The notes below the pieces were generated by a model, which saw only the letters and a list, made by a program, of their open reading frames with translations, was not told where the DNA came from and did not search any database. Position numbers and translations under genes: made by a program. Shown piece after piece: positions 1-64,000 of a DNA stretch of 64,000 nt (within the stretch, counting starts at the first letter, position 1; every line of letters starts with the position of its first letter). The stretch spans positions 1 through 64,000 of the forward strand of contig JAITGM010000007.1 in NCBI GenBank assembly GCA_031280685.1, in the 5' to 3' direction. This DNA comes from Christensenellaceae bacterium. Its GTDB lineage: Bacteria > Bacillota > Clostridia > Christensenellales > UBA1750.

Positions 1-753
1 AAGGGCATCGGCGCGGGAATCGCCAAGGCCTTCATCGAGGCCGGCGCCAAGGTGGTGCTCAACTGCAACTCCAACCGCGCGATGGCGGACGAATTGCTGG
101 CCAAATACCACGCCGATTACGGCGAGGATAGCTGCATCCTCGTCCAGGCCGACGTATCCGAATACGCGCAGGCCGAAGGGCTGATCCAGGCTGCTGTTGA
201 CCAATGGGGCAGGCTCGATATCCTCGTCAACAATGCGGCGCTCCAAAAGAACACGCCCTTTGATGGCTACAGCGAGGAAAACTACGATTTGCTCATGAAG
301 GTGAACCTCGGCGGCTACACCAATATGATGCGCGCCGCTCTGCCAGAGCTGAAAAAGACCAAGGGCAACATCATCCTGATCTCGTCCGTACACGGCAAGC
401 GCGCCACGGACTTTGACCCGGTCTATGCCATGACCAAGGGCGGCATGCACATGCTGATGCGCGAAGCAGCGGTCGAGTTCGCCCAGTATGGCGTCCGCGT
501 CAACATGATTCAGCCCGCCGCGGTGCAGATCGAGTTCAAGACCGGCGTCGAGTCCGGCAAGCGCGCCACTCGCGAGCCTCGCCATGCCTATATCGACAGC
601 AAGATGCTCAACGAAAAATACCCCCTTTATGCGCTGGGCCGTACCGGCCTGCCCAAGGACGATGCCTATGCCTGCGTCTATATGGCGTCAGACGAAGCCG
701 AGCATTTAACCGGAGCTTCCCTGCGCGTGGATGGTGGCTCCATGCTAAAGTAA
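1..753 (+). CDS. SDR family oxidoreductase (5' truncated by window edge)
   Basis: Frame is open from base 1 (KGIGAGIAKAFIEAGAKVVLNCNSN...); Rossmann/NNA (LVNNAA) and YxxxK (YAMTK) motifs of short-chain dehydrogenases; C-term LTGASLRVDGGSMLK. Confidence 0.93.
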   Translation, partial: KGIGAGIAKAFIEAGAKVVLNCNSNRAMADELLAKYHADYGEDSCILVQADVSEYAQAEGLIQAAVDQWGRLDILVNNAALQKNTPFDGYSEENYDLLMKVNLGGYTNMMRAALPELKKTKGNIILISSVHGKRATDFDPVYAMTKGGMHMLMREAAVEFAQYGVRVNMIQPAAVQIEFKTGVESGKRATREPRHAYIDSKMLNEKYPLYALGRTGLPKDDAYACVYMASDEAEHLTGASLRVDGGSMLK

Positions 754-772
754 ACATCCCCCACCCATCTTT

Positions 773-808
773 CAAGAAGCGCCTGGCCTTCGCTGGGCGC
801 TTCTTCAA
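773..808 (+). terminator. Hairpin downstream of SDR gene
   Basis: GAAGCGCC...GGGCGCTTC inverted repeat followed by a short T-containing tract, between convergent-free genes. Confidence 0.5.
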
Positions 809-823
809 CCAAGGAGCGCAACA

Positions 824-1402
824 ATGAAAAAATTCGTTTTCGCCGTATTTTTCGCCCTTCTCCTGCTCGCGCTCTGCGCCTGCCGGGCGGCTCCCGCGAT
901 CCCTGCCGCTTCCCCTTCGCCGGCGGCGGCGGAAGCGCCCAGCGCCGCGCCCACTACGGTCGCGCCAGAAGAAAGCGCGGAAAACGCCACGCCAACCCCG
1001 CAAATCAGCGAAACGCTGCCAGAAGAAAAGCCGCTCACGGTGACGCGCGAGGGCAACGTGGAGGAGTTGCCCTCGCGGCTGTTCCGCAGCGAAAAGGGTT
1101 ACGCCATCTATGTTTTTTCAGATTTTTCATTTAAGGCGGACGCCGTGGAGGGTGGCGACCTCATTTCGCCAACCGAAGAGAGCGGCATGGATCCCTCCAT
1201 CCGCATGCTCATTCTTAACGCGACTGGGAACGCTACGCCTTCGGCACCAAGCGGCTTGGATCCCGCCGGGACCATCGTTTGGAAGAACATTGCCGTTGGG
1301 GAAAAGAACTTCGATGCCTGGATGCTGTACCCGGCCGAGGCCGCGGAAGGCGGAACCGTCCTCCTTGAGGCCATGCTCGATAGCATGCTCCCGCTTAACT
1401 AG
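824..1402 (+). CDS. Putative lipoprotein of unknown function
   Basis: RBS aaggag upstream; signal peptide MKKFVFAVFFALLLLALCAC with lipobox LCAC; low-complexity A/P/E linker. Confidence 0.75.
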   Translation: MKKFVFAVFFALLLLALCACRAAPAIPAASPSPAAAEAPSAAPTTVAPEESAENATPTPQISETLPEEKPLTVTREGNVEELPSRLFRSEKGYAIYVFSDFSFKADAVEGGDLISPTEESGMDPSIRMLILNATGNATPSAPSGLDPAGTIVWKNIAVGEKNFDAWMLYPAEAAEGGTVLLEAMLDSMLPLN

Positions 1403-1417
1403 TGCCCGCCCAAGGCC

Positions 1418-1463
1418 CAAAAGAGCCGTTCCCCTCCGTAATCCAGGAGAAAAACGGCTCTTT
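1418..1463. terminator. Bidirectional terminator between convergent genes
   Basis: AAAAGAGCCGTT...AACGGCTCTTTT perfect arms, A/T tracts both sides. Confidence 0.8.
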
Positions 1464-1483
1464 TCCTTGCTTTTTGTGGCTTC

Positions 1484-2824
1484 CTAATCAGCCGCGATCT
1501 CTGGCTTGTGCTGCAAAAGCGCGCCCAGAGCGCTCTCGATCGCACCCACGGCCTCTTCCCCGGCTGTCGCCAGCATGAGCTTGATGCGGTTTTCTTGATT
1601 GACGCGCGCGGCGCTCGGGTCATAGTCAATGGCCACGATATTGGCCTTGGGGGCGATGGACTTGACCTGATTCATCATACCCCTGCCCACGATATGGTTG
1701 GGCAGGCAACCAAAGGGCTGCGCGCAGATGATGTTGGGGTAGCCCATCTCAACCAGCTCAAGCATTTCAGCCGTGAGCAGCCAGCCTTCGCCCATCTTGC
1801 AACCGTGACCGATCACCCCATCGACCAGCTCGCGGGTGTGCTCAAAGCGGCCCGGGGCCTTGAAGCTCGTGGCCTCAACCGCGGAGATCAGCGCGCTCTC
1901 CATCTTCTTTAGATAGCCGGCCAGCACCTGAACGGCCCACTTTTTGAGGGCGCTGCCGCCATAAAGGCGGTGATCCTCCAGGCGGTTATCGAGGCTGAAC
2001 ATGCCAAAGCCGATGACCCCGGGCACCATGACCTCGCAATCCTGCTGATGCAAGAAGGCTTCCAGCCCGTTGTTGCCCAGGCTTGCGTATTTGATGTAGA
2101 TTTCGCCCACGATGCCCACCTTGATCTTTTCGATGGCCTCGCGCTGAATGCCCTCGAAGCTACCTGCGATGCTCTTGGCCACCTTGCGCAACTGCCTGAG
2201 GGAATAGGCCTTGCCCTCATGGAACTGCCGCGAGATCTCCTCCACCCAATGCTTGAGCAGCGCGTCGGTTTCGCCTAGGTTGATTTCATAGGGCCTTGCC
2301 TGGTTGCCTAGCAGCATGAGCTCGTCCCCATAGACCAGCGCGGCCAGGAGCTTCCTGAGCATCTTGAGGTTCATCTTGAAGCCCGGATTGGATTCCATGC
2401 CGCTGAGGTTCAGGCTGATGACCGGAACCTGCGCGTAGCCCGCGCGCTCCAGCGCCTTGCGCAGGAGGTGAATGTAGTTCGAAGCCCGACAGCCGCCGCC
2501 CGTTTGGGTGATCATCAACGCGGTATGGTCCAGGTCGTATCGGCCGCTCTGCAGGGCGTCTATCATCTGCCCAACCACCAAAAGGGCCGGGTAGCAGGTA
2601 TCGTTATGCACATACTTGAGGCCGAGCTGGGCGATGTGCGGCCCTTCGTTGGTGAGCAACTCTGCCTGGTAGCCCCTCTCGCGGAATACGTTCTGCAGCA
2701 GCTCAAAGTGCAGCGGCAGCATCTGCGGCAAAAGAATGGTGTGCGTCCTGCGCATCCGCCTTTCAAACAGGATCCTGCCCCGCTTTTCGCCCTTTTCCCT
2801 CGTTTTTAGCTCTCTCTTTTGCAT
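1484..2824 (-). CDS. 2-hydroxyacyl-CoA dehydratase (HgdB-like)/activase-associated protein, second half of split system
   Basis: Translation ...ILLPQMLPLHFELLQNVFRERGYQ..NDTCYPALLVVGQMIDAL..TQTGGGCRASNYIHLLRKAL..; start at MQKRELK preceded by GGGAGG RBS. Confidence 0.8.
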   Translation of the reverse strand: MQKRELKTREKGEKRGRILFERRMRRTHTILLPQMLPLHFELLQNVFRERGYQAELLTNEGPHIAQLGLKYVHNDTCYPALLVVGQMIDALQSGRYDLDHTALMITQTGGGCRASNYIHLLRKALERAGYAQVPVISLNLSGMESNPGFKMNLKMLRKLLAALVYGDELMLLGNQARPYEINLGETDALLKHWVEEISRQFHEGKAYSLRQLRKVAKSIAGSFEGIQREAIEKIKVGIVGEIYIKYASLGNNGLEAFLHQQDCEVMVPGVIGFGMFSLDNRLEDHRLYGGSALKKWAVQVLAGYLKKMESALISAVEATSFKAPGRFEHTRELVDGVIGHGCKMGEGWLLTAEMLELVEMGYPNIICAQPFGCLPNHIVGRGMMNQVKSIAPKANIVAIDYDPSAARVNQENRIKLMLATAGEEAVGAIESALGALLQHKPEIAAD

Positions 2825-2840
2825 TGGTACGCCTCCCATC

Positions 2841-5771
2841 CTATGCCGCCCCGCCCTGCTTTTCGAGACCCGCGGCCGCAAAGAAGCTGCGCAGCCTGAT
2901 GCGCGCCGCCCCCAGGTTTTCGATCTCGTCTATCTTGATTTGGGTATAGATCTTGCCCGCTTCCTCGAGGATGCGGCGGCACTCATCACCCGTGATGGCG
3001 TCGCAGCCGCAGCCGAAGCTCACCATCTGCACGAGTTGCAGATCGGCCTCCCGCGCAACCAACCTGGCCGAAGCATAGAGCCTTGCGTGATAAGTCCACT
3101 GGTTCAAAACCCGGAGCTTCGGCGCGCCCTTGGGCACGAGGCGCAGAATCGCGTCCTCGCTGAGCACGGCGGCGCCAAAGCCAGAAAGAAGGCGGTCGAT
3201 TCCATGGTTGATCTCGGGGTCGATGTGGTAAGGCCGCCCGGCCAGAATGACCACAGGCCTGCCCTCTTCCCTAGCGCGCCGCAAAATCCCCTCCCCCATT
3301 TCACTGATCTTCGCCATGTGGGCTTCATAGGCCGCAAAGCCCTTTTTGAGCGCACGGCGAACCTCTTTAGGCGCAAGATCGGGGTAATAAGTCTTCAACG
3401 CCTCGTAAAGCTTGGTTGGCAGGTCACGCCTGCGGTGCAGGCCCACGTAGCACTTGATGAAGCGCAGCCCTTCGGGCATGGGCTGGTTCCCCGCGATGAC
3501 TTCCGGGTAAAAGGCCACGACGGGGCAATTATAGCAGTTATCTGAAAGGCCGTCGTCCATATTGTAGCTGCCGCAAGGGTAGAAGATGGTGCCAATTCCT
3601 TGGTCGATCAGCCACTGCACGTGGCCGTGCATCAGCTTGGCCGGGTAGCAGACCGTGTCGCTGGGCACGCTGCCGTGGCCCAGCAGGTAAAGATCCCTGC
3701 TTGAGAGCGGGCTGAGCACCGTTTCGATTTGAAGCTCGGTGAAGAAGCCATGCCAGAAGGGCAAAAGCTCATAGAAGTTGAGCCCAAACGGCAGGCCGAT
3801 CTTGCCGCGCGAACCCGGCTTGCCTTGATAGCTCTGGATCAGCTCCAGCTTTTTTTCGTATATGTTCAGGCCCTGCACGCCCTCCTTTTGGGCGAGGGGC
3901 CTTTCGCAGCGGTTGCCGCTGAGGAAGCGCCTGCCATCCGCAAAGCGGTTGACCGTGAGCGGGCAGTGATTTTCGCAAAGGCCGCAGTTCGTCAGCATCA
4001 CCTCGTGCTCAAAGGCGGCGACAGCCGCTTCGTTAAGGGTCGTGGACGGCGCGCCATCCTGCCCGTAGCGCTCCCTGGCATACAGAGCGGCGCCGTAGGC
4101 GCCCATCAGGCCCGCAATATCGGGCCGCAGCACCTCAAGGCTCATTTCCTTTTCGAAGGCGCGCAGAACCGCATCGTTTAGGAAGGTTCCGCCCTGCACG
4201 ACGATGTGGCTGCCCAATTCTTCCTTGCTCGAGGGGCGAATCACCTTATAGAGCGCGTTTTTGATCACCGAAATCGAGAGCCCCGCGCTGATATTTTCTT
4301 TGCTGGCGCCATCTTTCTGCGCCTGCTTGACCGACGAGTTCATAAAGACCGTGCAGCGGCTGCCCAGGTCAACCGGCCGGTCGGCAAAAAGGCCGAGCTT
4401 GGCAAAGTCCGCGATCTTTTCGCCCATCGCTTCGGCAAAACCCTGCAAAAAGCTGCCGCAGCCGCTGGAGCAGGCCTCGTTCAGGTAAAGATTTTCGACA
4501 TGGCCGCCCCGCAGCCGCATGCACTTCATATCCTGCCCGCCAATGTCCAGAATGAAGTCGGTTTCGGGCTGGAGATGGCGCGCGGCCTTTAAGTGCGCCA
4601 TGGTTTCGACCAGGCCGTGGTCGAGGCAAAAGGCGCTTTGAATCAGGCCCTCGCCATAGCCAGTCGCCGCGGCGCGAAGAATGCGCAGCCCCGGCTTTTC
4701 AGCATAAAGCTCCTCAAAAAAGGCCTTCACCAGGGGGATGGGGTTGCCGCTGTTGCTTTGGTATAGGCTTTTGAGCAGCTCGCCTTCCGTGGAAAGCACG
4801 GCAAACTTCAGCGTCGTGCTGCCCGCGTCGATCCCCAAAAAGACGGGGCCGTCGTAGCTCGCAAAGTCGCGCCTAGGCGCCCTTCCCTTCTTATGCCGCT
4901 CAAAAAAGCTTTGATATTCCTCTTCGCTCTTAAATAAAGGCTCCATTGAGGCAAAGGCATGCTCGGCACCCCGCTCTTTCAGGGCCTTTAGTACATCGCG
5001 CAGGCGAGTCTCTTCCCGCGCGCTCAGCGCCGCGCCCAGCGCGACGAAATAGAGGCTGTTTTCAGGGCAAATGCCTTCGGCGGCGAGGGATAGGTCAAAG
5101 CTCTTCCTAAGCTCGCTCAAAAAGTAGAGCGGCCCACCCAAGTAGAGTACATTGCCCTTAATGGCCCGGCCCTGCGCCAGCCCGCCGATGGTCTGGATCA
5201 CCACCGCGGCAAAGATGCTCGCCGCCAGGTCCGACGCCTTCGCGCCCTGGTTGATCAGCGGCTGCACGTCGCTCTTGGCAAAGACGCCGCAGCGGCTCGC
5301 GATGGTGTAAACCCGCTCGTGTGCCTTCGCCATCTCGTTCAGTTCACCCGCCGAAACGCCCAAAAGCGCCGCCATCTGGTCGATAAAGGCGCCGGTGCCT
5401 CCGGCGCAGCTACCGTTCATCCGTGCGTCTGGCTGGCCGCTGAGAAAAAGAATCTTCGCATCCTCGCCGCCTAGCTCAATAGCCACATCGGCATCCGGAG
5501 CCTGGCGCGCGCAGGCGAGCTTCGTGGCATAGACTTCCTGCACAAAGGAAATCCCGCTCTTTTGCGCGATGCCTAGCCCCGCGCTGCCCGAAATCGAAAG
5601 CCTGACGGTCTCTTCCCCGGGGAAGCTTCGCTCAATCTCTTCCAAAAGCTCGATCACCTTGGCCGAGACCAGGCTGTAATGCCGCGCGTATTTTTGAAAG
5701 ATCATTTCCCCGGCATCATCCAGCACGGCTGCCTTGATCGTTGTCGAGCCCAGATCCAGTCCGATTCTCAT
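2841..5771 (-). CDS. Acyl-CoA dehydratase activase (two BadF/BadG/BcrA/HgdC-type ATPase domains) with DUF2229-like C-terminal region
   Basis: Two ASKHA ATPase phosphate motifs (GLDLGSTTIKAAV and GIDAGSTTLKFAV); SCAGGTGAFIDQMA and ACSSGCGSFLQGFA activase motifs; C-term CPLTVNRFADGRRF..GNRC. Confidence 0.88.
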   Translation of the reverse strand: MRIGLDLGSTTIKAAVLDDAGEMIFQKYARHYSLVSAKVIELLEEIERSFPGEETVRLSISGSAGLGIAQKSGISFVQEVYATKLACARQAPDADVAIELGGEDAKILFLSGQPDARMNGSCAGGTGAFIDQMAALLGVSAGELNEMAKAHERVYTIASRCGVFAKSDVQPLINQGAKASDLAASIFAAVVIQTIGGLAQGRAIKGNVLYLGGPLYFLSELRKSFDLSLAAEGICPENSLYFVALGAALSAREETRLRDVLKALKERGAEHAFASMEPLFKSEEEYQSFFERHKKGRAPRRDFASYDGPVFLGIDAGSTTLKFAVLSTEGELLKSLYQSNSGNPIPLVKAFFEELYAEKPGLRILRAAATGYGEGLIQSAFCLDHGLVETMAHLKAARHLQPETDFILDIGGQDMKCMRLRGGHVENLYLNEACSSGCGSFLQGFAEAMGEKIADFAKLGLFADRPVDLGSRCTVFMNSSVKQAQKDGASKENISAGLSISVIKNALYKVIRPSSKEELGSHIVVQGGTFLNDAVLRAFEKEMSLEVLRPDIAGLMGAYGAALYARERYGQDGAPSTTLNEAAVAAFEHEVMLTNCGLCENHCPLTVNRFADGRRFLSGNRCERPLAQKEGVQGLNIYEKKLELIQSYQGKPGSRGKIGLPFGLNFYELLPFWHGFFTELQIETVLSPLSSRDLYLLGHGSVPSDTVCYPAKLMHGHVQWLIDQGIGTIFYPCGSYNMDDGLSDNCYNCPVVAFYPEVIAGNQPMPEGLRFIKCYVGLHRRRDLPTKLYEALKTYYPDLAPKEVRRALKKGFAAYEAHMAKISEMGEGILRRAREEGRPVVILAGRPYHIDPEINHGIDRLLSGFGAAVLSEDAILRLVPKGAPKLRVLNQWTYHARLYASARLVAREADLQLVQMVSFGCGCDAITGDECRRILEEAGKIYTQIKIDEIENLGAARIRLRSFFAAAGLEKQGGAA

Positions 5772-6056
5772 GCGCGGCATTCCTCCTTTCGGCCTCTTTG
5801 CACAGGGCGTTATTTGGATTTAATGATACCGCAGGGGCCGAAATACTGTCAACAAACTTCGCCGAAAATCAACACTACAAAACAGGAAAGGGCCTGCCTT
5901 GACATGCAAGCGCCCCCTGTGCGGCACCGCCACGCCGCGCTCTTTGAGGAATAGGCGGGGCGGCGTTCGCAGCACGATTCCCTTGGCCGCAAAAGCCCAA
6001 ATGCGCGCGCTTCGGCCCGCGGGGAACGCGGCGCTCCCTTCCGGTCGCGCCGAAAC

Positions 6057-6163
6057 GGGCCAACTTGTCTGCTTCGCAGCCGTGAACGGCGGGAGGGCTT
6101 TTCCGCGCCGATGGCGCAGAAAAGCCCTCCCGCCGTTTGCTCGCTGATGCTCGCCGTTGGCCC
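6057..6163. other. Large nested palindrome in intergenic region
   Basis: Outer arms GGGCCAAC (6057-6064)/GTTGGCCC (6156-6163); inner near-perfect 25-bp stem 6085-6109/6113-6137 (AACGGCGGGAGGGCTTTTC.GCGCC / GGCGC.GAAAAGCCCTCCCGCCGTT). Confidence 0.75.
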
Positions 6164-6233
6164 ATGAAGCGCGAGCCGAGCTTCCACCGTTTAAAAGAAG
6201 CCTCACAACGCAAGCACGGGCAGCATCATTCGA

Positions 6234-6338
6234 TGGCGCCCGAATCGCATCCTCGGGGGCCAACCAGGCGGCGAAACCGCCGAATCGCCGGCCAAGGCGT
6301 CGGGACGGATCACAGATCCAGTCCCGCGCAGGGCCGGC
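6234..6338. repeat. GC-rich structured intergenic repeat, copy 1
   Basis: TGGCGCCCGAATCGCATCCTCGGGGGC (6234-6260) matches 28569-28595 at 26/27 nt; followed by three-tier hairpin GCCGGCC..CGGGAC..GGATC-ACA-GATCC..GTCCCG..GGCCGGC (6287-6338). Confidence 0.7.
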
Positions 6339-6451
6339 GAGGGAGCGAACGTCAGCGAGCGTCGGCCCCCGGGTTCGTTCCCGTGGGTTGCCGCCCGCAA
6401 GGCAATTGAGTGCCACTACGCAATGATTCGCGCCGGCCTCGCCGCCCCATA

Positions 6452-7630
6452 TTAGCTGGCCGCCAGGGGCGGCCAGCCGCGCAGAACGTTCAGTAGCTCC
6501 ACCATGAAGCCCGACGGGTTGATCTCAGCCCGCACGGTCAGCGGGACGACCTCAAATTCCTCCCCGTTTTTGAAAAGATGCGCCTTGCCAAGCTCCTGCC
6601 CGGGGATCAGCGGCGCCTCCAGGCTTTCTGGAGCCTCGACCTCCACATAATAGGCGCTTTCTTCGCCCCTCTTGGCCAGGATCCGCAGCGGCTCTTTCAG
6701 ATACAAATCCGCCGTGAAGCCGTTCGCGTTGCGCACGGGGATCGCGTTGGCCAGCGGGCTATCGGCCTCCACGGGCGCAAAAAAGGTATAATGGTCAAAG
6801 GCATAATCGAGCATCGCGGACGCTGTATTGAATCGCTCCTTCCCGGTTGCCGCCCCGAGTACCACGGCGATATAGCGCGCATCCCCGCGCTTGGCAGAAG
6901 CCGAGATGCAATAGCCTGCCTCCTGCGTGGAGCCGGTCTTCACGCCGTCCGCACCCTCGTAGAAGCGCACCAGCCGGTTGGTGTTGACCAGCTCCGTCTT
7001 CCTGCCCGAGTTGTGCGCGATCTCATCCATCCAAATCGTCGAAAATCGAAAATACAGCGGGTGGGAAAGCACCTTTCGCGAAAGCTCGGCCACGTCTCTG
7101 GCCGAAGTATACTGCCCTTGCGCGGGCAGCCCCGTCGCGTTTTGATAGGAAGTCGCCGCAAGCCCAAGCTCCTTCGCGCGCGCGTTCATCGCCGCGACGA
7201 AGCTTCCCTCAGAGCCCAGCGCATATTCTGCCAGCGCTACCGCCGAATCGTTGGCCGAAGCCACGATCAGCGACTTGAGCAGTTCCTCCATCTTATATTG
7301 TCCGCCCGCGTCGAGCAGCGCCTGCGAGCCCCCCATGCCTGCGGCGTTCTTTGAAACCGTCACTTCGCCATCCAGGGATATCCGCTGATCCTCAAGCATC
7401 TCCAATAGCAGCAGGATGGTCATCAGCTTCGTCACCGAGGCCACGGGGCGCTGCTCATCCGCGTTCTTTTCGAAGATGATCTGCCCTGTGCTCTCCTCCA
7501 TCAGCAGCAGGCTCGCCTCGCTGCCCGAAAACGGCGGCCCGCTCTCAAGCGGCACGCCGGCCGCGTAGCAAGTGATGGGTAAAAGCATAAAAAAGGCCAG
7601 CAAAGCAGCCAAAACCCTTCTTTGGCGCAT
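6452..7630 (-). CDS. D-alanyl-D-alanine carboxypeptidase (DacF/PBP5-like, peptidase S11)
   Basis: Signal peptide; SVTKLMT (SxxK), SAND (SxN) and KTGS motifs. Confidence 0.92.
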   Translation of the reverse strand: MRQRRVLAALLAFFMLLPITCYAAGVPLESGPPFSGSEASLLLMEESTGQIIFEKNADEQRPVASVTKLMTILLLLEMLEDQRISLDGEVTVSKNAAGMGGSQALLDAGGQYKMEELLKSLIVASANDSAVALAEYALGSEGSFVAAMNARAKELGLAATSYQNATGLPAQGQYTSARDVAELSRKVLSHPLYFRFSTIWMDEIAHNSGRKTELVNTNRLVRFYEGADGVKTGSTQEAGYCISASAKRGDARYIAVVLGAATGKERFNTASAMLDYAFDHYTFFAPVEADSPLANAIPVRNANGFTADLYLKEPLRILAKRGEESAYYVEVEAPESLEAPLIPGQELGKAHLFKNGEEFEVVPLTVRAEINPSGFMVELLNVLRGWPPLAAS

Positions 7631-7699
7631 CGCGAAGTCCCCCTTTCCTCTCTTCCCTATCTATATTTCGCATCAAAGGCCTTTTATGCCCTTTCGCGA

Positions 7700-7736
7700 C
7701 CGAAAAAGAGGCCGCGGCTCACGCCGCGGCCTCTTG
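7700..7736. terminator. Terminator downstream of epimerase gene
   Basis: AAAAAGAGGCCGCGG-CTCA-CGCCGCGGCCTCTT hairpin. Confidence 0.75.
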
Positions 7737-7759
7737 CCAATGGCCCTGAATTCAGCCCT

Positions 7760-8998
7760 TTACAGGTCAAAAGCCTTCCCGACCGCCTCCTCCTGGTGCT
7801 TGCGGTAGCGCTCGATGATCTCCATGCTCATCCGCCCGTTGTGATAGGGGCAAACCGGCCCGGCGACCTTCAAGCCGCGCTCGCGGTTGGGGTTGCCGTC
7901 GAGGTCGGTGCCCGTAAACCAGCCGCCCTTTTCGTGATCGACGAAGTGCTCAAGCGTAAACTCGAGGGTTTTGAGCGACGCATCGAGGAACTTCTCATCC
8001 CCGGTTTCTTCCCAGGCGTTGAGGAAGCCCACCACGGCCTCGTTCTGCTCCCACCAGCCAAAGCGCTTGCTCTTTTCGCCGTTCGCCGGGTCAAATTCGG
8101 TGTGAAGGCCGCCGCGCGGATCGAAGGCCTCTTCATAGCAGGCCCTAGCGATGTTCACGCACACATCGCGGGTCTTGCGATGGGCTTCCGGCTCGCCCAG
8201 CACATCCGCGGTTTCGAGCATCAGCCAGCTACCCTCGATGTCGTGCCCATAGGTAATGCCGGTCGAGGTTGGGGTCCAGTCCCTGGCTTGGAAGTAATGG
8301 TAGTGGTGCGTTTCGTTATTGACGATCTTGTTGAGCATCACATAAAGATGCTCGCGCACCTTGTTCTGCACATAAGGCGCCTTGTTCACGCGCAGGTGGC
8401 AGGTATAGGCTTCGATCATGTGCAGGTGGGTATTCATGGTCTTGACGTCGCTGGGCACGCGGTTTACGCCGTGAATCCAGGGGTTGACCTTCCAATCCGC
8501 CGTGGCGGCCTCGTAATAGCCCTTGTATTGCGGATCATAGACGTGCTTGTCGAGGTTCAGCATCTGCTCATAAGCATACTTAAGCGCCTCTTCGCTGCCC
8601 GTGGCCCTGGCGTATTCCGAAAGACCATAGAGCGCGAAAGCGTTGCCGTAGATGAATTTATGGTCGTCCACCACGTCGCCCTTATAGTCCACCGTGGTGT
8701 AAAAGCCGCCGTTCTTCTTGTCGTAAAAATGGGCCATGAAGTAGTCGTAGGCCCGGTCGGCCAGCTTCTTCCACCTTTCGTCGCCCAGCACGCGGTAGGC
8801 ATTGGAAAAGGTCCAGATCAGGCGGGCATTGAGGGTAATGAACTTATTCGCCTTCTCAATGGGTCTGTTATCGAGGCCTACCTCGCCGTAAAAGCCGCCG
8901 TATTCTTCGTCCACATCGTATTTTTCCCACCAGGGGAGCAGGTTCTCGGTCAAATCCTTGTAGGCGAGCTGATAGAGTTTTTCGAATTTGGGGTTCAT
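7760..8998 (-). CDS. N-acylglucosamine 2-epimerase family protein, probable cellobiose 2-epimerase
   Basis: AGE-family signature EEYGGFY.., LNARLIWTFSNAYRVLGDERW, KFIYGNAFALYGLSEYARATG; start chosen at MNPKFEKLY behind aaggaggg RBS. Confidence 0.88.
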   Translation of the reverse strand: MNPKFEKLYQLAYKDLTENLLPWWEKYDVDEEYGGFYGEVGLDNRPIEKANKFITLNARLIWTFSNAYRVLGDERWKKLADRAYDYFMAHFYDKKNGGFYTTVDYKGDVVDDHKFIYGNAFALYGLSEYARATGSEEALKYAYEQMLNLDKHVYDPQYKGYYEAATADWKVNPWIHGVNRVPSDVKTMNTHLHMIEAYTCHLRVNKAPYVQNKVREHLYVMLNKIVNNETHHYHYFQARDWTPTSTGITYGHDIEGSWLMLETADVLGEPEAHRKTRDVCVNIARACYEEAFDPRGGLHTEFDPANGEKSKRFGWWEQNEAVVGFLNAWEETGDEKFLDASLKTLEFTLEHFVDHEKGGWFTGTDLDGNPNRERGLKVAGPVCPYHNGRMSMEIIERYRKHQEEAVGKAFDL

Positions 8999-9122
8999 GT
9001 CGTCATCCCTCCTTGCAGCGTTTGGGAACACTGCCAGTATAGACTCATCGCCCCGCGTTTTCAATAGTTAGCTCCGGGTTAAGCCAGGTTTTTTTGCCCC
9101 CTGGGCGGCGAAAAAAAGCCCC

Positions 9123-9151
9123 TTGCGCCTAAAAGCGCAAAACGCTATACT
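9123..9151 (+). promoter_or_regulatory. Predicted sigma-A promoter (TTGCGC-17-TATACT) for the pentapeptide gene
   Basis: -35 TTGCGC 9123-9128, 17-nt spacer, -10 TATACT 9146-9151. Confidence 0.6.
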
Positions 9152-9193
9152 TTTTTATAGGGAAGAATGGGGTTTAGCGGGGAGGGTTGGCGA

Positions 9194-10462
9194 ATGCGGA
9201 GGGTTTTGGCTTGGCTGAAGGCGCGGCCCCCCTGGCTGAAGCTTCTTGTGCCCTTGGCCGTCTTCGCGGGGCTGATCATCGCCCTTTTTGCCCGCCCGCT
9301 CGGCGCGTGGGTGGCAAGCGCGGCTGCCCGGTTTGGCGCGCAGCACATTGCCTTGCAGGTTTTTGGCGGCATCGTCGTCCTTGCCGCGATCGCCCTCTTC
9401 GCCCTTTACCATAAAAAGCAGCATAATGAGGAATTCGCGAAAGCGCACACGATCTCGCTGCACGCGGCGCTCTTCGTGTGGCTGGCCGCGCTATTAGGCG
9501 GGCTGCTCTACCTTTTTATCAGCACCCAGCTCACGCAGAACGGCAAAAGCCCCAGCTCTGACGACATGAAGAACTTTGCCCAAACCGTGGTTTGGGCCCT
9601 TGGCCTGCTCACCGGCGCGGGCGCCGCCGCCGTGCAATACCGCAAGCAAAAGGGCGCCGAGGAAACGCTGAAGCTAGAGCAGAAGAAGCACGAAGCGCAG
9701 CAAAGGCTGAACAACAACGAGCTTTTTATGCGCGGCGTGGAGCAGCTTGCGAACGAGGCCGACACCATTAAGCTTGGCGGCGTGCACGCCCTGCGCAACT
9801 TGGCTATGGACGGCAATTACAAGCCCGAAATGATTGCCGAGCTGCTCGCGGACTATTTTAGGGATGAGTGGAACGATAAATGGAAGCAAAAACGGGATGC
9901 TTTCGTTGAAGCCGTGCAGACGGAAGGCATAAAACGCCCCCTTTACGGCCTGCCCAGCTACCTGCGCGCCGCACTCGTTTCCCTGGCGGAGCTGCACGGC
10001 AAGCTGCACGAGATGCGAACCGAGGAAGGCCGCATTCCCGCCCTTGCGGCTGACCTTGACCTAAGCTATTGCGATTTTTCCAACCTGCGCCTTTCATGGC
10101 TTCGCGCTTCGCAGTGTGCCTTCAATAATGCCAACCTCTCCGCGGCGCAGCTTGAAGGCGCCGACCTCACCGGGGCGCGTCTTGAAGGCGCCAACCTCTC
10201 CTGGGCGCGTCTTGAAGGCGCCAACCTTCGCGGGGCGAATCTTGAGGACGCCGACCTCAGCGGGGCGAATCTTGAGGGCACGAGCTTTCATGACACAATA
10301 TATGAATTGGAATTTGAAGCAGAAAACCTCACCGTTGAGCAACTTGCCTACACCGAAATGGACGAGGATACCGTTTTGCCGCCCTATATCAACATCGAAG
10401 AGCTCAACGAGGCCCGCAAAGCCGCAGGCCGCCCGCCCTACGTGCCCAAAAGCACGCCCTAG
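9194..10462 (+). CDS. Membrane-anchored pentapeptide-repeat protein
   Basis: Three or so N-terminal TM segments, coiled middle, C-terminal A(D/N)LxxA(R/N)LEG pentapeptide tandem repeats; start at MRRVLAWLK with ggggagg RBS. Confidence 0.85.
   Translation: MRRVLAWLKARPPWLKLLVPLAVFAGLIIALFARPLGAWVASAAARFGAQHIALQVFGGIVVLAAIALFALYHKKQHNEEFAKAHTISLHAALFVWLAALLGGLLYLFISTQLTQNGKSPSSDDMKNFAQTVVWALGLLTGAGAAAVQYRKQKGAEETLKLEQKKHEAQQRLNNNELFMRGVEQLANEADTIKLGGVHALRNLAMDGNYKPEMIAELLADYFRDEWNDKWKQKRDAFVEAVQTEGIKRPLYGLPSYLRAALVSLAELHGKLHEMRTEEGRIPALAADLDLSYCDFSNLRLSWLRASQCAFNNANLSAAQLEGADLTGARLEGANLSWARLEGANLRGANLEDADLSGANLEGTSFHDTIYELEFEAENLTVEQLAYTEMDEDTVLPPYINIEELNEARKAAGRPPYVPKSTP
10151..10270 (+). repeat. 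Four tandem 30-bp repeats inside pentapeptide domain
   Basis: Direct reading: 4 consecutive 30-nt units beginning cttga(a/g)g(g/a)cgcc(g/a)acct.. encoding LEGADLTGAR/LEGANLSWAR/LEGANLRGAN/LEDADLSGAN. Confidence 0.9.
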
Positions 10463-10472
10463 TGCGGCGCGT

Positions 10473-10575
10473 CCATTGCGAGGAGCGCAGCGACGCGGCA
10501 ATCCAGCAAGCGCGCAAAAAGGCCCCATCAAAGCCGAAGTGCGCTGGATTGCTTCGCTTCCGCTCGCAATGACGG
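10473..10575. repeat. MITE/REP-like imperfect palindrome
   Basis: Left arm CCATTGCGAGGAGCGCAGCGACGCGGCAATCCAG and right arm CTGGATTGCTTCGCTTCCGCTCGCAATGACGG form a near-inverted repeat around a ~40-nt centre; a related arm lies at 28458-28487. Confidence 0.75.
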
Positions 10576-10680
10576 CAAGAAGGCACCGCAACGACAAGGC
10601 GTGGCGGCCGGTTCCCTCCCCTTTTTCACAAAAAGGGGCCAAAAACGAGGGCAAAATGGGCAAAAGCGGCCACTTCCCCC

Positions 10681-10709
10681 TTGACGGGGCGAATCTGCGG
10701 GTTTATAAT
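10681..10709 (+). promoter_or_regulatory. Consensus sigma-A promoter (TTGACG-17-TATAAT) for rplM-rpsI
   Basis: TTGACG 10681-10686; spacer exactly 17; TATAAT 10704-10709. Confidence 0.85.
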
Positions 10710-10822
10710 CAGCTTTGCGTGCAATGCCACTAGCCCCGGCTTGCGTGCCGCTCCGCGGCGAATGACCAGCGCGCGCGGCCACGATTCCCAAAAATGCACT
10801 TGAAACAGCGGAGGATTCAGCA

Positions 10823-11257
10823 GTGAAGACCTTTATGGCAAAAGCCGAAACCATCGAGCGCAAGTGGTACGTCGTAGATGCGGCCGGCAAGCCTTTGGGC
10901 CGCCTAGCCAGCCAAGTGGCGGCCATTTTGCGCGGCAAGAATAAGCCTACTTTTACCCCCCATGTGGATACTGGGGATCATGTCATCATCCTCAACAGTG
11001 ATCAGGTTCTGCTCACGGGCAATAAGCTCGACCAAAAAAAGTATTACCACCACTCGGGCTACACCGGCGGCATGAAAGAGACCGCGTATCGCGATCTCAT
11101 CGCCAAAAAGTCCGACTTTGCGGTGGAAGAAGCCATTCGTGGGATGCTGCCGCACAACTCCCTTGGCCGCCAGATGATCAAGAAGCTGCGCGTCTATAAG
11201 GGTAGCGAGCACGAGCAGCAGGCCCAGAAGCCCGAAGCGCTTGAGCTTCGCTATTAA
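10823..11257 (+). CDS. rplM: 50S ribosomal protein L13
   Basis: [73 protein letters not shown] start after GGAGG. Confidence 0.98.
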
Positions 11258-11276
11258 GGCAAGGAGGAAACAAAAA

Positions 11277-11669
11277 ATGGCAGCTTTAAACTATCAGGCC
11301 GTCGGCCGCAGGAAGTCTTCCATCGCGCGTGTCCGCCTTGTGCCGGGCGAAGGCAAGATCACCATCAACCGCCGCGATATCGACCAGTATTTTGGGCTTG
11401 AAACCCTGAAAATCATCGTGCGTCAGCCCCTGACGCTCACCGAGACCACGGCACGCTTTGATGTGCTGATCAACGTTCGTGGCGGCGGCACCACCGGCCA
11501 GGCAGGCGCGATTCGCCACGGCATCGCCAGGGCCCTGCTCAAGACCGATGCCGAGCTTCGCGATCCGCTCAAAAAGGCCGGCTTCCTCACGCGCGACCCA
11601 CGCATGAAGGAACGCAAAAAGTACGGCCTCAAAGCGGCCCGCCGCGCGCCGCAGTTCTCGAAGCGCTAA
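11277..11669 (+). CDS. rpsI: 30S ribosomal protein S9
   Basis: [16 protein letters not shown]...[49 protein letters not shown]; aaggagg RBS. Confidence 0.98.
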
Positions 11670-11729
11670 ACCTTTCCGCATTAAAAAGGGGCCGAATTGG
11701 TCCCTTTTCGCTTTTAAGGAGGTTTTTTC

Positions 11730-12701
11730 ATGCAAGTGCCCCTGATTTTGTTCACGGCCTTTGCGCTGGTGCTGGCACTCTTCCTCTTCATCCTGCTTTC
11801 AAGGCTAGGCAAGCGCATGCTCGCGGTGCTGGTGCCGGCTGGTATCTTGCTGGTGCTCTGCCTCGTGCTCTTCGCTTCCAGCGTGCGCATCGTCAACGCC
11901 ACGGAGGCGCTGCTCATCAAGGAATGGGGCAACGTCAAGGAGGTCAAGCGCGCGGGGTTCAACACCATCAACGTCTTTTCGCAAACCGGCGAGCTTTATA
12001 ACCTGGAAACCCAACAGGTTGACCTGAGCTTTCAGGCCTACTCGAAGGATGCCCAGGCGGTCGATGTGCAGATGACGATGCAATACACCATCGACCCGGC
12101 CCGCATCCCCGACATCGCCCGCCAGTTCGGCAGCCAGTGGATGCTTTCTGAAAAGCTCTCGAAGATCATCGAAGAAAAGGCCAAGGTCGCCTTTTCTTCC
12201 CAGTCGGCGATGACCATCATCGAAACCAGATCGACCCTCAGCCCCAGGGTGCAGGAATTGGTCGCAGAGGCCGAATCCGACTACTATATCGGCATCTCAA
12301 ACCTCGCAATTGTAGACATTTCCTTTAGCTCCGTGTTCGAAAACGCGGTCGAGCAGAAGATGCTGGCCGAGCAAGAAAAGCTCCGTGCCCAGTACGACAA
12401 GGAAAAGGCCATCATCAAGGCTGAGGAACAGCTTGAGGTCGCCAGACGGCAAGCAGAAAGCGTGATCGTGCAGGCCGAGGCTGAGGCGCAGGCGCTGCGC
12501 GAGGTGCAAAAGGTCTGGGCCGAGCTTTCGCCCAGCGTCATCGACGCGATTTTGCGCAGCAAGTTCTACGAGAATTGGGATGGCGTTCTGCCCTCGGTCG
12601 CAGCGGGCGATGGGCTTTCGATGATCCTCGACCCGTCAAGGAGCGCAGTCTCCGCTTCCACGCCAAAACCCGGCGCAACCCAGGCGCCCGCTGCTGAATA
12701 A
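11730..12701 (+). CDS. SPFH/prohibitin (Band 7) domain membrane protein
   Basis: N-terminal TM segments, SPFH core (ALLIKEWGNVKEVKRAGFNTINVFSQTGELYNLETQQVDL), C-terminal A/E/R-rich coiled coil. Confidence 0.85.
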   Translation: MQVPLILFTAFALVLALFLFILLSRLGKRMLAVLVPAGILLVLCLVLFASSVRIVNATEALLIKEWGNVKEVKRAGFNTINVFSQTGELYNLETQQVDLSFQAYSKDAQAVDVQMTMQYTIDPARIPDIARQFGSQWMLSEKLSKIIEEKAKVAFSSQSAMTIIETRSTLSPRVQELVAEAESDYYIGISNLAIVDISFSSVFENAVEQKMLAEQEKLRAQYDKEKAIIKAEEQLEVARRQAESVIVQAEAEAQALREVQKVWAELSPSVIDAILRSKFYENWDGVLPSVAAGDGLSMILDPSRSAVSASTPKPGATQAPAAE

Positions 12702-12945
12702 GGCGAATTTCAGCCCGCCAATCGTGAAAGCCAGCCAACCATCAGCCTTTCGGGATGCCGGAAGGCTGATTTTCTTTCCACATTCCGCAATTACCTTCTT
12801 TCAGCAGCCGCTAGCGAGGTTTCGTCCGCACTGTCTGCCAGCGGGCATTATTACTTTGATGCAACGTCGAATTCTTCTTTCTTTTTACCAGCTATACCGT
12901 AGCTACGATCAATCTCCATTGAGGGCGACTAAGAAAGGGAGCGAA

Positions 12946-13625
12946 CAAATTCATAAAAAATCTTGGCCCTCTCACTGGCGCTATGCTTGCTCTGCCCTTC
13001 TCTGTTTCGGCCGCCGCCAATAATGAGGCAGCCGCGTCGATGGCAAAAGTGAGCATCCCCGGCAGCAGCGGATTGTATGAAGGCGGGTTCGAAAACGGAG
13101 CTGCGTCCTGGATCTCTCAGGCGGCTCGGAATCCTTTGCTTATTGGCATTTCGTTCCTTCGGGCAAGGATGAAGCGAAATCAGGCTGTTCTTCAATAATG
13201 GCACCGTCGTCGGCCCCTTGACGCCCGCCAAGAGCGGCGGCAAGGTCAATGGCTGGCTCATCAAGACCCCTGCGAACTGGGTCTTGAACGGCGGCTACGT
13301 TGTGGGCGCCGGCGGCAACTTCGCCCTGAGCGCTGTTCAGGGCAACCCCGAGATTCCCGAAGAACCCGCCAAAAAGAACTACAGCTTCCCCCTCGCGCTG
13401 CACCTGGATATCACCGGCAGCGGCAACAGCAGCGCGACTGCGATCAAGCGGTACGGCGACTCAATGGCCCGGCAGCAGCATTTCACTCTTCTGAACGCGC
13501 AAAGGGCATGCCGAGGGCGACATAGCTAGGAACATCTCCCTGGCGTCCGGCCCCTCCCTCATGCGCGGCCAACTCCTTTCGCCCATAATACAAGCAAGCG
13601 TCCTTAAAGGTTGCGCGCGCAAAAA
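12946..13625 (+). pseudogene. Degraded secreted/surface protein gene (multiple frameshifts)
   Basis: Reading across frames gives a continuous product: (I)KNLGPLTGAMLALPFSVSAAANNEAAASMAKVSIPGSSGLYEGGFENGAASW / DLSGGSESFAYWHFVPSGKDEAKSG / LFFNNGTVVGPLTPAKSGGKVNGWLIKTPANWVLNGGYVVGAGGNFALSAVQGNPEIPEEPAKK.. / HAEGDIARNISLASGPSLMRG; no intact start codon. Confidence 0.65.
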
Positions 13626-13695
13626 AAAGAAGGCGGGGAACTCATTCCCGCGCCTCCTTATTGCATCCCACTTCACCGCAAGGCTCGTTTTATGG

Positions 13696-14316
13696 CTAAA
13701 CCGTGATGATTTTCAGCTCGTCCCCTTCCACCGCGATGGCCTGGTTGTTGCTGATGGGGCGCAGATCGAGCCGGTCGCCGTAAGCCGCCAGGATTTTCTC
13801 TGCCGCCTTTTTGAAGGGCGCGTTGGTCGCATGGGGGAGAACCGAAAACGGCGTGACCGACAGCGCCTCAAAATCGCCGTTTAGGTCGGGCGCGGCCGCT
13901 GGCGAGTCCATGTGCTGGGCATACTCGATGTTCCCCGCCAGGATCATGGAGCCCGCCGAGGCACCGATATAGGGCGTTCCCCTATGGATCTGCTCGGCAA
14001 TCAGCTTGCCGGCCTCGGTTCGCCTCAGCTCTTGCAGCAGAAAGAAGGTGTTGCCGCCCGAAACGAAGAGATAGTCCGCCCGCAGTATGCACTCGCGAAT
14101 CCTCTCCATGGGCGTTTTTGTGATTTCAAGCTCTTCCACGATCAGGCCCAGCTTCTGCAGCGCCTTTTTATCCGCACCAACATAAAAGGTGACCTTTTCG
14201 GGCAGGCTCGCGGTCGGGATGAAGCAGACCGTCTTTCCGCCCAGCTCGGCACCCGCGAAATTAGGAAAAGCCTCGGCCACGCCTTTGAAGAACGACGTGA
14301 GGAATAGCTTCTTCAT
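13696..14316 (-). CDS. Type 1 glutamine amidotransferase-like protein / peptidase S51 (dipeptidase E family)
   Basis: MKKLFLTSFFKGVAEAF..; LFVSGGNTFFLLQ and GASAGSMILA nucleophile motif. Confidence 0.88.
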   Translation of the reverse strand: MKKLFLTSFFKGVAEAFPNFAGAELGGKTVCFIPTASLPEKVTFYVGADKKALQKLGLIVEELEITKTPMERIRECILRADYLFVSGGNTFFLLQELRRTEAGKLIAEQIHRGTPYIGASAGSMILAGNIEYAQHMDSPAAAPDLNGDFEALSVTPFSVLPHATNAPFKKAAEKILAAYGDRLDLRPISNNQAIAVEGDELKIITV

Positions 14317-14332
14317 CTGGGGATCCCCCTCC

Positions 14333-14686
14333 TTATGCTTCTTTGTTATACCCCTTTTCGCCATAGGGCCTGAGCTTCTCGAGCCAGGCCTTTTCCATCT
14401 GCCGAAGGGTCAAATCCCGGTCGATCCCGGGCTCTATCTTCTTTTCTTCCAAAACCTCATAGCTGAAGGCGCTTTCGCCCATCGCCTTCCAGTCGGCCTG
14501 CAGCTCGGCATTGCGAAACTGCCCCAGATCGAGCTGCATCTTCATGGTGAGGTAAGTGCTCTTGAGATTGTTCTTTGAAAAGACGAAGAGCTTTCCGCTC
14601 TGCTTGTTTTTTAGCTGCGCCACGCCCATCATCGTGGGAATTTCATCGTACTGGCCGCGCAGCTCCTTGCGCCGCTGCTTATCCAT
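14333..14686 (-). CDS. GIY-YIG nuclease family-like protein (catalytic motifs look degenerate)
   Basis: MMGVAQLKNKQSGKLFVFSKNNLKSTYLTMKMQLDLGQFRNAELQADWKAMGESAFSYEVLEEKKIE resembles the compact Firmicute GIY-YIG family. Confidence 0.75.
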   Translation of the reverse strand: MDKQRRKELRGQYDEIPTMMGVAQLKNKQSGKLFVFSKNNLKSTYLTMKMQLDLGQFRNAELQADWKAMGESAFSYEVLEEKKIEPGIDRDLTLRQMEKAWLEKLRPYGEKGYNKEA

Positions 14687-14710
14687 CTCTTCCCCTCCTT
14701 TTTCAGGGCC

Positions 14711-15472
14711 TTAGAATAGCACGGCCAGGGCCAAAGCGCAAGCGCCCCCGAGCAATGCGCAAAGGTCCCGCAGGGCAAAGGGGTAATCCTTATAGCCGCT
14801 CTTTCTTCCGCGCAAGTAAAAGCCTCTAAGCTCCGCCGAAATCGCCCCGCCCTCGATCCGCCTGACGGAAGAAACCAGCAGCGGCGCGCAGAGTGGCAGC
14901 AAAAGCGCAACCTTCTTAAAGAAGTTCCCGGTGTCAAACTCCACGCCGCGCGCCGTCTGCGCCTCCATGATGCCCGCCATCTCCTGCGCAAACAGCGGGA
15001 TGAAGCGAATCGCCGTGCCCAACACGAAGGCGTATTGGTAGGGCAGGCCAAGCCTGCGCACGAGGACGTTCGGGATGTCGCTGGTCTGCGTGACAGAGAG
15101 CATCAGCCCCAGCGGCAGCGCGGCGGCCAACAGCCGCAGCACGAACAGCAGCGAAAACGAGAGGCCTAGGTCTGTGATGCAAATCCCCAGCGGCAGCGCG
15201 AGCAGGGTTGCCCCTTCGCGCACAAAAAAGATCTGCACGAGGAATAAAAGGGCCGATAATTTGAGCAGGGAGCGCAGCATCCTGAGCGCGCGGCCCAAGA
15301 TGCCCGCTGAAAGGGCCAAAGCGAGGTTCAGCGCGATAACGCCGAGCACGATAAAATGGTTCCCGGTCACAAAGCAGGCGGCGCAGAGCACAAAGGCCAA
15401 AAGGAGCTTCACCAGCGGGTTCAGCCTGTGCAAAAAGCTGCTGCCCGGCACATAGTCCAAAATGCCTTTCAT
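14711..15472 (-). CDS. ecfT: Energy-coupling factor transporter transmembrane protein EcfT
   Basis: YVPGSSFLHRLNPLVKLLLAF N-term signature; multi-TM; ARGVEFDTGNF (ARG coupling motif). Confidence 0.9.
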   Translation of the reverse strand: MKGILDYVPGSSFLHRLNPLVKLLLAFVLCAACFVTGNHFIVLGVIALNLALALSAGILGRALRMLRSLLKLSALLFLVQIFFVREGATLLALPLGICITDLGLSFSLLFVLRLLAAALPLGLMLSVTQTSDIPNVLVRRLGLPYQYAFVLGTAIRFIPLFAQEMAGIMEAQTARGVEFDTGNFFKKVALLLPLCAPLLVSSVRRIEGGAISAELRGFYLRGRKSGYKDYPFALRDLCALLGGACALALAVLF

Positions 15473-16290
15473 GCTTCCGCCCTCTCTTTTTCCCCTTTTT
15501 TCCCTACGGCCAGCGAAAGCAGTTCCTCCACGCTGAAGGCTTCCGCGTAGGGGCCGCCAAGCCGCGCCCCGAGCGCCGGAATCTGCGCCGGCAGCAGCGA
15601 AGCCCTGCCCAGCAGCGCTTCATCCCGCATGATCCGCCGCACCGGCCCGTCGCCGATCAGCCCGCCCTCACTTAGAACCAGCGCCCGGCCTGCAAAATCG
15701 GCCACGATCTCCATATCGTGCGAGATCATCAAGATCGTCGTCCCCTTTTGGTGGAGCTGGGCGACGATGCCCATGATGGCCATGCACTCGCGGTAATCGA
15801 GCCCGGTCGTGGGCTCATCCAGGATGAGAAGGCTTGGCGCCCGCGCCAGGACCGAGGCCAGGGCGATCTGCTGCCTTTCCCCCCGGCTCATGCCGAAGGG
15901 ATCGCGCTCGCCGCTGAGCGAGAAAAGCTCCAGCATCTCCTCACAGCGTGCCCGCCTGGCAGCTTCATCCGCTAGGGCGATCTCCAGGCCGAAGAGGATC
16001 TCCGCCCGCACGCTGTTTTGGCAGATCTGCCGGTCAGGGTTCTGGAACAAAAACCCGATATCCCGTGCCAACAGGCTGGTTTTGACCTGCTTGGTATCCA
16101 TCCCAAGGGCCAAAACACGCCCGGCCGAGGGCTTTAGCAGCCCATTCGCCAGGCGGCAAAGCGTGGACTTCCCCGCGCCGTTCTCGCCCAAAAGCGCCAC
16201 GAATTCGCCTTCGCCAATGGCAAAGCTCAAGTCCTTCAGCGTGGCGCTCTGGCCTTCGTAGCCAAAGAAGACGCGTTCAAACTCTAGCAT
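15469..16290 (-). CDS. ECF transporter ATPase subunit
   Basis: Walker A GENGAGKST, signature MSRGERQQIALA, Walker B LLILDEPTTGLD; 4-bp overlap with ecfT. Confidence 0.93.
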   Translation of the reverse strand: MLEFERVFFGYEGQSATLKDLSFAIGEGEFVALLGENGAGKSTLCRLANGLLKPSAGRVLALGMDTKQVKTSLLARDIGFLFQNPDRQICQNSVRAEILFGLEIALADEAARRARCEEMLELFSLSGERDPFGMSRGERQQIALASVLARAPSLLILDEPTTGLDYRECMAIMGIVAQLHQKGTTILMISHDMEIVADFAGRALVLSEGGLIGDGPVRRIMRDEALLGRASLLPAQIPALGARLGGPYAEAFSVEELLSLAVGKKGEKERAEA

Positions 16291-17129
16291 GGCCGCAGCA
16301 CCTCCCGCATCATGGCTTCCCCCTCGTCCAGGTTCAGCGGCAGTTTACCGCCATAGAGTCCCTCCTCGCGCAAGGCGCGCGCCAAGGTCGTCACCCTGGG
16401 GATGTTCACGCCCGCGGCCTCGAGCCTGCCCGCGCTCTGCAGCACCGCGGGCACCTCACCCTCCAAAATGAGCCTGCCCTCCTCCATCACGGCCAGGCGC
16501 TTGGCGAACTCACACAGCAGCATGATCTTTTGCTCGACCACGATGATGGTCACACCATGCTTTTCGTTGAGCTCCTTCAGGGTTTCAAAGACCCGTCGGC
16601 TCGACCTGGGATCGAGTTCGCCGGTCGGTTCGTCTAAAACGATGATTTTGGGCCGAAGCGCGGTGATCGCCGCGATAGCGACCTTTTGCCTTTGCCCGCC
16701 GCTGAGCTCCGAGATGAGGCGGCCGCGAAGCTCCGAAATCCCGGCGGCCGCAAGCGCCTGCGTGACGCGGCCCTCGATCTCATCCCTTGGCACGCCGAAG
16801 TTTTCGAGCCCGAAAAGGATCTCATCCTCGACCACGGAGGCCACCATTTGCCCGTCGATATCTTGAAAGACGCAGCCCAGAACCCTGGAAAGCTCCTCCG
16901 GGCGATGCTCCGCGCTATCCATCCCCTCGATGCGCGCCTCGCCGTAGAAATCGCCCCGGTAATGGTGCGGCACGATGCCCGAGAGCGCGTAGCACAGCGT
17001 GGACTTGCCCGCGCCGCTCGAACCGATCAGGCCGAGGAAGGCGCCGTCCTCGACCGTAAGGTCGATTCCGTCAAGCGCCAGCCTTTCGGCGCCCGAATAG
17101 CGAAAGCCAAGGTTTTTTAGCTGAATCAT
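16284..17129 (-). CDS. ECF transporter ATPase subunit
   Basis: Walker A GSSGAGKST, ELSGGQRQKVAIA, IIVLDEPTGELDP; overlaps next ATPase gene. Confidence 0.93.
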   Translation of the reverse strand: MIQLKNLGFRYSGAERLALDGIDLTVEDGAFLGLIGSSGAGKSTLCYALSGIVPHHYRGDFYGEARIEGMDSAEHRPEELSRVLGCVFQDIDGQMVASVVEDEILFGLENFGVPRDEIEGRVTQALAAAGISELRGRLISELSGGQRQKVAIAAITALRPKIIVLDEPTGELDPRSSRRVFETLKELNEKHGVTIIVVEQKIMLLCEFAKRLAVMEEGRLILEGEVPAVLQSAGRLEAAGVNIPRVTTLARALREEGLYGGKLPLNLDEGEAMMREVLRPC

Positions 17130-17149
17130 CGCAAAACACCCCAAAAACG

Positions 17150-17704
17150 TTATTTCTTCAGCGCCAGCTTGAGCGGGATATAGAGAAGCTGCACGATGAC
17201 CGCGTTAATCGTCGCCGTTCCGAAGATGATGCCCATGAAGACCGCCAGCGGTGTGGGCGTGATGTTGGCGCCGCTGAAATACATCAAATACATCACCCCG
17301 ATGAAGCTAAAGCCGCTGACCAGGGTGCTCAGGAAGGTGCAGACCACGGTCTGCAGCGGCAGTTTGCCCAGCTTCATCGGCAGCTTGACGAGCAGCGCCA
17401 TCGCCAGCGCGCCGAGCAGCTCGCTCACGATGTTGATGTAGGGCTGGCCGGGGAAGAATTGGCAGATCGCGCCGGCCAGCAGTCCGATGATGCCGGCCTG
17501 ATAGAGCTTGGGGCGGATGAGGATGAGGATGAGGCAATACATGGCGATGATGAAGTTCGGCTTCATGCCAAAGTTGATGACCTGGCCGACGACCAGCTTC
17601 AGCACCGCGCCCGCGGCCAGCAGAATGCCGATCAACAACAGGTCGGCCACGCTCAGTCCCTTTTTCTCTTGCAGCTTGATCTCGCGCTTTGTGGTGTTTT
17701 CCAT
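17150..17704 (-). CDS. trpP: ECF-type substrate-binding (S) component, TrpP (tryptophan transporter)-like
   Basis: Multi-TM; FGMKPNFIIAMYCLILILIRPKLYQAGIIGLLAGAICQFFPGQPYINI resembles TrpP-family proteins; start at MENTTKRE with aaggaaagaagg RBS; T-box leader upstream. Confidence 0.75.
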   Translation of the reverse strand: MENTTKREIKLQEKKGLSVADLLLIGILLAAGAVLKLVVGQVINFGMKPNFIIAMYCLILILIRPKLYQAGIIGLLAGAICQFFPGQPYINIVSELLGALAMALLVKLPMKLGKLPLQTVVCTFLSTLVSGFSFIGVMYLMYFSGANITPTPLAVFMGIIFGTATINAVIVQLLYIPLKLALKK

Positions 17705-17785
17705 GGTTTCGTCCTTCTTTCCTTGGGCTTTTGCCCGATTTTGGGGTTTCGCTTTTGTAAGAAGAACAAGGCGCGCTTTTGAAAT

Positions 17786-18087
17786 AAAAAGAGCCTGCCC
17801 CATATAAGGGCAGACTCTCAAAAATCCGCGGTACCACCTTATTTCCCCCGCGCAAAACCGTTCATGAACCACCTCTGCGCGCGGGCTCTTACAAAAATGC
17901 TATCACATTCTTGTGCCCTTAACGCGGGCCATCGTCTTGGATACTCGGTCGCCCTTTCCCCTCGCCCTCAGTGGACCACTTGCCGGTTCGCATCTCCGCA
18001 GGTCTTCCACCGCCGCCTGCTCTCTGTGGGCGCGCACCCCGGTTTGACTTCCACATCAATGGTTTGCTATGCACTTTGTTGACCCTA
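17786..18087 (-). ncRNA. T-box leader (aminoacyl-tRNA-responsive) with terminator; candidate UGG (Trp) specifier
   Basis: Minus strand: AGAGAG motif (18020-18025) in Stem I distal arm CAGAGAGCAGG..GGTGGAAGACCTG; Stem I base GTGG (18051-18054)/CCAC (17971-17974); specifier-loop strand CAAG-TGG-T (TGG at 17976-17978); T-box AAGGTGGTACCGCGG (17826-17840); terminator AGAGTCTGCCCTTATATGGGGCAGGCTCTTTTT (17786-17818). Confidence 0.9.
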
Positions 18088-18117
18088 TTTATAGCACAGG
18101 CCGCGATACCTTGTCAA
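18088..18117 (-). promoter_or_regulatory. Sigma-A promoter of T-box/ECF operon
   Basis: Minus strand TTGACA (18112-18117), 18-nt spacer, TATAAA (18088-18093). Confidence 0.75.
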
Positions 18118-18127
18118 CCAGGGAATT

Positions 18128-18655
18128 TTATGCAATTGCCTCGTCGACCGTGCCGCTCAAGCGCTTGCGAAAGACCGGCTCCCGCCGGCCCCAGGGCGTA
18201 TCGGTCATCGCGACCGGCTCAAAGCCGTATTTTTCATACAGCCCCGTGTCGCCGCTGACCAAATAGGCTGCGCGAAAGCGGAGTTCCTTCGCGAGCGCGC
18301 AGGCTGTATCGCATAGGCACCCGCTGAGGCGATGCCCCCGGGCTTGGGGCGCAATATAGACCGAGCCAATGAACGGCAGCAGGCTGGCCGCGCTTCCTTC
18401 GGCATTTTCAAGCTCACCAGCGCTAGAAAGCGCCCATCCGGCGCCTTTATCGAGCGTGCAGGCGCCCGAAAGCTCCCCGCCGAGAAAGGCCGCAAAGACC
18501 GCATAACCGTCCCCGAAGCCGCCGCGCATGCGCCGCGCCAGAACCGACCCCACGCCCCATTCCCAGCCCTCGGCAAAGCGAATCAATTCGCACCAAAGCG
18601 CCGTGCCGAGCAGCACTTGCCGGACTTCGAACCCGGTTCGCCGCCCTTCATCCAT
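18128..18655 (-). CDS. GNAT family N-acetyltransferase
   Basis: Acetyl-CoA binding region SVYIAPQARGHRLSGCLCDTACALAKELRFRAAYLVSGDTGLYEKYGFEPV; start overlaps upstream stop (TAATG). Confidence 0.88.
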   Translation of the reverse strand: MDEGRRTGFEVRQVLLGTALWCELIRFAEGWEWGVGSVLARRMRGGFGDGYAVFAAFLGGELSGACTLDKGAGWALSSAGELENAEGSAASLLPFIGSVYIAPQARGHRLSGCLCDTACALAKELRFRAAYLVSGDTGLYEKYGFEPVAMTDTPWGRREPVFRKRLSGTVDEAIA

Positions 18656-19893
18656 TAAAACCGCCCTCTATCCTCGTTTCTGGTGCCCGCATTGCCATCC
18701 ACTGCATCGCGCAGGGTCAGGGTGTAGATATAGCCGCTCTTGAAGGCGTAGTTCTCGCTGCCCTCGAGAATGAGGGTCTGGTAGGTAGCGTTTTCATCGC
18801 CGAACATCTCCTCCGGCCCGAACCATAGCTCGCCGTAGGAGGAGCGGATTTGGTAGGTATTCGCGGGCAGCTTGATGCTGGGTGACGCGCCGCCCCGAAT
18901 GAAAACAGAGGCCACCAGCTCGCCCTGCGGCGTGTAGATTTTGAGGAATGTGGGGCGGGGATCGTCCTTTGGCGTCTTGATCTTGAGCGTCACCGCCGAA
19001 CCCTTGAAGTTCTCGTTGCGGTAAAGCGTGCCGGTATCGGGGTATTCCTGCTCGCACAGATCGGCGCGGCCCGCCGCGTCCTCATAGTCGCCCAGATCCC
19101 TAAAGAGCTTGAAGGCGGTGTAAAACTTCCCCTCGGCCAGGGCCTCTTCGGCCTTCGCGTAGCCCTGAATGTTGCGGCAAAGGGTCAAAAGCGCCTCGCT
19201 ATCCTTCACGCGCTGATCCGCCAAGCCCTCAAGCAGCTCTTGTGCAAGGGAATAGTCGCCTGCGGCCATCGCGGCCGTCGCTTCTTGGTAGCCAAGGGCG
19301 TTCTGGCAGTCCTTCGCGAGGAGGAGCGCATCCTTATAGCTGCCCAGAGGCCGAAAGAGCTCGTAGGCCTTGGCATAGTCCTCCGCCGCGAGCAAAGTGG
19401 TCGCCTCGACGTAACTCTTTGCCTGCAGGCATTCTTCGGCCCTTGCGGCGGCATCCTCATAACCGCTGAGCGCCGCAAAGGCCTCGGCCGCTTCTTCATA
19501 GCTGCCCGCGCTCATCAGCGCCGCCGCCCGATCGTAGGCAAGCGAATTTTCGCAACTTTCATAAAGGGTCGCCGCGTCCTCATAGCTGCCAAGAGCCGCA
19601 AAGGCGGCCATAGCGCCTTCGTATTGGCCCCCTTCCATGAGGGACACTGCCTCTTCGTAATTTGCCCGCTTGATGGCCGCGCTGGCGAGCGGAATCGCGG
19701 CCGCCGCCGCGACGACCACGAAGGCGATGGCGCAGGCGGCGAGAACGCCAGGCCGTGTGCGTCTCTTTTGCCCGGCGGCACGCGGGGAGTGGGGTGCCGG
19801 CGGGGCGCTTGGCTGCGCCGCGACCATCGCGCCGCAAAATGTGCAAAACCTCGCGCCATCAGCTAACTGCTTGCCGCATTGGGTGCAAAACAA
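18655..19893 (-). CDS. Zinc-ribbon membrane protein with TPR-like helical repeats
   Basis: N-terminal FCTQCGKQLADGARFCTFCG zinc ribbon, TM segment, repeated (A..G.Y..A...F..LG.Y.DA..) units, C-terminal beta-like domain; likely TTG start. Confidence 0.8.
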   Translation of the reverse strand: MFCTQCGKQLADGARFCTFCGAMVAAQPSAPPAPHSPRAAGQKRRTRPGVLAACAIAFVVVAAAAAIPLASAAIKRANYEEAVSLMEGGQYEGAMAAFAALGSYEDAATLYESCENSLAYDRAAALMSAGSYEEAAEAFAALSGYEDAAARAEECLQAKSYVEATTLLAAEDYAKAYELFRPLGSYKDALLLAKDCQNALGYQEATAAMAAGDYSLAQELLEGLADQRVKDSEALLTLCRNIQGYAKAEEALAEGKFYTAFKLFRDLGDYEDAAGRADLCEQEYPDTGTLYRNENFKGSAVTLKIKTPKDDPRPTFLKIYTPQGELVASVFIRGGASPSIKLPANTYQIRSSYGELWFGPEEMFGDENATYQTLILEGSENYAFKSGYIYTLTLRDAVDGNAGTRNEDRGRF

Positions 19894-20000
19894 TTTCAAT
19901 TCCCCCTCCGCTTTAGTCAACCACAGATTAACACTTTGCGCGAAAATGTCAAGCTCCGGCGCAGGGGAAGCAGGCCGCGCTTAGCCCTCCGCCGCGCGCT

Positions 20001-21833
20001 TCAGGCCAGGCACACCTTATATTTGCGCATCCAATAGTCCATCTGCACGAAGTAAGCGATAGTCTGCGGCGTGGTCATCAGCTGGCCATACCAGGGCGTA
20101 GGGTTCTCGGCTCGCAAAAGCGCCTCCAACGCCTCTTTCTTCACGATCTGCAGCAGAGGCGAGTCAGGGTTCGCCGTCACCTCACGCAGCATCGCCGAAA
20201 CCGCGCGCAAATAAGCCGGGTTGTGGGTTTTGGGGTAAGGGCTCTTCTTGCGCCAGAGGATCTCATCGGGCAAAAGCCCTCGCATCGCTTCGCGAAGCAG
20301 GCCCTTTTCGCGGCCCTGGTCATTCTTCATTCCCCAAGGCACGGCGTAGAGGGTTTCTGCGATGCGGTAATCGCAGAAGGGTACCCGCACCTCCAGCCCG
20401 CTGAACATGCTCATCCTGTCCTTCCGGTCGAGCAGCGTCTGCATGAACCAATCAAAGTTCAGGTTCACCATTTCCTTCATGCGCCTTTCCTCGGGTGGGG
20501 AATCCGGCATAATCGAGCAGTCCGCCAGGCTCTGCCTATAACGCTCCGTCACGAAGGCCGGGCCGTCAAGTTCGGCGGTGATCTCCTCGCGCAAAAAACC
20601 GGCGCGGTAAGCCGTGGACTGCGCCCATGGAAATCCTTCTTTTTTCAGTATGTTCTTATCTCTATACCATGGATAGCCGCCAAAAATCTCGTCCGCGCAC
20701 TCACCAGAGAGTGCCACCGTGACCTCTTCCTTGATCTTTTCGCAAAACAGCAGCAGGGAAGCGTCCACATCCGCCATGCCGGGCAGGTCACGGGCCTCGA
20801 CCGCCGCATAAAGCGCCCGGGCCAGCTCCTCGTTGTTCAGCGTGACAATGTGGGCCTCGGCGCCCAAAAAATCGTTCATCTTGCCAATGAAGTCGCGGTC
20901 GCTGTTTGGCTGGAAATGGCTGGCGGTGAAGTATTGCTCGTTGCCCACGTAATCGACCGAAAAGGTCTTGAGCCTTTCGCCCCTTTTTTTGAATTCGGCA
21001 GCGGCGATGGCCGAAATCAGGCTAGAATCCAGTCCGCCCGAAAGGAAGGTACCCAGGGGCACGTCGGCCACGAGCTGGCGCTTCACCGCGTCTATAACAA
21101 GTTCGCGAACCCGTTCCGCGGTCTGCGCGAAAGAACCGCGGTGCTCCGCGTCCGCAAGGCGCCAATAGCGCCAAAGGCGCGGGCCGCTTTCATCCACAAA
21201 GCCGCAGAAGCCGGGCTTTAACTCCTCCACGCCCCTGAACACGCCGCAGCCTGGCGTACGCCCTGGGCCTAAAAAGAGCAGCTCTGCAATGGAGTTTCGG
21301 CCGATGACAGGCTCCACGAAGGAGGACGCCAGCAAGGCCTTAATTTCGGAACCAAAGACGAAACCCTCCTTGCGCAGCGCGTAAAAAAAGGGCTTCACGC
21401 CGATGCGGTCGCGAGCGATAAAGAGCCTTCGCGCCCTCTCTTCCCAAACCGCGAAGGCGAAGATGCCGTTCAGGCGATGTACGCACTGCTCCTTCCATTC
21501 TGCGTAGGCGTGCAGGAGCACCTCGGTATCGGAATGGCCCGCAAAGCGGTGCCCAAGCGCCAAAAGCTCGCGGCGCAGCTCTTCGGTGTTATAAAGCTCC
21601 CCATTATAGACGAGCGCGTAAGCCTCCCGGCCCTGCGTGAGCCGCATCGGCTGGCGGCCCAGCTCCAAATCCACCACACTCAGCCTTGCGTGCACCAGAG
21701 CCACCGGCCCGTCGAAGTATTCGCCGCTCTGGTCCGGCCCGCGGCGGCGCAAGGACTCCAACATGGCCGAAAACCCAGCGTTTGGCCCCTGTGCCCTTCC
21801 ATCTAGCGCGAGAAAGCCCGCAATTCCGCACAT
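20001..21833 (-). CDS. asnB: Asparagine synthase (glutamine-hydrolysing)
   Basis: MCGIAGFLALDG N-terminal Cys nucleophile, class II amidotransferase domain, SGGLDSSLISA PP-loop. Confidence 0.94.
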   Translation of the reverse strand: MCGIAGFLALDGRAQGPNAGFSAMLESLRRRGPDQSGEYFDGPVALVHARLSVVDLELGRQPMRLTQGREAYALVYNGELYNTEELRRELLALGHRFAGHSDTEVLLHAYAEWKEQCVHRLNGIFAFAVWEERARRLFIARDRIGVKPFFYALRKEGFVFGSEIKALLASSFVEPVIGRNSIAELLFLGPGRTPGCGVFRGVEELKPGFCGFVDESGPRLWRYWRLADAEHRGSFAQTAERVRELVIDAVKRQLVADVPLGTFLSGGLDSSLISAIAAAEFKKRGERLKTFSVDYVGNEQYFTASHFQPNSDRDFIGKMNDFLGAEAHIVTLNNEELARALYAAVEARDLPGMADVDASLLLFCEKIKEEVTVALSGECADEIFGGYPWYRDKNILKKEGFPWAQSTAYRAGFLREEITAELDGPAFVTERYRQSLADCSIMPDSPPEERRMKEMVNLNFDWFMQTLLDRKDRMSMFSGLEVRVPFCDYRIAETLYAVPWGMKNDQGREKGLLREAMRGLLPDEILWRKKSPYPKTHNPAYLRAVSAMLREVTANPDSPLLQIVKKEALEALLRAENPTPWYGQLMTTPQTIAYFVQMDYWMRKYKVCLA

Positions 21834-21933
21834 CGTGCACTCCTCCTTCAAAAAAGATCTCGTGCCAATGTATGCGGCGCGCCCAAAAGCGGTGCCACTC
21901 CATGCCCTTCCCCCTCAAAGGGCGGCTAGCTCC

Positions 21934-22458
21934 TCACGATATTCCCAGCGATGTTTTCTTGCCTGCCCCTTGCCGATACTTCTCCCTCATCTCATCTACC
22001 AAGCTTTCAAAATCCGTGTAAAGCCACGGGCGATTGCCCTCGCTTCGTTTGCTCTTTATGAGCCAAGTCAAGCGCTCAAACCAGTCGATGGTTGTTCTTC
22101 CCGCACATCTCATGTAGAGGTCACGGTCATAGACCCCGGCGTTTATTCCTACGGCAAGTCGCTCCATCGTCGATAAATACCGCGCAATGGCCTTTTGCAG
22201 TTCCACATCCTTTTGCAGCTGCGCATCCGCCGGGTTAACCGCAGCATTCTGCCCAAAAATAGCATTAATGTCCTCGCGCAATGGCATAGTCAGCGAGGTA
22301 ATCTCTTGATAGAACTCGATGGTCGATTGCTTCTTGCGGCGTTCATGATCGGCCTTCATCGTCCTGACCGCAACCCATACCCCCACGGCCGCGATAACCG
22401 CGCCGACGACTACCGCGAAATTCGTGACAATGTTCATGACGCTTAGAAAGTCCTCCAT
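21934..22458 (-). CDS. DUF4760-like single-TM protein
   Basis: N-terminal TM (VVVGAVIAAVGVWVAVRTMKADHERRKKQSTIEFYQEI), soluble helical remainder (..RYLSTMERLAVGINAGVYD..) typical of DUF4760 proteins. Confidence 0.65.
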   Translation of the reverse strand: MEDFLSVMNIVTNFAVVVGAVIAAVGVWVAVRTMKADHERRKKQSTIEFYQEITSLTMPLREDINAIFGQNAAVNPADAQLQKDVELQKAIARYLSTMERLAVGINAGVYDRDLYMRCAGRTTIDWFERLTWLIKSKRSEGNRPWLYTDFESLVDEMREKYRQGAGKKTSLGIS

Positions 22459-22488
22459 AGTTCAATTCACCCCACCTTTTTTCTCCAT

Positions 22489-22517
22489 GTATAAGGCCAT
22501 ATACAGCCAGCAGTCAA
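22489..22517 (-). promoter_or_regulatory. Predicted promoter TTGACT-17-TATACA for 21934-22458 gene
   Basis: Minus strand -35 at 22512-22517 and -10 at 22489-22494. Confidence 0.55.
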
Positions 22518-22526
22518 CCAATCCTT

Positions 22527-22564
22527 GCAAGATCGCCCCTTTTCTTCCGAAAAGGGGCGATCTT
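22527..22564. terminator. Terminator hairpin
   Basis: AAGATCGCCCCTTTTCTTCCGAAAAGGGGCGATCTT near-perfect hairpin. Confidence 0.75.
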
Positions 22565-22598
22565 AAAGGCTTCGCGAATCAACGGGCGGAGGCGCAGG

Positions 22599-23984
22599 CT
22601 AGCCCAGCAGCTTGCGCACGGGGCGCATGGGGTCGGCCTCCACGCCGCCGATGTACTTGCAGGCCTCGCTCAAAATCTGGCTGTAGTTACCGTAGGCGCC
22701 GGCCACGTGGTGGATGTAGGGGCCAAAGACGATCTTTTCTTCCCATTCCTCCCAATTATCGACCTTCAGCCACAGGTAGGTACCGCCCTTGGCCGGGCCG
22801 TCCACGCCCTTGCCTTCGCCCGAGAACAGCGAGTATTTGCCATTGAGCATGTCGAAGCGGGCGATGGTGACGTCGCCGTTCTTCATCTCGAAGTTGCCTT
22901 GCCCGCCCGGCGCGACCCAGGGCTTGGCCTTCGGGTGGTGCAGCGAGGAAGGGAAGGGCCCGCAGTGCCATAAAAGCTCGGTGTTGTCGTCCTGCGCGTG
23001 GCGAACGGTGATGTCCGCAAAGAAGAGGCTCTCGCCGCCCAGGGCCGCGGCCTGCAGGAGCACGGCCGAAACGGCGCCGAGCACGTCGGTTTCGCAGGCG
23101 GTGGGAATCCCGAGGTCAGAGAGCATGCCGATGACCTGGCAGCCGCCCACGCCGAGATTGCCGGGCAGCAGCGACCAGCATTCCAGCGCCACGCCATCCG
23201 AGTGCGTGGCCTTTACCTTATCTAGAACCGCCAAGCGGATTGCCTGCTGCCCGCGCTGGGCTTCAAGGGGCATCTTCGCCAGATCCACCTTGGCGGCATA
23301 AGCCTTGACGCCCTCCTCAACCTCGCCCGCGCGCTCTTCCAGGATCTTTTTCACATCGCGGACGACCGAAGCGCTCGACCAAGGGGTGATTTCGATGCCG
23401 AAACGGCTTAAAAGCTCATCCTCGTTGTAGATGACCGAAAGGAAGGGCTGCGGGCGGGAACCAACCTGCAAAATGCGCATGCGCTTTGCGGCTTTTGCCA
23501 CGTTGGCGACTGCGCAAAAATCCAAAAAGCCTTTCACGAAGGTCTTTGAATCCACATCGGAGTTGACGATGTAGCTGAAGGGCACGCCGTAGCGCTGCAG
23601 GCACTTGGAGGATGCCAGCGTGCCGCACTGGGTATCGCGATCCCTGCCGCCGGGGTCGGGAAGCGGGTCGCGGTTGCCCCAAAGCAGGACGGGCAGACCC
23701 ATCATCGAGCCCAGGCGCCCCACAACCTCCTCACAGCCAAAGTCGCAGTGCGGCAAGAAGAGCGCGTCCACCTTTTCGGCATCGAGCCTTACCTTCGCGG
23801 CGTCGAGCTGCGCATGATCCCAGAGGATTCCATTTTCTAAAATGCCCTCCATGTTGACCAATTCGACGGCTTTGGGTGTGATTTCCTCGAGCTTTTTCAA
23901 GAAAAGCTGCTTTTGCTGCACGGCGGACTCCATATTCGTTCCGCCGCGCTTGATGGGCACAACGCCGATCTTAACCAATGCCAT
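22599..23984 (-). CDS. L-fucose/L-arabinose isomerase-like sugar isomerase
   Basis: MALVKIGVVPIKRGG.., FLPHCDFGCEEVVGRL, ..ALECWSLLPGNLGVGGCQVIGMLSDLGIPTACETDVLGAVSAVLLQ.. as in the FucI-like C-terminal fold. Confidence 0.75.
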   Translation of the reverse strand: MALVKIGVVPIKRGGTNMESAVQQKQLFLKKLEEITPKAVELVNMEGILENGILWDHAQLDAAKVRLDAEKVDALFLPHCDFGCEEVVGRLGSMMGLPVLLWGNRDPLPDPGGRDRDTQCGTLASSKCLQRYGVPFSYIVNSDVDSKTFVKGFLDFCAVANVAKAAKRMRILQVGSRPQPFLSVIYNEDELLSRFGIEITPWSSASVVRDVKKILEERAGEVEEGVKAYAAKVDLAKMPLEAQRGQQAIRLAVLDKVKATHSDGVALECWSLLPGNLGVGGCQVIGMLSDLGIPTACETDVLGAVSAVLLQAAALGGESLFFADITVRHAQDDNTELLWHCGPFPSSLHHPKAKPWVAPGGQGNFEMKNGDVTIARFDMLNGKYSLFSGEGKGVDGPAKGGTYLWLKVDNWEEWEEKIVFGPYIHHVAGAYGNYSQILSEACKYIGGVEADPMRPVRKLLG

Positions 23985-24013
23985 ATGCGGTGCTCCTCCC
24001 TTGCTCGTTTCTT

Positions 24014-24982
24014 CTATTTCACGCTGAAAGTAGCGTAAAATTCGGTCTTCTGGCGGATCAACTCCCGGTCGAAATCCCCGGTGCGCAAGAAGTCCATCGT
24101 CATTTGGTAGTCGGGGATCGAGGCCCTGCCGCCTATGCCCATGCACTTAATCGCCGCCACCGCGTTGGCAAAACGCGCGCTTTCGCCCGGATCCATGCCG
24201 CGCATCAGGCCGTTGAGGTAGGCTCCGTGGTAAACGTCGCCCGCGCCGAGGGTATCCTGCACCGTAATTTTATGCCCTGGCACATAGCGGTAGCCGCCCC
24301 GCCAAAGCGCGGCGCAACCACGATCACTGAAGGTAAAGACCACGATCTCGGGCCCCAGTTTTTGCAGGCTGCGCAGGTTCACTTCATAGTTCTCGCTGCC
24401 ACCGAAGAGCGAGCGGTAGTAGAACTCGGAGCCCACAAAAATATCGATCTTAGGCACGATGGCGTGCATTTCTTCCGAGTATTCGTCGCCGTCGATGTAG
24501 GTTTTGCCGCCTGCCTCGTGCATCCAGTCGCAAAGGCGGTGCGTCAGGGCATTCGCCTGCTCGATGAAAAGGACTTTATGCGAGCACAAAAAGGCCTTGT
24601 CTACATCCTCCAGCGTGTAGGGCCTGCAAGCAGGCCCATGGTTGATGATGTTGCGCCCCTTGGTGACTGGATCCGAAAGGATGACCGAAAAGGCGGTCTT
24701 GCCATCCACGATCAGGCGAGAGGTATCAACCTGATAGCGGCCAAAGTCCTTCACCAGGAACTGGCCGTAGCTGTCGCCGCCGATGATGCCGGTCATCGCG
24801 CTGACGCCCCCAAGCTGCCCATAGGCCGCCAGCCCGGTGGAAACCTTGCCGCCGCCCTGCCAACTCGTCGCGACGATGTGCGCGCCCTCGTCCTTTTGCG
24901 TGGGCAAGTGGTCTGTGTTCACCAAAAAGTCCATAAAAGGCGTGCCGTGGGCCACCACGGCACGGGTTAAAAGCTCGGTCAT
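24014..24982 (-). CDS. PfkB family carbohydrate kinase
   Basis: ATSWQGGGKVSTGLAAYGQLGG N-term signature and TVQDTLGAGDVYHGAYLNGL (DTxGAGD) motif. Confidence 0.92.
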   Translation of the reverse strand: MTELLTRAVVAHGTPFMDFLVNTDHLPTQKDEGAHIVATSWQGGGKVSTGLAAYGQLGGVSAMTGIIGGDSYGQFLVKDFGRYQVDTSRLIVDGKTAFSVILSDPVTKGRNIINHGPACRPYTLEDVDKAFLCSHKVLFIEQANALTHRLCDWMHEAGGKTYIDGDEYSEEMHAIVPKIDIFVGSEFYYRSLFGGSENYEVNLRSLQKLGPEIVVFTFSDRGCAALWRGGYRYVPGHKITVQDTLGAGDVYHGAYLNGLMRGMDPGESARFANAVAAIKCMGIGGRASIPDYQMTMDFLRTGDFDRELIRQKTEFYATFSVK

Positions 24983-25076
24983 CGCGAAAAACCATCCTCC
25001 CACATCATAAACGCTATATGAGGGAGTATAGCATGGCTTTCACCGGCCCGCAATCTTCTTTTAACATTCGCGGGGA

Positions 25077-25105
25077 TTGACGGTTGCGCCCGAATCCTGT
25101 ATGAT
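25077..25105 (+). promoter_or_regulatory. Sigma-A promoter TTGACG-17-TATGAT ahead of small ORF
   Basis: -35 25077-25082, 17-nt spacer, -10 25100-25105. Confidence 0.75.
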
Positions 25106-25134
25106 TCCCCGCAATAGGATTTTGGAGGTATCCC

Positions 25135-25248
25135 ATGCTTTCCTTCCTGCCGCTGATTCTTAGAACGTTTTTGGTTGGACGAATTACCATCGCCCTTCTA
25201 ATTGCCATTCCCTTTTTTTCACGGCGGACTGCGTGGGTCACAAGCTAG
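25135..25248 (+). CDS. Predicted 37-aa hydrophobic small protein / leader peptide
   Basis: GGAGG RBS 7 nt before ATG; MLSFLPLILRTFLVGRITIALLIAIPFFSRRTAWVTS*; promoter upstream and strong terminator downstream. Not in the supplied ORF track (too short). Confidence 0.55.
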   Translation: MLSFLPLILRTFLVGRITIALLIAIPFFSRRTAWVTS

Positions 25249-25271
25249 TCTCCCTTCACCCAAGGCAAAAT

Positions 25272-25317
25272 AACGCGTCCGCCGCGAAAGGGTTTCGTGG
25301 CGGGCGCGTTTTATTTT
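25272..25317 (+). terminator. Strong intrinsic terminator/attenuator
   Basis: AACGCGTCCGCCGCGAAA-GGG-TTTCGTGGCGGGCGCGTTTTATTTT. Confidence 0.85.
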
Positions 25318-25342
25318 GAATTCTCAAAACGGAGGGGTTTTC

Positions 25343-25933
25343 ATGAGCAACACCACCCAACAGCGGCCTAGGGACTGGGCCAACCCAACCCCCGCGGGGC
25401 TCGTCGCACTGGCGGCAGCCTGCATGTGCTTCTTCGCCCTGTTGACGGGCTCCGTCAGCGTGGCCGCGATGCCGCTCATCGGCTGCTGGCTTCTCGGCGG
25501 CTTTCTCATTCAGGTCGTCGTGGGCCTGTTGGACCTAAGGGGCGGCAACCACGCGGGCGGCAACACCTTCTTGTTCTTCAGCGCCTTTTTCATGTTCGCC
25601 AGCGGGCTTGAGATGTTCCTCAAATACAACGCGATTCAGGCCGGCACGCCGCTGGACGGCAGGCTGGACGGCTTCGTTTGGCTTGCCCTGGCCATCGTGA
25701 TGCTGCTTTGGACGCCCGCGTTCTTCACAAAGCTCAGCCTGCTCTCCATCATCGTTTTGCTGGTCGATGTCGCGTTGCCCTTCATCGCCCTTAACGACCT
25801 TGGTCTGCTCCCGAAAGGCCTTTCGGCGGTTCCCGCCTATTCCCTGCTGGCTGCGGGCGCCGTGGCTCTCTATTTGAGCGGAGCCCTCGTCGTCAACACC
25901 GCCTTTGGCAAAAAGATCTATCCTCTGCCCTGA
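25343..25933 (+). CDS. GPR1/FUN34/YaaH (acetate uptake transporter)-like membrane protein
   Basis: Six-TM pattern, N-terminal NPTPAGLVALAAACMCFFALLTG motif; RBS ggaggg. Confidence 0.75.
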   Translation: MSNTTQQRPRDWANPTPAGLVALAAACMCFFALLTGSVSVAAMPLIGCWLLGGFLIQVVVGLLDLRGGNHAGGNTFLFFSAFFMFASGLEMFLKYNAIQAGTPLDGRLDGFVWLALAIVMLLWTPAFFTKLSLLSIIVLLVDVALPFIALNDLGLLPKGLSAVPAYSLLAAGAVALYLSGALVVNTAFGKKIYPLP

Positions 25934-25950
25934 TTCCGCGGCTTCGAGAC

Positions 25951-25991
25951 ATCAAAGGGGGCCTCCCTTGCCGGAGAGGCCCCTTTGATCA
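25951..25991. terminator. Bidirectional terminator between convergent genes
   Basis: CATCAAAGGGGGCCTCCC..GAGAGGCCCCTTTGATC. Confidence 0.8.
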
Positions 25992-25996
25992 AGCCC

Positions 25997-28258
25997 TTAT
26001 TGGCCGTAATAGTTAATCAGGCAACCGGCCAGAAGGATCTCGCTTTCGCCCGGACTCAAATCCGGCAGCGAGAGCGCGATTTCCTCCCTTTCGCCGCTTT
26101 CTTTGATGAGCGTCGCCGGGATTTTATCGGTCTTGCCTTCGATCAAAGCCTTGCGGATGCCCTTGATCGCCACAACGTCGCCCCGCGCGATGCCGCTCCG
26201 CGCCGCATCCTTGAGGATGAAGGGCAGCATGCCCCAGTTGACCACATTCGAGCGGTAGCGCTTCGTGGCATAGTCCCCGGCGATGTTGGCGCAGCCGCCC
26301 AGAACCCTTTGGCAGGAGGCTGCCTGCTCGCGGGCAGAGCCGTCGCCGGGCTTGAGCGCGAAGACCAGCGAACCAATCCCCGTATTTTCGGCCGCAAGGC
26401 CGGCCAGGCCGAGGAGTTTTTGGGCCTCGGCGTTCGGCGTACCCTCCCTGCGCGAACTCTCCGCCTTTTGCGCTTCGAGCGCGGCGGGCACATAGTCCGG
26501 ATCCTTGCGCGAGAGCGCGAACATCGAGAGCCGGATGGGGTTTGAGCGGTAGGACGAGGTTTCGCCGGAGGGAATCAGCTCGTCGGTCGTAGTGACTGGG
26601 TCGTAGATCGCGGAAGCGACCTTGAGCACATAGTTTTCGGGCAGGGCGATCTGGCTTGGCCAATCCGCGATGTTGGGTCCGAACTGCAGCTCCACGCTCT
26701 CGTCCGGCCTGCCCCAGCCGTCATAGACCCGCGAAGCGTAGGCCGCGTCGTCATATTCATAGGCGTAATCCGGCTCTTCGGGCAGCTCAAGCTCGTTGGC
26801 GGCGGTCAAAATCCCACCGTTCAACGCCGTCGCGGCGATCGATCTGGCGTCCATCAGCGCCACGTAGGCGAGCTGGCCTTCACCCGGCTTCGCACCCTCG
26901 CGCGAGGGGAAATTGCGGGTGTTGTGGCGGATAGAGAAGCCGCCGTTGGCCGGCGTATCCCCCGCGCCAAAGCAGGGGCCGCAGAAGGCCGAACGCAGCG
27001 TCGCCCCGGCGAGGGCCAGCTCGGTGGCGGCGCCGCTCTTCATCAGTTGGATGTGCTGGGGCTGGCTGGCCGGGTAAACCGAAAGCGAAAAGGCCCCGCT
27101 GCCGATGCTGCCGCCCTTGAGCAGGTTCGCGGCAAAGAGCAGGTTCTCGTAAGTACCGCCGGAGCAGCCGCCGATCACGCCTTGATCGACCTGGAAGCCC
27201 ATTTCGCCGAGCTTGGCGGTGAGGCTTGGCGGCTCCTTGCCCTTGATCATGGCCGAAGCCTCTTTTTCGACGCCTTGCAAAAGCTCCTTCGCCCTTTCTT
27301 TAAACTCGCGGATCGGGTAGGCGTTCGAGGGGTGGAAGGGCAGGGCGATCATGGGCTCGACGCTCGAGAGATCGACCTGGATCAGCCCGTCATAGAGCGC
27401 GCCGTCCTGCGCCTTAAGCTCCTTATAGCTTTCTTCGCTGCCATAGGCCTTGTACCAATCCAAAACCTTTTCGTCGGTTTCCCAAATCGAAGATAGGCAG
27501 GTGGTTTCGGTCGTCATCACGTCGATGCCGCTACGGAACTCCACGCTCAGCTCCGAAATCGCCGGCCCGATGAACTCCATCACCTTGTTTTTGACGAAGC
27601 CAGGCTCAAAAACCGCCTTGATGATGGCCAGGGCCACATCCTGCGGGCCGACGCCCCTCTGCGGCCTGCCCTTTAGGTGCACGGCGACCACGCCTGGGTA
27701 GGAAATATCGTAGGTCTTTTCGCAAAGCTGCTTGACGAGCTCCGGCCCGCCTTCGCCAATGCCCATGGTTCCCAAGGCACCATATCGCGTATGCGAATCC
27801 GAACCCAGGATCATCTTGCCGCCGCCCGCCATCTTTTCGCGCACATATTGGTGGATGACCGCCTGATGTGGCGGCACGAAAACGCCCCCGTACTTCTTCG
27901 CTGCCGAAAGGCCGAAGAGGTGGTCGTCCTCATTGATGGTACCGCCGACGGCGCAGAGGGAATTGTGGCAGTTGGTCAGCACATAGGGCAGCGGAAAACG
28001 CTTCATGCCGCTGGCTCGCGCAGTCAGGATGATGCCCACATAGGTGATATCGTGCGAGGCCATCCCATCAAAGCGGATGCGCAGCTCGTCCATGCAGCCC
28101 GAAGCGTTATGCGCCTGCAAAATACCATAGCTGAGCGTCTTTTCCCGCCCCTGCGCCCCCTCTTCAGCCCGCGAGAACGCGCCGCCTTTATAGAGAAACT
28201 TACCTTCTTTAAGCTGAACGGCCAAAATCGTTCCACCCCCATGATTTAATACCCCCAT
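25997..28258 (-). CDS. Aconitase-family hydratase
   Basis: Aconitase-type motifs ILGSDSHTRYGALGTMGIGEGGPELV, GPCFGAGDTP.., SIRHNTRNFPSREG. Confidence 0.92.
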   Translation of the reverse strand: MGVLNHGGGTILAVQLKEGKFLYKGGAFSRAEEGAQGREKTLSYGILQAHNASGCMDELRIRFDGMASHDITYVGIILTARASGMKRFPLPYVLTNCHNSLCAVGGTINEDDHLFGLSAAKKYGGVFVPPHQAVIHQYVREKMAGGGKMILGSDSHTRYGALGTMGIGEGGPELVKQLCEKTYDISYPGVVAVHLKGRPQRGVGPQDVALAIIKAVFEPGFVKNKVMEFIGPAISELSVEFRSGIDVMTTETTCLSSIWETDEKVLDWYKAYGSEESYKELKAQDGALYDGLIQVDLSSVEPMIALPFHPSNAYPIREFKERAKELLQGVEKEASAMIKGKEPPSLTAKLGEMGFQVDQGVIGGCSGGTYENLLFAANLLKGGSIGSGAFSLSVYPASQPQHIQLMKSGAATELALAGATLRSAFCGPCFGAGDTPANGGFSIRHNTRNFPSREGAKPGEGQLAYVALMDARSIAATALNGGILTAANELELPEEPDYAYEYDDAAYASRVYDGWGRPDESVELQFGPNIADWPSQIALPENYVLKVASAIYDPVTTTDELIPSGETSSYRSNPIRLSMFALSRKDPDYVPAALEAQKAESSRREGTPNAEAQKLLGLAGLAAENTGIGSLVFALKPGDGSAREQAASCQRVLGGCANIAGDYATKRYRSNVVNWGMLPFILKDAARSGIARGDVVAIKGIRKALIEGKTDKIPATLIKESGEREEIALSLPDLSPGESEILLAGCLINYYGQ

Positions 28259-28457
28259 CGTATAAAAAATGATCGGAATCGTCAACTCCTTTTTCGAAAA
28301 GGCGCTCCTTCAAGGAAAGCGGCCGTTCTTTCGCCTAGTGGCTTGCGCTTTTTTCGCAGACCGCGCCATTTCGGACGGCCGGCACCTGCCAATTCGCCCC
28401 GCAGTCGCAAGCCACGCCTTCCGCGCGCCAAAACCCGCCGCGCTAGCTGCGTTCCTC

Positions 28458-28487
28458 GTCATCGCGAGCGGCAGCGAAGCGATTCAG
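28458..28487 (+). repeat. Solo arm related to the 10473-10575 MITE-like palindrome
   Basis: GTCATCGCGAGCGGCAGCGAAGCGATTCAG vs GTCATTGCGAGCGGAAGCGAAGCAATCCAG (26/30 identical). Confidence 0.65.
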
Positions 28488-28568
28488 CGCGTTTCCTCCT
28501 TAAAAAAGCCTTTTGCGGAGCGGCCAGGTGCCAAACGCAGCCAAAGCAAACGGCATCAGGTTCAACGC

Positions 28569-28745
28569 TGGCGCCCGAATCGCAGCCTCGGGGGCGGGTC
28601 CGGAGGTTTCCTCCGGGGGCGTCTGCAAAAGGCCCAGGCCGAACCCGCGGGTTCGAAGCCTGGGCCTTTGCGGGCGTCAGCCGCGCGAAGCGCGGCGCCC
28701 GCCCCTTGGCGCGCGAACGCAGTGAGCGCGCCCCCGTTCCCGTCC
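28569..28745. repeat. GC-rich structured intergenic repeat, copy 2
   Basis: TGGCGCCCGAATCGCAGCCTCGGGGGC then hairpins CCGGAGGTTTCCTCCGG, GCAAAAGGCCCAGGC..GAACCCGCGGGTTC..GCCTGGGCCTTTGC and GCCGCGCGAAGCGCGGC. Confidence 0.7.
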
Positions 28746-28846
28746 ACCCTCCGCCGCCTGGCATGGCGAAGCGCATGCAAAGAAGGGGCGAAAAGCGCGC
28801 AAAAAAGAGGGATAAAACCTCGTTTTTGCGCGATTTTGGAAAGATT

Positions 28847-30328
28847 CTAAAACTCCGTCGCCTTGTTGTAGATCACCAAGGGGCCTTCTTCCCCACCGTT
28901 GAGGCCTTGCAACTCGTCCGGCTGCAGGTGGAAGCGCTTGGCGACCTGCCAAATATCCTCATCCTGCGCTGGGTAATAGAGGAGCACGCCAGCTGCCCGG
29001 CTAAAGCTTCCTTCGCCCTCTTGCACATCCTCCACGAATGAGAGCCTGCTGCTCTCGAGCTGGGTGAAGTTCAACTGAAGGCCCAGCTGCAGCTCCACGC
29101 GGTCGCCGCCCATGAGGATTCCCTGGGCGCTATACACGCCCAGCGCGTAAGCGCCGCCCCAGTCGATGTTTGGAAAGGTATAGCGGAAGGGAATCTCTTC
29201 GGCATGGGCCGAAACCCCGAATCCATCGCCATAGAGCACCGTCGCCTCGATGATGCCCTCGCTGACCAGCTCGCCGCCCTCAATTTCAAAGCTCGTGGCG
29301 ATGGGCCTGGCCAGCACGGCGAGTACGCTGCCGCGAAAGCCCGGGATTTCAATCGGGTGGTTGAGGTTCAGGCTCTGCGAGAAGGCCCTGATGCCCCCCA
29401 CGAATTCCTGCTCGGCATTCTTTGCTTCTATGATGCGGTTATCGGCCGAGAAGATGTCTTCCAAGGCCGAGTATTCGGTCTGCGAGAAGGCTTCGGCGCC
29501 CGCCTGGAGGATGCACTCGATGCGAAGGGAATTTTCGCTCTCCCCCTGAACCGCTTCGGCGATCAGCTCGCGGGTTTCCGCGCTGGTGAGCAGATCCATG
29601 CCATAGCGCGCGCCGGGAACCTCGACGTTCATCGAAAACGGCAGGCTGAACTCCTTCACGTAGTAGGGGGCAGCCGCGGACGCCATCGCCACCTCAACGC
29701 GCACATTTCCGTCCAGCGTCACGCTGCCCGCGCCGATCACCGCGTTGCCCACCGTCGCCTTCGCCCCAGTGAAGAGCACCCGGGCGCCCTCTTCCTGCGC
29801 AAGGGGGAAGCTTTCAGAGAGCAGCACGCGCTGCCTGCCACCGCCCGCCCGGGTCAGCGCCACGGTTCTGGCATCGCGCCTGGCGACGCTGCCCGCCTCC
29901 TCGACGTTGGCGACGGTCTGCAGCGTCTTTTCCTCGATGAGCTGCGCCTCCAGGGCGATATCGGCGCGCACCGATAAGCGGCCGCCGGATTCCACGGCGT
30001 TTACACCTTCGATATAGCCCCAAACGCTCGGGCGCATCTTCGAATTCGCGTTTTCGATTTCGACCGCCGCGTTCAACGTCGTTTCCGCCTCGATGGCCTG
30101 CACTCGCCCCTCTGAATCGAGGTACAGGATCAGGAAATGCACGGCTGCGTCGGTCACGACGCGCCCGGCCTGCGTTTCCGCGCCCAAGATCTCGAGCGTC
30201 GCGGTCTTGTATAAGATGTTCACGTCGCGCTCGTTCCCCGGCAGCATCAAGGTGCCTTCCGCCCTTGCCAGCGCCTGCCCCATCCCGAAGGGCCGTTCAA
30301 CCTGAAGATTCTCCTTTAAAACGCGCAC
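28847..30328 (-). CDS. SPOCS (DUF3794) domain protein with C-terminal LysM-like motif
   Basis: Repeated SPOCS-like blocks (..TETTLNAAVEIENANS.., ..LQAGAEAF..) and C-terminal YYPAQDEDIWQVAKRFHLQPDELQGLNG. Confidence 0.85.
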   Translation of the reverse strand: MRVLKENLQVERPFGMGQALARAEGTLMLPGNERDVNILYKTATLEILGAETQAGRVVTDAAVHFLILYLDSEGRVQAIEAETTLNAAVEIENANSKMRPSVWGYIEGVNAVESGGRLSVRADIALEAQLIEEKTLQTVANVEEAGSVARRDARTVALTRAGGGRQRVLLSESFPLAQEEGARVLFTGAKATVGNAVIGAGSVTLDGNVRVEVAMASAAAPYYVKEFSLPFSMNVEVPGARYGMDLLTSAETRELIAEAVQGESENSLRIECILQAGAEAFSQTEYSALEDIFSADNRIIEAKNAEQEFVGGIRAFSQSLNLNHPIEIPGFRGSVLAVLARPIATSFEIEGGELVSEGIIEATVLYGDGFGVSAHAEEIPFRYTFPNIDWGGAYALGVYSAQGILMGGDRVELQLGLQLNFTQLESSRLSFVEDVQEGEGSFSRAAGVLLYYPAQDEDIWQVAKRFHLQPDELQGLNGGEEGPLVIYNKATEF

Positions 30329-30428
30329 AGCGCATCCCCTCCTTGCGGTTCTACCCCAGATATTTTCATATATACAGGGGCAGCGGCCCTGTTTAGAACC
30401 AAGTGGGCGGGGATTTTAAAGCGCCTTC

Positions 30429-31196
30429 TTAGGCCGAGCGCTCGATGACGAGCCTATCCGCGATCAGGGCGATGAATTCACCGTTGGTGGGCTTATCGGT
30501 TTTTAAATAGATACGGCTGCCGAAGAGCTGGTTGATGTTTTCAACCTGGCCTCTAGTCCAGGCCACGTCGATGGCGTGGCGGATCGCCCTCTCGACCTTG
30601 GAGGCCGAGGTGTTAAAGCGCCTTGCCACGGAAGGGTAAAGCTCCTTGGTGATCGCGTTGATGGTTTCCGGCGTTTCGACCACGGTTTTGATCGCCTCGC
30701 GGAGGAAGTGATAGCCCTTGATATGCGCCGGAATCCCCATCGAAAGGAAGATATTCGCAATGCGCTCATCGAGGGAATGGGTCACGGCCTGAATCGGGCT
30801 TGGGAGGGACTGAAGCGAGGCGCTCGGCGCGAACAAGTCGGCGATGCGCTGGCAAATGACCTCCGCGTCGAAGGGTTTGAGCATATAATAGTCCGCGCCA
30901 AGGCCCACGGCCCTTTGAATGAAATCATCGCGCATCAGCGCTGTCAGCACCACGATCTTGGGCTTTTTCCCAGGCAGTCTTTGGATGTTTTCAATCAGCG
31001 TAAACCCATCCATGATGGGCATCACCAGGTCGGTGACCAGCACGTCCGCAGGCCTTTCCTGCAGGATCTCAAGGGCGGCGGCTCCGTTGCCCACACTGCC
31101 GGCGACTTCCATGCCCGGCCGCTCTTTCAGGGCGTTTTCAAGCAGTTCACGCACAGCCGCGCTGTCGTCCACTAAAATAACCCGTTTGGATTCCAT
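30429..31196 (-). CDS. spo0A: Sporulation transcription factor Spo0A
   Basis: Receiver domain (VILVDDSAAVRELLE..DVLVTDLVMPIMDGFTLIE..KPFDAEVI) plus conserved C-terminal DNA-binding domain (GIPAHIKGYHFLREAI..YPSVARRFNTSASKVERAIRHAIDVAWTRG). Confidence 0.98.
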   Translation of the reverse strand: MESKRVILVDDSAAVRELLENALKERPGMEVAGSVGNGAAALEILQERPADVLVTDLVMPIMDGFTLIENIQRLPGKKPKIVVLTALMRDDFIQRAVGLGADYYMLKPFDAEVICQRIADLFAPSASLQSLPSPIQAVTHSLDERIANIFLSMGIPAHIKGYHFLREAIKTVVETPETINAITKELYPSVARRFNTSASKVERAIRHAIDVAWTRGQVENINQLFGSRIYLKTDKPTNGEFIALIADRLVIERSA

Positions 31197-31320
31197 GAAT
31201 CATTCCTCCTGCATTTCCAGCCGCCCTTCATTCCACTTTATGGGGCTTTGGGCCGCAAAAGCGCGACTTGCGGGCTGGATTTTGGTGCCGGCCAACACGA
31301 TTGTGGCTTAAGCTACCCCG

Positions 31321-31349
31321 AGTTTATCGTTTTCTGTCATTCCAGTCAA
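31321..31349 (-). promoter_or_regulatory. Predicted sigma-A promoter of spo0A (TTGACT-17-TAAACT)
   Basis: Minus strand -35 at 31344-31349, spacer 17, -10 at 31321-31326. Confidence 0.6.
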
Positions 31350-31525
31350 CGATTTCTCCCCTTTATCCTTCTCGCATTCCGCGCATTCAAAGCGCAAACT
31401 GTCATTTCCGCTTAAAAAATATCCTTAATCAATAAGCGTTTTCAATCGTTTTTACAGAAATCAGCGAGTTTTCCGGGGAAATATCGAGGACGTATTCGTT
31501 CAAAATCATCCGAAGTTCATGTTTA

Positions 31526-31532
31526 TTCGACA
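31526..31532 (-). promoter_or_regulatory. Candidate 0A box (TGTCGAA) in spo0A upstream region
   Basis: Exact TGTCGAA on minus strand within AT-rich intergenic DNA. Confidence 0.4.
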
Positions 31533-31664
31533 GAACCATTCAATATTTCATTCAATTATCGCCTTTTCGTTCAAGCAATACCCCATAAATCGCGCGCGCA
31601 ATCCATTTTGCGCATTAGGAATATACAGGATACGCAAAAAATGCTCTTTTCCTTCATTTTCCGC

Positions 31665-31698
31665 AAAAAAACGTGCGCAGCGAGGCGCTGCGCACAGC
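31665..31698 (-). terminator. Terminator downstream of glpK
   Basis: Minus strand TGTGCGCAGCGCCTCGCTGCGCACGTTTTTTT. Confidence 0.85.
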
Positions 31699-31717
31699 CC
31701 GTAACCCCAAATGGTTT

Positions 31718-33214
31718 TTACTCGCCCTCAGCCCAGCCCTTTGCGCGCTCCACAGCCTTGGCCCAGCGCAGGAGCTCGCGGCCGCGCCAAGCATCGTCCC
31801 TCCCGGGGAGGAAGAAGCTCTCGCCCTCGCGGAGCGCCGCGATTTCGGCCTGATCCTTCCAAAGGCCGACGGCCAAACCGGCCAAATAGGCGGCGCCGGC
31901 CGCCGTGGTTTCCACAACCGACGGCCTGCGCACGGCAATGCCCAAAAGATCTGCCTGGAACTGCATCAAGAAATTGTTGGCCGAGGCGCCGCCATCCACC
32001 TGCAACTGGCCAAGCCGCAGGCCGGAGTCCCCCTCCATCGCGCGGACGACTTCGGCGGTCTGGAAGGCGATGGATTCGAGCGCGGCGCGCACGATTTGTG
32101 CCCGGCCAGAGCCTCTCGTCAGCCCCACGATCACGCCGCGACCGTACATGTCCCAGTGTGGGGCGCCAAGGCCCGCGAAGGCGGGCACGAGGTAAACCCC
32201 GCCGCTGTTTTCGATGCTCAGGGCAATTTCCTCGGTTTGAGCCGCGGTTTGGATGAGGCCAAGCTCGTCGCGCAGCCACTGGATGGCGGCGCCGGCCACG
32301 AAGATGGAGCCTTCCAGCGCATAATTCACCTTGCCGCCGTTCGCGCCCCAGGCAATGGTCGTGAGCAGGCCGTTTTTTGAATCCCTCGGCGTTTCGCCGG
32401 TGTTCATCAGCAAAAAGCCACCGGTGCCGTAGGTGCTCTTGACCATGCCGGGCGCAAAGCATGCCTGGCCAAAGAGCGCCGCGTGCTGGTCGCCCGCCAT
32501 GGCGGCGATGGGGATCTCCGTGCCCAAAATCTCGGCGCTCAGCGCGCCCACGATCTGGCTTGAGGCGACCACCTTGGGCAAAATCGCCTTGGGGATGCCG
32601 AAGGTCTTGAGCAATTCCTCATCCCAGCTCAGGGTGTGAATGTTGAAGAACATGGTGCGGGAGGCATTGGTCATGTCGGTCACGTGCACGCGGCCCGCGC
32701 TCAGGTTCCAGGTCAGCCAGGTATCGACCGTGCCAAAGAGCAGCTCTCCGCGCTGCGCGCGCTCGCGCGCGCCCGGCACATGGTCAAAAATCCACTGCAG
32801 CTTGCTAGCGCAAAAGTAAGCGTCCGGAATCAGACCCGTCTTTTCGCGGATGGTTTCGCCAAGGCCCTGGGCCTTCATCGCCTCAACATAAGGAGCCGTG
32901 CGCCTGCACTGCCAGACGATGGCATTGCAGACAGGCCGGCCCGTCGCCCTTTCCCACAAGATCGTGGTTTCGCGTTGGTTCGTCACGCCGACGGCCAAAA
33001 TCTCTTTTGCGTCGATTCCGGCCTTTTGCACCGCGCTCTTGAGCGCGCCCAGCTGGGAATAGAGAATATCGTTGGGGTCATGCTCCACCCAGCCGGGTTG
33101 GGGATAGATCTGCCGAAACTCAATTGCGTGGCCGGAAACGACCCGGCCCCTCTCGTCCATCACCACGGCCCTTGAGCTCGTGGTGCCCTGATCCAGGGCG
33201 ACGATATAGCCCAT
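31718..33214 (-). CDS. glpK: Glycerol kinase
   Basis: MGYIVALDQGTTSSRAVVMDERGRVVS..; FGIPKAILPKVVASSQIVG; GDQHAALFGQACF; KSTYGTGGFLLMNTG. Confidence 0.98.
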   Translation of the reverse strand: MGYIVALDQGTTSSRAVVMDERGRVVSGHAIEFRQIYPQPGWVEHDPNDILYSQLGALKSAVQKAGIDAKEILAVGVTNQRETTILWERATGRPVCNAIVWQCRRTAPYVEAMKAQGLGETIREKTGLIPDAYFCASKLQWIFDHVPGARERAQRGELLFGTVDTWLTWNLSAGRVHVTDMTNASRTMFFNIHTLSWDEELLKTFGIPKAILPKVVASSQIVGALSAEILGTEIPIAAMAGDQHAALFGQACFAPGMVKSTYGTGGFLLMNTGETPRDSKNGLLTTIAWGANGGKVNYALEGSIFVAGAAIQWLRDELGLIQTAAQTEEIALSIENSGGVYLVPAFAGLGAPHWDMYGRGVIVGLTRGSGRAQIVRAALESIAFQTAEVVRAMEGDSGLRLGQLQVDGGASANNFLMQFQADLLGIAVRRPSVVETTAAGAAYLAGLAVGLWKDQAEIAALREGESFFLPGRDDAWRGRELLRWAKAVERAKGWAEGE

Positions 33215-33344
33215 TTGAACTCCCCCTCTTTATTAAGTCCTCGCCTTTTTTAACAAAAGGCAGTGTCAACAAAGGGGCCCACGGCATAGGGTACATAAAA
33301 GCCCGGTTGCAAAGACCGCCTTCGTGATGGAAAGGAGATTTGCC

Positions 33345-33809
33345 ATGGATCGCCCTACATATTCTAACCTGGCGAATGAAAGCGCCAAGGCCCCGGACCT
33401 CCAAAAGCTTCAGGAGGCCGACCGCTGGGTTTCGCTGCGCCAGCTACGCGGCCAGCCCCACGAGACCACCGCCATTGAAGACAGACCGACGGCCCAGCCC
33501 GCGGCTTCGCAGGCGCAAGCCGCCACCACACAGCAGCCAAACTCGCTTTATAGCGACGTCTTGCGCCGCCACGCCCAGGTAAGCCAACGCGCCGGCCTGC
33601 CCGGCCCCGTGATCGCGCAGCAGCAACAGCGCGGCCCCGTAAAACCCCCGGCGACCACGCCAGTGCTGACGCCGCAAACGCTCTCTTTCGCGCAAAACCC
33701 GGCGCGCGCAGCCTTTGCCGAGGTGCCGGCTCCGCAGCAGACCCAGGGCAGCGTCGGGCAGCCCTCCCCTAGGCAAATCGCGGTGCCCAGCACCGCTCCC
33801 CAGGCTTAA
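33345..33809 (+). CDS. Hypothetical Q/P/A-rich (likely disordered) protein
   Basis: RBS aaaggag then ATG; MDRPTYSNLANESAKAPDLQKLQEADRWVSLRQLRGQPHE.. followed by low-complexity tail. Confidence 0.6.
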   Translation: MDRPTYSNLANESAKAPDLQKLQEADRWVSLRQLRGQPHETTAIEDRPTAQPAASQAQAATTQQPNSLYSDVLRRHAQVSQRAGLPGPVIAQQQQRGPVKPPATTPVLTPQTLSFAQNPARAAFAEVPAPQQTQGSVGQPSPRQIAVPSTAPQA

Positions 33810-33815
33810 GCGCAG

Positions 33816-33868
33816 CCAAAAAGCGCCAGACGCCATCCCAAAAAGGGGCGGCGCCTGGCGCCTTTGCT
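33816..33868. terminator. Hairpin between convergent genes
   Basis: AAAGCGCCAGACGCC..GGCGGCGCCTGGCGCCTTT. Confidence 0.65.
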
Positions 33869-33871
33869 CGT

Positions 33872-35398
33872 TTATTGGGGCGCGGGCGTCGGGCCTGAAT
33901 ACAGCGCCTCAAGCGCGACCGGAATCGCATCCACGCTGCTTTTCCTGGCTGCCTGCAGGGTAAGCCCTCCGCGCCGCACCGCATAATTATTGATGTCATA
34001 CGGCAAATACTCGACCAGGAGCTTTTCTTCCCCGGTCAGCAGGCTGAACTCGACCGTGAGCGCGGGCTCCGCGCTCGCGTCGAGCTTCCCTTCGTCAACA
34101 AAGTCTGCCACGACCACGCCGATGATGGCCTGGTAGGCCGTTTTAAAGGCCTTTTCCTCCACCTGCTTGCCATTGACCGTGTAGCTGTAGGCATAGTCCG
34201 GCTCGCCGTTTTCATCGAGCTGCTCCTTCCTGCCGATGCGCAGGGCATAGCTCTTCCCGCCCCCGCTCACGCTGATCTCATCGGTCTGCATGATGTTGAT
34301 GATGGAGGTGAACTGGTCGAGCAGGGTGCGCAAATCGAGGTTCTCGGCGAAGGCGAATTGCTGGGCGTTCGCCAGGTAAACGTCGTTTGAGCCGGGTTTG
34401 AGCCGCACATAGAACTTTCCGGCTTCGTTCTTGCCGCCCAGCTCGAAATGGCGCGTCTGGTCGTTGGGATCGACGAATTCGAGCGTCAGGTAGGGGTCGT
34501 CCAGCCCGCAAGCCGTGATTTCTGCCGCGCTCAGCCTGCCCAGGTATTGGTCAAGCGCCACCGCGCCGATGCCGTTGATCAGGGCATAGACCGGCTCGTA
34601 GCCCACGTCCAGGTCGTAGGGCTCCTGCAGGTGCCAGCCGTTGGATGTGGCGGCCTGGGTGCCGTCTTGCCGCGCGATGCGCCAATTTTCGCCCCCGCGC
34701 TGGCGGATGAGCAGGGACTTGCCGTCTTCCACGCTGGTTTCGGGCAGGCGCAGGGAATAATAATCGTTGCGCACGTTGAGCATGCGGGTGGCGAGCACGG
34801 TTTGGGCCAGATAAACCTCGGGCTTGCCCTCTTCCATGAGGTAATACTGGGCGCTCACGGGCACCTTTGCCCCCAGGAGGAAGCTTCTTTCGCTCCCGTC
34901 GGCAAAGACCAGGGTCATCCTGGCGTTTGGCGCGTCAAAGCCATAGAGCGCGGGCGTCGCCGCCTCGTTGGCCGCCACATTGTCTACGAACATCCTCTCG
35001 ACGTTGGTATACAGCGAAAGGCCGATATCCTGCTCCAAAAGCTCCTGGGGCACGCCCTCAGCGCTGTAAAGTCCGCTTTCGGGGTCATAGCTGACCGTGA
35101 ACTCCTCGCTGTTTTGCAGCTTGACCTGCGCAATTTCCTCTTTTTGAACGTATACCAGGTAGATGCTGCGCGGCGGCACGGTTTCGGCCGGTGCGGCAGC
35201 ACGCGGCAGGTAGGTCAGCAACGCCACAGCAAGCCCGATCACGGCCAGCGCGGCACCCGCGATGATCCAGCGCTTCGGGCCCTTTAAGTCGCGGCCGCCG
35301 CTCTTGCGAAGGGGCTGCCCCTCCGGGGCAGCAAATTCCTCTTCCTTCGCTTCGGGCTTCCTCTCGTCTCTCTCGTTTTCGCGGAATTCCTCGCCCAT
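33872..35398 (-). CDS. DUF4340 domain-containing membrane protein
   Basis: Single N-terminal TM; sequence context and operon position with GldG-like gene; ..GLDDPYLTLEF.., ..YSLRLPETSVEDGK... Confidence 0.8.
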   Translation of the reverse strand: MGEEFRENERDERKPEAKEEEFAAPEGQPLRKSGGRDLKGPKRWIIAGAALAVIGLAVALLTYLPRAAAPAETVPPRSIYLVYVQKEEIAQVKLQNSEEFTVSYDPESGLYSAEGVPQELLEQDIGLSLYTNVERMFVDNVAANEAATPALYGFDAPNARMTLVFADGSERSFLLGAKVPVSAQYYLMEEGKPEVYLAQTVLATRMLNVRNDYYSLRLPETSVEDGKSLLIRQRGGENWRIARQDGTQAATSNGWHLQEPYDLDVGYEPVYALINGIGAVALDQYLGRLSAAEITACGLDDPYLTLEFVDPNDQTRHFELGGKNEAGKFYVRLKPGSNDVYLANAQQFAFAENLDLRTLLDQFTSIINIMQTDEISVSGGGKSYALRIGRKEQLDENGEPDYAYSYTVNGKQVEEKAFKTAYQAIIGVVVADFVDEGKLDASAEPALTVEFSLLTGEEKLLVEYLPYDINNYAVRRGGLTLQAARKSSVDAIPVALEALYSGPTPAPQ

Positions 35399-35399
35399 C

Positions 35400-36839
35400 T
35401 TAGAGGTGCCTCCTTCTCATCCAGAGGATGGTGCCAAAGCATAGCACCAGCAGCGGCACCACGAGAATGACCAGCGCGGCCAGCACGTAGATCTGCGTGG
35501 CCGAGGTAAAGCGCAGTGTGTTGCCGACCATGCTCTTGCCGATGATGGTCACGGTGTCGCTCTGACCCATCAGCCACTTGACCGAGCCCATGAAAAAGTC
35601 GATGTTGATGCCGCTGAAGGAACTCGAGCCGACGAAGCTCATGCTGCCCACCAGCACGATCTTGGTGCCTGAATCGTTACCCTCCTCGTCGATCTGGCGA
35701 ATCACGAGCGAAAGGTCAAGCGGGCCGCTCAGATCGCCCTCTTCCTTCTCGATGGTTGTGGCCTCGAGGTTCGTCTTGCCGTAGGCGCCGGCGCTCGTGG
35801 TCAAGGTCGGCTCCACCGCGAATTTCTTGCTCTGCACCACGCCCTGCGAAAAGCTCGAGGCCGAGGGCAGCAGCACGATCTGGTTATTTTCCTTCACGCC
35901 GACCGCGCTTTGGTGGTTGCCGATGTTGGGCACGAGCTGCGAAGGGTTGCCATAGTAGCGATCCGCATCGGTTTCCACGACGAAATCGTGGTTAAACTTC
36001 ACGTTGTATAGATCCAGCAGGGACTCGAAGTAGGGCAGTTCCGGGCTGCCCGGCTCCACCATGTAGACCATGCGCCCCTGATTCTCTAAAAAGGTCTTGA
36101 TTTCAGCCTGCTCGCTTTCGATCAAGTCTACCCTGGGGGAGGCGACGAAAAGAATATCGTCTTTCGTGAGCCTGGAAAGCTCCGTGCCCGGCAAGGAGGA
36201 AACCTGCAGGTTTTCGGATTCGAGGTAGGGCATCAGGTGCGAAAGGCCCGAAAGCTCGACTTCCCCGTGGCCGCTGAGAAAGTAGGCGTTGGTGATGGTT
36301 TCCGCGGTGACGAAAAGCAGCGCGTTGGTGAGCTTCTGCTCGCCGATGAAGGCCCGCGGGTAGCTTTGGTAGGTGTTTTGGTCATAGCTAAGCTCGAACA
36401 TCTCGGTGTAGTTGATAAGGCGAACCTTGCTTCGGTCGGGGTTGGTCACCACCAAGGAGTTTTGCGAGAGATTCACGCCACCAAACTGCGTCGCGAAGGC
36501 CGGGTTGGCGACCGGATCGACGTTTGAAACCTTGATCAAATCGGGGTTGAGGCGGCGATAGTTCTCGAGCATCTGCGAGATGGAGAGGTCCTCGCTCCCC
36601 TGGCTTGCCAGGGCATAAATCTCAACCGGCTGGCCCAGGGCCTTGACGGTCTTTACGGTTTGATCCGAAATCGAGAACATCTTATTGCGCGAAAGGTCGA
36701 GCGACAGGCCAAAGCGCGAATCGAGCAGGCTCGCGGCCAGGTTGATCAGCACGGCGGCAACGATGGCCAGCAGCGCGAGCAGCACGGAGGCCCCGCCGCG
36801 GCGAAGCTTGGTGTTTTGAAAGATCTTTGGCATCTTCAT
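35400..36839 (-). CDS. GldG-family ABC transporter auxiliary protein
   Basis: N-terminal TM; DLSRNKMFSISDQTVKTVKALGQPVEIYAL..; YFLSGHGEVEL; C-terminal TM. Confidence 0.88.
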   Translation of the reverse strand: MKMPKIFQNTKLRRGGASVLLALLAIVAAVLINLAASLLDSRFGLSLDLSRNKMFSISDQTVKTVKALGQPVEIYALASQGSEDLSISQMLENYRRLNPDLIKVSNVDPVANPAFATQFGGVNLSQNSLVVTNPDRSKVRLINYTEMFELSYDQNTYQSYPRAFIGEQKLTNALLFVTAETITNAYFLSGHGEVELSGLSHLMPYLESENLQVSSLPGTELSRLTKDDILFVASPRVDLIESEQAEIKTFLENQGRMVYMVEPGSPELPYFESLLDLYNVKFNHDFVVETDADRYYGNPSQLVPNIGNHQSAVGVKENNQIVLLPSASSFSQGVVQSKKFAVEPTLTTSAGAYGKTNLEATTIEKEEGDLSGPLDLSLVIRQIDEEGNDSGTKIVLVGSMSFVGSSSFSGINIDFFMGSVKWLMGQSDTVTIIGKSMVGNTLRFTSATQIYVLAALVILVVPLLVLCFGTILWMRRRHL

Positions 36840-36842
36840 GGC

Positions 36843-37562
36843 TTAACCCTCACTCCATCTTCTCTTCTCAATCACCGAAACGGTCAGATAGAGGAAGACC
36901 GCGGCGAACGAGAGCATGTAGATCACGCCGGTGAGGCTAAAAATCCCCGCGCTGAAGGCTTCAAAGCGCTGGAAAAGAGAAAGCCACTGCAGCGCGGCCA
37001 CCAGAAAGGCCAAAAAGGGCGCCGTAATCATGGCCGCCATCCCATCCATGAGAAAGAAGAGGAGGATGATGCCGAAGGTCGCGATGGCGGCGGTGACCTG
37101 GCTTTCGGTCATGGCCGAAATCAGCAGCCCGACGGCGATCAGGCAGCAGCCGGTGAGGAAGAAGCCAAAGTAATTGACCAAAACCTCGGGCACGGAGATG
37201 ACGCCAAAGGCGCTGAGGATCAGCACATAGATGCCCGTGATGCCCAGCGTGACCAGGAAGACCGTACAGGCCGCCAAAAACTTGCCCACGACGATGGATA
37301 GCAGCGAAACCGGCGAGGTGAGCAGGAGTTGGTCTGACTTGTTGCGCCTTTCGTCGCTCATCAGGCGCATGGTCAAAATCGGCACGACCAGCATGAAGAT
37401 GAAGCTCAAATTCGAAAACATCGAGCTAAAATCCGAGCTTTGGGCAAAGATGTTGCCGAACGTGAAGAAAATGCCCTGGATCAGCAAGAAGCTGCCCATG
37501 AAGACATAGCCGATCGGCGTTAAAAAATAGGCCTGCATCTCTCGATTGTATACGGCGAGCAT
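36843..37562 (-). CDS. ABC-2 type transporter permease
   Basis: MLAVYNREMQAYFLTPIGYVFMGSFLLIQG; six TM; LTMRLMSDERRNKSDQLLLTSPVS. Confidence 0.92.
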   Translation of the reverse strand: MLAVYNREMQAYFLTPIGYVFMGSFLLIQGIFFTFGNIFAQSSDFSSMFSNLSFIFMLVVPILTMRLMSDERRNKSDQLLLTSPVSLLSIVVGKFLAACTVFLVTLGITGIYVLILSAFGVISVPEVLVNYFGFFLTGCCLIAVGLLISAMTESQVTAAIATFGIILLFFLMDGMAAMITAPFLAFLVAALQWLSLFQRFEAFSAGIFSLTGVIYMLSFAAVFLYLTVSVIEKRRWSEG

Positions 37563-37566
37563 GGCG

Positions 37567-38514
37567 TTACTCCTCCTTTGCGCTTTCGTTGGTCAGTTGC
37601 AGGAAGATATCTTCGAGCGTTGCCGCCATCGGCTGTAGCATGAGAATTGGGTAGCCGCCCGCGATGAGCGCGTTGCCGAGCTGGCGGCGCACATCGCTGC
37701 CCGGCTGGGATTCGACCATGAAATCCACCGATCCCGGCTCCTTCACGCCCATGGGCTCCGCCAGGCTCACGCCAGGCAGCTCGCGCAGAAGGCGCTGCAC
37801 GGGCTTTTCGGCGCCGACCACGCGCAGCATCATGCGCGTGCCTTCCCCAATGCCCTTGGTCAGGTTCTCAAGGCTGTCTTGCGCGACGATCTTGCCCCGG
37901 TTGATGATCACGACCCGGTCGCAAACGTCGGAAACCTCGTGCAGGATATGGGAAGAGAGCACCACGGTATGGCTCTTGCCAAGGTCGCGGATCAGCCGCC
38001 GGATTTCGATGATCTGGCGGGGATCCAGGCCGACCGTAGGCTCGTCCATGATGATGACATCGGGGTTGCCCACCAGCGCCTGCGCAAGGCCCACGCGCTG
38101 CTTATAGCCCTTTGAAAGGTTCTTAATGAGCCGCCGGCGCACATCCTGAATGCGCACCAGCTCATAGATATCTTCCAGATGGGCTTTTTGGCTTTGCCTG
38201 CGGATCTCCTTGATGTCGCAGACGAAGCGGAGATATTCTTCCACCGTCATGTCCATATACAGCGGAGGCTGTTCCGGCAGGTAGCCGATATGGCGCTTGG
38301 CCTCGCGCGGCTCTTCCAAAATGTCCATCCCGTCGACGAGCACCTGGCCAGAGCTCGCGGAAATGTAGCCCGTCACGATGTTCATCGTGGTGCTCTTTCC
38401 TGCGCCGTTGCGGCCGAGGAAGCCCAAAACCTCCCCCTCGTTGATCGTGAACGTAACATCATCTACGGCAAGGTTCGCGCCATAGCGCTTGGTCACGTTT
38501 TTGATTTCAATCAT
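37567..38514 (-). CDS. ABC transporter ATP-binding protein
   Basis: GRNGAGKSTTMNI Walker A; LSKGYKQRVGLAQAL signature; VIIMDEPTVGLDP. Confidence 0.95.
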   Translation of the reverse strand: MIEIKNVTKRYGANLAVDDVTFTINEGEVLGFLGRNGAGKSTTMNIVTGYISASSGQVLVDGMDILEEPREAKRHIGYLPEQPPLYMDMTVEEYLRFVCDIKEIRRQSQKAHLEDIYELVRIQDVRRRLIKNLSKGYKQRVGLAQALVGNPDVIIMDEPTVGLDPRQIIEIRRLIRDLGKSHTVVLSSHILHEVSDVCDRVVIINRGKIVAQDSLENLTKGIGEGTRMMLRVVGAEKPVQRLLRELPGVSLAEPMGVKEPGSVDFMVESQPGSDVRRQLGNALIAGGYPILMLQPMAATLEDIFLQLTNESAKEE

Positions 38515-38583
38515 CCTTGCTTTACCCTCCCTCAAGCCCTTGACGCCCGCTCTTTTTTGGGGGGCGGCCAAGCTTCTTTTGCC

Positions 38584-38623
38584 AGTATAACGCAGCGCTT
38601 TGAATAAAGTTTGAACAAACTTT
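38584..38623 (-). promoter_or_regulatory. Candidate regulated promoter: -10 TATACT with perfect dyad over -35
   Basis: Minus-strand TATACT (38584-38589); 18-bp dyad AAAGTTTG-AA-CAAACTTT at 38606-38623 covering the expected -35. Confidence 0.55.
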
Positions 38624-38851
38624 GAACAGCGCGCCTCTTTCCGCAAAAAAAGAGCCTGGCCGCCCCTGTCTGCCGCGCCTTCTTCATTTTACACGTTTCC
38701 AGCGCTTTGTAAACTACCTTTTTGCCGCCCCGACGAGCTGAAACCTTTTCGGCACGCGGATCGTTGCGTTGGTTTTGCCGCTTTCCAACGGGCGCTTCCG
38801 CGCCTTGGGGCGCATCGCCGCTGGCGCTGAAAAATCCCTCCTCAAAAGGGA

Positions 38852-38880
38852 TTGACAGCCCCCTTTTTTTCTGCTAGAAT
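38852..38880 (+). promoter_or_regulatory. Sigma-A promoter for tRNA-Asn
   Basis: TTGACA-17-TAGAAT. Confidence 0.8.
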
Positions 38881-38928
38881 GAGCAGGCATTTGGAAGGGG
38901 CACGCTAAAAAGAGCCTTTTCTCCATAT

Positions 38929-39003
<75 letters not shown>

Positions 39004-39007
39004 CAAA

Positions 39008-39033
39008 AAAGAGCCCGATTTCAGGCTCTTTTC
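39008..39033 (+). terminator. Terminator after tRNA-Asn
   Basis: AAGAGCCCGATTTCAGGCTCTTTTCTTTT. Confidence 0.75.
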
Positions 39034-39158
39034 TTTTGTGATTTATGAACTCTCGACTTGGCCCTTGAAGGAGATGGCAACCTTTTATTTCTGCGCTGCT
39101 CGGATTATGCATGGCGTGCGCCGACCTTCGCATGCCTAGTTCCCTCAACTCTTCGCGC

Positions 39159-39201
39159 GCAACTATTTCTAGTTGCATTTCCTTCCCCTTTGGAATATAC
39201 T
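39159..39201 (+). promoter_or_regulatory. hicAB promoter with overlapping operator-like inverted repeat
   Basis: GCAACTA-TTTC-TAGTTGC (39159-39176) overlaps -35 TTGCAT (39173-39178); 17-nt spacer; -10 TATACT (39196-39201). Confidence 0.75.
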
Positions 39202-39219
39202 ATCAGAGGAGTTGATGGA

Positions 39220-39474
39220 GTGAGTACTAAAGATAAACTCCTTGAGCGACTGCGGACGCGCCCGTCTGATTTTACTTTCGATGAGCTTGCAACGCTTTTG
39301 CGGCAGCTTGGGTATACTTTGCTTGCTGGAGGAAAAATGGGCTGCTCGCGCGTCGCATTTGCGAACGTAAACGGCGACTATATCCGATTGCATAAACCGC
39401 ACCCGAAGAACATATTTAAGCGCTATCAGATCGATGAAATCATTGAAGCGCTAATGGAAAGGGGATTAATATGA
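39220..39474 (+). CDS. hicA: HicA-family toxin
   Basis: GTG start; MSTKDKLLERLRTRPSDFTFDELATLLRQLGYTLLAGGKMGCSRVAFAN..YIRLHKPHPKNIFKRYQIDEIIEAL. Confidence 0.85.
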   Translation: MSTKDKLLERLRTRPSDFTFDELATLLRQLGYTLLAGGKMGCSRVAFANVNGDYIRLHKPHPKNIFKRYQIDEIIEALMERGLI

Positions 39475-39803
39475 GCAATCGCATGAGCTATAAGGGCTAC
39501 GTAGGCAGCGTTGAGTTTTCAGAAGCGGATGCGACCTTCTACGGAAAGGCCGTAGGCATCAAGGCGTTGCTCTCCTTCGAGGGCGCAAGCGCTGCCGAGC
39601 TTGTAGATGATTTTCATAGTGTCGTGGACGAATATCTTGAGTACTGCGCCGAAAAGGGCATCAAACCTGAAAAGCCCTTCAAAGGCTCCTTCAATGTGCG
39701 CGTGGGCGAAGAATTACACCGTCAAGCGGCTCTTGCGGCATCGGCAAAGGGCGTATCTCTGAATGCTTTGGTCGAGGATGCCCTGCGGCGCGTAGTAAAC
39801 TAA
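39471..39803 (+). CDS. hicB: HicB-family antitoxin
   Basis: Overlaps hicA by ATGA; YKGYVGSVEFSEADATFYGKAVGIKALLSFEGASAAELVDDFHSVVDEYLEYC..RHS-like VRVGEELHRQAALAASAKGVSLNALVEDAL. Confidence 0.92.
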   Translation: MSNRMSYKGYVGSVEFSEADATFYGKAVGIKALLSFEGASAAELVDDFHSVVDEYLEYCAEKGIKPEKPFKGSFNVRVGEELHRQAALAASAKGVSLNALVEDALRRVVN

Positions 39804-39925
39804 GGCTAAATACGAAAGGCCCTCTCTCTTATCCGTTCCATCGCGGCTCCCTTCGCTATCCAGCTTCCGCGGGCCTGAGGGAGGCATCCCCGAGGCGATT
39901 TTTCGATGATCGTTCCCTCTGGAGC

Positions 39926-39968
39926 GCAAAAAAGGCGCCCGGCGAATTCCTTCGCCGGGCGCCTTTGG
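39926..39968. terminator. Terminator hairpin
   Basis: AAAAAAGGCGCCCGGCGAATTCCTTCGCCGGGCGCCTTT. Confidence 0.85.
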
Positions 39969-39977
39969 GGCTTTGGC

Positions 39978-40856
39978 TTACTTTTCCTCGGTGCTGGCCT
40001 TGTCGCTGGCGATCAGGCTGCCGGCGCCCCCCTTGTATTTGCCTGTGGAGCCGGTAATTTCAAACAGCCGCAGGACGCACTTTTTTGTGGCCTCAAGCAA
40101 CGAGGGGTAGAAGCGATGGCCCGCGTTGCCGGTGAAATCGCCATTAACGGCGGCCTGAACGTTGGCCGCCAGCACGTCGGTGACGATGTTAACCTTGGCC
40201 ACGCCCATGGTGCAGGCCTTGTGGATGTTCTCATCCCCGGAGCCGGAGCCGCCGTGCAGCACCAGCGGCAGGCCGCAGGCCGCGTTAATCTCCTGCAGGC
40301 GCCCGAAATCGAGCTTGGGCACGCCGCTATAGGTGCCGTGCGCGGTGCCGATGGCGACCGCAAGGCCGTCCACGCCGGTTTCCGCGATAAAGCGCTTGGC
40401 TTCCTCGGGATCGGTCAGCTGGGAAACACCATCGACCGCGTAATTGCTGCCCTGGCCCACGTGGCCAAGCTCCGCCTCGATGCTCACGCCGGCTGCGTGC
40501 GCCATCTTGGCCAAAATCAGCACTTGCTCAACGTTTTGCTCGTAGGGCAGAACCGATCTGTCGGCCATGATGGCCGAGCAGCCCGTGCGGATGCCCATGA
40601 CGCAGTCTTCAAACGTGGGGCTGTGATCCAGGCACAGGGCCACGGGGATGCCGGCCTGCTCGGCGAAGTAGCGCACGATGCCGTGCGAGAATTCCGGGTT
40701 GCCACGGTTCGAGGTCAGGAAGATCAGCGGGGAATTCGCTTCCACAGCGGCCTCGATGGAGGCGCGCACCAGGATCTCATTGTGAGCCGGCACCGCAGGG
40801 ACGCCGTAGCGGCCCGCATAGGCCATGTCCAGCACTTGCTTCATCGGCACAAACAT
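39978..40856 (-). CDS. Class II fructose-bisphosphate/ketose-bisphosphate aldolase
   Basis: VPAHNEILVRASIEAA.., LCLDHSPTFEDC, EAELGHVGQ, AIGTAHGTYSGVPKLDFGRLQEI, LVLHGGSGSGDENI. Confidence 0.92.
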   Translation of the reverse strand: MFVPMKQVLDMAYAGRYGVPAVPAHNEILVRASIEAAVEANSPLIFLTSNRGNPEFSHGIVRYFAEQAGIPVALCLDHSPTFEDCVMGIRTGCSAIMADRSVLPYEQNVEQVLILAKMAHAAGVSIEAELGHVGQGSNYAVDGVSQLTDPEEAKRFIAETGVDGLAVAIGTAHGTYSGVPKLDFGRLQEINAACGLPLVLHGGSGSGDENIHKACTMGVAKVNIVTDVLAANVQAAVNGDFTGNAGHRFYPSLLEATKKCVLRLFEITGSTGKYKGGAGSLIASDKASTEEK

Positions 40857-41016
40857 TGGTAATTCCTCCTTGTTTCTCTCGCCCGCGTCGCGAGCCAAGC
40901 CTTTTACGCCAATATAACATAGGGCAAGGCCAGTTTCAAGCGCAATTCCGCTCCGCCACCTACCTGGCCAGGTTTTTCAAAAAAACGGAAGGGTCTTTGC
41001 CCGCAATCAAAGCTCG

Positions 41017-42183
41017 TTAGCTCCGGCGCCCGCGCATCATCGCGGCGCTGATAAAGGAGGTCAGCGGGCAGACGAGCACCAGACCGATGCAGCCCACGAA
41101 GGAGTGCAGAATCTCGGCCGCGATGCTCTTTGAGTTGAGCACGCTCATCAGGGGCGTGCCTTGCGCCATGTAAACCATCAGCACCGAAAGATAGCCGCCC
41201 ATATAGGCAAGGAGCAGCGTGGTGGTCTGGCTGCCGACGATGCTCCTGCCGATGCGCCAGCCAGAAACCCACAGGCTCTTGAAGCTGGCGCTGGGCTGAT
41301 TGATCGCGATCTCGTCGAGCGAAGCCGAAATATCCATGGCCAAATCGAGGATCGCGCCAGAGCTTGCAAGGTAGATGCCCGCCTGGAAGATCATCGTAAG
41401 ATCGAGCCGCTCAAAGCCCGCATAAAGCAGCGATTCAGACCACTGCATCACCGCGCCGTGGATGGCGAAGACCTTGCCAAAGCCCATTGCCAGCGCCGCA
41501 GTCAGCAGCGAGCAGATCGTGGTGCCCAGAATGGCCGCGTAGGCCTTCTTGGTCAGGCCGGCCACGAGCAGCAGCGTCGCCACAGAGATCAGGTTGCCGG
41601 TAAGAAGGGCCACCAGCATCGGGTGCACCCCCCTTAGCATGAGGGGGATGAGCAGCTTCCAGATCGTCAACAGCGCAAACGCGAACGAAAGCAGGGTCCG
41701 AAGCCCCGTCACGCCTGAAAACGCGACGAGAAGGGCGGCAAAGAGGGCAATCAGCCACAGCTCCTTATCGAAACGGTAATGTTCGACCAGGTTGGTGAAG
41801 GTGATCGCTCCCTCCGCGCTCTGCTCGAGCAGGACCCAGGCCTCGTCGCCGGGCGAAAACACCTTGTCAAACTCCAGCTTGCCCGTGAAGATGTTCATTC
41901 CCGTCACGGTTTCGCCCCTATGCGTGCCCTCTTCTATGCGCACCACGCAGCGCTGGTCGCCCTGCTTGATGAGGCCGTTGGTATAGATGCCAGAATCGTC
42001 TATGCTGAGCACCGTCGCCCGCACGCCCTGCGCGTTGAGGTAGGGCGAGGTTCGAAAGCCGGTCGGCAAAAGGAGCAGCGCCACAACGGCGGCCCCCAGC
42101 AGCGCGCAGAGCAAAAGCTCCCTGCGCACGCCGCGAATCCCTTGAAAGGGATTCGCGGCGTGCGAAAACCATGGTTTTTTCAT
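41017..42183 (-). CDS. YibE/F family membrane protein
   Basis: Multi-TM; ..GLRTLLSFAFALLTIWKLLIPLMLRGVHPMLVALLTGNLISVATLLLVAGLTKKAYAAILGTT..SSGAILDLAMDISASLDEI. Confidence 0.88.
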   Translation of the reverse strand: MKKPWFSHAANPFQGIRGVRRELLLCALLGAAVVALLLLPTGFRTSPYLNAQGVRATVLSIDDSGIYTNGLIKQGDQRCVVRIEEGTHRGETVTGMNIFTGKLEFDKVFSPGDEAWVLLEQSAEGAITFTNLVEHYRFDKELWLIALFAALLVAFSGVTGLRTLLSFAFALLTIWKLLIPLMLRGVHPMLVALLTGNLISVATLLLVAGLTKKAYAAILGTTICSLLTAALAMGFGKVFAIHGAVMQWSESLLYAGFERLDLTMIFQAGIYLASSGAILDLAMDISASLDEIAINQPSASFKSLWVSGWRIGRSIVGSQTTTLLLAYMGGYLSVLMVYMAQGTPLMSVLNSKSIAAEILHSFVGCIGLVLVCPLTSFISAAMMRGRRS

Positions 42184-42205
42184 TCTTTTCTTCTAACTTT
42201 TCGGC

Positions 42206-43762
42206 TTATTTGGCCTGCGTCAGCTCGGCCAGCTTCCTAAAGATGTCGGTGTTGTCGTAGGAACCGCCGAAGGCTTCGGCACCGGCGCCCATCGCGTAGA
42301 TCGGCACCGGGGTGCCGGTGTGGGCGTAAGAGGTCCAGCCGATACCCGCCTTGTTGTTGACGATATGGGTCAGCGTGACCGAGAGAGGGTCGTAGCTGCC
42401 ATAGAGCAACCCGGCCTCCACGCTGGCGTCCCTTTCTTCGGAGGCCTTCATCGACTCCGCGAAGGCGTCAGCAAGCTTTTTATACTCATATTCGTTCAAG
42501 ACGAAGGCCGCGTTCGCCTCGACGGCGGCATCCGGGTCGCTTTCGGTCAGCAGGCCAAAATCTTCCTTGATGAGGGGCAGAACATCCTCGAGAGTAAGGG
42601 CCGTGTTCTGGGCCTTCAGGTCGCCAATCAGCGAATCGAACGCCACGTAAGACATCTTTTGGCGGTTCAGGATCGAAAAGGCGGTGCTGTAGCCCGTGGT
42701 CGCGTAGCCGATGGTCAGCCCGCCGGTTTCGTGGTCGCCGGTGACGAGGATTAGGGTTTCATCCGGGTGCTGGGCGGCGAAATCCACGGCCTGCTGGATG
42801 GCACCCTCGAACTCGATCACTTCGCGGATCGCCGTGAAGGCGTCGTTGGCGTGGCAGGACCAGTCGATCTTGCCCGATTCGCACATGAGGAAGAAGCCGT
42901 TCTCGTTATCGAGCAGTTCAATGCCCTTGCCCACGAATTCAGCCAGGGAAACGACGCCTTCGTCGTTGTCAACGGCGTAGCTCATCGCGCCCGAGTCCTG
43001 CAGCAGCGGGCTGACCGCATAGACCTTCTCGTCGCCCTTCTTTAGCGCGCGGATGGACTCCTGGGTGTCTACGATGGTGTAGCCGTCGCGCTTCAAGATG
43101 TCAAACGCGCTTTCTTTGCTGCCGTCGCTGCCATTGGGGCTTTGGATGGTGCCGCCCGCGTAATAATCAAAGCCGTTGGCGCTCATTTGCAGGGCGATGT
43201 CGTAATAATCGTTGCGTGAGGCCTGATGGGCGTAAAAGGCGGCCGGGGTGGCGTGGTTGATGGTCACGCTGGAAACGATGCCAATCTTGCGGCCCGCATC
43301 CTTGAGCATCTCGGTGATGGAGCGGGTCTTGCTGGTCTTGTCTACCTCCATGCCGATGACGCCGCTGTGCGTCTTGACGCCGCTGGAGACCGAGGTGGCC
43401 GTGGAAGCGGAATCAGGGCAGAACGAGGTCGCGTCATAGGTTGTGGCCACGCCCGCCACGGGGAAGGTGGTGAAGTTAAGCTTCGCTGGCTCCACCTCGC
43501 CGGAGGTATTGTTGCCAAGGTAGACCTGGGCCGCGTTGACCTGCACGTGCGACATGCCGTCGCCAATGAAGAGGAAGATATACTTCGGCTCCGCGCTCTG
43601 CGGCGCGGGCTCCGCGGTCACAGCGGCGATGGGCGCCGCCGTGGGCGGCGGGTTGGTCGCAGGGGGCTCGGAAACCTGGGCGGCCGGGGTCGCGCCGCAG
43701 CCGCTCAGCAGCGCGGCGAGCAGGCAGAGCCCGAGAAGGGCGCAAAGCAATCGTTTTTGCAT
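42206..43762 (-). CDS. Alkaline phosphatase (lipoprotein)
   Basis: Lipobox LLSGC; YIFLFIGDGMSHVQVNAA; SFCPDSASTATSVSSGVKT; VTGDHETGGLTIGYATTGYS. Confidence 0.93.
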   Translation of the reverse strand: MQKRLLCALLGLCLLAALLSGCGATPAAQVSEPPATNPPPTAAPIAAVTAEPAPQSAEPKYIFLFIGDGMSHVQVNAAQVYLGNNTSGEVEPAKLNFTTFPVAGVATTYDATSFCPDSASTATSVSSGVKTHSGVIGMEVDKTSKTRSITEMLKDAGRKIGIVSSVTINHATPAAFYAHQASRNDYYDIALQMSANGFDYYAGGTIQSPNGSDGSKESAFDILKRDGYTIVDTQESIRALKKGDEKVYAVSPLLQDSGAMSYAVDNDEGVVSLAEFVGKGIELLDNENGFFLMCESGKIDWSCHANDAFTAIREVIEFEGAIQQAVDFAAQHPDETLILVTGDHETGGLTIGYATTGYSTAFSILNRQKMSYVAFDSLIGDLKAQNTALTLEDVLPLIKEDFGLLTESDPDAAVEANAAFVLNEYEYKKLADAFAESMKASEERDASVEAGLLYGSYDPLSVTLTHIVNNKAGIGWTSYAHTGTPVPIYAMGAGAEAFGGSYDNTDIFRKLAELTQAK

Positions 43763-43898
43763 CTGGGAACAGTCCTCCTTCGTAATCCTTCACTTTCACT
43801 TTTGGAAGTGTTCCCAGCATAGCGCGCGGTTGTAAGGCCTAGCGCCCGCGTTGCGTCAAATTCGCGTAAACGGCCCTTTTTGCTCATTCCACGCTCTT

Positions 43899-45263
43899 TC
43901 AAGGATGAGCCATGTCGATTTTCTTGATGTGGCGGTACATGATGGCGTTGACCAGCACGCCTGAAAAGACGCGGCTCGGCCAGAGGCTGTCAAGACTGAA
44001 CATGAACGTGTCCACTTCCATCGTAGCGAGGATATAGCGCTCAAGCCCGACGCCCAGGAACCGGCCCCGACCAATGCCGCAGAGCGTCAGCAGCACGTTT
44101 TCAGGGCAAATATAGGCGGCAAGCTCGCGGCCGCACACTTCGAGGTTGATGGAGTTCAGGCAATACAGCACCACGAAGACTAACGCGGCAGCGAAGGCGA
44201 TCAACACCACCATCACCGTGTTCATCGCACCCACTATATCCGAAAGGCGGGCGCTCGTCTCGCTTTGCAGGACCACGGCGGCCACGGCATCCAGCGCGAG
44301 CAGGCTTTGCGCCAGAGTCTTTTCGTCCGTACCCTCAGTTAGGTTCAGGAACAGGCCCTTGGCCTGCGCCACCTCCTCAAAGGCGGCGCCATACAGCACC
44401 CCGGGCATGAAAACATAATGGGAAACGTAGTTTTCCGCCACGGAGGAAACGGTGAACTCGGCCTCTTCCTCGTCGGCCGCGCACAGGCGCAGGGAATCGC
44501 CTGGGCGAAGCCTTAAAGGATCGGGCATCTTTTGCCATCCTTGGGCAGGCGCAGGGTTTTGCCGCCGTTCCAGCCCTTTAAGACCAGGAAGTCAGAAATC
44601 GCGGCACCGTCAAAGGGGATGACCAGCTCCACGCCAAGCCCCTCACCCGGCGCGCCGGCAGGAAGCGCATCCACGGGCTTGCAAAATACCTTGGGCCGTG
44701 CCAAAATCTCGGGCAAACCCGCGACGCTTCCTAGAATTGGCGCCTTTCCTCCTCGCTTGTATCGGTTTTGAAGTCGAGCTGCCTATCGCAGATCTTCAGC
44801 TCCTCCGTCTGCTCGGGCGCGATCGGGGGTGATGGAATCGCGCAGGCCAAAGCCAGCCAGCATCAGCGCGGTGCGGCCAGCCACGCCCAGCAGCGTCATG
44901 ATCAGGCGCTTTTTATAACTAAAAAGGTTGCGCAGCGCGAGCTTTTGCGAAAAGTTCAGCGCGCGCCAAGGGAGCCCGGCCGCTCAAGGTGGATGCGGCG
45001 GCCCGAGGGCGGCGAAGCGGGCCGCGGAAGCGCCGTGGGACTTCGCGCGGGGTGGCCCGTTAAACAAAGGCCGCGGGCAGCGTGGCGCTGAGCACCGCCG
45101 CCAGGGTCAAGAGCGCCGCGCAGCCCAGGTTGAGCTGCGTTTCCAGCGGCGGCAGGGTATACAGCGTGCCATAGGCGCTGGCGGTCACTCTCGGGAAGAG
45201 ACGCAGCCCCACGGCCAGCCCCAAAACCAAGCCCAAGAGCGAGAAGGCCAGCGCATAGAGCAC
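43899..45263 (-). pseudogene. FtsX/MacB-type ABC transporter permease remnant (frameshifted)
   Basis: Segments in different frames: LYALAFSLLGLVLGLAVGLRLFPRVTASAYGTLYTLPPLE.. (45263-45063), ALNFSQKLALRNLFSYKKRLIMTLLGVAGRTALMLAGFGLRDSI (about 44970-44830), ..EQTEELKICDRQLDFKTDTSEEERRQF, MPEILARPKVFCKPVDALP.. (44716-44513) and LRLRPGDSLRL..FVVLYCLNSINLEVCGRELAAY.. (44528-43899). Confidence 0.85.
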
Positions 45264-45421
45264 TTATCGCGTCCTTCGGGCACGGCAAGCCTTCGAAGGG
45301 GCGTTTCCGCGATCAATTCACCGTTTCTTCACATTTCCACGCCCGCCAAAAACGAGGTGGAAAACACTCGCGAATGTGCTATACTGCTCTTGAAATTCCA
45401 CCTTACGAAGGAGGGTTTGCC

Positions 45422-46855
45422 ATGACCGGGTTTCAGCGCTTCACTCCCCAAATCGGCGCCCCGCTGCCGCGAATTCGCCCCGAAAATGCCGGGGTCAGCC
45501 CCGCCGCCGTCTTGAAGATGATCCGAAGCTATGCCGAAAAGGGCCTGCGCATCCACAGCTTCCTGCTCATCAGGGACGGCAGGGTCTACTCCGAGGGCTA
45601 TTACGCCCCCTATGCGCCCGATCTTTTCCAGACCGTCTACTCCCTGAGCAAATCCTTCACCTCGGTGGCGATGGGCATCGCCGAGGGCGAGGGCCTTTTG
45701 AGCCTCGACGAAAAGATCGAAGACATCTTCGCCGAAGAGATCAAGCAGGCCGGCACGCAACCCTCAAAGGAGCTTTCGGGCCTGACGGTGCGCAACCTTC
45801 TTCGCATGGGCACCGGGCAAGAAAAAGAAAGCTGGTCAGGAACCGACCATATTCTCTCCTTCCTCAAGGAGCCCTTCCACGAGATGCCCGGCGAGCACTT
45901 CCGCTATAACACCGCCGCCACCTACATGTGCGCGGCCACCCTTTGGAAGAAGGGGATCGACCTGGAGGCCTACCTGCAAGAGAAGCTCTTCGGCCCGCTC
46001 GGCATTTCGGGCGCGCACTGGCAGCGCTGCGCGCGCGGCATCTGCACGGGTGGCTACGGCCTCTCGATCCTACCCGAAATCATCGCCAAATTCGGGGTTT
46101 TGCTCGCGGGCGACGGCGTTTTTGAGGGCAGGCAGCTCATCCCCAAGGGCTACCTCGACCAGGCCACCACAAAGCAGATCAGCAACGCCCACCATAGCCC
46201 GAACCCGGATTGGCAGGCCGGCTACGGCTACCAATTTTGGATGTGCCAAAACGGCAGCTTCCGCGGCGACGGCATGTACGGCCAGCTTTGCGTCGTCAAC
46301 CGCGCAAAGAACGCGGTTTTGGCCATGACCGCCTTTGTGGACGACATTCAGGCCGAGCTTTCGGTGTATTTCGACGAAATCCTCTCGCAGATGGCCGATG
46401 CCCCCATCCCCGAAGAACCCGAAGCCTTCGCCGCGCTGCAGGCCGAGCTCAAGGGCCTGCGGGCGGCCATTCAGCCGGTTGTGGACGATGGCGGCGCCAT
46501 ACCCAAGTCTGTTTTGGGCAAGGAATACCGCCTGGGCCCGCACAGCCTGCGCGTGGAAGAAGAAGGCGGCAAGCTCAGCCTGCACGCCAGCTTCTATGGC
46601 GAGCCCGTGGTGCTGCCGCGCGGCAGGACGGGCCAATATCTCTTGCCCACCAACCTAGGCGCCAATAAAACCGGAATCGCCGTGTTCAGCCCTGCGGTGC
46701 TGGGTTACGGCGTGCGCGGCGGCAAGCTCGCCCTGCGCATCCTCTCGCTCGAGTTCATGTTCGACGTAAGCATCGAAATCGGCGAGGACGGTCTCAATGC
46801 CTGGCATGTTTATGATGTGAACCACCACAAGCGCATCGAGCACATCGGCTTTTAG
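45422..46855 (+). CDS. Serine hydrolase, class C beta-lactamase family
   Basis: SxxK motif VYSLSKSFTSVAMG; YNTAATYMCAATLWKKG; YGYQFWMCQNGSFRGDGMYGQ; aaggagg RBS. Confidence 0.9.
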   Translation: MTGFQRFTPQIGAPLPRIRPENAGVSPAAVLKMIRSYAEKGLRIHSFLLIRDGRVYSEGYYAPYAPDLFQTVYSLSKSFTSVAMGIAEGEGLLSLDEKIEDIFAEEIKQAGTQPSKELSGLTVRNLLRMGTGQEKESWSGTDHILSFLKEPFHEMPGEHFRYNTAATYMCAATLWKKGIDLEAYLQEKLFGPLGISGAHWQRCARGICTGGYGLSILPEIIAKFGVLLAGDGVFEGRQLIPKGYLDQATTKQISNAHHSPNPDWQAGYGYQFWMCQNGSFRGDGMYGQLCVVNRAKNAVLAMTAFVDDIQAELSVYFDEILSQMADAPIPEEPEAFAALQAELKGLRAAIQPVVDDGGAIPKSVLGKEYRLGPHSLRVEEEGGKLSLHASFYGEPVVLPRGRTGQYLLPTNLGANKTGIAVFSPAVLGYGVRGGKLALRILSLEFMFDVSIEIGEDGLNAWHVYDVNHHKRIEHIGF

Positions 46856-46857
46856 CC

Positions 46858-46905
46858 ATAAAAAATGCGCCGGCGTTTTTACGCCGGCGCATTTTTTGTG
46901 GCTAA
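46858..46905. terminator. Bidirectional terminator
   Basis: AAAAAATGCGCCGGCGTTTTTACGCCGGCGCATTTTTT perfect hairpin. Confidence 0.95.
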
Positions 46906-46918
46906 AAGCCCAAGGGAA

Positions 46919-47701
46919 CTAAAAGCCGAACTCGCGCAGAAAAGCCTCGAGCAGCGAAGGCCAGGCCTTGGCCAGCGGGGTTTCTTCCGCCATGGCCAGC
47001 CCATGCCTGCCGAAGGGGAAGACGTGCAGGGCATAAGGCACCTTGCGGGCCTGCAGCGCCCCCGCGAAGAGCAGCGAATTTTCGAGCGGAACCAGCTCGT
47101 CGGCTTCGGTGTGGAAAAGGAAGCAGGGCGGCGTATCGTCGCGAACGGACTTGACCGCATCGACCTCCTCCACTTTTAAGCCCGCAGTCAGCGCCTTTTT
47201 TGAGCCCGGATGCGACAGGCCGTCTTCCATCGAGAGCACGGCGTAGCAGGGAATGATCATGTCGGGCCTTGAGGAAACCCTTTCGATCGGGTCGGCAGCG
47301 TTTTCATCGCCATAATCGAAGCGGCAGCCGCTCATGGCGCAAAGGTGCCCGCCTGCCGAAAAGCCGATCACGGCGATCTTGTCTGGCTTGATGTTGAATT
47401 CCGCCGCCCTTGCGCGCAAAAGGCGCACGCCGCGGTTCGCGTCCACAATCGGCGCTGGCCAGGCATAGGGCGCGACGCGGTAATCGAGGATGAAGGCGTG
47501 CAGGCCCATGGCGTGCATGGCCTTGACCACGGGCAGCTTCTCGTGCGCCACCTTTTCGATATAGCCGCCGCCGGGGCAGATTAGGGCCGCCGCGCGGGGC
47601 TTGTTGTCGAGCGGGTAACAGGTCAAAAACGGCCGCTGCCCCTTGCTTTCGTCATAAAGCGGCGTCTTGCCGTCCTCCCAAAGCCAGATCCTTTCTTCCA
47701 T
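46919..47701 (-). CDS. Alpha/beta hydrolase (esterase/xylan esterase-like)
   Basis: AALICPGGGYIEKVAHEK oxyanion; AVIGFSAGGHLCAM (GxSxGG); FLFHTEADELVPLENS; FGRHGLA. Confidence 0.92.
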   Translation of the reverse strand: MEERIWLWEDGKTPLYDESKGQRPFLTCYPLDNKPRAAALICPGGGYIEKVAHEKLPVVKAMHAMGLHAFILDYRVAPYAWPAPIVDANRGVRLLRARAAEFNIKPDKIAVIGFSAGGHLCAMSGCRFDYGDENAADPIERVSSRPDMIIPCYAVLSMEDGLSHPGSKKALTAGLKVEEVDAVKSVRDDTPPCFLFHTEADELVPLENSLLFAGALQARKVPYALHVFPFGRHGLAMAEETPLAKAWPSLLEAFLREFGF

Positions 47702-47784
47702 AGCTTAAATCCCTGCCTTTCTTTCGTTTTGCCGGATGGATTCCGCATCGAGTTCAGCGCCCCTCGCCTTTTCGCGCTTTTCTT

Positions 47785-48603
47785 TTATAAATAGGGAATC
47801 AAATCCGAAAGTCTTTCGACCAGCACCTCGGGCTCTATCCCGGTCTGCTCAATCTCCTTCTCGCTGCCTTCCCCGGTCAAAACCATGACCGAGAGCAGGC
47901 CGTGGTCCAGGCCGGTCTTGATATCGGTATAGAGCCTGTCGCCCACCATGGCCATTTCGCCGGGCTGCAGGCCCGTGCGTTCGGCGGCCGCGCGCACGAT
48001 TTCGCCATAGGGCTTGCCCACGATGAGATCGGGCCGCCTGCCTGCCGAAGCTTCGATGAAGGCGATGATCGCGCCAATATCCGGCACAAAGCCCGTGGGC
48101 GTGGGGCAGTTGAAGTCCGGGTGGGTGGCGATGTAGGGCAGGCCGGCGCGCACGAAGTCGCAGACCGCGCACATCTTGGCATAGTTCAGGCTCGTGTCAA
48201 AGCCGATCAGCACGATTTCGGGCTTCTCTTGGTCGATTTTGATGCCAAAGCGCTGCATTTCGGCCAGAAGCGAATCGTTCCCCAGCAAAAAGACGCGCTT
48301 GCCCGGATGCTCGCGCAAAAGGTACATCGCGGCTGCCTGGCCCGACGAGAGCATCTGCCTTTCGCCGATGAAAACCCCCATGGCTTCGAGCTTTTTGATA
48401 TAGTGCTCGGTGCCGCGGGACGAGTTGTTGGTCAAGAAGGCGAAGCTGCGCCCCGATTCTTCGACCGCCCTTAAAAAGGCGAGAGAGCCTTCGAAAATCT
48501 GGTCGCCCAAATAGAAGGTTCCATCCATGTCGAGCAAGAAACAGCGCACCTTCTTGAGCTTTCCGCGCAGCTGTTCTTCGGTTAGTTCCCCAAGCTTTTT
48601 CAA
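47785..48603 (-). CDS. HAD-IIA family hydrolase (NagD-like)
   Basis: FLLDMDGTFYLGDQIFEGS; FLTNNSSR; VGKPYGEIV; AMVGDRLYTDIKTGLDHGL. Confidence 0.93.
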   Translation of the reverse strand: MKKLGELTEEQLRGKLKKVRCFLLDMDGTFYLGDQIFEGSLAFLRAVEESGRSFAFLTNNSSRGTEHYIKKLEAMGVFIGERQMLSSGQAAAMYLLREHPGKRVFLLGNDSLLAEMQRFGIKIDQEKPEIVLIGFDTSLNYAKMCAVCDFVRAGLPYIATHPDFNCPTPTGFVPDIGAIIAFIEASAGRRPDLIVGKPYGEIVRAAAERTGLQPGEMAMVGDRLYTDIKTGLDHGLLSVMVLTGEGSEKEIEQTGIEPEVLVERLSDLIPYL

Positions 48604-48640
48604 GCGCTTCCCTCCATTTTTCGGTCGCTTTTACGTTGTT

Positions 48641-49951
48641 TCAAGCAAAAATCTCCTCCGCGATCTCCTCCAGAACGCCCAGGCGGAAGGCCATGCGCAG
48701 CGCGCTGTAGCGCGGGCGCAGCAGGAAGGCGCAAAGCATCGCGTCCTTCATGTCCTGCCTGGTCGCGCCGATGCCTTCGGGCGCCGAAGGCCCGCCGGCC
48801 GCTTCGAGCATTTGGGCGAAATCTTCCCTTTTCGCGGCCAAAACGGCCGCTTTTTGCGCAAAACCATCAAAGTGCCGCAAGTAGCCCTCGTATTGTTCCA
48901 CGCTCGTCCTCCCCTCGCCCTGTTCCAGCGGCGCGGCGCGCAAAAAGCCCCCGGCCAGCGGGCCGTAGCCCCGCCGCAGGCGCGCTTCCCAAAGACGCAG
49001 ATCGACGGGCTTGGCCTCCCGCCGTTTTTGGAACAGCTTTTGATAGAACTCGATCATGAAGAGCGTCGCCACGCCGACCTTATCGCCGTGCAGGCTGGGC
49101 TTTTCGCCCCGCAAGAGCTGCCGCATCTCTAAAAAGTGGGCGATATGGTGCTCCGCGCCGGAGGCCGGCCTGGAATTGCCCATCATCTGCATGGCCAGGC
49201 CTGAAAGGGTGAGCCCTTCAGCCAGCCTCGCGGCGGCGCCCTCTTCGCCCGCGGCAAGGCCGGGCGCCAGCTTCTCGCAGCGGGCCAGCGCCTCGCTCAT
49301 CAGCCCAAAGACCGCCTCGCAACGGCTTTCGCCCAAAATCGCCTGGGAAAGCTCCCAGTCGAGCAGGGCGATGTGCTTGCCCAGCATGTCGCCCAGGCCC
49401 GCCGCGACCATCTTGCGCGGCGCGGCGGCCAAAATGCCTTCGTCAAAGAGCACGGCCTCGGGCGCGACGGCTTCGTAGGTGATCTTCATCCCCTGATCGA
49501 GCACCGGGGAAACCGAGGAGGCGTAGCCGTCCATCGACGGGGCGGTGCCGAGCACCAAATAGGGCAATTTGAGCCTGTGGGCGACCAGGCGCGTGGAATC
49601 GTTCACCGTGCCCGAGCCCACGGCCAGCAGGAGCGCCGTCTTTTCGCCCGCACGAAGTAGAATCTGCCCCAGGGCCCTTTCATCCGCGTGGATTTCATCG
49701 CCCAGCAGGATCGCCTCGGCCTGCGGCAAGCCGCGCAGCGCCTCGCTGACCAGGGGCCCTGCGAGCGCCTTCGTGGTCGCGTCATACACGCAGAGGATCT
49801 GCCCACCCGCGGCCAAGTCCCCCGCCAGGGCGCGGAGCCGCCCAGGCACGCGGCCGCCCGAATAGAGCGCCCTGGTTTGCAGCGCGTGCCGCCGCCCGCA
49901 GGCGCATTCGCCCTCCAAGCGCCTTGCCAGCGCCAAAAGATCTTCCGGCAT
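48641..49951 (-). CDS. sn-glycerol-1-phosphate dehydrogenase (EgsA/AraM-like)
   Basis: AVGSGTVNDSTRLVAHRLKLPYLVLGTAPSMDGYASSVSPV.. and SGAEHHIAHFLEM..GDKVGVATL. Confidence 0.92.
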   Translation of the reverse strand: MPEDLLALARRLEGECACGRRHALQTRALYSGGRVPGRLRALAGDLAAGGQILCVYDATTKALAGPLVSEALRGLPQAEAILLGDEIHADERALGQILLRAGEKTALLLAVGSGTVNDSTRLVAHRLKLPYLVLGTAPSMDGYASSVSPVLDQGMKITYEAVAPEAVLFDEGILAAAPRKMVAAGLGDMLGKHIALLDWELSQAILGESRCEAVFGLMSEALARCEKLAPGLAAGEEGAAARLAEGLTLSGLAMQMMGNSRPASGAEHHIAHFLEMRQLLRGEKPSLHGDKVGVATLFMIEFYQKLFQKRREAKPVDLRLWEARLRRGYGPLAGGFLRAAPLEQGEGRTSVEQYEGYLRHFDGFAQKAAVLAAKREDFAQMLEAAGGPSAPEGIGATRQDMKDAMLCAFLLRPRYSALRMAFRLGVLEEIAEEIFA

Positions 49952-50106
49952 TCAAATCCCCCCTCGTTTTGCCTACACTCTATCATAAAATGATTGGGGA
50001 AACGAGCAAAAAAGGCATTGCAATCACTGTAAAATAGCTGTAAACTAGCACCAAGGACGGGAAGGCTTCCCGCCCTAGAGCAAAGAGTAACAGGGAGGTC
50101 TTTCCA

Positions 50107-51213
50107 ATGGGTGAGCAAATCGTCAAGATCGGCATCATCGGCTGCGGCGGCATCGCCAACGGCAAGCACATGCCGAGCCTGAAAAAGTTCGCGGACGTGC
50201 AGATGGTCGCCTTCTGCGATATCGTGAAGGAACGGGCCGAAAAGGCGGCTGCCGAATACGGCGCGCCTGGCGCCAAGGTGTATACCGACTATAAAGAGCT
50301 TTTGAAGGATGAATCGGTCGACGTCGTGCACGTCCTGACTCCGAACATCGACCATAGCTACATCACGGTGGACGCCCTGAACGCGGGCAAGCACGTCATG
50401 TGCGAAAAGCCCATGGCCATCAACACCGCAGAAGCGCAAAAGATGCTCGACGCCGCCAAAAAGACGGGCAAGAAGCTGACCATCGGCTACCAGAACCGCT
50501 TCCGCAACGACTCGCTGTATCTAAAGCAGATCTGCGATAACGGCGACTTAGGCGAGATTTATTACGCCCGCGCAAAGGCCATCCGCCGCCGCGGCGTGCC
50601 CACCTGGGGCGTGTTCATCGATGAGGAAAAGCAGGGCGGCGGGCCGCTGATAGACATCGGCACCCACGCGCTGGATCTGACCCTGTGGATGATGAACAAT
50701 TACGAGCCCGAAATGGTGGTGGGCACCAAATACCGCAAGCTGGCCGATACCGAAAACGCTGCCAACAACTTCGGCCCCTGGGACCCCAAAAAGTTCACCA
50801 CGGAAGACAGCGCCTTTGGCTTCGTGCGCATGAAGAACGGCGCCACCATCGTGGTGGAAAGCTCCTGGGCGCTCAACACCCTCGACATTGGTGAGGCCAG
50901 AACCGCACTTTCGGGCACCAAGGGCGGTGCGGACATGGAAGGCGACCGCGCCAAGGGCGCCCTGCGCATCAACGGCGAGAAGAACTCGCGCATGTTTGTC
51001 GAAACCCCCGAGCTCAACGTGGGCGGGGTTGATTTCTTCGAGGGCGCGGGCAGTTTCAGCGCCTCCGACCTTGAGGCCCGCATGTGGATCGACCACATTA
51101 AGGATCCTTCCAAGCCCCTGACCACCAAGCCCGAGCAGGCCATCGTGGTCACGAAGATCCTCGAAGCCATCTACGAATCCGCCAAGACCGGCAAGCCGGT
51201 GTACTTCGACTAG
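50107..51213 (+). CDS. Gfo/Idh/MocA family oxidoreductase
   Basis: IGIIGCGGIANGKHMPSL Rossmann; HVMCEKPMAINTAEA; GGPLIDIGTHALDLTLWMM. Confidence 0.95.
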   Translation: MGEQIVKIGIIGCGGIANGKHMPSLKKFADVQMVAFCDIVKERAEKAAAEYGAPGAKVYTDYKELLKDESVDVVHVLTPNIDHSYITVDALNAGKHVMCEKPMAINTAEAQKMLDAAKKTGKKLTIGYQNRFRNDSLYLKQICDNGDLGEIYYARAKAIRRRGVPTWGVFIDEEKQGGGPLIDIGTHALDLTLWMMNNYEPEMVVGTKYRKLADTENAANNFGPWDPKKFTTEDSAFGFVRMKNGATIVVESSWALNTLDIGEARTALSGTKGGADMEGDRAKGALRINGEKNSRMFVETPELNVGGVDFFEGAGSFSASDLEARMWIDHIKDPSKPLTTKPEQAIVVTKILEAIYESAKTGKPVYFD

Positions 51214-51236
51214 GCCCATGGTTACCCGCGCAACAT

Positions 51237-51278
51237 AAAATAAGGGCGCCATGCTTCCGTCAGCGTGGCGCCCTTATT
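51237..51278 (+). terminator. Terminator
   Basis: AAATAAGGGCGCCATGCTTCCGTCAGCGTGGCGCCCTTATTTAT. Confidence 0.85.
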
Positions 51279-51302
51279 TATATTAAGTGAGTTTCTCGCT
51301 GT

Positions 51303-51911
51303 TTATGGAATCGAAGATTGAACCTTGGTCATGACCCCGGCCTGCGTCTGTGGCATTTCGGTCAAATGTGCGACTTGATTCTGTGGGAGATTACGTGAAA
51401 TATCCCAGTCAGTCCCCCCATAAATCGTGTATCCAAGGTATTCATAGCACCATTCCACAACTCCATCACAGCGCATCGCGATCAGATTCGTTATCCCTAC
51501 CCAGGTATTCGATACCGGCGCCGAATATTGCAAAATCTGCGCCAAGCAATAGGGCAAAGATAAATTCTTTAGCTGATTAGCCATTGCTGCCGCATTATCG
51601 CGCGTCAGGCTGCTAATGAATTGGTTTGGCCTGTATACGCCCTTAAACGTGTTACTCGCACTGCCAGAATTCATAAATGTGCTCCATGTCACCAGGCCGA
51701 CTGTCTTGCCCGATCCGCTAGCCTGTATCACCGAATAAGACGCTGATGTTGACGTGTACATCATCCCCGCATGCCATACGTAAGTAGTAAAAACGCCATC
51801 GCGAAACACTGCATAGCCCTGCGCGCCTGTCGCGGCAGAGGCAGGCGCCACGCACAAAACGCACATGGTCAGCACAATCGCAGTCAATCTCACAAATCTA
51901 TTTTTACCCAT
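51303..51911 (-). CDS. Hypothetical secreted protein
   Basis: Signal peptide MGKNRFVRLTAIVLTMCVLCVAPASAA; remainder S/T/Y-rich with CDGVVEWCYEYLG; gagagga RBS. Confidence 0.65.
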   Translation of the reverse strand: MGKNRFVRLTAIVLTMCVLCVAPASAATGAQGYAVFRDGVFTTYVWHAGMMYTSTSASYSVIQASGSGKTVGLVTWSTFMNSGSASNTFKGVYRPNQFISSLTRDNAAAMANQLKNLSLPYCLAQILQYSAPVSNTWVGITNLIAMRCDGVVEWCYEYLGYTIYGGTDWDISRNLPQNQVAHLTEMPQTQAGVMTKVQSSIP

Positions 51912-51942
51912 TTTCTCTCCTCTTTCCCTTTTTGTTGAATCC

Positions 51943-53022
51943 CTACTTGTGCTTGTCCACATGCATAATTCCTTCTTTCTCTACAAGCTCGCAAACCCTC
52001 TTGCCTTGCGCCACAAGCTCTGGGGAAGTTTTTGCCTTTTCAAGCCTTTCTACCTGTTTTTTTAAGTAAGGAAGGCAATTGTCGATGGGATTGACCTCCA
52101 TCGACTCGAGAGCAACCTGTAAATCTGCTTCCGAGAGTTTTTCATCCGCAAGCTTTTGTTCTATCACGGGATAGCTTTCATAGACACACCTTAACTTTAC
52201 CAAACGATCTATTTTATCATTTGAAAGCAGATATCTGAGCGCATTCCAGCAATTCATATCCCCGAGAGCATAGGCAATGCTATCCCTGAATTCTTGGGAA
52301 TCCACTTTTGCAAAAAGTTCCTTGCATATTGATAGGAATTTCTCTTGCTCCTGCAGAGATGCGCTTCGCAGCGCAGGACCACCATAAAGTACTGCCCCTC
52401 GAAGTCTTTCCAATGGTTGCTTATCGCTGTCATTCAAAATCGTGTTTAGAACGACTTGAAATTCTCCAGGGTATGTTTGGTATAACCTGCGAATGGCGAT
52501 AAAAGACATATTCGGCTCTGCATTAAGAGCAATTTCCTTCAAAACGCCGGAATCCTTCGGCGCGCTAAAATTAAGCAGTTGTTCTCGAATGCGAATCTCC
52601 ACATTGTTGTCATAAATCAACGCAAAGACCTTCTCGTTGAGCTCATCCGAAACCCTTTCGACCCTAAGGTTATCATATAGAAGCTCGATCGCCAGCATCC
52701 GAGTGACTGCCGGGCGTTTGTCGTCCAAGACCAGTCCCGCCCAAAAGAGTGAATCTCTTTCATTTTCCTTGATGCGTAAGGCAATCGCATAGGGCATCGC
52801 TTCTTCGTTGTAGTCGAGCTTTTTCTCCTCAATTTCAGTTAGGAGTTCCTCTACGCTCTTCTCGTTCAACTCGCGCATGAACGCCTCCGCTTGCTCAACC
52901 GCCTCCTTTGCAGGATGATCCTTCGGGATGTTTTGCGTAGAGAACAGATCCACGCCATACACAGCCATCGGAATGAGAATCAGCAGGCAAACCAGAGCAA
53001 TGATCCAAATCTTTTTCTTCAC
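51943..53022 (-). CDS. Hypothetical membrane-anchored, all-helical (HEAT-like?) protein
   Basis: GTG start behind aaggagggg; TM KKKIWIIALVCLLILIPMAVYG; helical soluble domain. Confidence 0.7.
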   Translation of the reverse strand: MKKKIWIIALVCLLILIPMAVYGVDLFSTQNIPKDHPAKEAVEQAEAFMRELNEKSVEELLTEIEEKKLDYNEEAMPYAIALRIKENERDSLFWAGLVLDDKRPAVTRMLAIELLYDNLRVERVSDELNEKVFALIYDNNVEIRIREQLLNFSAPKDSGVLKEIALNAEPNMSFIAIRRLYQTYPGEFQVVLNTILNDSDKQPLERLRGAVLYGGPALRSASLQEQEKFLSICKELFAKVDSQEFRDSIAYALGDMNCWNALRYLLSNDKIDRLVKLRCVYESYPVIEQKLADEKLSEADLQVALESMEVNPIDNCLPYLKKQVERLEKAKTSPELVAQGKRVCELVEKEGIMHVDKHK

Positions 53023-53200
53023 CGTTACTTCCCCTCCTTGTTTACTCTCGGTTTTCCATATCGGCTCCATTTCCTTTCCAAGCTCGATAATGGAAACCAG
53101 CGCAACCAGAATAAATCATTTTTTTATTCTGTCAAGCGTTAATTCATCACTCGGCTAAATTAACGCCCCCGGATTGCGCCCGCCGGAAACAATCCCCGCC

Positions 53201-53228
53201 TTGAAAGCGTTTCCCCATGTGATATAAT
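53201..53228 (+). promoter_or_regulatory. Promoter TTGAAA-16-TATAAT for 53253-53783 gene
   Basis: Direct reading. Confidence 0.7.
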
Positions 53229-53252
53229 GGCGAAGAAGAGAGAAGGGGTTTT

Positions 53253-53783
53253 GTGGACTACGCCATTCGCTTTCTGGCCTGCCTGCTCAAATGGATGGTG
53301 ATCGCGGCCGTCGTGACGGCACTCGGTTTTTCCGCCTTCACGATGGCGATGAACATGAGCCATCTCTATATCCTCGTCACCGAGGGAATGAATACGCGCC
53401 TAAACGTCGCCGTTTGCCTGAGCGACGAGGTCGAACTGCCCAAATTCTTCAGCCAAGAGGCCTACATGAGCGACCCCATCTACGACAAGCGCCGGATCTA
53501 TGAGGATTATGACATGCAGGGCGCCGTCAGCGAGGTGAAGGTCACTTCCATCCACGCCCTGCCCTGGGAAGACAAGGCGATGGTTCGCCTCGAGCAGGTC
53601 GTGGAATCCGTAACCGGCTACTTGCCCATCGCCAAGCAAACCCCCCAGCAGCTCGCCGACCCCAATAAGATCCCCGCCCCTTCTTGGGCGGACGATTCAG
53701 CCTACGAGCTCGAGCTTCAGCGCGAGGGCGACGGCTGGAAGATCGTTCGCCTGACGGAGCTGCCGGATGACGGCCAAAGCTGA
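53253..53783 (+). CDS. Hypothetical membrane protein in operon with dus gene
   Basis: GTG start; N-terminal TM; C-terminal DDSAYELELQREGDGWKIVRL. Confidence 0.75.
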   Translation: MDYAIRFLACLLKWMVIAAVVTALGFSAFTMAMNMSHLYILVTEGMNTRLNVAVCLSDEVELPKFFSQEAYMSDPIYDKRRIYEDYDMQGAVSEVKVTSIHALPWEDKAMVRLEQVVESVTGYLPIAKQTPQQLADPNKIPAPSWADDSAYELELQREGDGWKIVRLTELPDDGQS

Positions 53784-54756
53784 GTTGCAGGCCCTGATTC
53801 CAAAGGGAAGCCTCTTTTTGGCACCCATGGCGGGCGTGGGCGACGCGCCCTTCCGCGCCCTGTGCGCAAGGCAGGGCGCGGATTTTTGCGTCACCGAGAT
53901 GATCTCTGCCAAGGGCCTGGTGCTCGGCCCCCAAAACCGCGAAGAAGTGGCGCTGCTCAGCCGGGTTTCACCCGGCGAGCAGGCCTTTTTGCAGCTTTTC
54001 GGCTCGGAGGATCGCTTTTTGGTCGAGGCCGCGCTGCGCTTTGAGGGCGGCCCTTATCTGGGCATTGATTTCAACCTGGGCTGCCCCGCGCCGAAGATCG
54101 TTTCGAACGGGGATGGCAGCGCGCTGCTGCGCAATCTGCCAAAGGCGCAAAAATCGATCGAAGCGATGGCAAAAGCGCTGAAAAAACCCCTCAGCGTGAA
54201 GATGCGTCTGGGCTGGGACGCGCAAAGCCGCGTCTTTTTAGAAGCCGCCCGCCGCTTTGAGGATGCGGGCGCGGCTTTTATCACCCTGCACGCCCGCACC
54301 CGCAGCCAGTTCTATGGCGAGAAGGCCGATTGGGCGGCCATCGGCGAAACCGCGGCCAAGCTTTCCATCCCCGTCGTGGGCAACGGCGATGTTCGCACGC
54401 CCGAGGATGCCGAGGCCCTGCTGCGCCAAACCGGCTGCCATGCCGTGATGATCGGCCGGGGGGCCATGGGCAACCCCTGGCTGTTTGCGCAAATCAAGCG
54501 GGCACGGCAGGGTCTTGCGCCCTTGCGCGTATCGCCGGGCGAGCGGCTCGAAACCGCGCTCGGGCAGGCGCGCGAGCTGGCCGCGCTGCGCGGGGAGCCC
54601 GCCGCGGTGCGCGAGATGCGCAAGCACATGGCCTGGTATGTGAAGGGCCTGCGCGGCGCCACCGCCGCCAGGCTGCAAATCAACGCCTGCCAAAGCCTAG
54701 GCGCGCTGGAAGAAACGCTGCACGCACTGGCCGCGGCGCAGCCAAGCGAAGGCTAA
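53767..54756 (+). CDS. dusB: tRNA-dihydrouridine synthase
   Basis: LAPMAGVGDAPFRALCARQGADFCVTEMISAKG; FNLGCPAPKIVSNGDGSALLRN; VKMRLGWD; TLHARTRSQFY; VGNGDVRTPEDA; MIGRGAMGNPWLF. Confidence 0.95.
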   Translation: MTAKAELQALIPKGSLFLAPMAGVGDAPFRALCARQGADFCVTEMISAKGLVLGPQNREEVALLSRVSPGEQAFLQLFGSEDRFLVEAALRFEGGPYLGIDFNLGCPAPKIVSNGDGSALLRNLPKAQKSIEAMAKALKKPLSVKMRLGWDAQSRVFLEAARRFEDAGAAFITLHARTRSQFYGEKADWAAIGETAAKLSIPVVGNGDVRTPEDAEALLRQTGCHAVMIGRGAMGNPWLFAQIKRARQGLAPLRVSPGERLETALGQARELAALRGEPAAVREMRKHMAWYVKGLRGATAARLQINACQSLGALEETLHALAAAQPSEG

Positions 54757-54968
54757 ATCGCCGCGCCCAACCAAGCGTGCCTGCGGCCCTCGGGCTGCGC
54801 ATTGATGGATGGGGGCCCCTCCACTCCCGCTGCCCGCACCTAATCTACCCAAAAAAGTTTAAAGTACAGGCGCAGGGCAAAGCCGCGCCTTTTTTTCGAT
54901 TTTTCAAAAAAAACCGGCAAATCCGCCCTCTCGTTTGTATTGTAAGTGAAAGGAGGGGGATAGACCCA

Positions 54969-55460
54969 ATGACGCATTCCTTGTTGCGTACGGACAAGGA
55001 GATCGTGGAGATTTATTCTCGGCACGTCAGAACGATTTACCGCGTCTGCATTGCCTATATGAGGAACCCTCATGACACCGAGGATGCCGTGCACGACACA
55101 TTCATGAAAATGATCACGTCCAATACGGCATTCGAGAGCGAGGAGCACGAAAAGGCCTGGCTGATCAGAACAGCCATAAATGTGTGCAAAAACGCTCTGA
55201 AGCACTGGCGGCGCAAGGTTGAAAGCATGGACAAAATGGAGGACCTTGAGTATCCTGGCGGCCAAAGCGCAGAAACGAGCGGCCTTTTTGACGAGATTTG
55301 TGCCTTGCCCGATAGGTACAAGGCGGTCGTGTTCCTCTATTATTATGAGGGTTACACCAGCGCTGAGATTGCAAAAATGCTCCACAAACCGCAGTCCACG
55401 ATTACAAATCATCTTTCAGAGGCGAGGAAGTCGCTTCGTAAAATGCTTGGGGGCGATTGA
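54969..55460 (+). CDS. RNA polymerase sigma-70 family (ECF) factor
   Basis: YSRHVRTIYRVCIAYMRNPHDTEDAVHDTFMKM (region 2) and LPDRYKAVVFLYYYEGYTSAEIAKMLHKPQSTITNHLSEARKSLRKML (region 4). Confidence 0.93.
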   Translation: MTHSLLRTDKEIVEIYSRHVRTIYRVCIAYMRNPHDTEDAVHDTFMKMITSNTAFESEEHEKAWLIRTAINVCKNALKHWRRKVESMDKMEDLEYPGGQSAETSGLFDEICALPDRYKAVVFLYYYEGYTSAEIAKMLHKPQSTITNHLSEARKSLRKMLGGD

Positions 55461-56449
55461 AAGTGAAAAATAGGCGCATCGTTGAAGCATGGAACAAAAC
55501 CGATCCCAGCATCGAGGCCGAGCGCCGTATGCTTGACGGCATTCTCGCCGACGCGCACCGCATAAACGCCGCAAACAGAAAGGAAGATTTTATGCAAAAG
55601 CAACCCGTTTATAAATACAGGCCGCATCGTCGTTTCGCGGCCGTGGTGATCGCGGCCCTGCTCATGTTGGCCCTTGCAGGAACGGCATTCGCCATCTATC
55701 GTTTCTGCATGAAGGACTTGGCCGGCCCAACTTCGCAGATCGGCGCGGAAGAAGTACGCACCCTTTCCTTAAACGGGCTGAAAGGATCCCCGGAATATGA
55801 AGCCGCGCAGGAATGGGAAGCCCACATCCACGCTTGGTATGCCGCGGGGGAAAATTTAGCCGCGCCAGATTTGGTTCCCGATGCGTATTCCGAATACAAC
55901 GCGTTCTCGCGGGAGGCCAAGGGCACTCTGGATGGGATTTTGCAGAAATACGGTCTGAAAATGCACGCGGCCCCGGTTGACCTGAGCTCCCTTGATGCGC
56001 TCTATTCCGCGCTAGGGGTCAGCGGTTTTATGCCCGCAGCGGGCAGTAACGGGGAATACCCCGTCAGCGGCAGGCTCTATGAGGACGCCACCTTTAGTTT
56101 TAACAGCGCTGCCGCATTGCCTTCTGGCGTTGATCTGCGCTACCAGTTCTATCGCTTCGCGAAAGGCTCCCTAACGCGCACGGGCTTCCTGATTGCCGAT
56201 GCCGATGCCTTGGATGAATGGACATACCCCACCGCGGGCGGCGTGAACGTTCTTCTGGCCATCGGGGCGAACAAATCCATACTGGCCGCAGATCTTGATA
56301 ATGGGTTTGTGTTTATAAACGTCCTCGCCGGCACGGAAAACGGCAATATCAACGCGAATTCCTTCGGCGCAAAAGCAATCACGAAGGCCGACCTTGAAGC
56401 CTTCGCCGACAGCTTTGGCTTTCCCGTGATAGACAGCTTGGCAAAATAA
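55457..56449 (+). CDS. Membrane protein, probable anti-sigma factor partner (DUF4179-like context)
   Basis: Translationally overlaps sigma gene; cytosolic N-term, single TM FAAVVIAALLMLALAGTAFAIY, extracytoplasmic C-term. Confidence 0.7.
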   Translation: MKVKNRRIVEAWNKTDPSIEAERRMLDGILADAHRINAANRKEDFMQKQPVYKYRPHRRFAAVVIAALLMLALAGTAFAIYRFCMKDLAGPTSQIGAEEVRTLSLNGLKGSPEYEAAQEWEAHIHAWYAAGENLAAPDLVPDAYSEYNAFSREAKGTLDGILQKYGLKMHAAPVDLSSLDALYSALGVSGFMPAAGSNGEYPVSGRLYEDATFSFNSAAALPSGVDLRYQFYRFAKGSLTRTGFLIADADALDEWTYPTAGGVNVLLAIGANKSILAADLDNGFVFINVLAGTENGNINANSFGAKAITKADLEAFADSFGFPVIDSLAK

Positions 56450-56506
56450 GCGGCAAAAGCGCTGCGTCCCCTTGAATGCAGCGGCTCGGCTCGCGCCTTC
56501 GGGGGC

Positions 56507-56620
56507 GATCCCCGGAGGCATAGCCTCCGGGGATCGGCGGGCGGGCGAACGCCTTCGCGCCGAGGGCCTTCGGGCTGCATGGCATGGATCTGGCCTCTGC
56601 CTCGGCGCAAAACCGCCCGC
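56507..56620. other. Structured GC-rich intergenic element (possible RNA structure)
   Basis: Perfect hairpin GATCCCCGGAGGC-ATA-GCCTCCGGGGATC (56507-56535) followed by nested stems GCGGGCGG/CCGCCCGC (56537-56544/56613-56620) and GCGCCGAGG/CCTCGGCGC (56557-56565/56600-56608). Confidence 0.6.
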
Positions 56621-56746
56621 GCAAGTAAAGAATTGACGCCATAAAACATGGCAGCGCTGCCGAACTTCGTCTTTGCCCTCATATTTCTTCCCAAAAACGG
56701 CAATGCTCTTTGAAAGGAATGGTTTTTAGGAGGGAATAAAGAGAAT

Positions 56747-59020
56747 ATGAAGGCGATCATCATGGCGGGCGGCAGCGGGCAAAGGCTGCGGCCCCTTACC
56801 TGCCTGATTCCAAAGCCTATGGTGCCCCTTCTGGGCAAGCCCGTGATGGAATACGCCGTGGAGGCGCTCGAAGGCCTGGGTCTGAATGGCATCGGCGCCA
56901 CGCTGGCCTACCGCGCGGAGGAGATTCAGCGCCATTTTGGCGAAAGGCTGCACTATTTCATCGAAGAAAGCCCCATGGGCACGGCAGGCAGCCTGCGCCT
57001 TGCCAAGGATTTTTTAAACGAGCGCTTTTTGGTCGTTTCGGGCGACGCGCTGACCGATATTGACCTGGCCGCGGCCCTAGCCTTCCATGAGGAGAAAAAG
57101 GCGCTTGCCACGCTGGTGCTAAAACAGGTCGAGATTCCGCTGGAATACGGCGTGGCGCTCTGCGACGCGGAGGGGCGCATTCAGCGCTTCTTCGAAAAGC
57201 CGGGCTGGAGCCAGGTCTTTTCGGATATGGCCAACACCGGCATTTACATTCTGGAGCCAGAGGTCCTCGAGCTGATTCCTCCCGAAGGCCACTATGATTT
57301 CGGCAAGCAGCTCTTCCCCAAGATGCTGGATGAAAATATGGGCCTGTATGGCTACGCGGCGGAGGGCTACTGGTGCGACATCGGCGATAGCGAGGTCTAT
57401 CGCCAGGCGCATTTCGATGGGCTGGACGGCAAGATCCGCGGCCTTACACCCTTGGTTGAGGAGGGCGCGCTCATCGAGGAGGGCGCGGAGCTGATCGAGC
57501 CGGTTTGGATCGGGAAGGGCGCCGAAATCGCGGCCGGGGCCATGATCGGGCCCTACGCGGTGATCGGGCGCGGGGCGCGGGTGCGCGGCGGGGCCTCGAT
57601 CAAGCATAGCGTGCTCTGGGAGCATGCGCTGGCCGCCGAGCACGCGGAGCTGCGCGGCTGCCTGGTCTTGGACGGCGCGCGCGCCCTGCGCGGGGCGCAG
57701 GCCTATAGGGGAGCGGTTCTGGGCAGCGGTGCCCTGCTGGGCGAAAACGCGGTTTTGCAGGATGGCGCGCTGGTCTGGCCGCACAGCGAAGTGGCAGCCG
57801 GAGCGCGGGTGAGCGGCCAGCTACGCCCTAGCTTTGCCGGGCCGGTTTGGCTGGCCAGGGGGCTGCACGCGGGGGGGCTTTTGGAGCCTGCGCTGCTCGT
57901 GAGCCTGGGACGCGCCCTGGCCCTCTCGCTCAAGGGACCCTGCTTTGCCCTTGGCAGCGATGGAAGCGGCGCCGCAAGCCTCGCCCTGCAGGCCCTTGCG
58001 GCCGGCCTCTCCTCAGGTGGGCTGGCGCCCGCCCTGGCCGGGGAGCTCAGCCCGGCCGCGCTGCGCATGGCCCTTGAGGAGCAGGACGGCGCGGGCGCAG
58101 CCTACTGTGCGCTGCGCGGGGGGCGGCTCTGCGTGGATCTCTATGGGCCCGACGGGCTGGAACTGCCGCTTTCGGCGCGGCGCGGCCTGCAAAGCGGCTT
58201 TTCGCGCCTGGAAGGCGCGCCGCTTGCGCTTGAGGAACTGCCTAAGCCCCTGCTGCTTTCCGGCATCACAGCGCTGCGGCTCATTCGCTTGACGCTGCTG
58301 GCCGATTTGAACCGCCAGCCGGGGCGTGCGCGGCTTGAAACCCCGGCGGGGCCGCTTTCGGCCGAAGCCGCGCTGCTCTTTGAGCCACGGGGGCTGATCG
58401 CGGCGCGGGTTTCAGATGACGGCGAAAGCCTTGCCCTAAGCGATGAGGGCGGCACGGCGGTGCCCGCCGAGCAGCTCCCCCTGCTTTGGGCCGCGGTGGC
58501 GCACCACTTCACCCCCGGCGCGCCCTTGCTTGGCACTTGGGCAGATTCTATGGGCCTTGAAGCGCTGGCCGGGGAATACGGCGTAGAGCTTCGGCGCTGC
58601 GCGCCCGGACGCGGGCAGCTTATGCAGCTCTGCCGCGACCACCCAGTTTATTTCGCCCTGTTCTTTGATGCCATCGCGGCGCTGGCACTGCTGCTGCGCG
58701 CGCTGGACGGCATGGGCCTGGAGCTGCGCGCCCTATTGAAAACCTTGCCCCAAACCTTTCGGCGCGCCCGGCGCTTCCCCTGCATGAACGCCCAAAAGGG
58801 GCGCGCGCTGCGCCTTGCGGCCGACCGGCTGCGCGGTGCGGATTCGCGGATGGAAAACGGCATTCTCGTCCGGCACGGGGCCAGGGGCTGGGCGCTGATC
58901 GTCCCCGAGGAAGACAGCGAGGAGTTCAGCGTGATCTGCGAGGCGATGAGCATGGAATTTGCAGATGAGCTGCTCGCGGATTACGCCAAGCTGGTGGGCG
59001 AGAGCATTCAGGGCCTTTAG
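56747..59020 (+). CDS. NDP-sugar (mannose-1-phosphate) pyrophosphorylase fused to left-handed beta-helix and phosphomutase-like domain
   Basis: MKAIIMAGGSGQRLRPLTCLIPKPMVPLLGKPVMEYAVEAL; hexapeptide region (IGKGAEIAAGAMIGPYAVIGRGARVRGG..); ~400-aa phosphomutase-like C-term. Confidence 0.9.
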   Translation: MKAIIMAGGSGQRLRPLTCLIPKPMVPLLGKPVMEYAVEALEGLGLNGIGATLAYRAEEIQRHFGERLHYFIEESPMGTAGSLRLAKDFLNERFLVVSGDALTDIDLAAALAFHEEKKALATLVLKQVEIPLEYGVALCDAEGRIQRFFEKPGWSQVFSDMANTGIYILEPEVLELIPPEGHYDFGKQLFPKMLDENMGLYGYAAEGYWCDIGDSEVYRQAHFDGLDGKIRGLTPLVEEGALIEEGAELIEPVWIGKGAEIAAGAMIGPYAVIGRGARVRGGASIKHSVLWEHALAAEHAELRGCLVLDGARALRGAQAYRGAVLGSGALLGENAVLQDGALVWPHSEVAAGARVSGQLRPSFAGPVWLARGLHAGGLLEPALLVSLGRALALSLKGPCFALGSDGSGAASLALQALAAGLSSGGLAPALAGELSPAALRMALEEQDGAGAAYCALRGGRLCVDLYGPDGLELPLSARRGLQSGFSRLEGAPLALEELPKPLLLSGITALRLIRLTLLADLNRQPGRARLETPAGPLSAEAALLFEPRGLIAARVSDDGESLALSDEGGTAVPAEQLPLLWAAVAHHFTPGAPLLGTWADSMGLEALAGEYGVELRRCAPGRGQLMQLCRDHPVYFALFFDAIAALALLLRALDGMGLELRALLKTLPQTFRRARRFPCMNAQKGRALRLAADRLRGADSRMENGILVRHGARGWALIVPEEDSEEFSVICEAMSMEFADELLADYAKLVGESIQGL

Positions 59021-59037
59021 CCCCCTTATAAGGCCCG

Positions 59038-59075
59038 GCGAAGGCCCCGCTCCTTTGGCTGAGCGGGGCCTTCGC
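59038..59075 (+). terminator. Long hairpin after pyrophosphorylase gene
   Basis: GCGAAGGCCCCGCTC-CTTTGGCT-GAGCGGGGCCTTCGC. Confidence 0.6.
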
Positions 59076-59098
59076 GACGGATTGGGCCCCGAAGGGAG

Positions 59099-59127
59099 TT
59101 GCAAAAGGGCCCGCTTTAGCGTATACT
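59099..59127 (+). promoter_or_regulatory. Promoter TTGCAA-17-TATACT for RNase J transcript
   Basis: -35 59099-59104, -10 59122-59127. Confidence 0.7.
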
Positions 59128-59365
59128 CATTAAAATAGGATTTTTACGGGCAGTTTGCATCCAGCGCTCGCCTGCCGTTTGCCGGGAAATCCCTTCCCGT
59201 TTCCCCGAGCCAAGAAGGGGCTTGACGCGGGGCCAAAGCAGGCGCACGATGGAACCTTTCGAGGGACTGTCCCGTCTAAATACGTCCAAAAAGCCATGAA
59301 AACCATTAAAAAAGGAGGAGTTGTCACAAACAGGCCAGGCTTATTTGTGCAACGCAAAAGCAAAT

Positions 59366-61504
59366 ATGAGCGAAAACGATCAAACCAACCGCCCCGGTAG
59401 GGGGCAGAGCAAGGGCGAGGGCCAAAAGCCCGCCCAGCCCCCAAAGAAGAAGGAGGGCGAGGCGCCCGCCAACAGGGCCATGAAGGCCATTGCCGCGCTG
59501 GCCGGTAAGGCGCGCGGGCCAAAACCTGAGGCCAGGCAGGCCCAGCCCGCCGCGGCAAAGCCCAGGGGCGAGGCCGCCCCCAAAGCGGAGGAAGCGAGCG
59601 CTAAGCGGCCGCCTTCCACGCGGGGGGAGGCTTTAATCGCGCCCAAAGAGGGCCAGCGGCACCGCCCCGCGCAGAACCGCAATTCCGTAAAGGCCAACGT
59701 GCGCCAGGAGGCGCGCGAAGAAAGCCCGGCGGCGCCAAGCCCCCAGCCCCAAAGGCGCAGGCCCCCGCAAAGGCAGCAGGCCAAGCCAAAAACCCCTGCG
59801 GAGCAGCCAAAAACGCCGGCTCTGTCCACTTCCTCGCGCGGCAAGCTCAAGATCATTTTCCTGGGCGGCGTGGAAGAGATCGGCAAGAACATCACCGTGC
59901 TCGAATTCGCGGATGATATCGTGATCGTAGACTGCGGCTCGATCTTCCCCAAAGAAGACCTGCTGGGCATTGATCTGGTCATCCCCGATGTGAGCTATTT
60001 GCAGCGCAACCGCGAAAAAATCCGCGGCATTCTGGTCACACACGGGCACGAAGATCACATCGGCGCCATCCCTTACGTGGTCAAAATGCTGGGCGGCGTC
60101 GTGCCCATCTACGCAAGCTCGCTGACCCTGGCGCTCATCGAAAACAAGCTCAAGGAGCACCGCGCCGCGCCCAACGCGGCGCTGCACACGGTCGCCCCAG
60201 GCAGCCACGTAAACCTGGGCTCGACCCTGCAGGCGGACTTCATCCGCATGACGCATTCCATCACCGGTGCGCTGGCTATCGCCATCAAGACCCCCATGGG
60301 CCTGGTGGTCGCCACCGGCGACTTCAAGGTGGATTTGACCCCCGTGGATGGCGAAAGGATGGATTTGGCCAAGTTCGCCTCCCTCGGGCAGGAGGGCGTT
60401 TTGGCCCTTTTGATGGATTCGACCAACGCCGAGCGCCCAGGCTTTACCATGAGCGAGAAGAGCGTGGGCGAAACCTTCGACGGGCTCTTCCCTCGGGCCG
60501 CGGGGCGCATCATCGTCGCGATGTTCGCTTCGAACGTGCACAGGGTGCAGCAGGTCATCGATTCCGCGGCCAAATACGGCCGCAAGGTCTGCCTGACCGG
60601 CCGCTCGATGGTCAATGTTTCGGGCATCGCCCGCCAATTGGGCGAGCTTCGCATCCCCCAGGGGATTTTGATCGACATCGACGACCTGGATCGTTACCCT
60701 GACGACGAAATCGTCGTCATTACCACCGGAAGCCAGGGCGAGCAAATGAGCGGGCTTACGCGCATGGCCTTTTCTGAGCACCGCAAGCTCGATATCCGCG
60801 GGAGCGACATGGTGGTTCTGTCAGCCCACCCCATCCCGGGCAACGAGCTTAGCGTTTCCCGCGTGGTCGATCAGCTCTTGCGCAAGGGCGCCAACGTCAT
60901 CTACGAATCCCTAGCGGAAGTCCACGTTTCCGGCCACGCCTGCCAAGAGGAATTAAAGCTCATGCACGCGCTGCTCAAGCCCAAGTTCTTCATCCCCGTG
61001 CACGGCGAATACCGCATGCTCTCCATCCACAAGGGGCTCGCCATCGCCATGGGCACGCCCGAAGAAAACATCTACGTGCCCAAGCTGGGCGACTGCCTGG
61101 AATTGAGCCGCGAAAGCATGCAGCTAGGCCCGCAGGTGCCCGCAGGCGCCGTTTTGGTCGATGGACTTGGTGTGGGCGACGTGGGCAATGTCGTCCTGCG
61201 TGACCGCAAGCATCTCTCGCAAGATGGGCTGATCATCGTGGTCGTCGGCATCGAAAAAACGACCAAAACCATCATCTCCGGCCCCGAAATCATCTCGCGC
61301 GGTTTCGTTTACGTGCGCGAGAACGAGGCGCTCATGGATGAGGCCCAGGCGCGGGCGCAAACCAGCATCGAAAGCTGCCTTGGCGAGAGTGAAAGGGTCG
61401 ATTGGTCCGGCCTGAAAACCCGCCTGCGCGACGACATGCACGACTTTCTTTACCAAAAGACCAAGCGCAGCCCGATGGTGCTGCCCGTCGTGCTTGAAAC
61501 CTAG
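59366..61504 (+). CDS. rnj: Ribonuclease J with long basic disordered N-terminal extension
   Basis: Core IIFLGGVEEIGKNITVLEFADDIVIVDCGSIFPKEDLLGIDLVIPD; THGHEDHIGAIPYVVK; beta-CASP; start ambiguous (TTG 59321 or ATG 59366). Confidence 0.93.
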   Translation: MSENDQTNRPGRGQSKGEGQKPAQPPKKKEGEAPANRAMKAIAALAGKARGPKPEARQAQPAAAKPRGEAAPKAEEASAKRPPSTRGEALIAPKEGQRHRPAQNRNSVKANVRQEAREESPAAPSPQPQRRRPPQRQQAKPKTPAEQPKTPALSTSSRGKLKIIFLGGVEEIGKNITVLEFADDIVIVDCGSIFPKEDLLGIDLVIPDVSYLQRNREKIRGILVTHGHEDHIGAIPYVVKMLGGVVPIYASSLTLALIENKLKEHRAAPNAALHTVAPGSHVNLGSTLQADFIRMTHSITGALAIAIKTPMGLVVATGDFKVDLTPVDGERMDLAKFASLGQEGVLALLMDSTNAERPGFTMSEKSVGETFDGLFPRAAGRIIVAMFASNVHRVQQVIDSAAKYGRKVCLTGRSMVNVSGIARQLGELRIPQGILIDIDDLDRYPDDEIVVITTGSQGEQMSGLTRMAFSEHRKLDIRGSDMVVLSAHPIPGNELSVSRVVDQLLRKGANVIYESLAEVHVSGHACQEELKLMHALLKPKFFIPVHGEYRMLSIHKGLAIAMGTPEENIYVPKLGDCLELSRESMQLGPQVPAGAVLVDGLGVGDVGNVVLRDRKHLSQDGLIIVVVGIEKTTKTIISGPEIISRGFVYVRENEALMDEAQARAQTSIESCLGESERVDWSGLKTRLRDDMHDFLYQKTKRSPMVLPVVLET

Positions 61505-61525
61505 GCAAAGAAGGAGTGTGCGGCC

Positions 61526-61876
61526 GTGAGCGTCTACGATATGGCTCATTCCCTGGCTGCGGAGCTGAAAAAGAGCCCCGAGTACCTCGACTACATCCGC
61601 CTGAAGGAAATTGCCGAGCAGAACGAAACCCAAAAGGCGCTGCTGGGCGAATATAAAAAGCTGCAGTTTCAGCTCCAGGTTGCGATGGCGGGCGGCGGCG
61701 CGCCGGATCCGAACGAGATGGAGCGGCTGCAGAAGATCAGCGCGGTCTTGCAGATGAGCGCTGAGGCGGGCCAGTATATGCTGGCCGAGTTCCGCTTCCA
61801 GCGGATGCTGGCCGATATTTACAAGATCCTTGGCGAGGCCGCAGGGGTCGATCTGGATCTGCTCACCGGCAACTAA
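61526..61876 (+). CDS. YlbF family regulator
   Basis: MSVYDMAHSLAAELKKSPEYLDYIRLKE..; downstream of RNase J. Confidence 0.9.
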   Translation: MSVYDMAHSLAAELKKSPEYLDYIRLKEIAEQNETQKALLGEYKKLQFQLQVAMAGGGAPDPNEMERLQKISAVLQMSAEAGQYMLAEFRFQRMLADIYKILGEAAGVDLDLLTGN

Positions 61877-61953
61877 GCCGGACCGGCCCTCGTTTAAACT
61901 AAAAGCTGGCCGAAAAAGCCGCAGAAGCGATAGAAAAAGGTGGGATTTCCCCA

Positions 61954-63183
61954 ATGCCCAGGCGGGATGATTACGATTGGACTCAGGACGAGCCCCAGCA
62001 GGCCCCTCTTCAGGACGACGAGGAGCGGGAGCGCCTTCGCTGGTACGAGATCCTCTGGTTTCCGCTCAGGCCGCTGCTCATCTTCGCCACGGCGCTGCTG
62101 ATCGCGGCGGGCAGCATCATCAGCCTCTTCCTCTATAGCTACGAGCACTACGTCATGCCGGTCGATTCCGGCGACCTGCGCCCCGTCAAGCTCGTCATCA
62201 AGCGCGGCTCATCGATTTCTTCCATCGCGGCGCAGCTCAAGGATGCCGACCTCATCCGCAACAAGGGCGTGTTCCAATATCTTGCGGACTTTTCCGGCAA
62301 GGGCGGCAGGCTCAAGGCGGGCGAGTACGAGCTGAACCGCTCAATGTCGGTCACGGAGATCATGGCGGCCCTGGAAGCAGGCAGCGGCACCCTTGAGGTG
62401 ATGCGGTTCACCCTCGTCGAGGGCCTGACCATCGAGCAGATGGGCAAATCCCTGGTAGAGCAAGGCGTGTTTAAGGACGATAAGCGTTTTCTCGCCCTCT
62501 GCCGCGGCGGCGAAGCCTTCCGCGCGGAATTCCCCTTCGTGGACGAATTGCTAAATGCCGGCGTGAGCGGCCGCTTCTATGCCCTTGAGGGCCTTCTCTT
62601 CCCCGACAAATACGAGATCTATGTGGATTCGAGCGAGGAGCTGGTCATCGGCAAGCTGCTCAGCAGGATGAACCAGATCTATGGCGCCAGCTACGCCACG
62701 CGCGCCGGGGATCTGGGCCTTAACATGAATCAGGTCATTACGCTCGCCTCCCTCATCCAAAAAGAGGGCAAGCGCGCCAGCTTCGAAAGGGTTTCGGCGG
62801 TGTTCCACAACCGCCTGAGCCAAAACATGGCCCTGGGTGCCGACGTGACTATCCACTACGCCCTGGGCATCAACGATTTGGTCCTGAGCCAGTCGGCGCT
62901 CGATACCGAATCGCCCTACAATACTTATACCCACAAAGGCCTGCCCATCGGCCCTATCTGCAATCCCGGGCAAGAAACCATTGAGGCTGCCCTCTACCCG
63001 GACGATGAAACCCTCAGCGAAGGCTACCTCTACTTCACCCTTACCGATCCTGAAACCGGCGAGCTCGCCTTCTCAAAGACACTGAAGGAGCATAATAAGA
63101 TCGTCGAAGAATACCGCCCCCTTTGGGAGGAATACGACAAAAAGCGGAAGGAAACGGCCGCGGCCGCCTCCCCCGCGCCGTGA
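61954..63183 (+). CDS. mltG: Endolytic transglycosylase MltG
   Basis: N-terminal TM; ITLASLIQKEGKRASFERVSAVFHNRLSQNMALGADVTIHYALG..SPYNTYTHKGLPIGPICNPGQETIEAALYP. Confidence 0.96.
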   Translation: MPRRDDYDWTQDEPQQAPLQDDEERERLRWYEILWFPLRPLLIFATALLIAAGSIISLFLYSYEHYVMPVDSGDLRPVKLVIKRGSSISSIAAQLKDADLIRNKGVFQYLADFSGKGGRLKAGEYELNRSMSVTEIMAALEAGSGTLEVMRFTLVEGLTIEQMGKSLVEQGVFKDDKRFLALCRGGEAFRAEFPFVDELLNAGVSGRFYALEGLLFPDKYEIYVDSSEELVIGKLLSRMNQIYGASYATRAGDLGLNMNQVITLASLIQKEGKRASFERVSAVFHNRLSQNMALGADVTIHYALGINDLVLSQSALDTESPYNTYTHKGLPIGPICNPGQETIEAALYPDDETLSEGYLYFTLTDPETGELAFSKTLKEHNKIVEEYRPLWEEYDKKRKETAAAASPAP

Positions 63184-64000
63184 GCGCGCCGGAGCTTCTA
63201 GCCCCGGCCGGCGGGCCGCGCCAGCTCGCCGCTGCCCTGCGCTTTGGGGCGGATGCGGTCTACCTGGGCGGCAAGCAGTTCGGCCTGCGCGCCTTCGCGG
63301 GCAATTTCAGCGAGGAAGCCTTGGTTTCTGCCCTTGATCTGGCGCACAAGGCGGGCAAAAAGGCCTACGTGACCGTCAACGCCTTCCTTTATGAGCAAGA
63401 CCTGGAGCCCTGCGCGAAATGGCTTAGGCGCCTTTGCGATCTGGGGGCGGACGCGGCCATCGTTTCAGACCCGGCCGCCGTTCTGCTCGCCAGGCGCGAA
63501 GCCCCTTCCCTCCCCCTGCACCTTTCCACCCAGGCCAATACGCTCAACTCCATCAGCGCCGGGCACTTTCACGCGCTCGGCGTTTCGCGCGTCATCGCCG
63601 CGCGGGAACTGAGCCTTGAGCAGCTCGGTGCCTTGCGGCAAAACATCCCCGAAACCCTTCAAATCGAAAGCTTCGTGCACGGTGCCATTTGCGCCTCCTA
63701 CTCGGGGCGCTGCGTTCTCTCGAACCACCTCGCGGGGCGGGACGCCAACCAGGGCGCCTGCGCCCAGCCCTGCCGCTGGAAGTACGCCCTGGTCGAAGAA
63801 AAGCGCCCCGGGCAGTTTTTGCCCGTGTTCGAGGATGAATCGGGCAGCTACATCTACTCTGCGGACGATCTTTGCATGCTGGAGCACCTTACAGACCTTT
63901 TGGCGGCCGGCGTGTCGAGCTTCAAAATCGAAGGGCGCATGAAGAACGAATACTATGTGGCCCTTTCGGTTCTGGCCTACAGAAGGGCGCTCGACGCGGC
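63180..64000 (+). CDS. U32 family peptidase (3' truncated by window edge)
   Basis: GTG start overlapping mltG stop (GTGA); ELLAPAGGPRQLAAALRFGADAVYLGGKQFGLRAFAGNFS; ESFVHGAICASYSGRCVLSNHLAGRDANQGACAQPCRW. Confidence 0.95.
   Translation, partial: MSAPELLAPAGGPRQLAAALRFGADAVYLGGKQFGLRAFAGNFSEEALVSALDLAHKAGKKAYVTVNAFLYEQDLEPCAKWLRRLCDLGADAAIVSDPAAVLLARREAPSLPLHLSTQANTLNSISAGHFHALGVSRVIAARELSLEQLGALRQNIPETLQIESFVHGAICASYSGRCVLSNHLAGRDANQGACAQPCRWKYALVEEKRPGQFLPVFEDESGSYIYSADDLCMLEHLTDLLAAGVSSFKIEGRMKNEYYVALSVLAYRRALDA

What the first reader, a model, noticed from the sequence alone, without database searches (positions are those of the whole stretch)
25077..25343. Unannotated 37-aa hydrophobic ORF sandwiched between consensus promoter and strong terminator ahead of an acetate-transporter-like gene
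Seen: TTGACG-17-TATGAT, GGAGG RBS, ORF MLSFLPLILRTFLVGRITIALLIAIPFFSRRTAWVTS, then a very stable hairpin plus U-rich tract 30 nt before the transporter start. It is either a leader-peptide/attenuator controlling 25343-25933 or an autonomous small membrane protein (type I toxin-like or stress peptide). No obvious codon run for a single amino acid, which argues against classic amino-acid attenuation.
Basis: partly seen in the sequence, partly recalled or inferred. Interest (0 to 1): 0.6.

Follow-up and report, generated by a model that had tools for sequence, protein, structure and literature searches.

The report
Isoleucine-sensing attenuator before carboxylate transporter gene
The small peptide gene is a disposable sensor that appears to switch on a fatty-acid-type transporter only when the cell runs short of isoleucine, and ten related bacteria share the arrangement, which suggests how gut bacteria may obtain this amino acid from fermentation acids.

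Summary
A promoter (25077-25105), a ribosome-binding site, a 37-codon ORF (25135-25248) and a strong terminator (25272-25317) precede an acetate-transporter-family gene (25343-25933). Ten genomes in different lineages carry the same layout before orthologous transporters. The leaders share little sequence but are enriched in isoleucine codons (15.7% against 5.2% in the transporters); Leu and Val are not. Some have runs of Ile (IIII, ITIIII). The end of the leader pairs with the terminator's 5' arm, so it can form an antiterminator; own pairs beat swapped pairs (p=0.0002). The best explanation is a ribosome-mediated, isoleucine-responsive transcription attenuator. A toxin is unlikely. Eight of the ten genomes, including this one, lack detectable ilvD. 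In relatives the transporter sits with an acyl-CoA synthetase resembling MbcS, near 2-ketoisovalerate ferredoxin oxidoreductase, or beside a branched-chain aminotransferase. I infer (about 60%) that it imports 2-methylbutyrate for reductive synthesis of isoleucine. The mechanism is known; the target and logic appear new. No expression or transport data exist.

The parts
25077..25105 (+). sigma-70-type promoter, TTGACG-17-TATGAT
   Evidence: conserved as TTGACG-17-TATAAT in the same-genus relative
25124..25128 (+). ribosome-binding site GGAGG of the leader peptide, 6 nt before ATG
   Evidence: GGAG(G) present in all ten loci
25135..25248 (+). leader peptide ORF, 37 codons (MLSFLPLILRTFLVGRITIALLIAIPFFSRRTAWVTS)
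   Evidence: reading frame kept in the relative with synonymous changes and one whole-codon deletion
25183..25209 (+). control-codon cluster: four isoleucine codons in nine (I T I A L L I A I)
   Evidence: Ile enriched in the ten leaders
25210..25235 (+). region 2, 5' arm of the antiterminator, inside the leader ORF (core CACGGCGGACTGCG)
   Evidence: duplex with region 3 -30.3 kcal/mol, shuffled mean -15.2, p = 0.0003
25272..25289 (+). region 3, 5' arm of the terminator and 3' arm of the antiterminator
25293..25317 (+). region 4 (3' arm of the terminator) and U-rich tract
   Evidence: z = -6.25
25331..25337 (+). ribosome-binding site of the transporter gene (GGAGGGG)
25343..25933 (+). regulated gene: divergent AceTr (GPR1/FUN34/YaaH) family transporter, 196 aa
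   Evidence: PF01184 27.9 bits, gathering 25; below the AceTr_1 equivalog cut-off, 30.3 against 50
25958..25983 (.). inverted repeat after the transporter, probable terminator shared with the convergent gene

Best explanation
It is an isoleucine-responsive, ribosome-mediated transcription attenuator. Transcription starts at about 25112 and a ribosome begins the 37-codon leader. If charged tRNA-Ile is scarce, the ribosome stalls on the Ile codons at 25183-25209; region 2 (25210-25235) stays free, pairs with region 3 (25272-25289), the terminator cannot form, and the transporter gene is transcribed. If isoleucine is plentiful, the ribosome runs to the stop codon, masks region 2, region 3 pairs with region 4, and transcription ends at about 25317. 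Shown by sequence: the layout, Ile enrichment, alternative pairings and their co-variation across loci. Inferred: stalling, read-through and the response to isoleucine. Further inference (about 0.6, not included in the confidence below): the transporter imports branched short-chain fatty acids, chiefly 2-methylbutyrate, which an acyl-CoA synthetase and a 2-ketoisovalerate ferredoxin oxidoreductase (VOR) turn into the keto acid of isoleucine, because most of these genomes lack ilvD.
For: Ten loci share promoter, RBS, leader ORF of 30-41 codons, and a terminator 15-32 nt after the leader stop; stop-to-gene distance is 84-109 nt. Ile is 55 of 351 leader residues (15.7%) against 5.2% in the transporters, p = 1.7e-10, and 5.2% expected from base composition, p = 3e-13; Leu and Val are not enriched. 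Leaders use ATT:ATC 42:10 against 23:57 in the transporter genes, p = 5e-9. Region 2 starts after the Ile codons. The 2:3 duplex beats shuffles (p = 0.0003 in the window; Fisher p = 8e-9 over nine loci) and own pairs beat swapped pairs (p = 0.0002). With a ribosome on the Ile codons region 3 pairs with region 2 (means 0.63-0.91); with the ribosome at the stop it does not (0.00-0.27), in all ten. For the transporter's role: ilvD undetected in 8 of 10 genomes although the control search rang in 14 of 14; VOR-type subunits in 9 of 10 genomes, none seen in G001, which is 88% complete; in G340 the attenuated transporter is followed at 15 and 7 nt by an HTH-cupin gene and an acyl-CoA synthetase whose best family is MbcS, then a CoA transferase; in G405 the same HTH-cupin/synthetase pair follows the VOR genes about 6.5 kb from the transporter; in G366 a branched-chain aminotransferase lies beside it. 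MbcS of S. aureus activates 2-methylbutyrate and isobutyrate, not acetate (PMC10026030).
Against: No expression data. The 2:3 duplex is not better than chance in L014 (p = 0.29) and L070 (p = 0.76) and is weak in L067. A protector hairpin 1:2 is not supported in the window (z = 0), so the state without translation is not predicted clearly. The stop codon lies about 10 nt beyond region 2, so masking at the stop is partial. For the transporter's substrate: G000's own transporter looks monocistronic and its VOR genes have no such leader; ilvD is also undetected in 36 of 80 other genomes tested; several genomes are incomplete; the MbcS-like scores (406-427) are under the equivalog cut-off of 850.
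Confidence: 0.88

Rival explanations
1. The attenuator is real, but the transporter carries acetate (or another small acid) and isoleucine shortage is only a proxy for general starvation or carbon shortage.
For: The protein belongs to PF01184, whose studied members carry acetate, lactate and succinate. G340 has a CoA transferase in the same gene row.
Against: Only Ile, not Leu or Val, is enriched. The signature NPAPLGL and constriction residues F17 and Y72 of SatP are replaced in every aligned member of this subfamily (L and F). Acetate does not lead to isoleucine by the usual route without ilvD. The acyl-CoA synthetase neighbour resembles MbcS, which does not use acetate.
Confidence: 0.2
2. 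The leader responds to an antibiotic or another ligand that arrests the ribosome on the nascent peptide, rather than to charged tRNA-Ile.
For: Hydrophobic Ile-rich stretches also occur in arrest peptides of resistance genes (own knowledge).
Against: Peptide sequence is not conserved as an arrest motif would be; only Ile-codon content and codon choice are. The target is a carboxylate-type transporter with amino-acid metabolic neighbours in relatives.
Confidence: 0.05
3. An autonomous small membrane protein or type I toxin.
For: Hydrophobic 37-aa ORF with its own promoter, RBS and terminator.
Against: No opposite-strand promoter-like site found; the ORF precedes this transporter in all ten loci; the sequence is unconserved except for Ile content; the nucleotides of the peptide's end are complementary to the terminator.
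Confidence: 0.03
4. An ordinary upstream sRNA or unrelated short gene with its own terminator, without regulation of the transporter.
For: The terminator is very strong.
Against: Own-pair complementarity between leader end and terminator arm, Ile enrichment and constant spacing to the gene in ten loci; only 26 nt lie between the U tract and the transporter start, too few for another promoter.
Confidence: 0.04

Closest known systems
Rli60 of Listeria monocytogenes (PMC5864092)
   Same: Ribosome-mediated attenuator with a leader peptide, terminator and antiterminator that senses BCAA, in a Firmicute; genetic tests published there
   Different: Controls the ilv-leu biosynthetic operon; 13-aa leader; here the target is a transporter and ilvD is usually missing
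Leucine/isoleucine-rich attenuator before ilvD of Staphylococcus aureus (PMC5794164)
   Same: Short leader with Ile and Leu codons, terminator 52 nt after the leader stop
   Different: Mainly Leu-responsive, biosynthetic operon
ilvGMEDA and ilvB leaders of enterobacteria; ilvBNC leader of Corynebacterium (PMC11857589, PMC10272879)
   Same: Classic leader-peptide attenuation by branched-chain amino acids (own knowledge and abstracts)
   Different: Multivalent (Ile, Val, Leu) and biosynthetic; here Ile alone is enriched
T-box leaders (RF00230)
   Same: Amino-acid-starvation control of transporters and biosynthesis; common in these very genomes
   Different: No T-box found here; sensing goes through a translated peptide
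SatP/YaaH acetate-succinate channel (PDB 5ys3)
   Same: Same family, PF01184, nearly full-length alignment
   Different: Very distant; NPTPAGL instead of NPAPLGL; constriction F17 and Y72 replaced by L and F
Isoleucine from 2-methylbutyrate in rumen methanogens (PMC2812497, PMC10658910)
   Same: The route proposed here for the transporter's substrate
   Different: Reported in archaea; no dedicated regulated importer described in the passages read

Membership tests
Ribosome-mediated transcription attenuator | Promoter, RBS and short translated leader upstream of the regulated gene | tested here: met
   ten loci. Translation is inferred from RBS and frame conservation, not measured
Ribosome-mediated transcription attenuator | Control codons for the sensed amino acid clustered in the leader | tested here: met
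   Ile 15.7% against 5.2%, p = 1.7e-10; ATT bias p = 5e-9
Ribosome-mediated transcription attenuator | Intrinsic terminator between leader and gene | tested here: met
   hairpins -16.5 to -32.3 kcal/mol with T-rich tails in all ten
Ribosome-mediated transcription attenuator | Alternative antiterminator pairing with the terminator's 5' arm | tested here: met
   significant overall and in the window; not individually in L014 and L070
Ribosome-mediated transcription attenuator | Ribosome position decides the fold (stall at control codons frees region 2, stop covers it) | tested here: met
   a thermodynamic model only
Ribosome-mediated transcription attenuator | Protector hairpin 1:2 when the leader is not translated | tested here: inconclusive
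   varies by locus; z = 0 in the window
Ribosome-mediated transcription attenuator | Expression rises on starvation for the amino acid | not testable with these tools
   needs reporter or RNA data
T-box leader (RF00230) | Match to the covariance model, stem I and T-box sequence | tested here: not met
   no match at 25077-25343
Type I toxin-antitoxin | Antisense RNA overlapping the small ORF | tested here: not met
   no sigma-70-like site on the opposite strand; a consensus scan only
AceTr (GPR1/FUN34/YaaH, PF01184) | Profile match above the gathering score | tested here: met
   27.9 against 25 bits
AceTr (GPR1/FUN34/YaaH, PF01184) | NPAPLGL signature and F-Y-L constriction of acetate transporters | tested here: not met
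   NPTPAGL; L and F at positions 17 and 72, V at 131; so it is filed as a divergent subfamily of the fold family, not as an acetate transporter

The most novel reading that the evidence does not exclude
An isoleucine attenuator that drives uptake and reductive carboxylation of 2-methylbutyrate: a dedicated, feedback-controlled salvage route for isoleucine in gut bacteria without ilvD, built on a divergent AceTr subfamily specialised for branched short-chain fatty acids.
Probability: 0.55. Interest if true: 0.72.

Novelty: new variant of a known kind. Interest (0 to 1): 0.58.

Why it matters
The regulator hints at what the transporter is for. Use of branched fatty acids for amino-acid synthesis is known physiologically in anaerobes, but the searches run here found no paper on a regulated importer for them (open-access library only). 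A leader that reads isoleucine supply in front of an orphan carboxylate transporter makes a testable candidate, ties a divergent AceTr subfamily to amino-acid supply, and suggests that leader-peptide attenuation works beside many T-boxes in the same Clostridia.

Tried and rejected
Riboswitch or other known RNA: no Rfam match at the locus. Viral homologues of the transporter: none. Profile matches of the peptide alone: only insignificant hits to sorting-signal models. Homologues without a leader (L010, directly behind another gene; L013; L016-L025) show the leader is confined to part of the subfamily. The homologue in a proteobacterial MAG (L015/L022) has a terminator and a Trp-rich frame but no standard start codon and no 2:3 complementarity, so it was left out. 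A leader before the VOR genes was sought and not found. The transporter tree is poorly resolved: leader carriers cluster (4 changes against 8.1 in shuffles), but one origin is neither shown nor excluded. The ilvD comparison with other genomes is only suggestive (2 of 10 against 44 of 80), as PF00920 also covers related sugar-acid dehydratases.

Full report
Observation. The terminator is highly significant on its own (-32.9 kcal/mol, z = -6.25). The promoter match is of ordinary quality (2 sites found in 3 kb against 1.1 expected). No Rfam family matches the stretch.

Nearest relative. The window belongs to a 2.24-Mb, 97%-complete genome. Its same-genus relative G001, apparently the same contig as JAITTC010000151.1, titled as a Christensenellaceae MAG (equal length and match position), has the unit at 78% DNA identity. 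Promoter, RBS, leader frame, terminator and transporter (85% identical protein) are all kept. In the leader the second half changes largely silently, one codon is lost whole, the start and stop are kept, and GRITIALLIAI and SRRTAWV persist.

Wider comparison. I read the upstream regions of transporter homologues from the public genome collection and from family and order searches. Ten loci in total have the layout: window, G001, G016, L011, L012, L014, L067, L068, L069 and L070. Record titles, where shown, are Christensenellaceae and Oscillospiraceae MAGs; the isolate names suggest termite guts, which is my inference. Leaders are 30-41 codons, the terminator starts 15-32 nt after the stop, and the stop lies 84-109 nt before the transporter. 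The peptides barely align with each other, but isoleucine stands out: L070 MKTTRLANIIIIREIFVISLLKVFGKPRMLGSL; L067 ...EEITIIIISL...; L011 ...SVIISVAIIAAVIMALIIK...; L069 ...FIIIGGIYSLIIM.... Over the ten, Ile is 55 of 351 residues, three times its share in the membrane transporters they precede, while Leu and Val are not enriched. Ile codons are ATT in 42 and ATC in 10 cases, against 23 and 57 in the transporter genes. Arginine is also enriched, which I do not explain.

Alternative structures. The stretch after the last Ile codon is complementary to the 5' arm of the terminator: -30.3 kcal/mol in the window against -15.2 for shuffles (p = 0.0003), and Fisher p = 8e-9 over nine loci without the near relative G001. 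Terminator arms differ in sequence among loci, so I asked whether each leader end pairs best with its own terminator. Own pairs total -182.3 kcal/mol against -141.6 +/- 9.9 for swapped pairs, p = 0.0002. L014, L067, L069 and L070 contribute little to this. A simple model with a ribosome footprint gives a uniform picture in all ten: ribosome on Ile codons, region 3 paired with region 2 (mean 0.63-0.91); ribosome at the stop codon, 0.00-0.27. The state without any ribosome is not uniform (0.14-0.87), and a protector hairpin is not supported in the window.

Mechanism. These are the anatomical features of leader-peptide attenuation as tested experimentally for Rli60 of Listeria (PMC5864092) and proposed for S. 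aureus ilvD (PMC5794164). I therefore hold an isoleucine-responsive attenuator as most likely (0.88). Stalling, termination and induction have not been measured.

What is regulated. The target is a distant AceTr protein: PF01184 at 27.9 bits, below the equivalog cut-offs for acetate transporters, 14.5 bits to SatP. In an alignment with SatP and ordinary AceTr proteins of the same order, every aligned member of this subfamily has an NPxxAGL motif for NPAPLGL, Leu for F17 and Phe for Y72. Those residues and L131 form the constriction that sets selectivity, and a yeast homologue with Y-to-F and L-to-V replacements there has a wider predicted pore and takes larger acids (PMC8779868). So acetate should not be assumed.

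Why isoleucine. Eight of ten genomes, including this one, show no ilvD although all 14 control genomes do. In other genomes searched 36 of 80 also lack it, so the association is weak, but for these cells the usual isoleucine synthesis seems absent. VOR-type 2-oxoacid ferredoxin oxidoreductases are present in nine of the ten; in G000 the VorB subunit scores 519 bits against a cut-off of 399. In G340 the attenuated transporter is followed closely by an HTH-cupin gene, an AMP-binding acyl-CoA synthetase with MbcS as its best family (406 bits, cut-off 850) and a CoA transferase. In G405 the same HTH-cupin/synthetase pair (54% and 61% identical) follows the VOR genes, about 6.5 kb from the transporter. 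In G366 a branched-chain aminotransferase above cut-off lies next to the transporter, divergently. In G340, without detectable ilvD, a 2-isopropylmalate synthase above cut-off neighbours VOR, which fits VOR working in the synthetic direction. MbcS of S. aureus prefers 2-methylbutyrate and isobutyrate and does not use acetate (PMC10026030). Reductive carboxylation of 2-methylbutyrate is the proposed isoleucine route of rumen methanogens (PMC2812497, PMC10658910). The simplest synthesis is that the transporter brings in 2-methylbutyrate for isoleucine (about 0.6). It remains inference: G000's own transporter stands alone, and its substrate is untested.

A parallel in the same genome: an indolepyruvate ferredoxin oxidoreductase operon with a phenylacetate-CoA-ligase-like gene lies directly behind a T-box whose specifier, read by me from the alignment, is UGG (Trp), in G000 and G001. 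That suggests that amino-acid synthesis from organic acids by reductive carboxylation may be under amino-acid control here more generally.

Novelty. The control mechanism is known and also described in Firmicutes. What appears new is the target: an attenuator reading isoleucine alone in front of a carboxylate transporter, in genomes that mostly lack ilvD. I found no paper describing it in the open-access library, which does not cover most subscription journals.

Noticed in passing
window 17803-18068 (-), with genes 17872-17150 and 17144-14711 (-): A T-box leader below the Rfam gathering score (61.7 bits), specifier read as UGG (Trp) from the alignment, precedes what looks like an ECF transporter operon (S component, two ATPases, T component): possibly a tryptophan-controlled importer.
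   Followed up: partly
L141 637-4588 (G000:C36) and L142 3981-7498 (G001:C43): Trp-specifier T-box in front of IorA, IorB and a PaaK-like CoA ligase: possible regulated reductive synthesis of tryptophan from indoleacetate.
   Followed up: partly
L153 3409-5632 and L161 2860-5153: A conserved HTH-cupin regulator plus MbcS-like acyl-CoA synthetase pair, once behind the attenuated transporter and once behind VOR genes; a candidate regulon for branched fatty acid use.
   Followed up: partly
L015 580-910 (same in L022): A proteobacterial homologue of the transporter has a terminator just before it and a frame with Trp codons (KAAWWAFAEWN) but no standard start codon; possibly another kind of leader.
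   Followed up: no
ten leaders, e.g. window 25135-25248: Arginine is strongly enriched in the leaders as well (9.4% against 1.1% in the transporters); perhaps a by-product of the G+C-rich antiterminator arm, not tested.
   Followed up: no
L018, L020, L023-L025: Leaderless members of the same transporter subfamily occur in syntrophic and sulfate-reducing bacteria such as Syntrophomonas wolfei subsp. methylbutyratica, a known 2-methylbutyrate degrader, which fits a role in fatty acid transport.
   Followed up: partly
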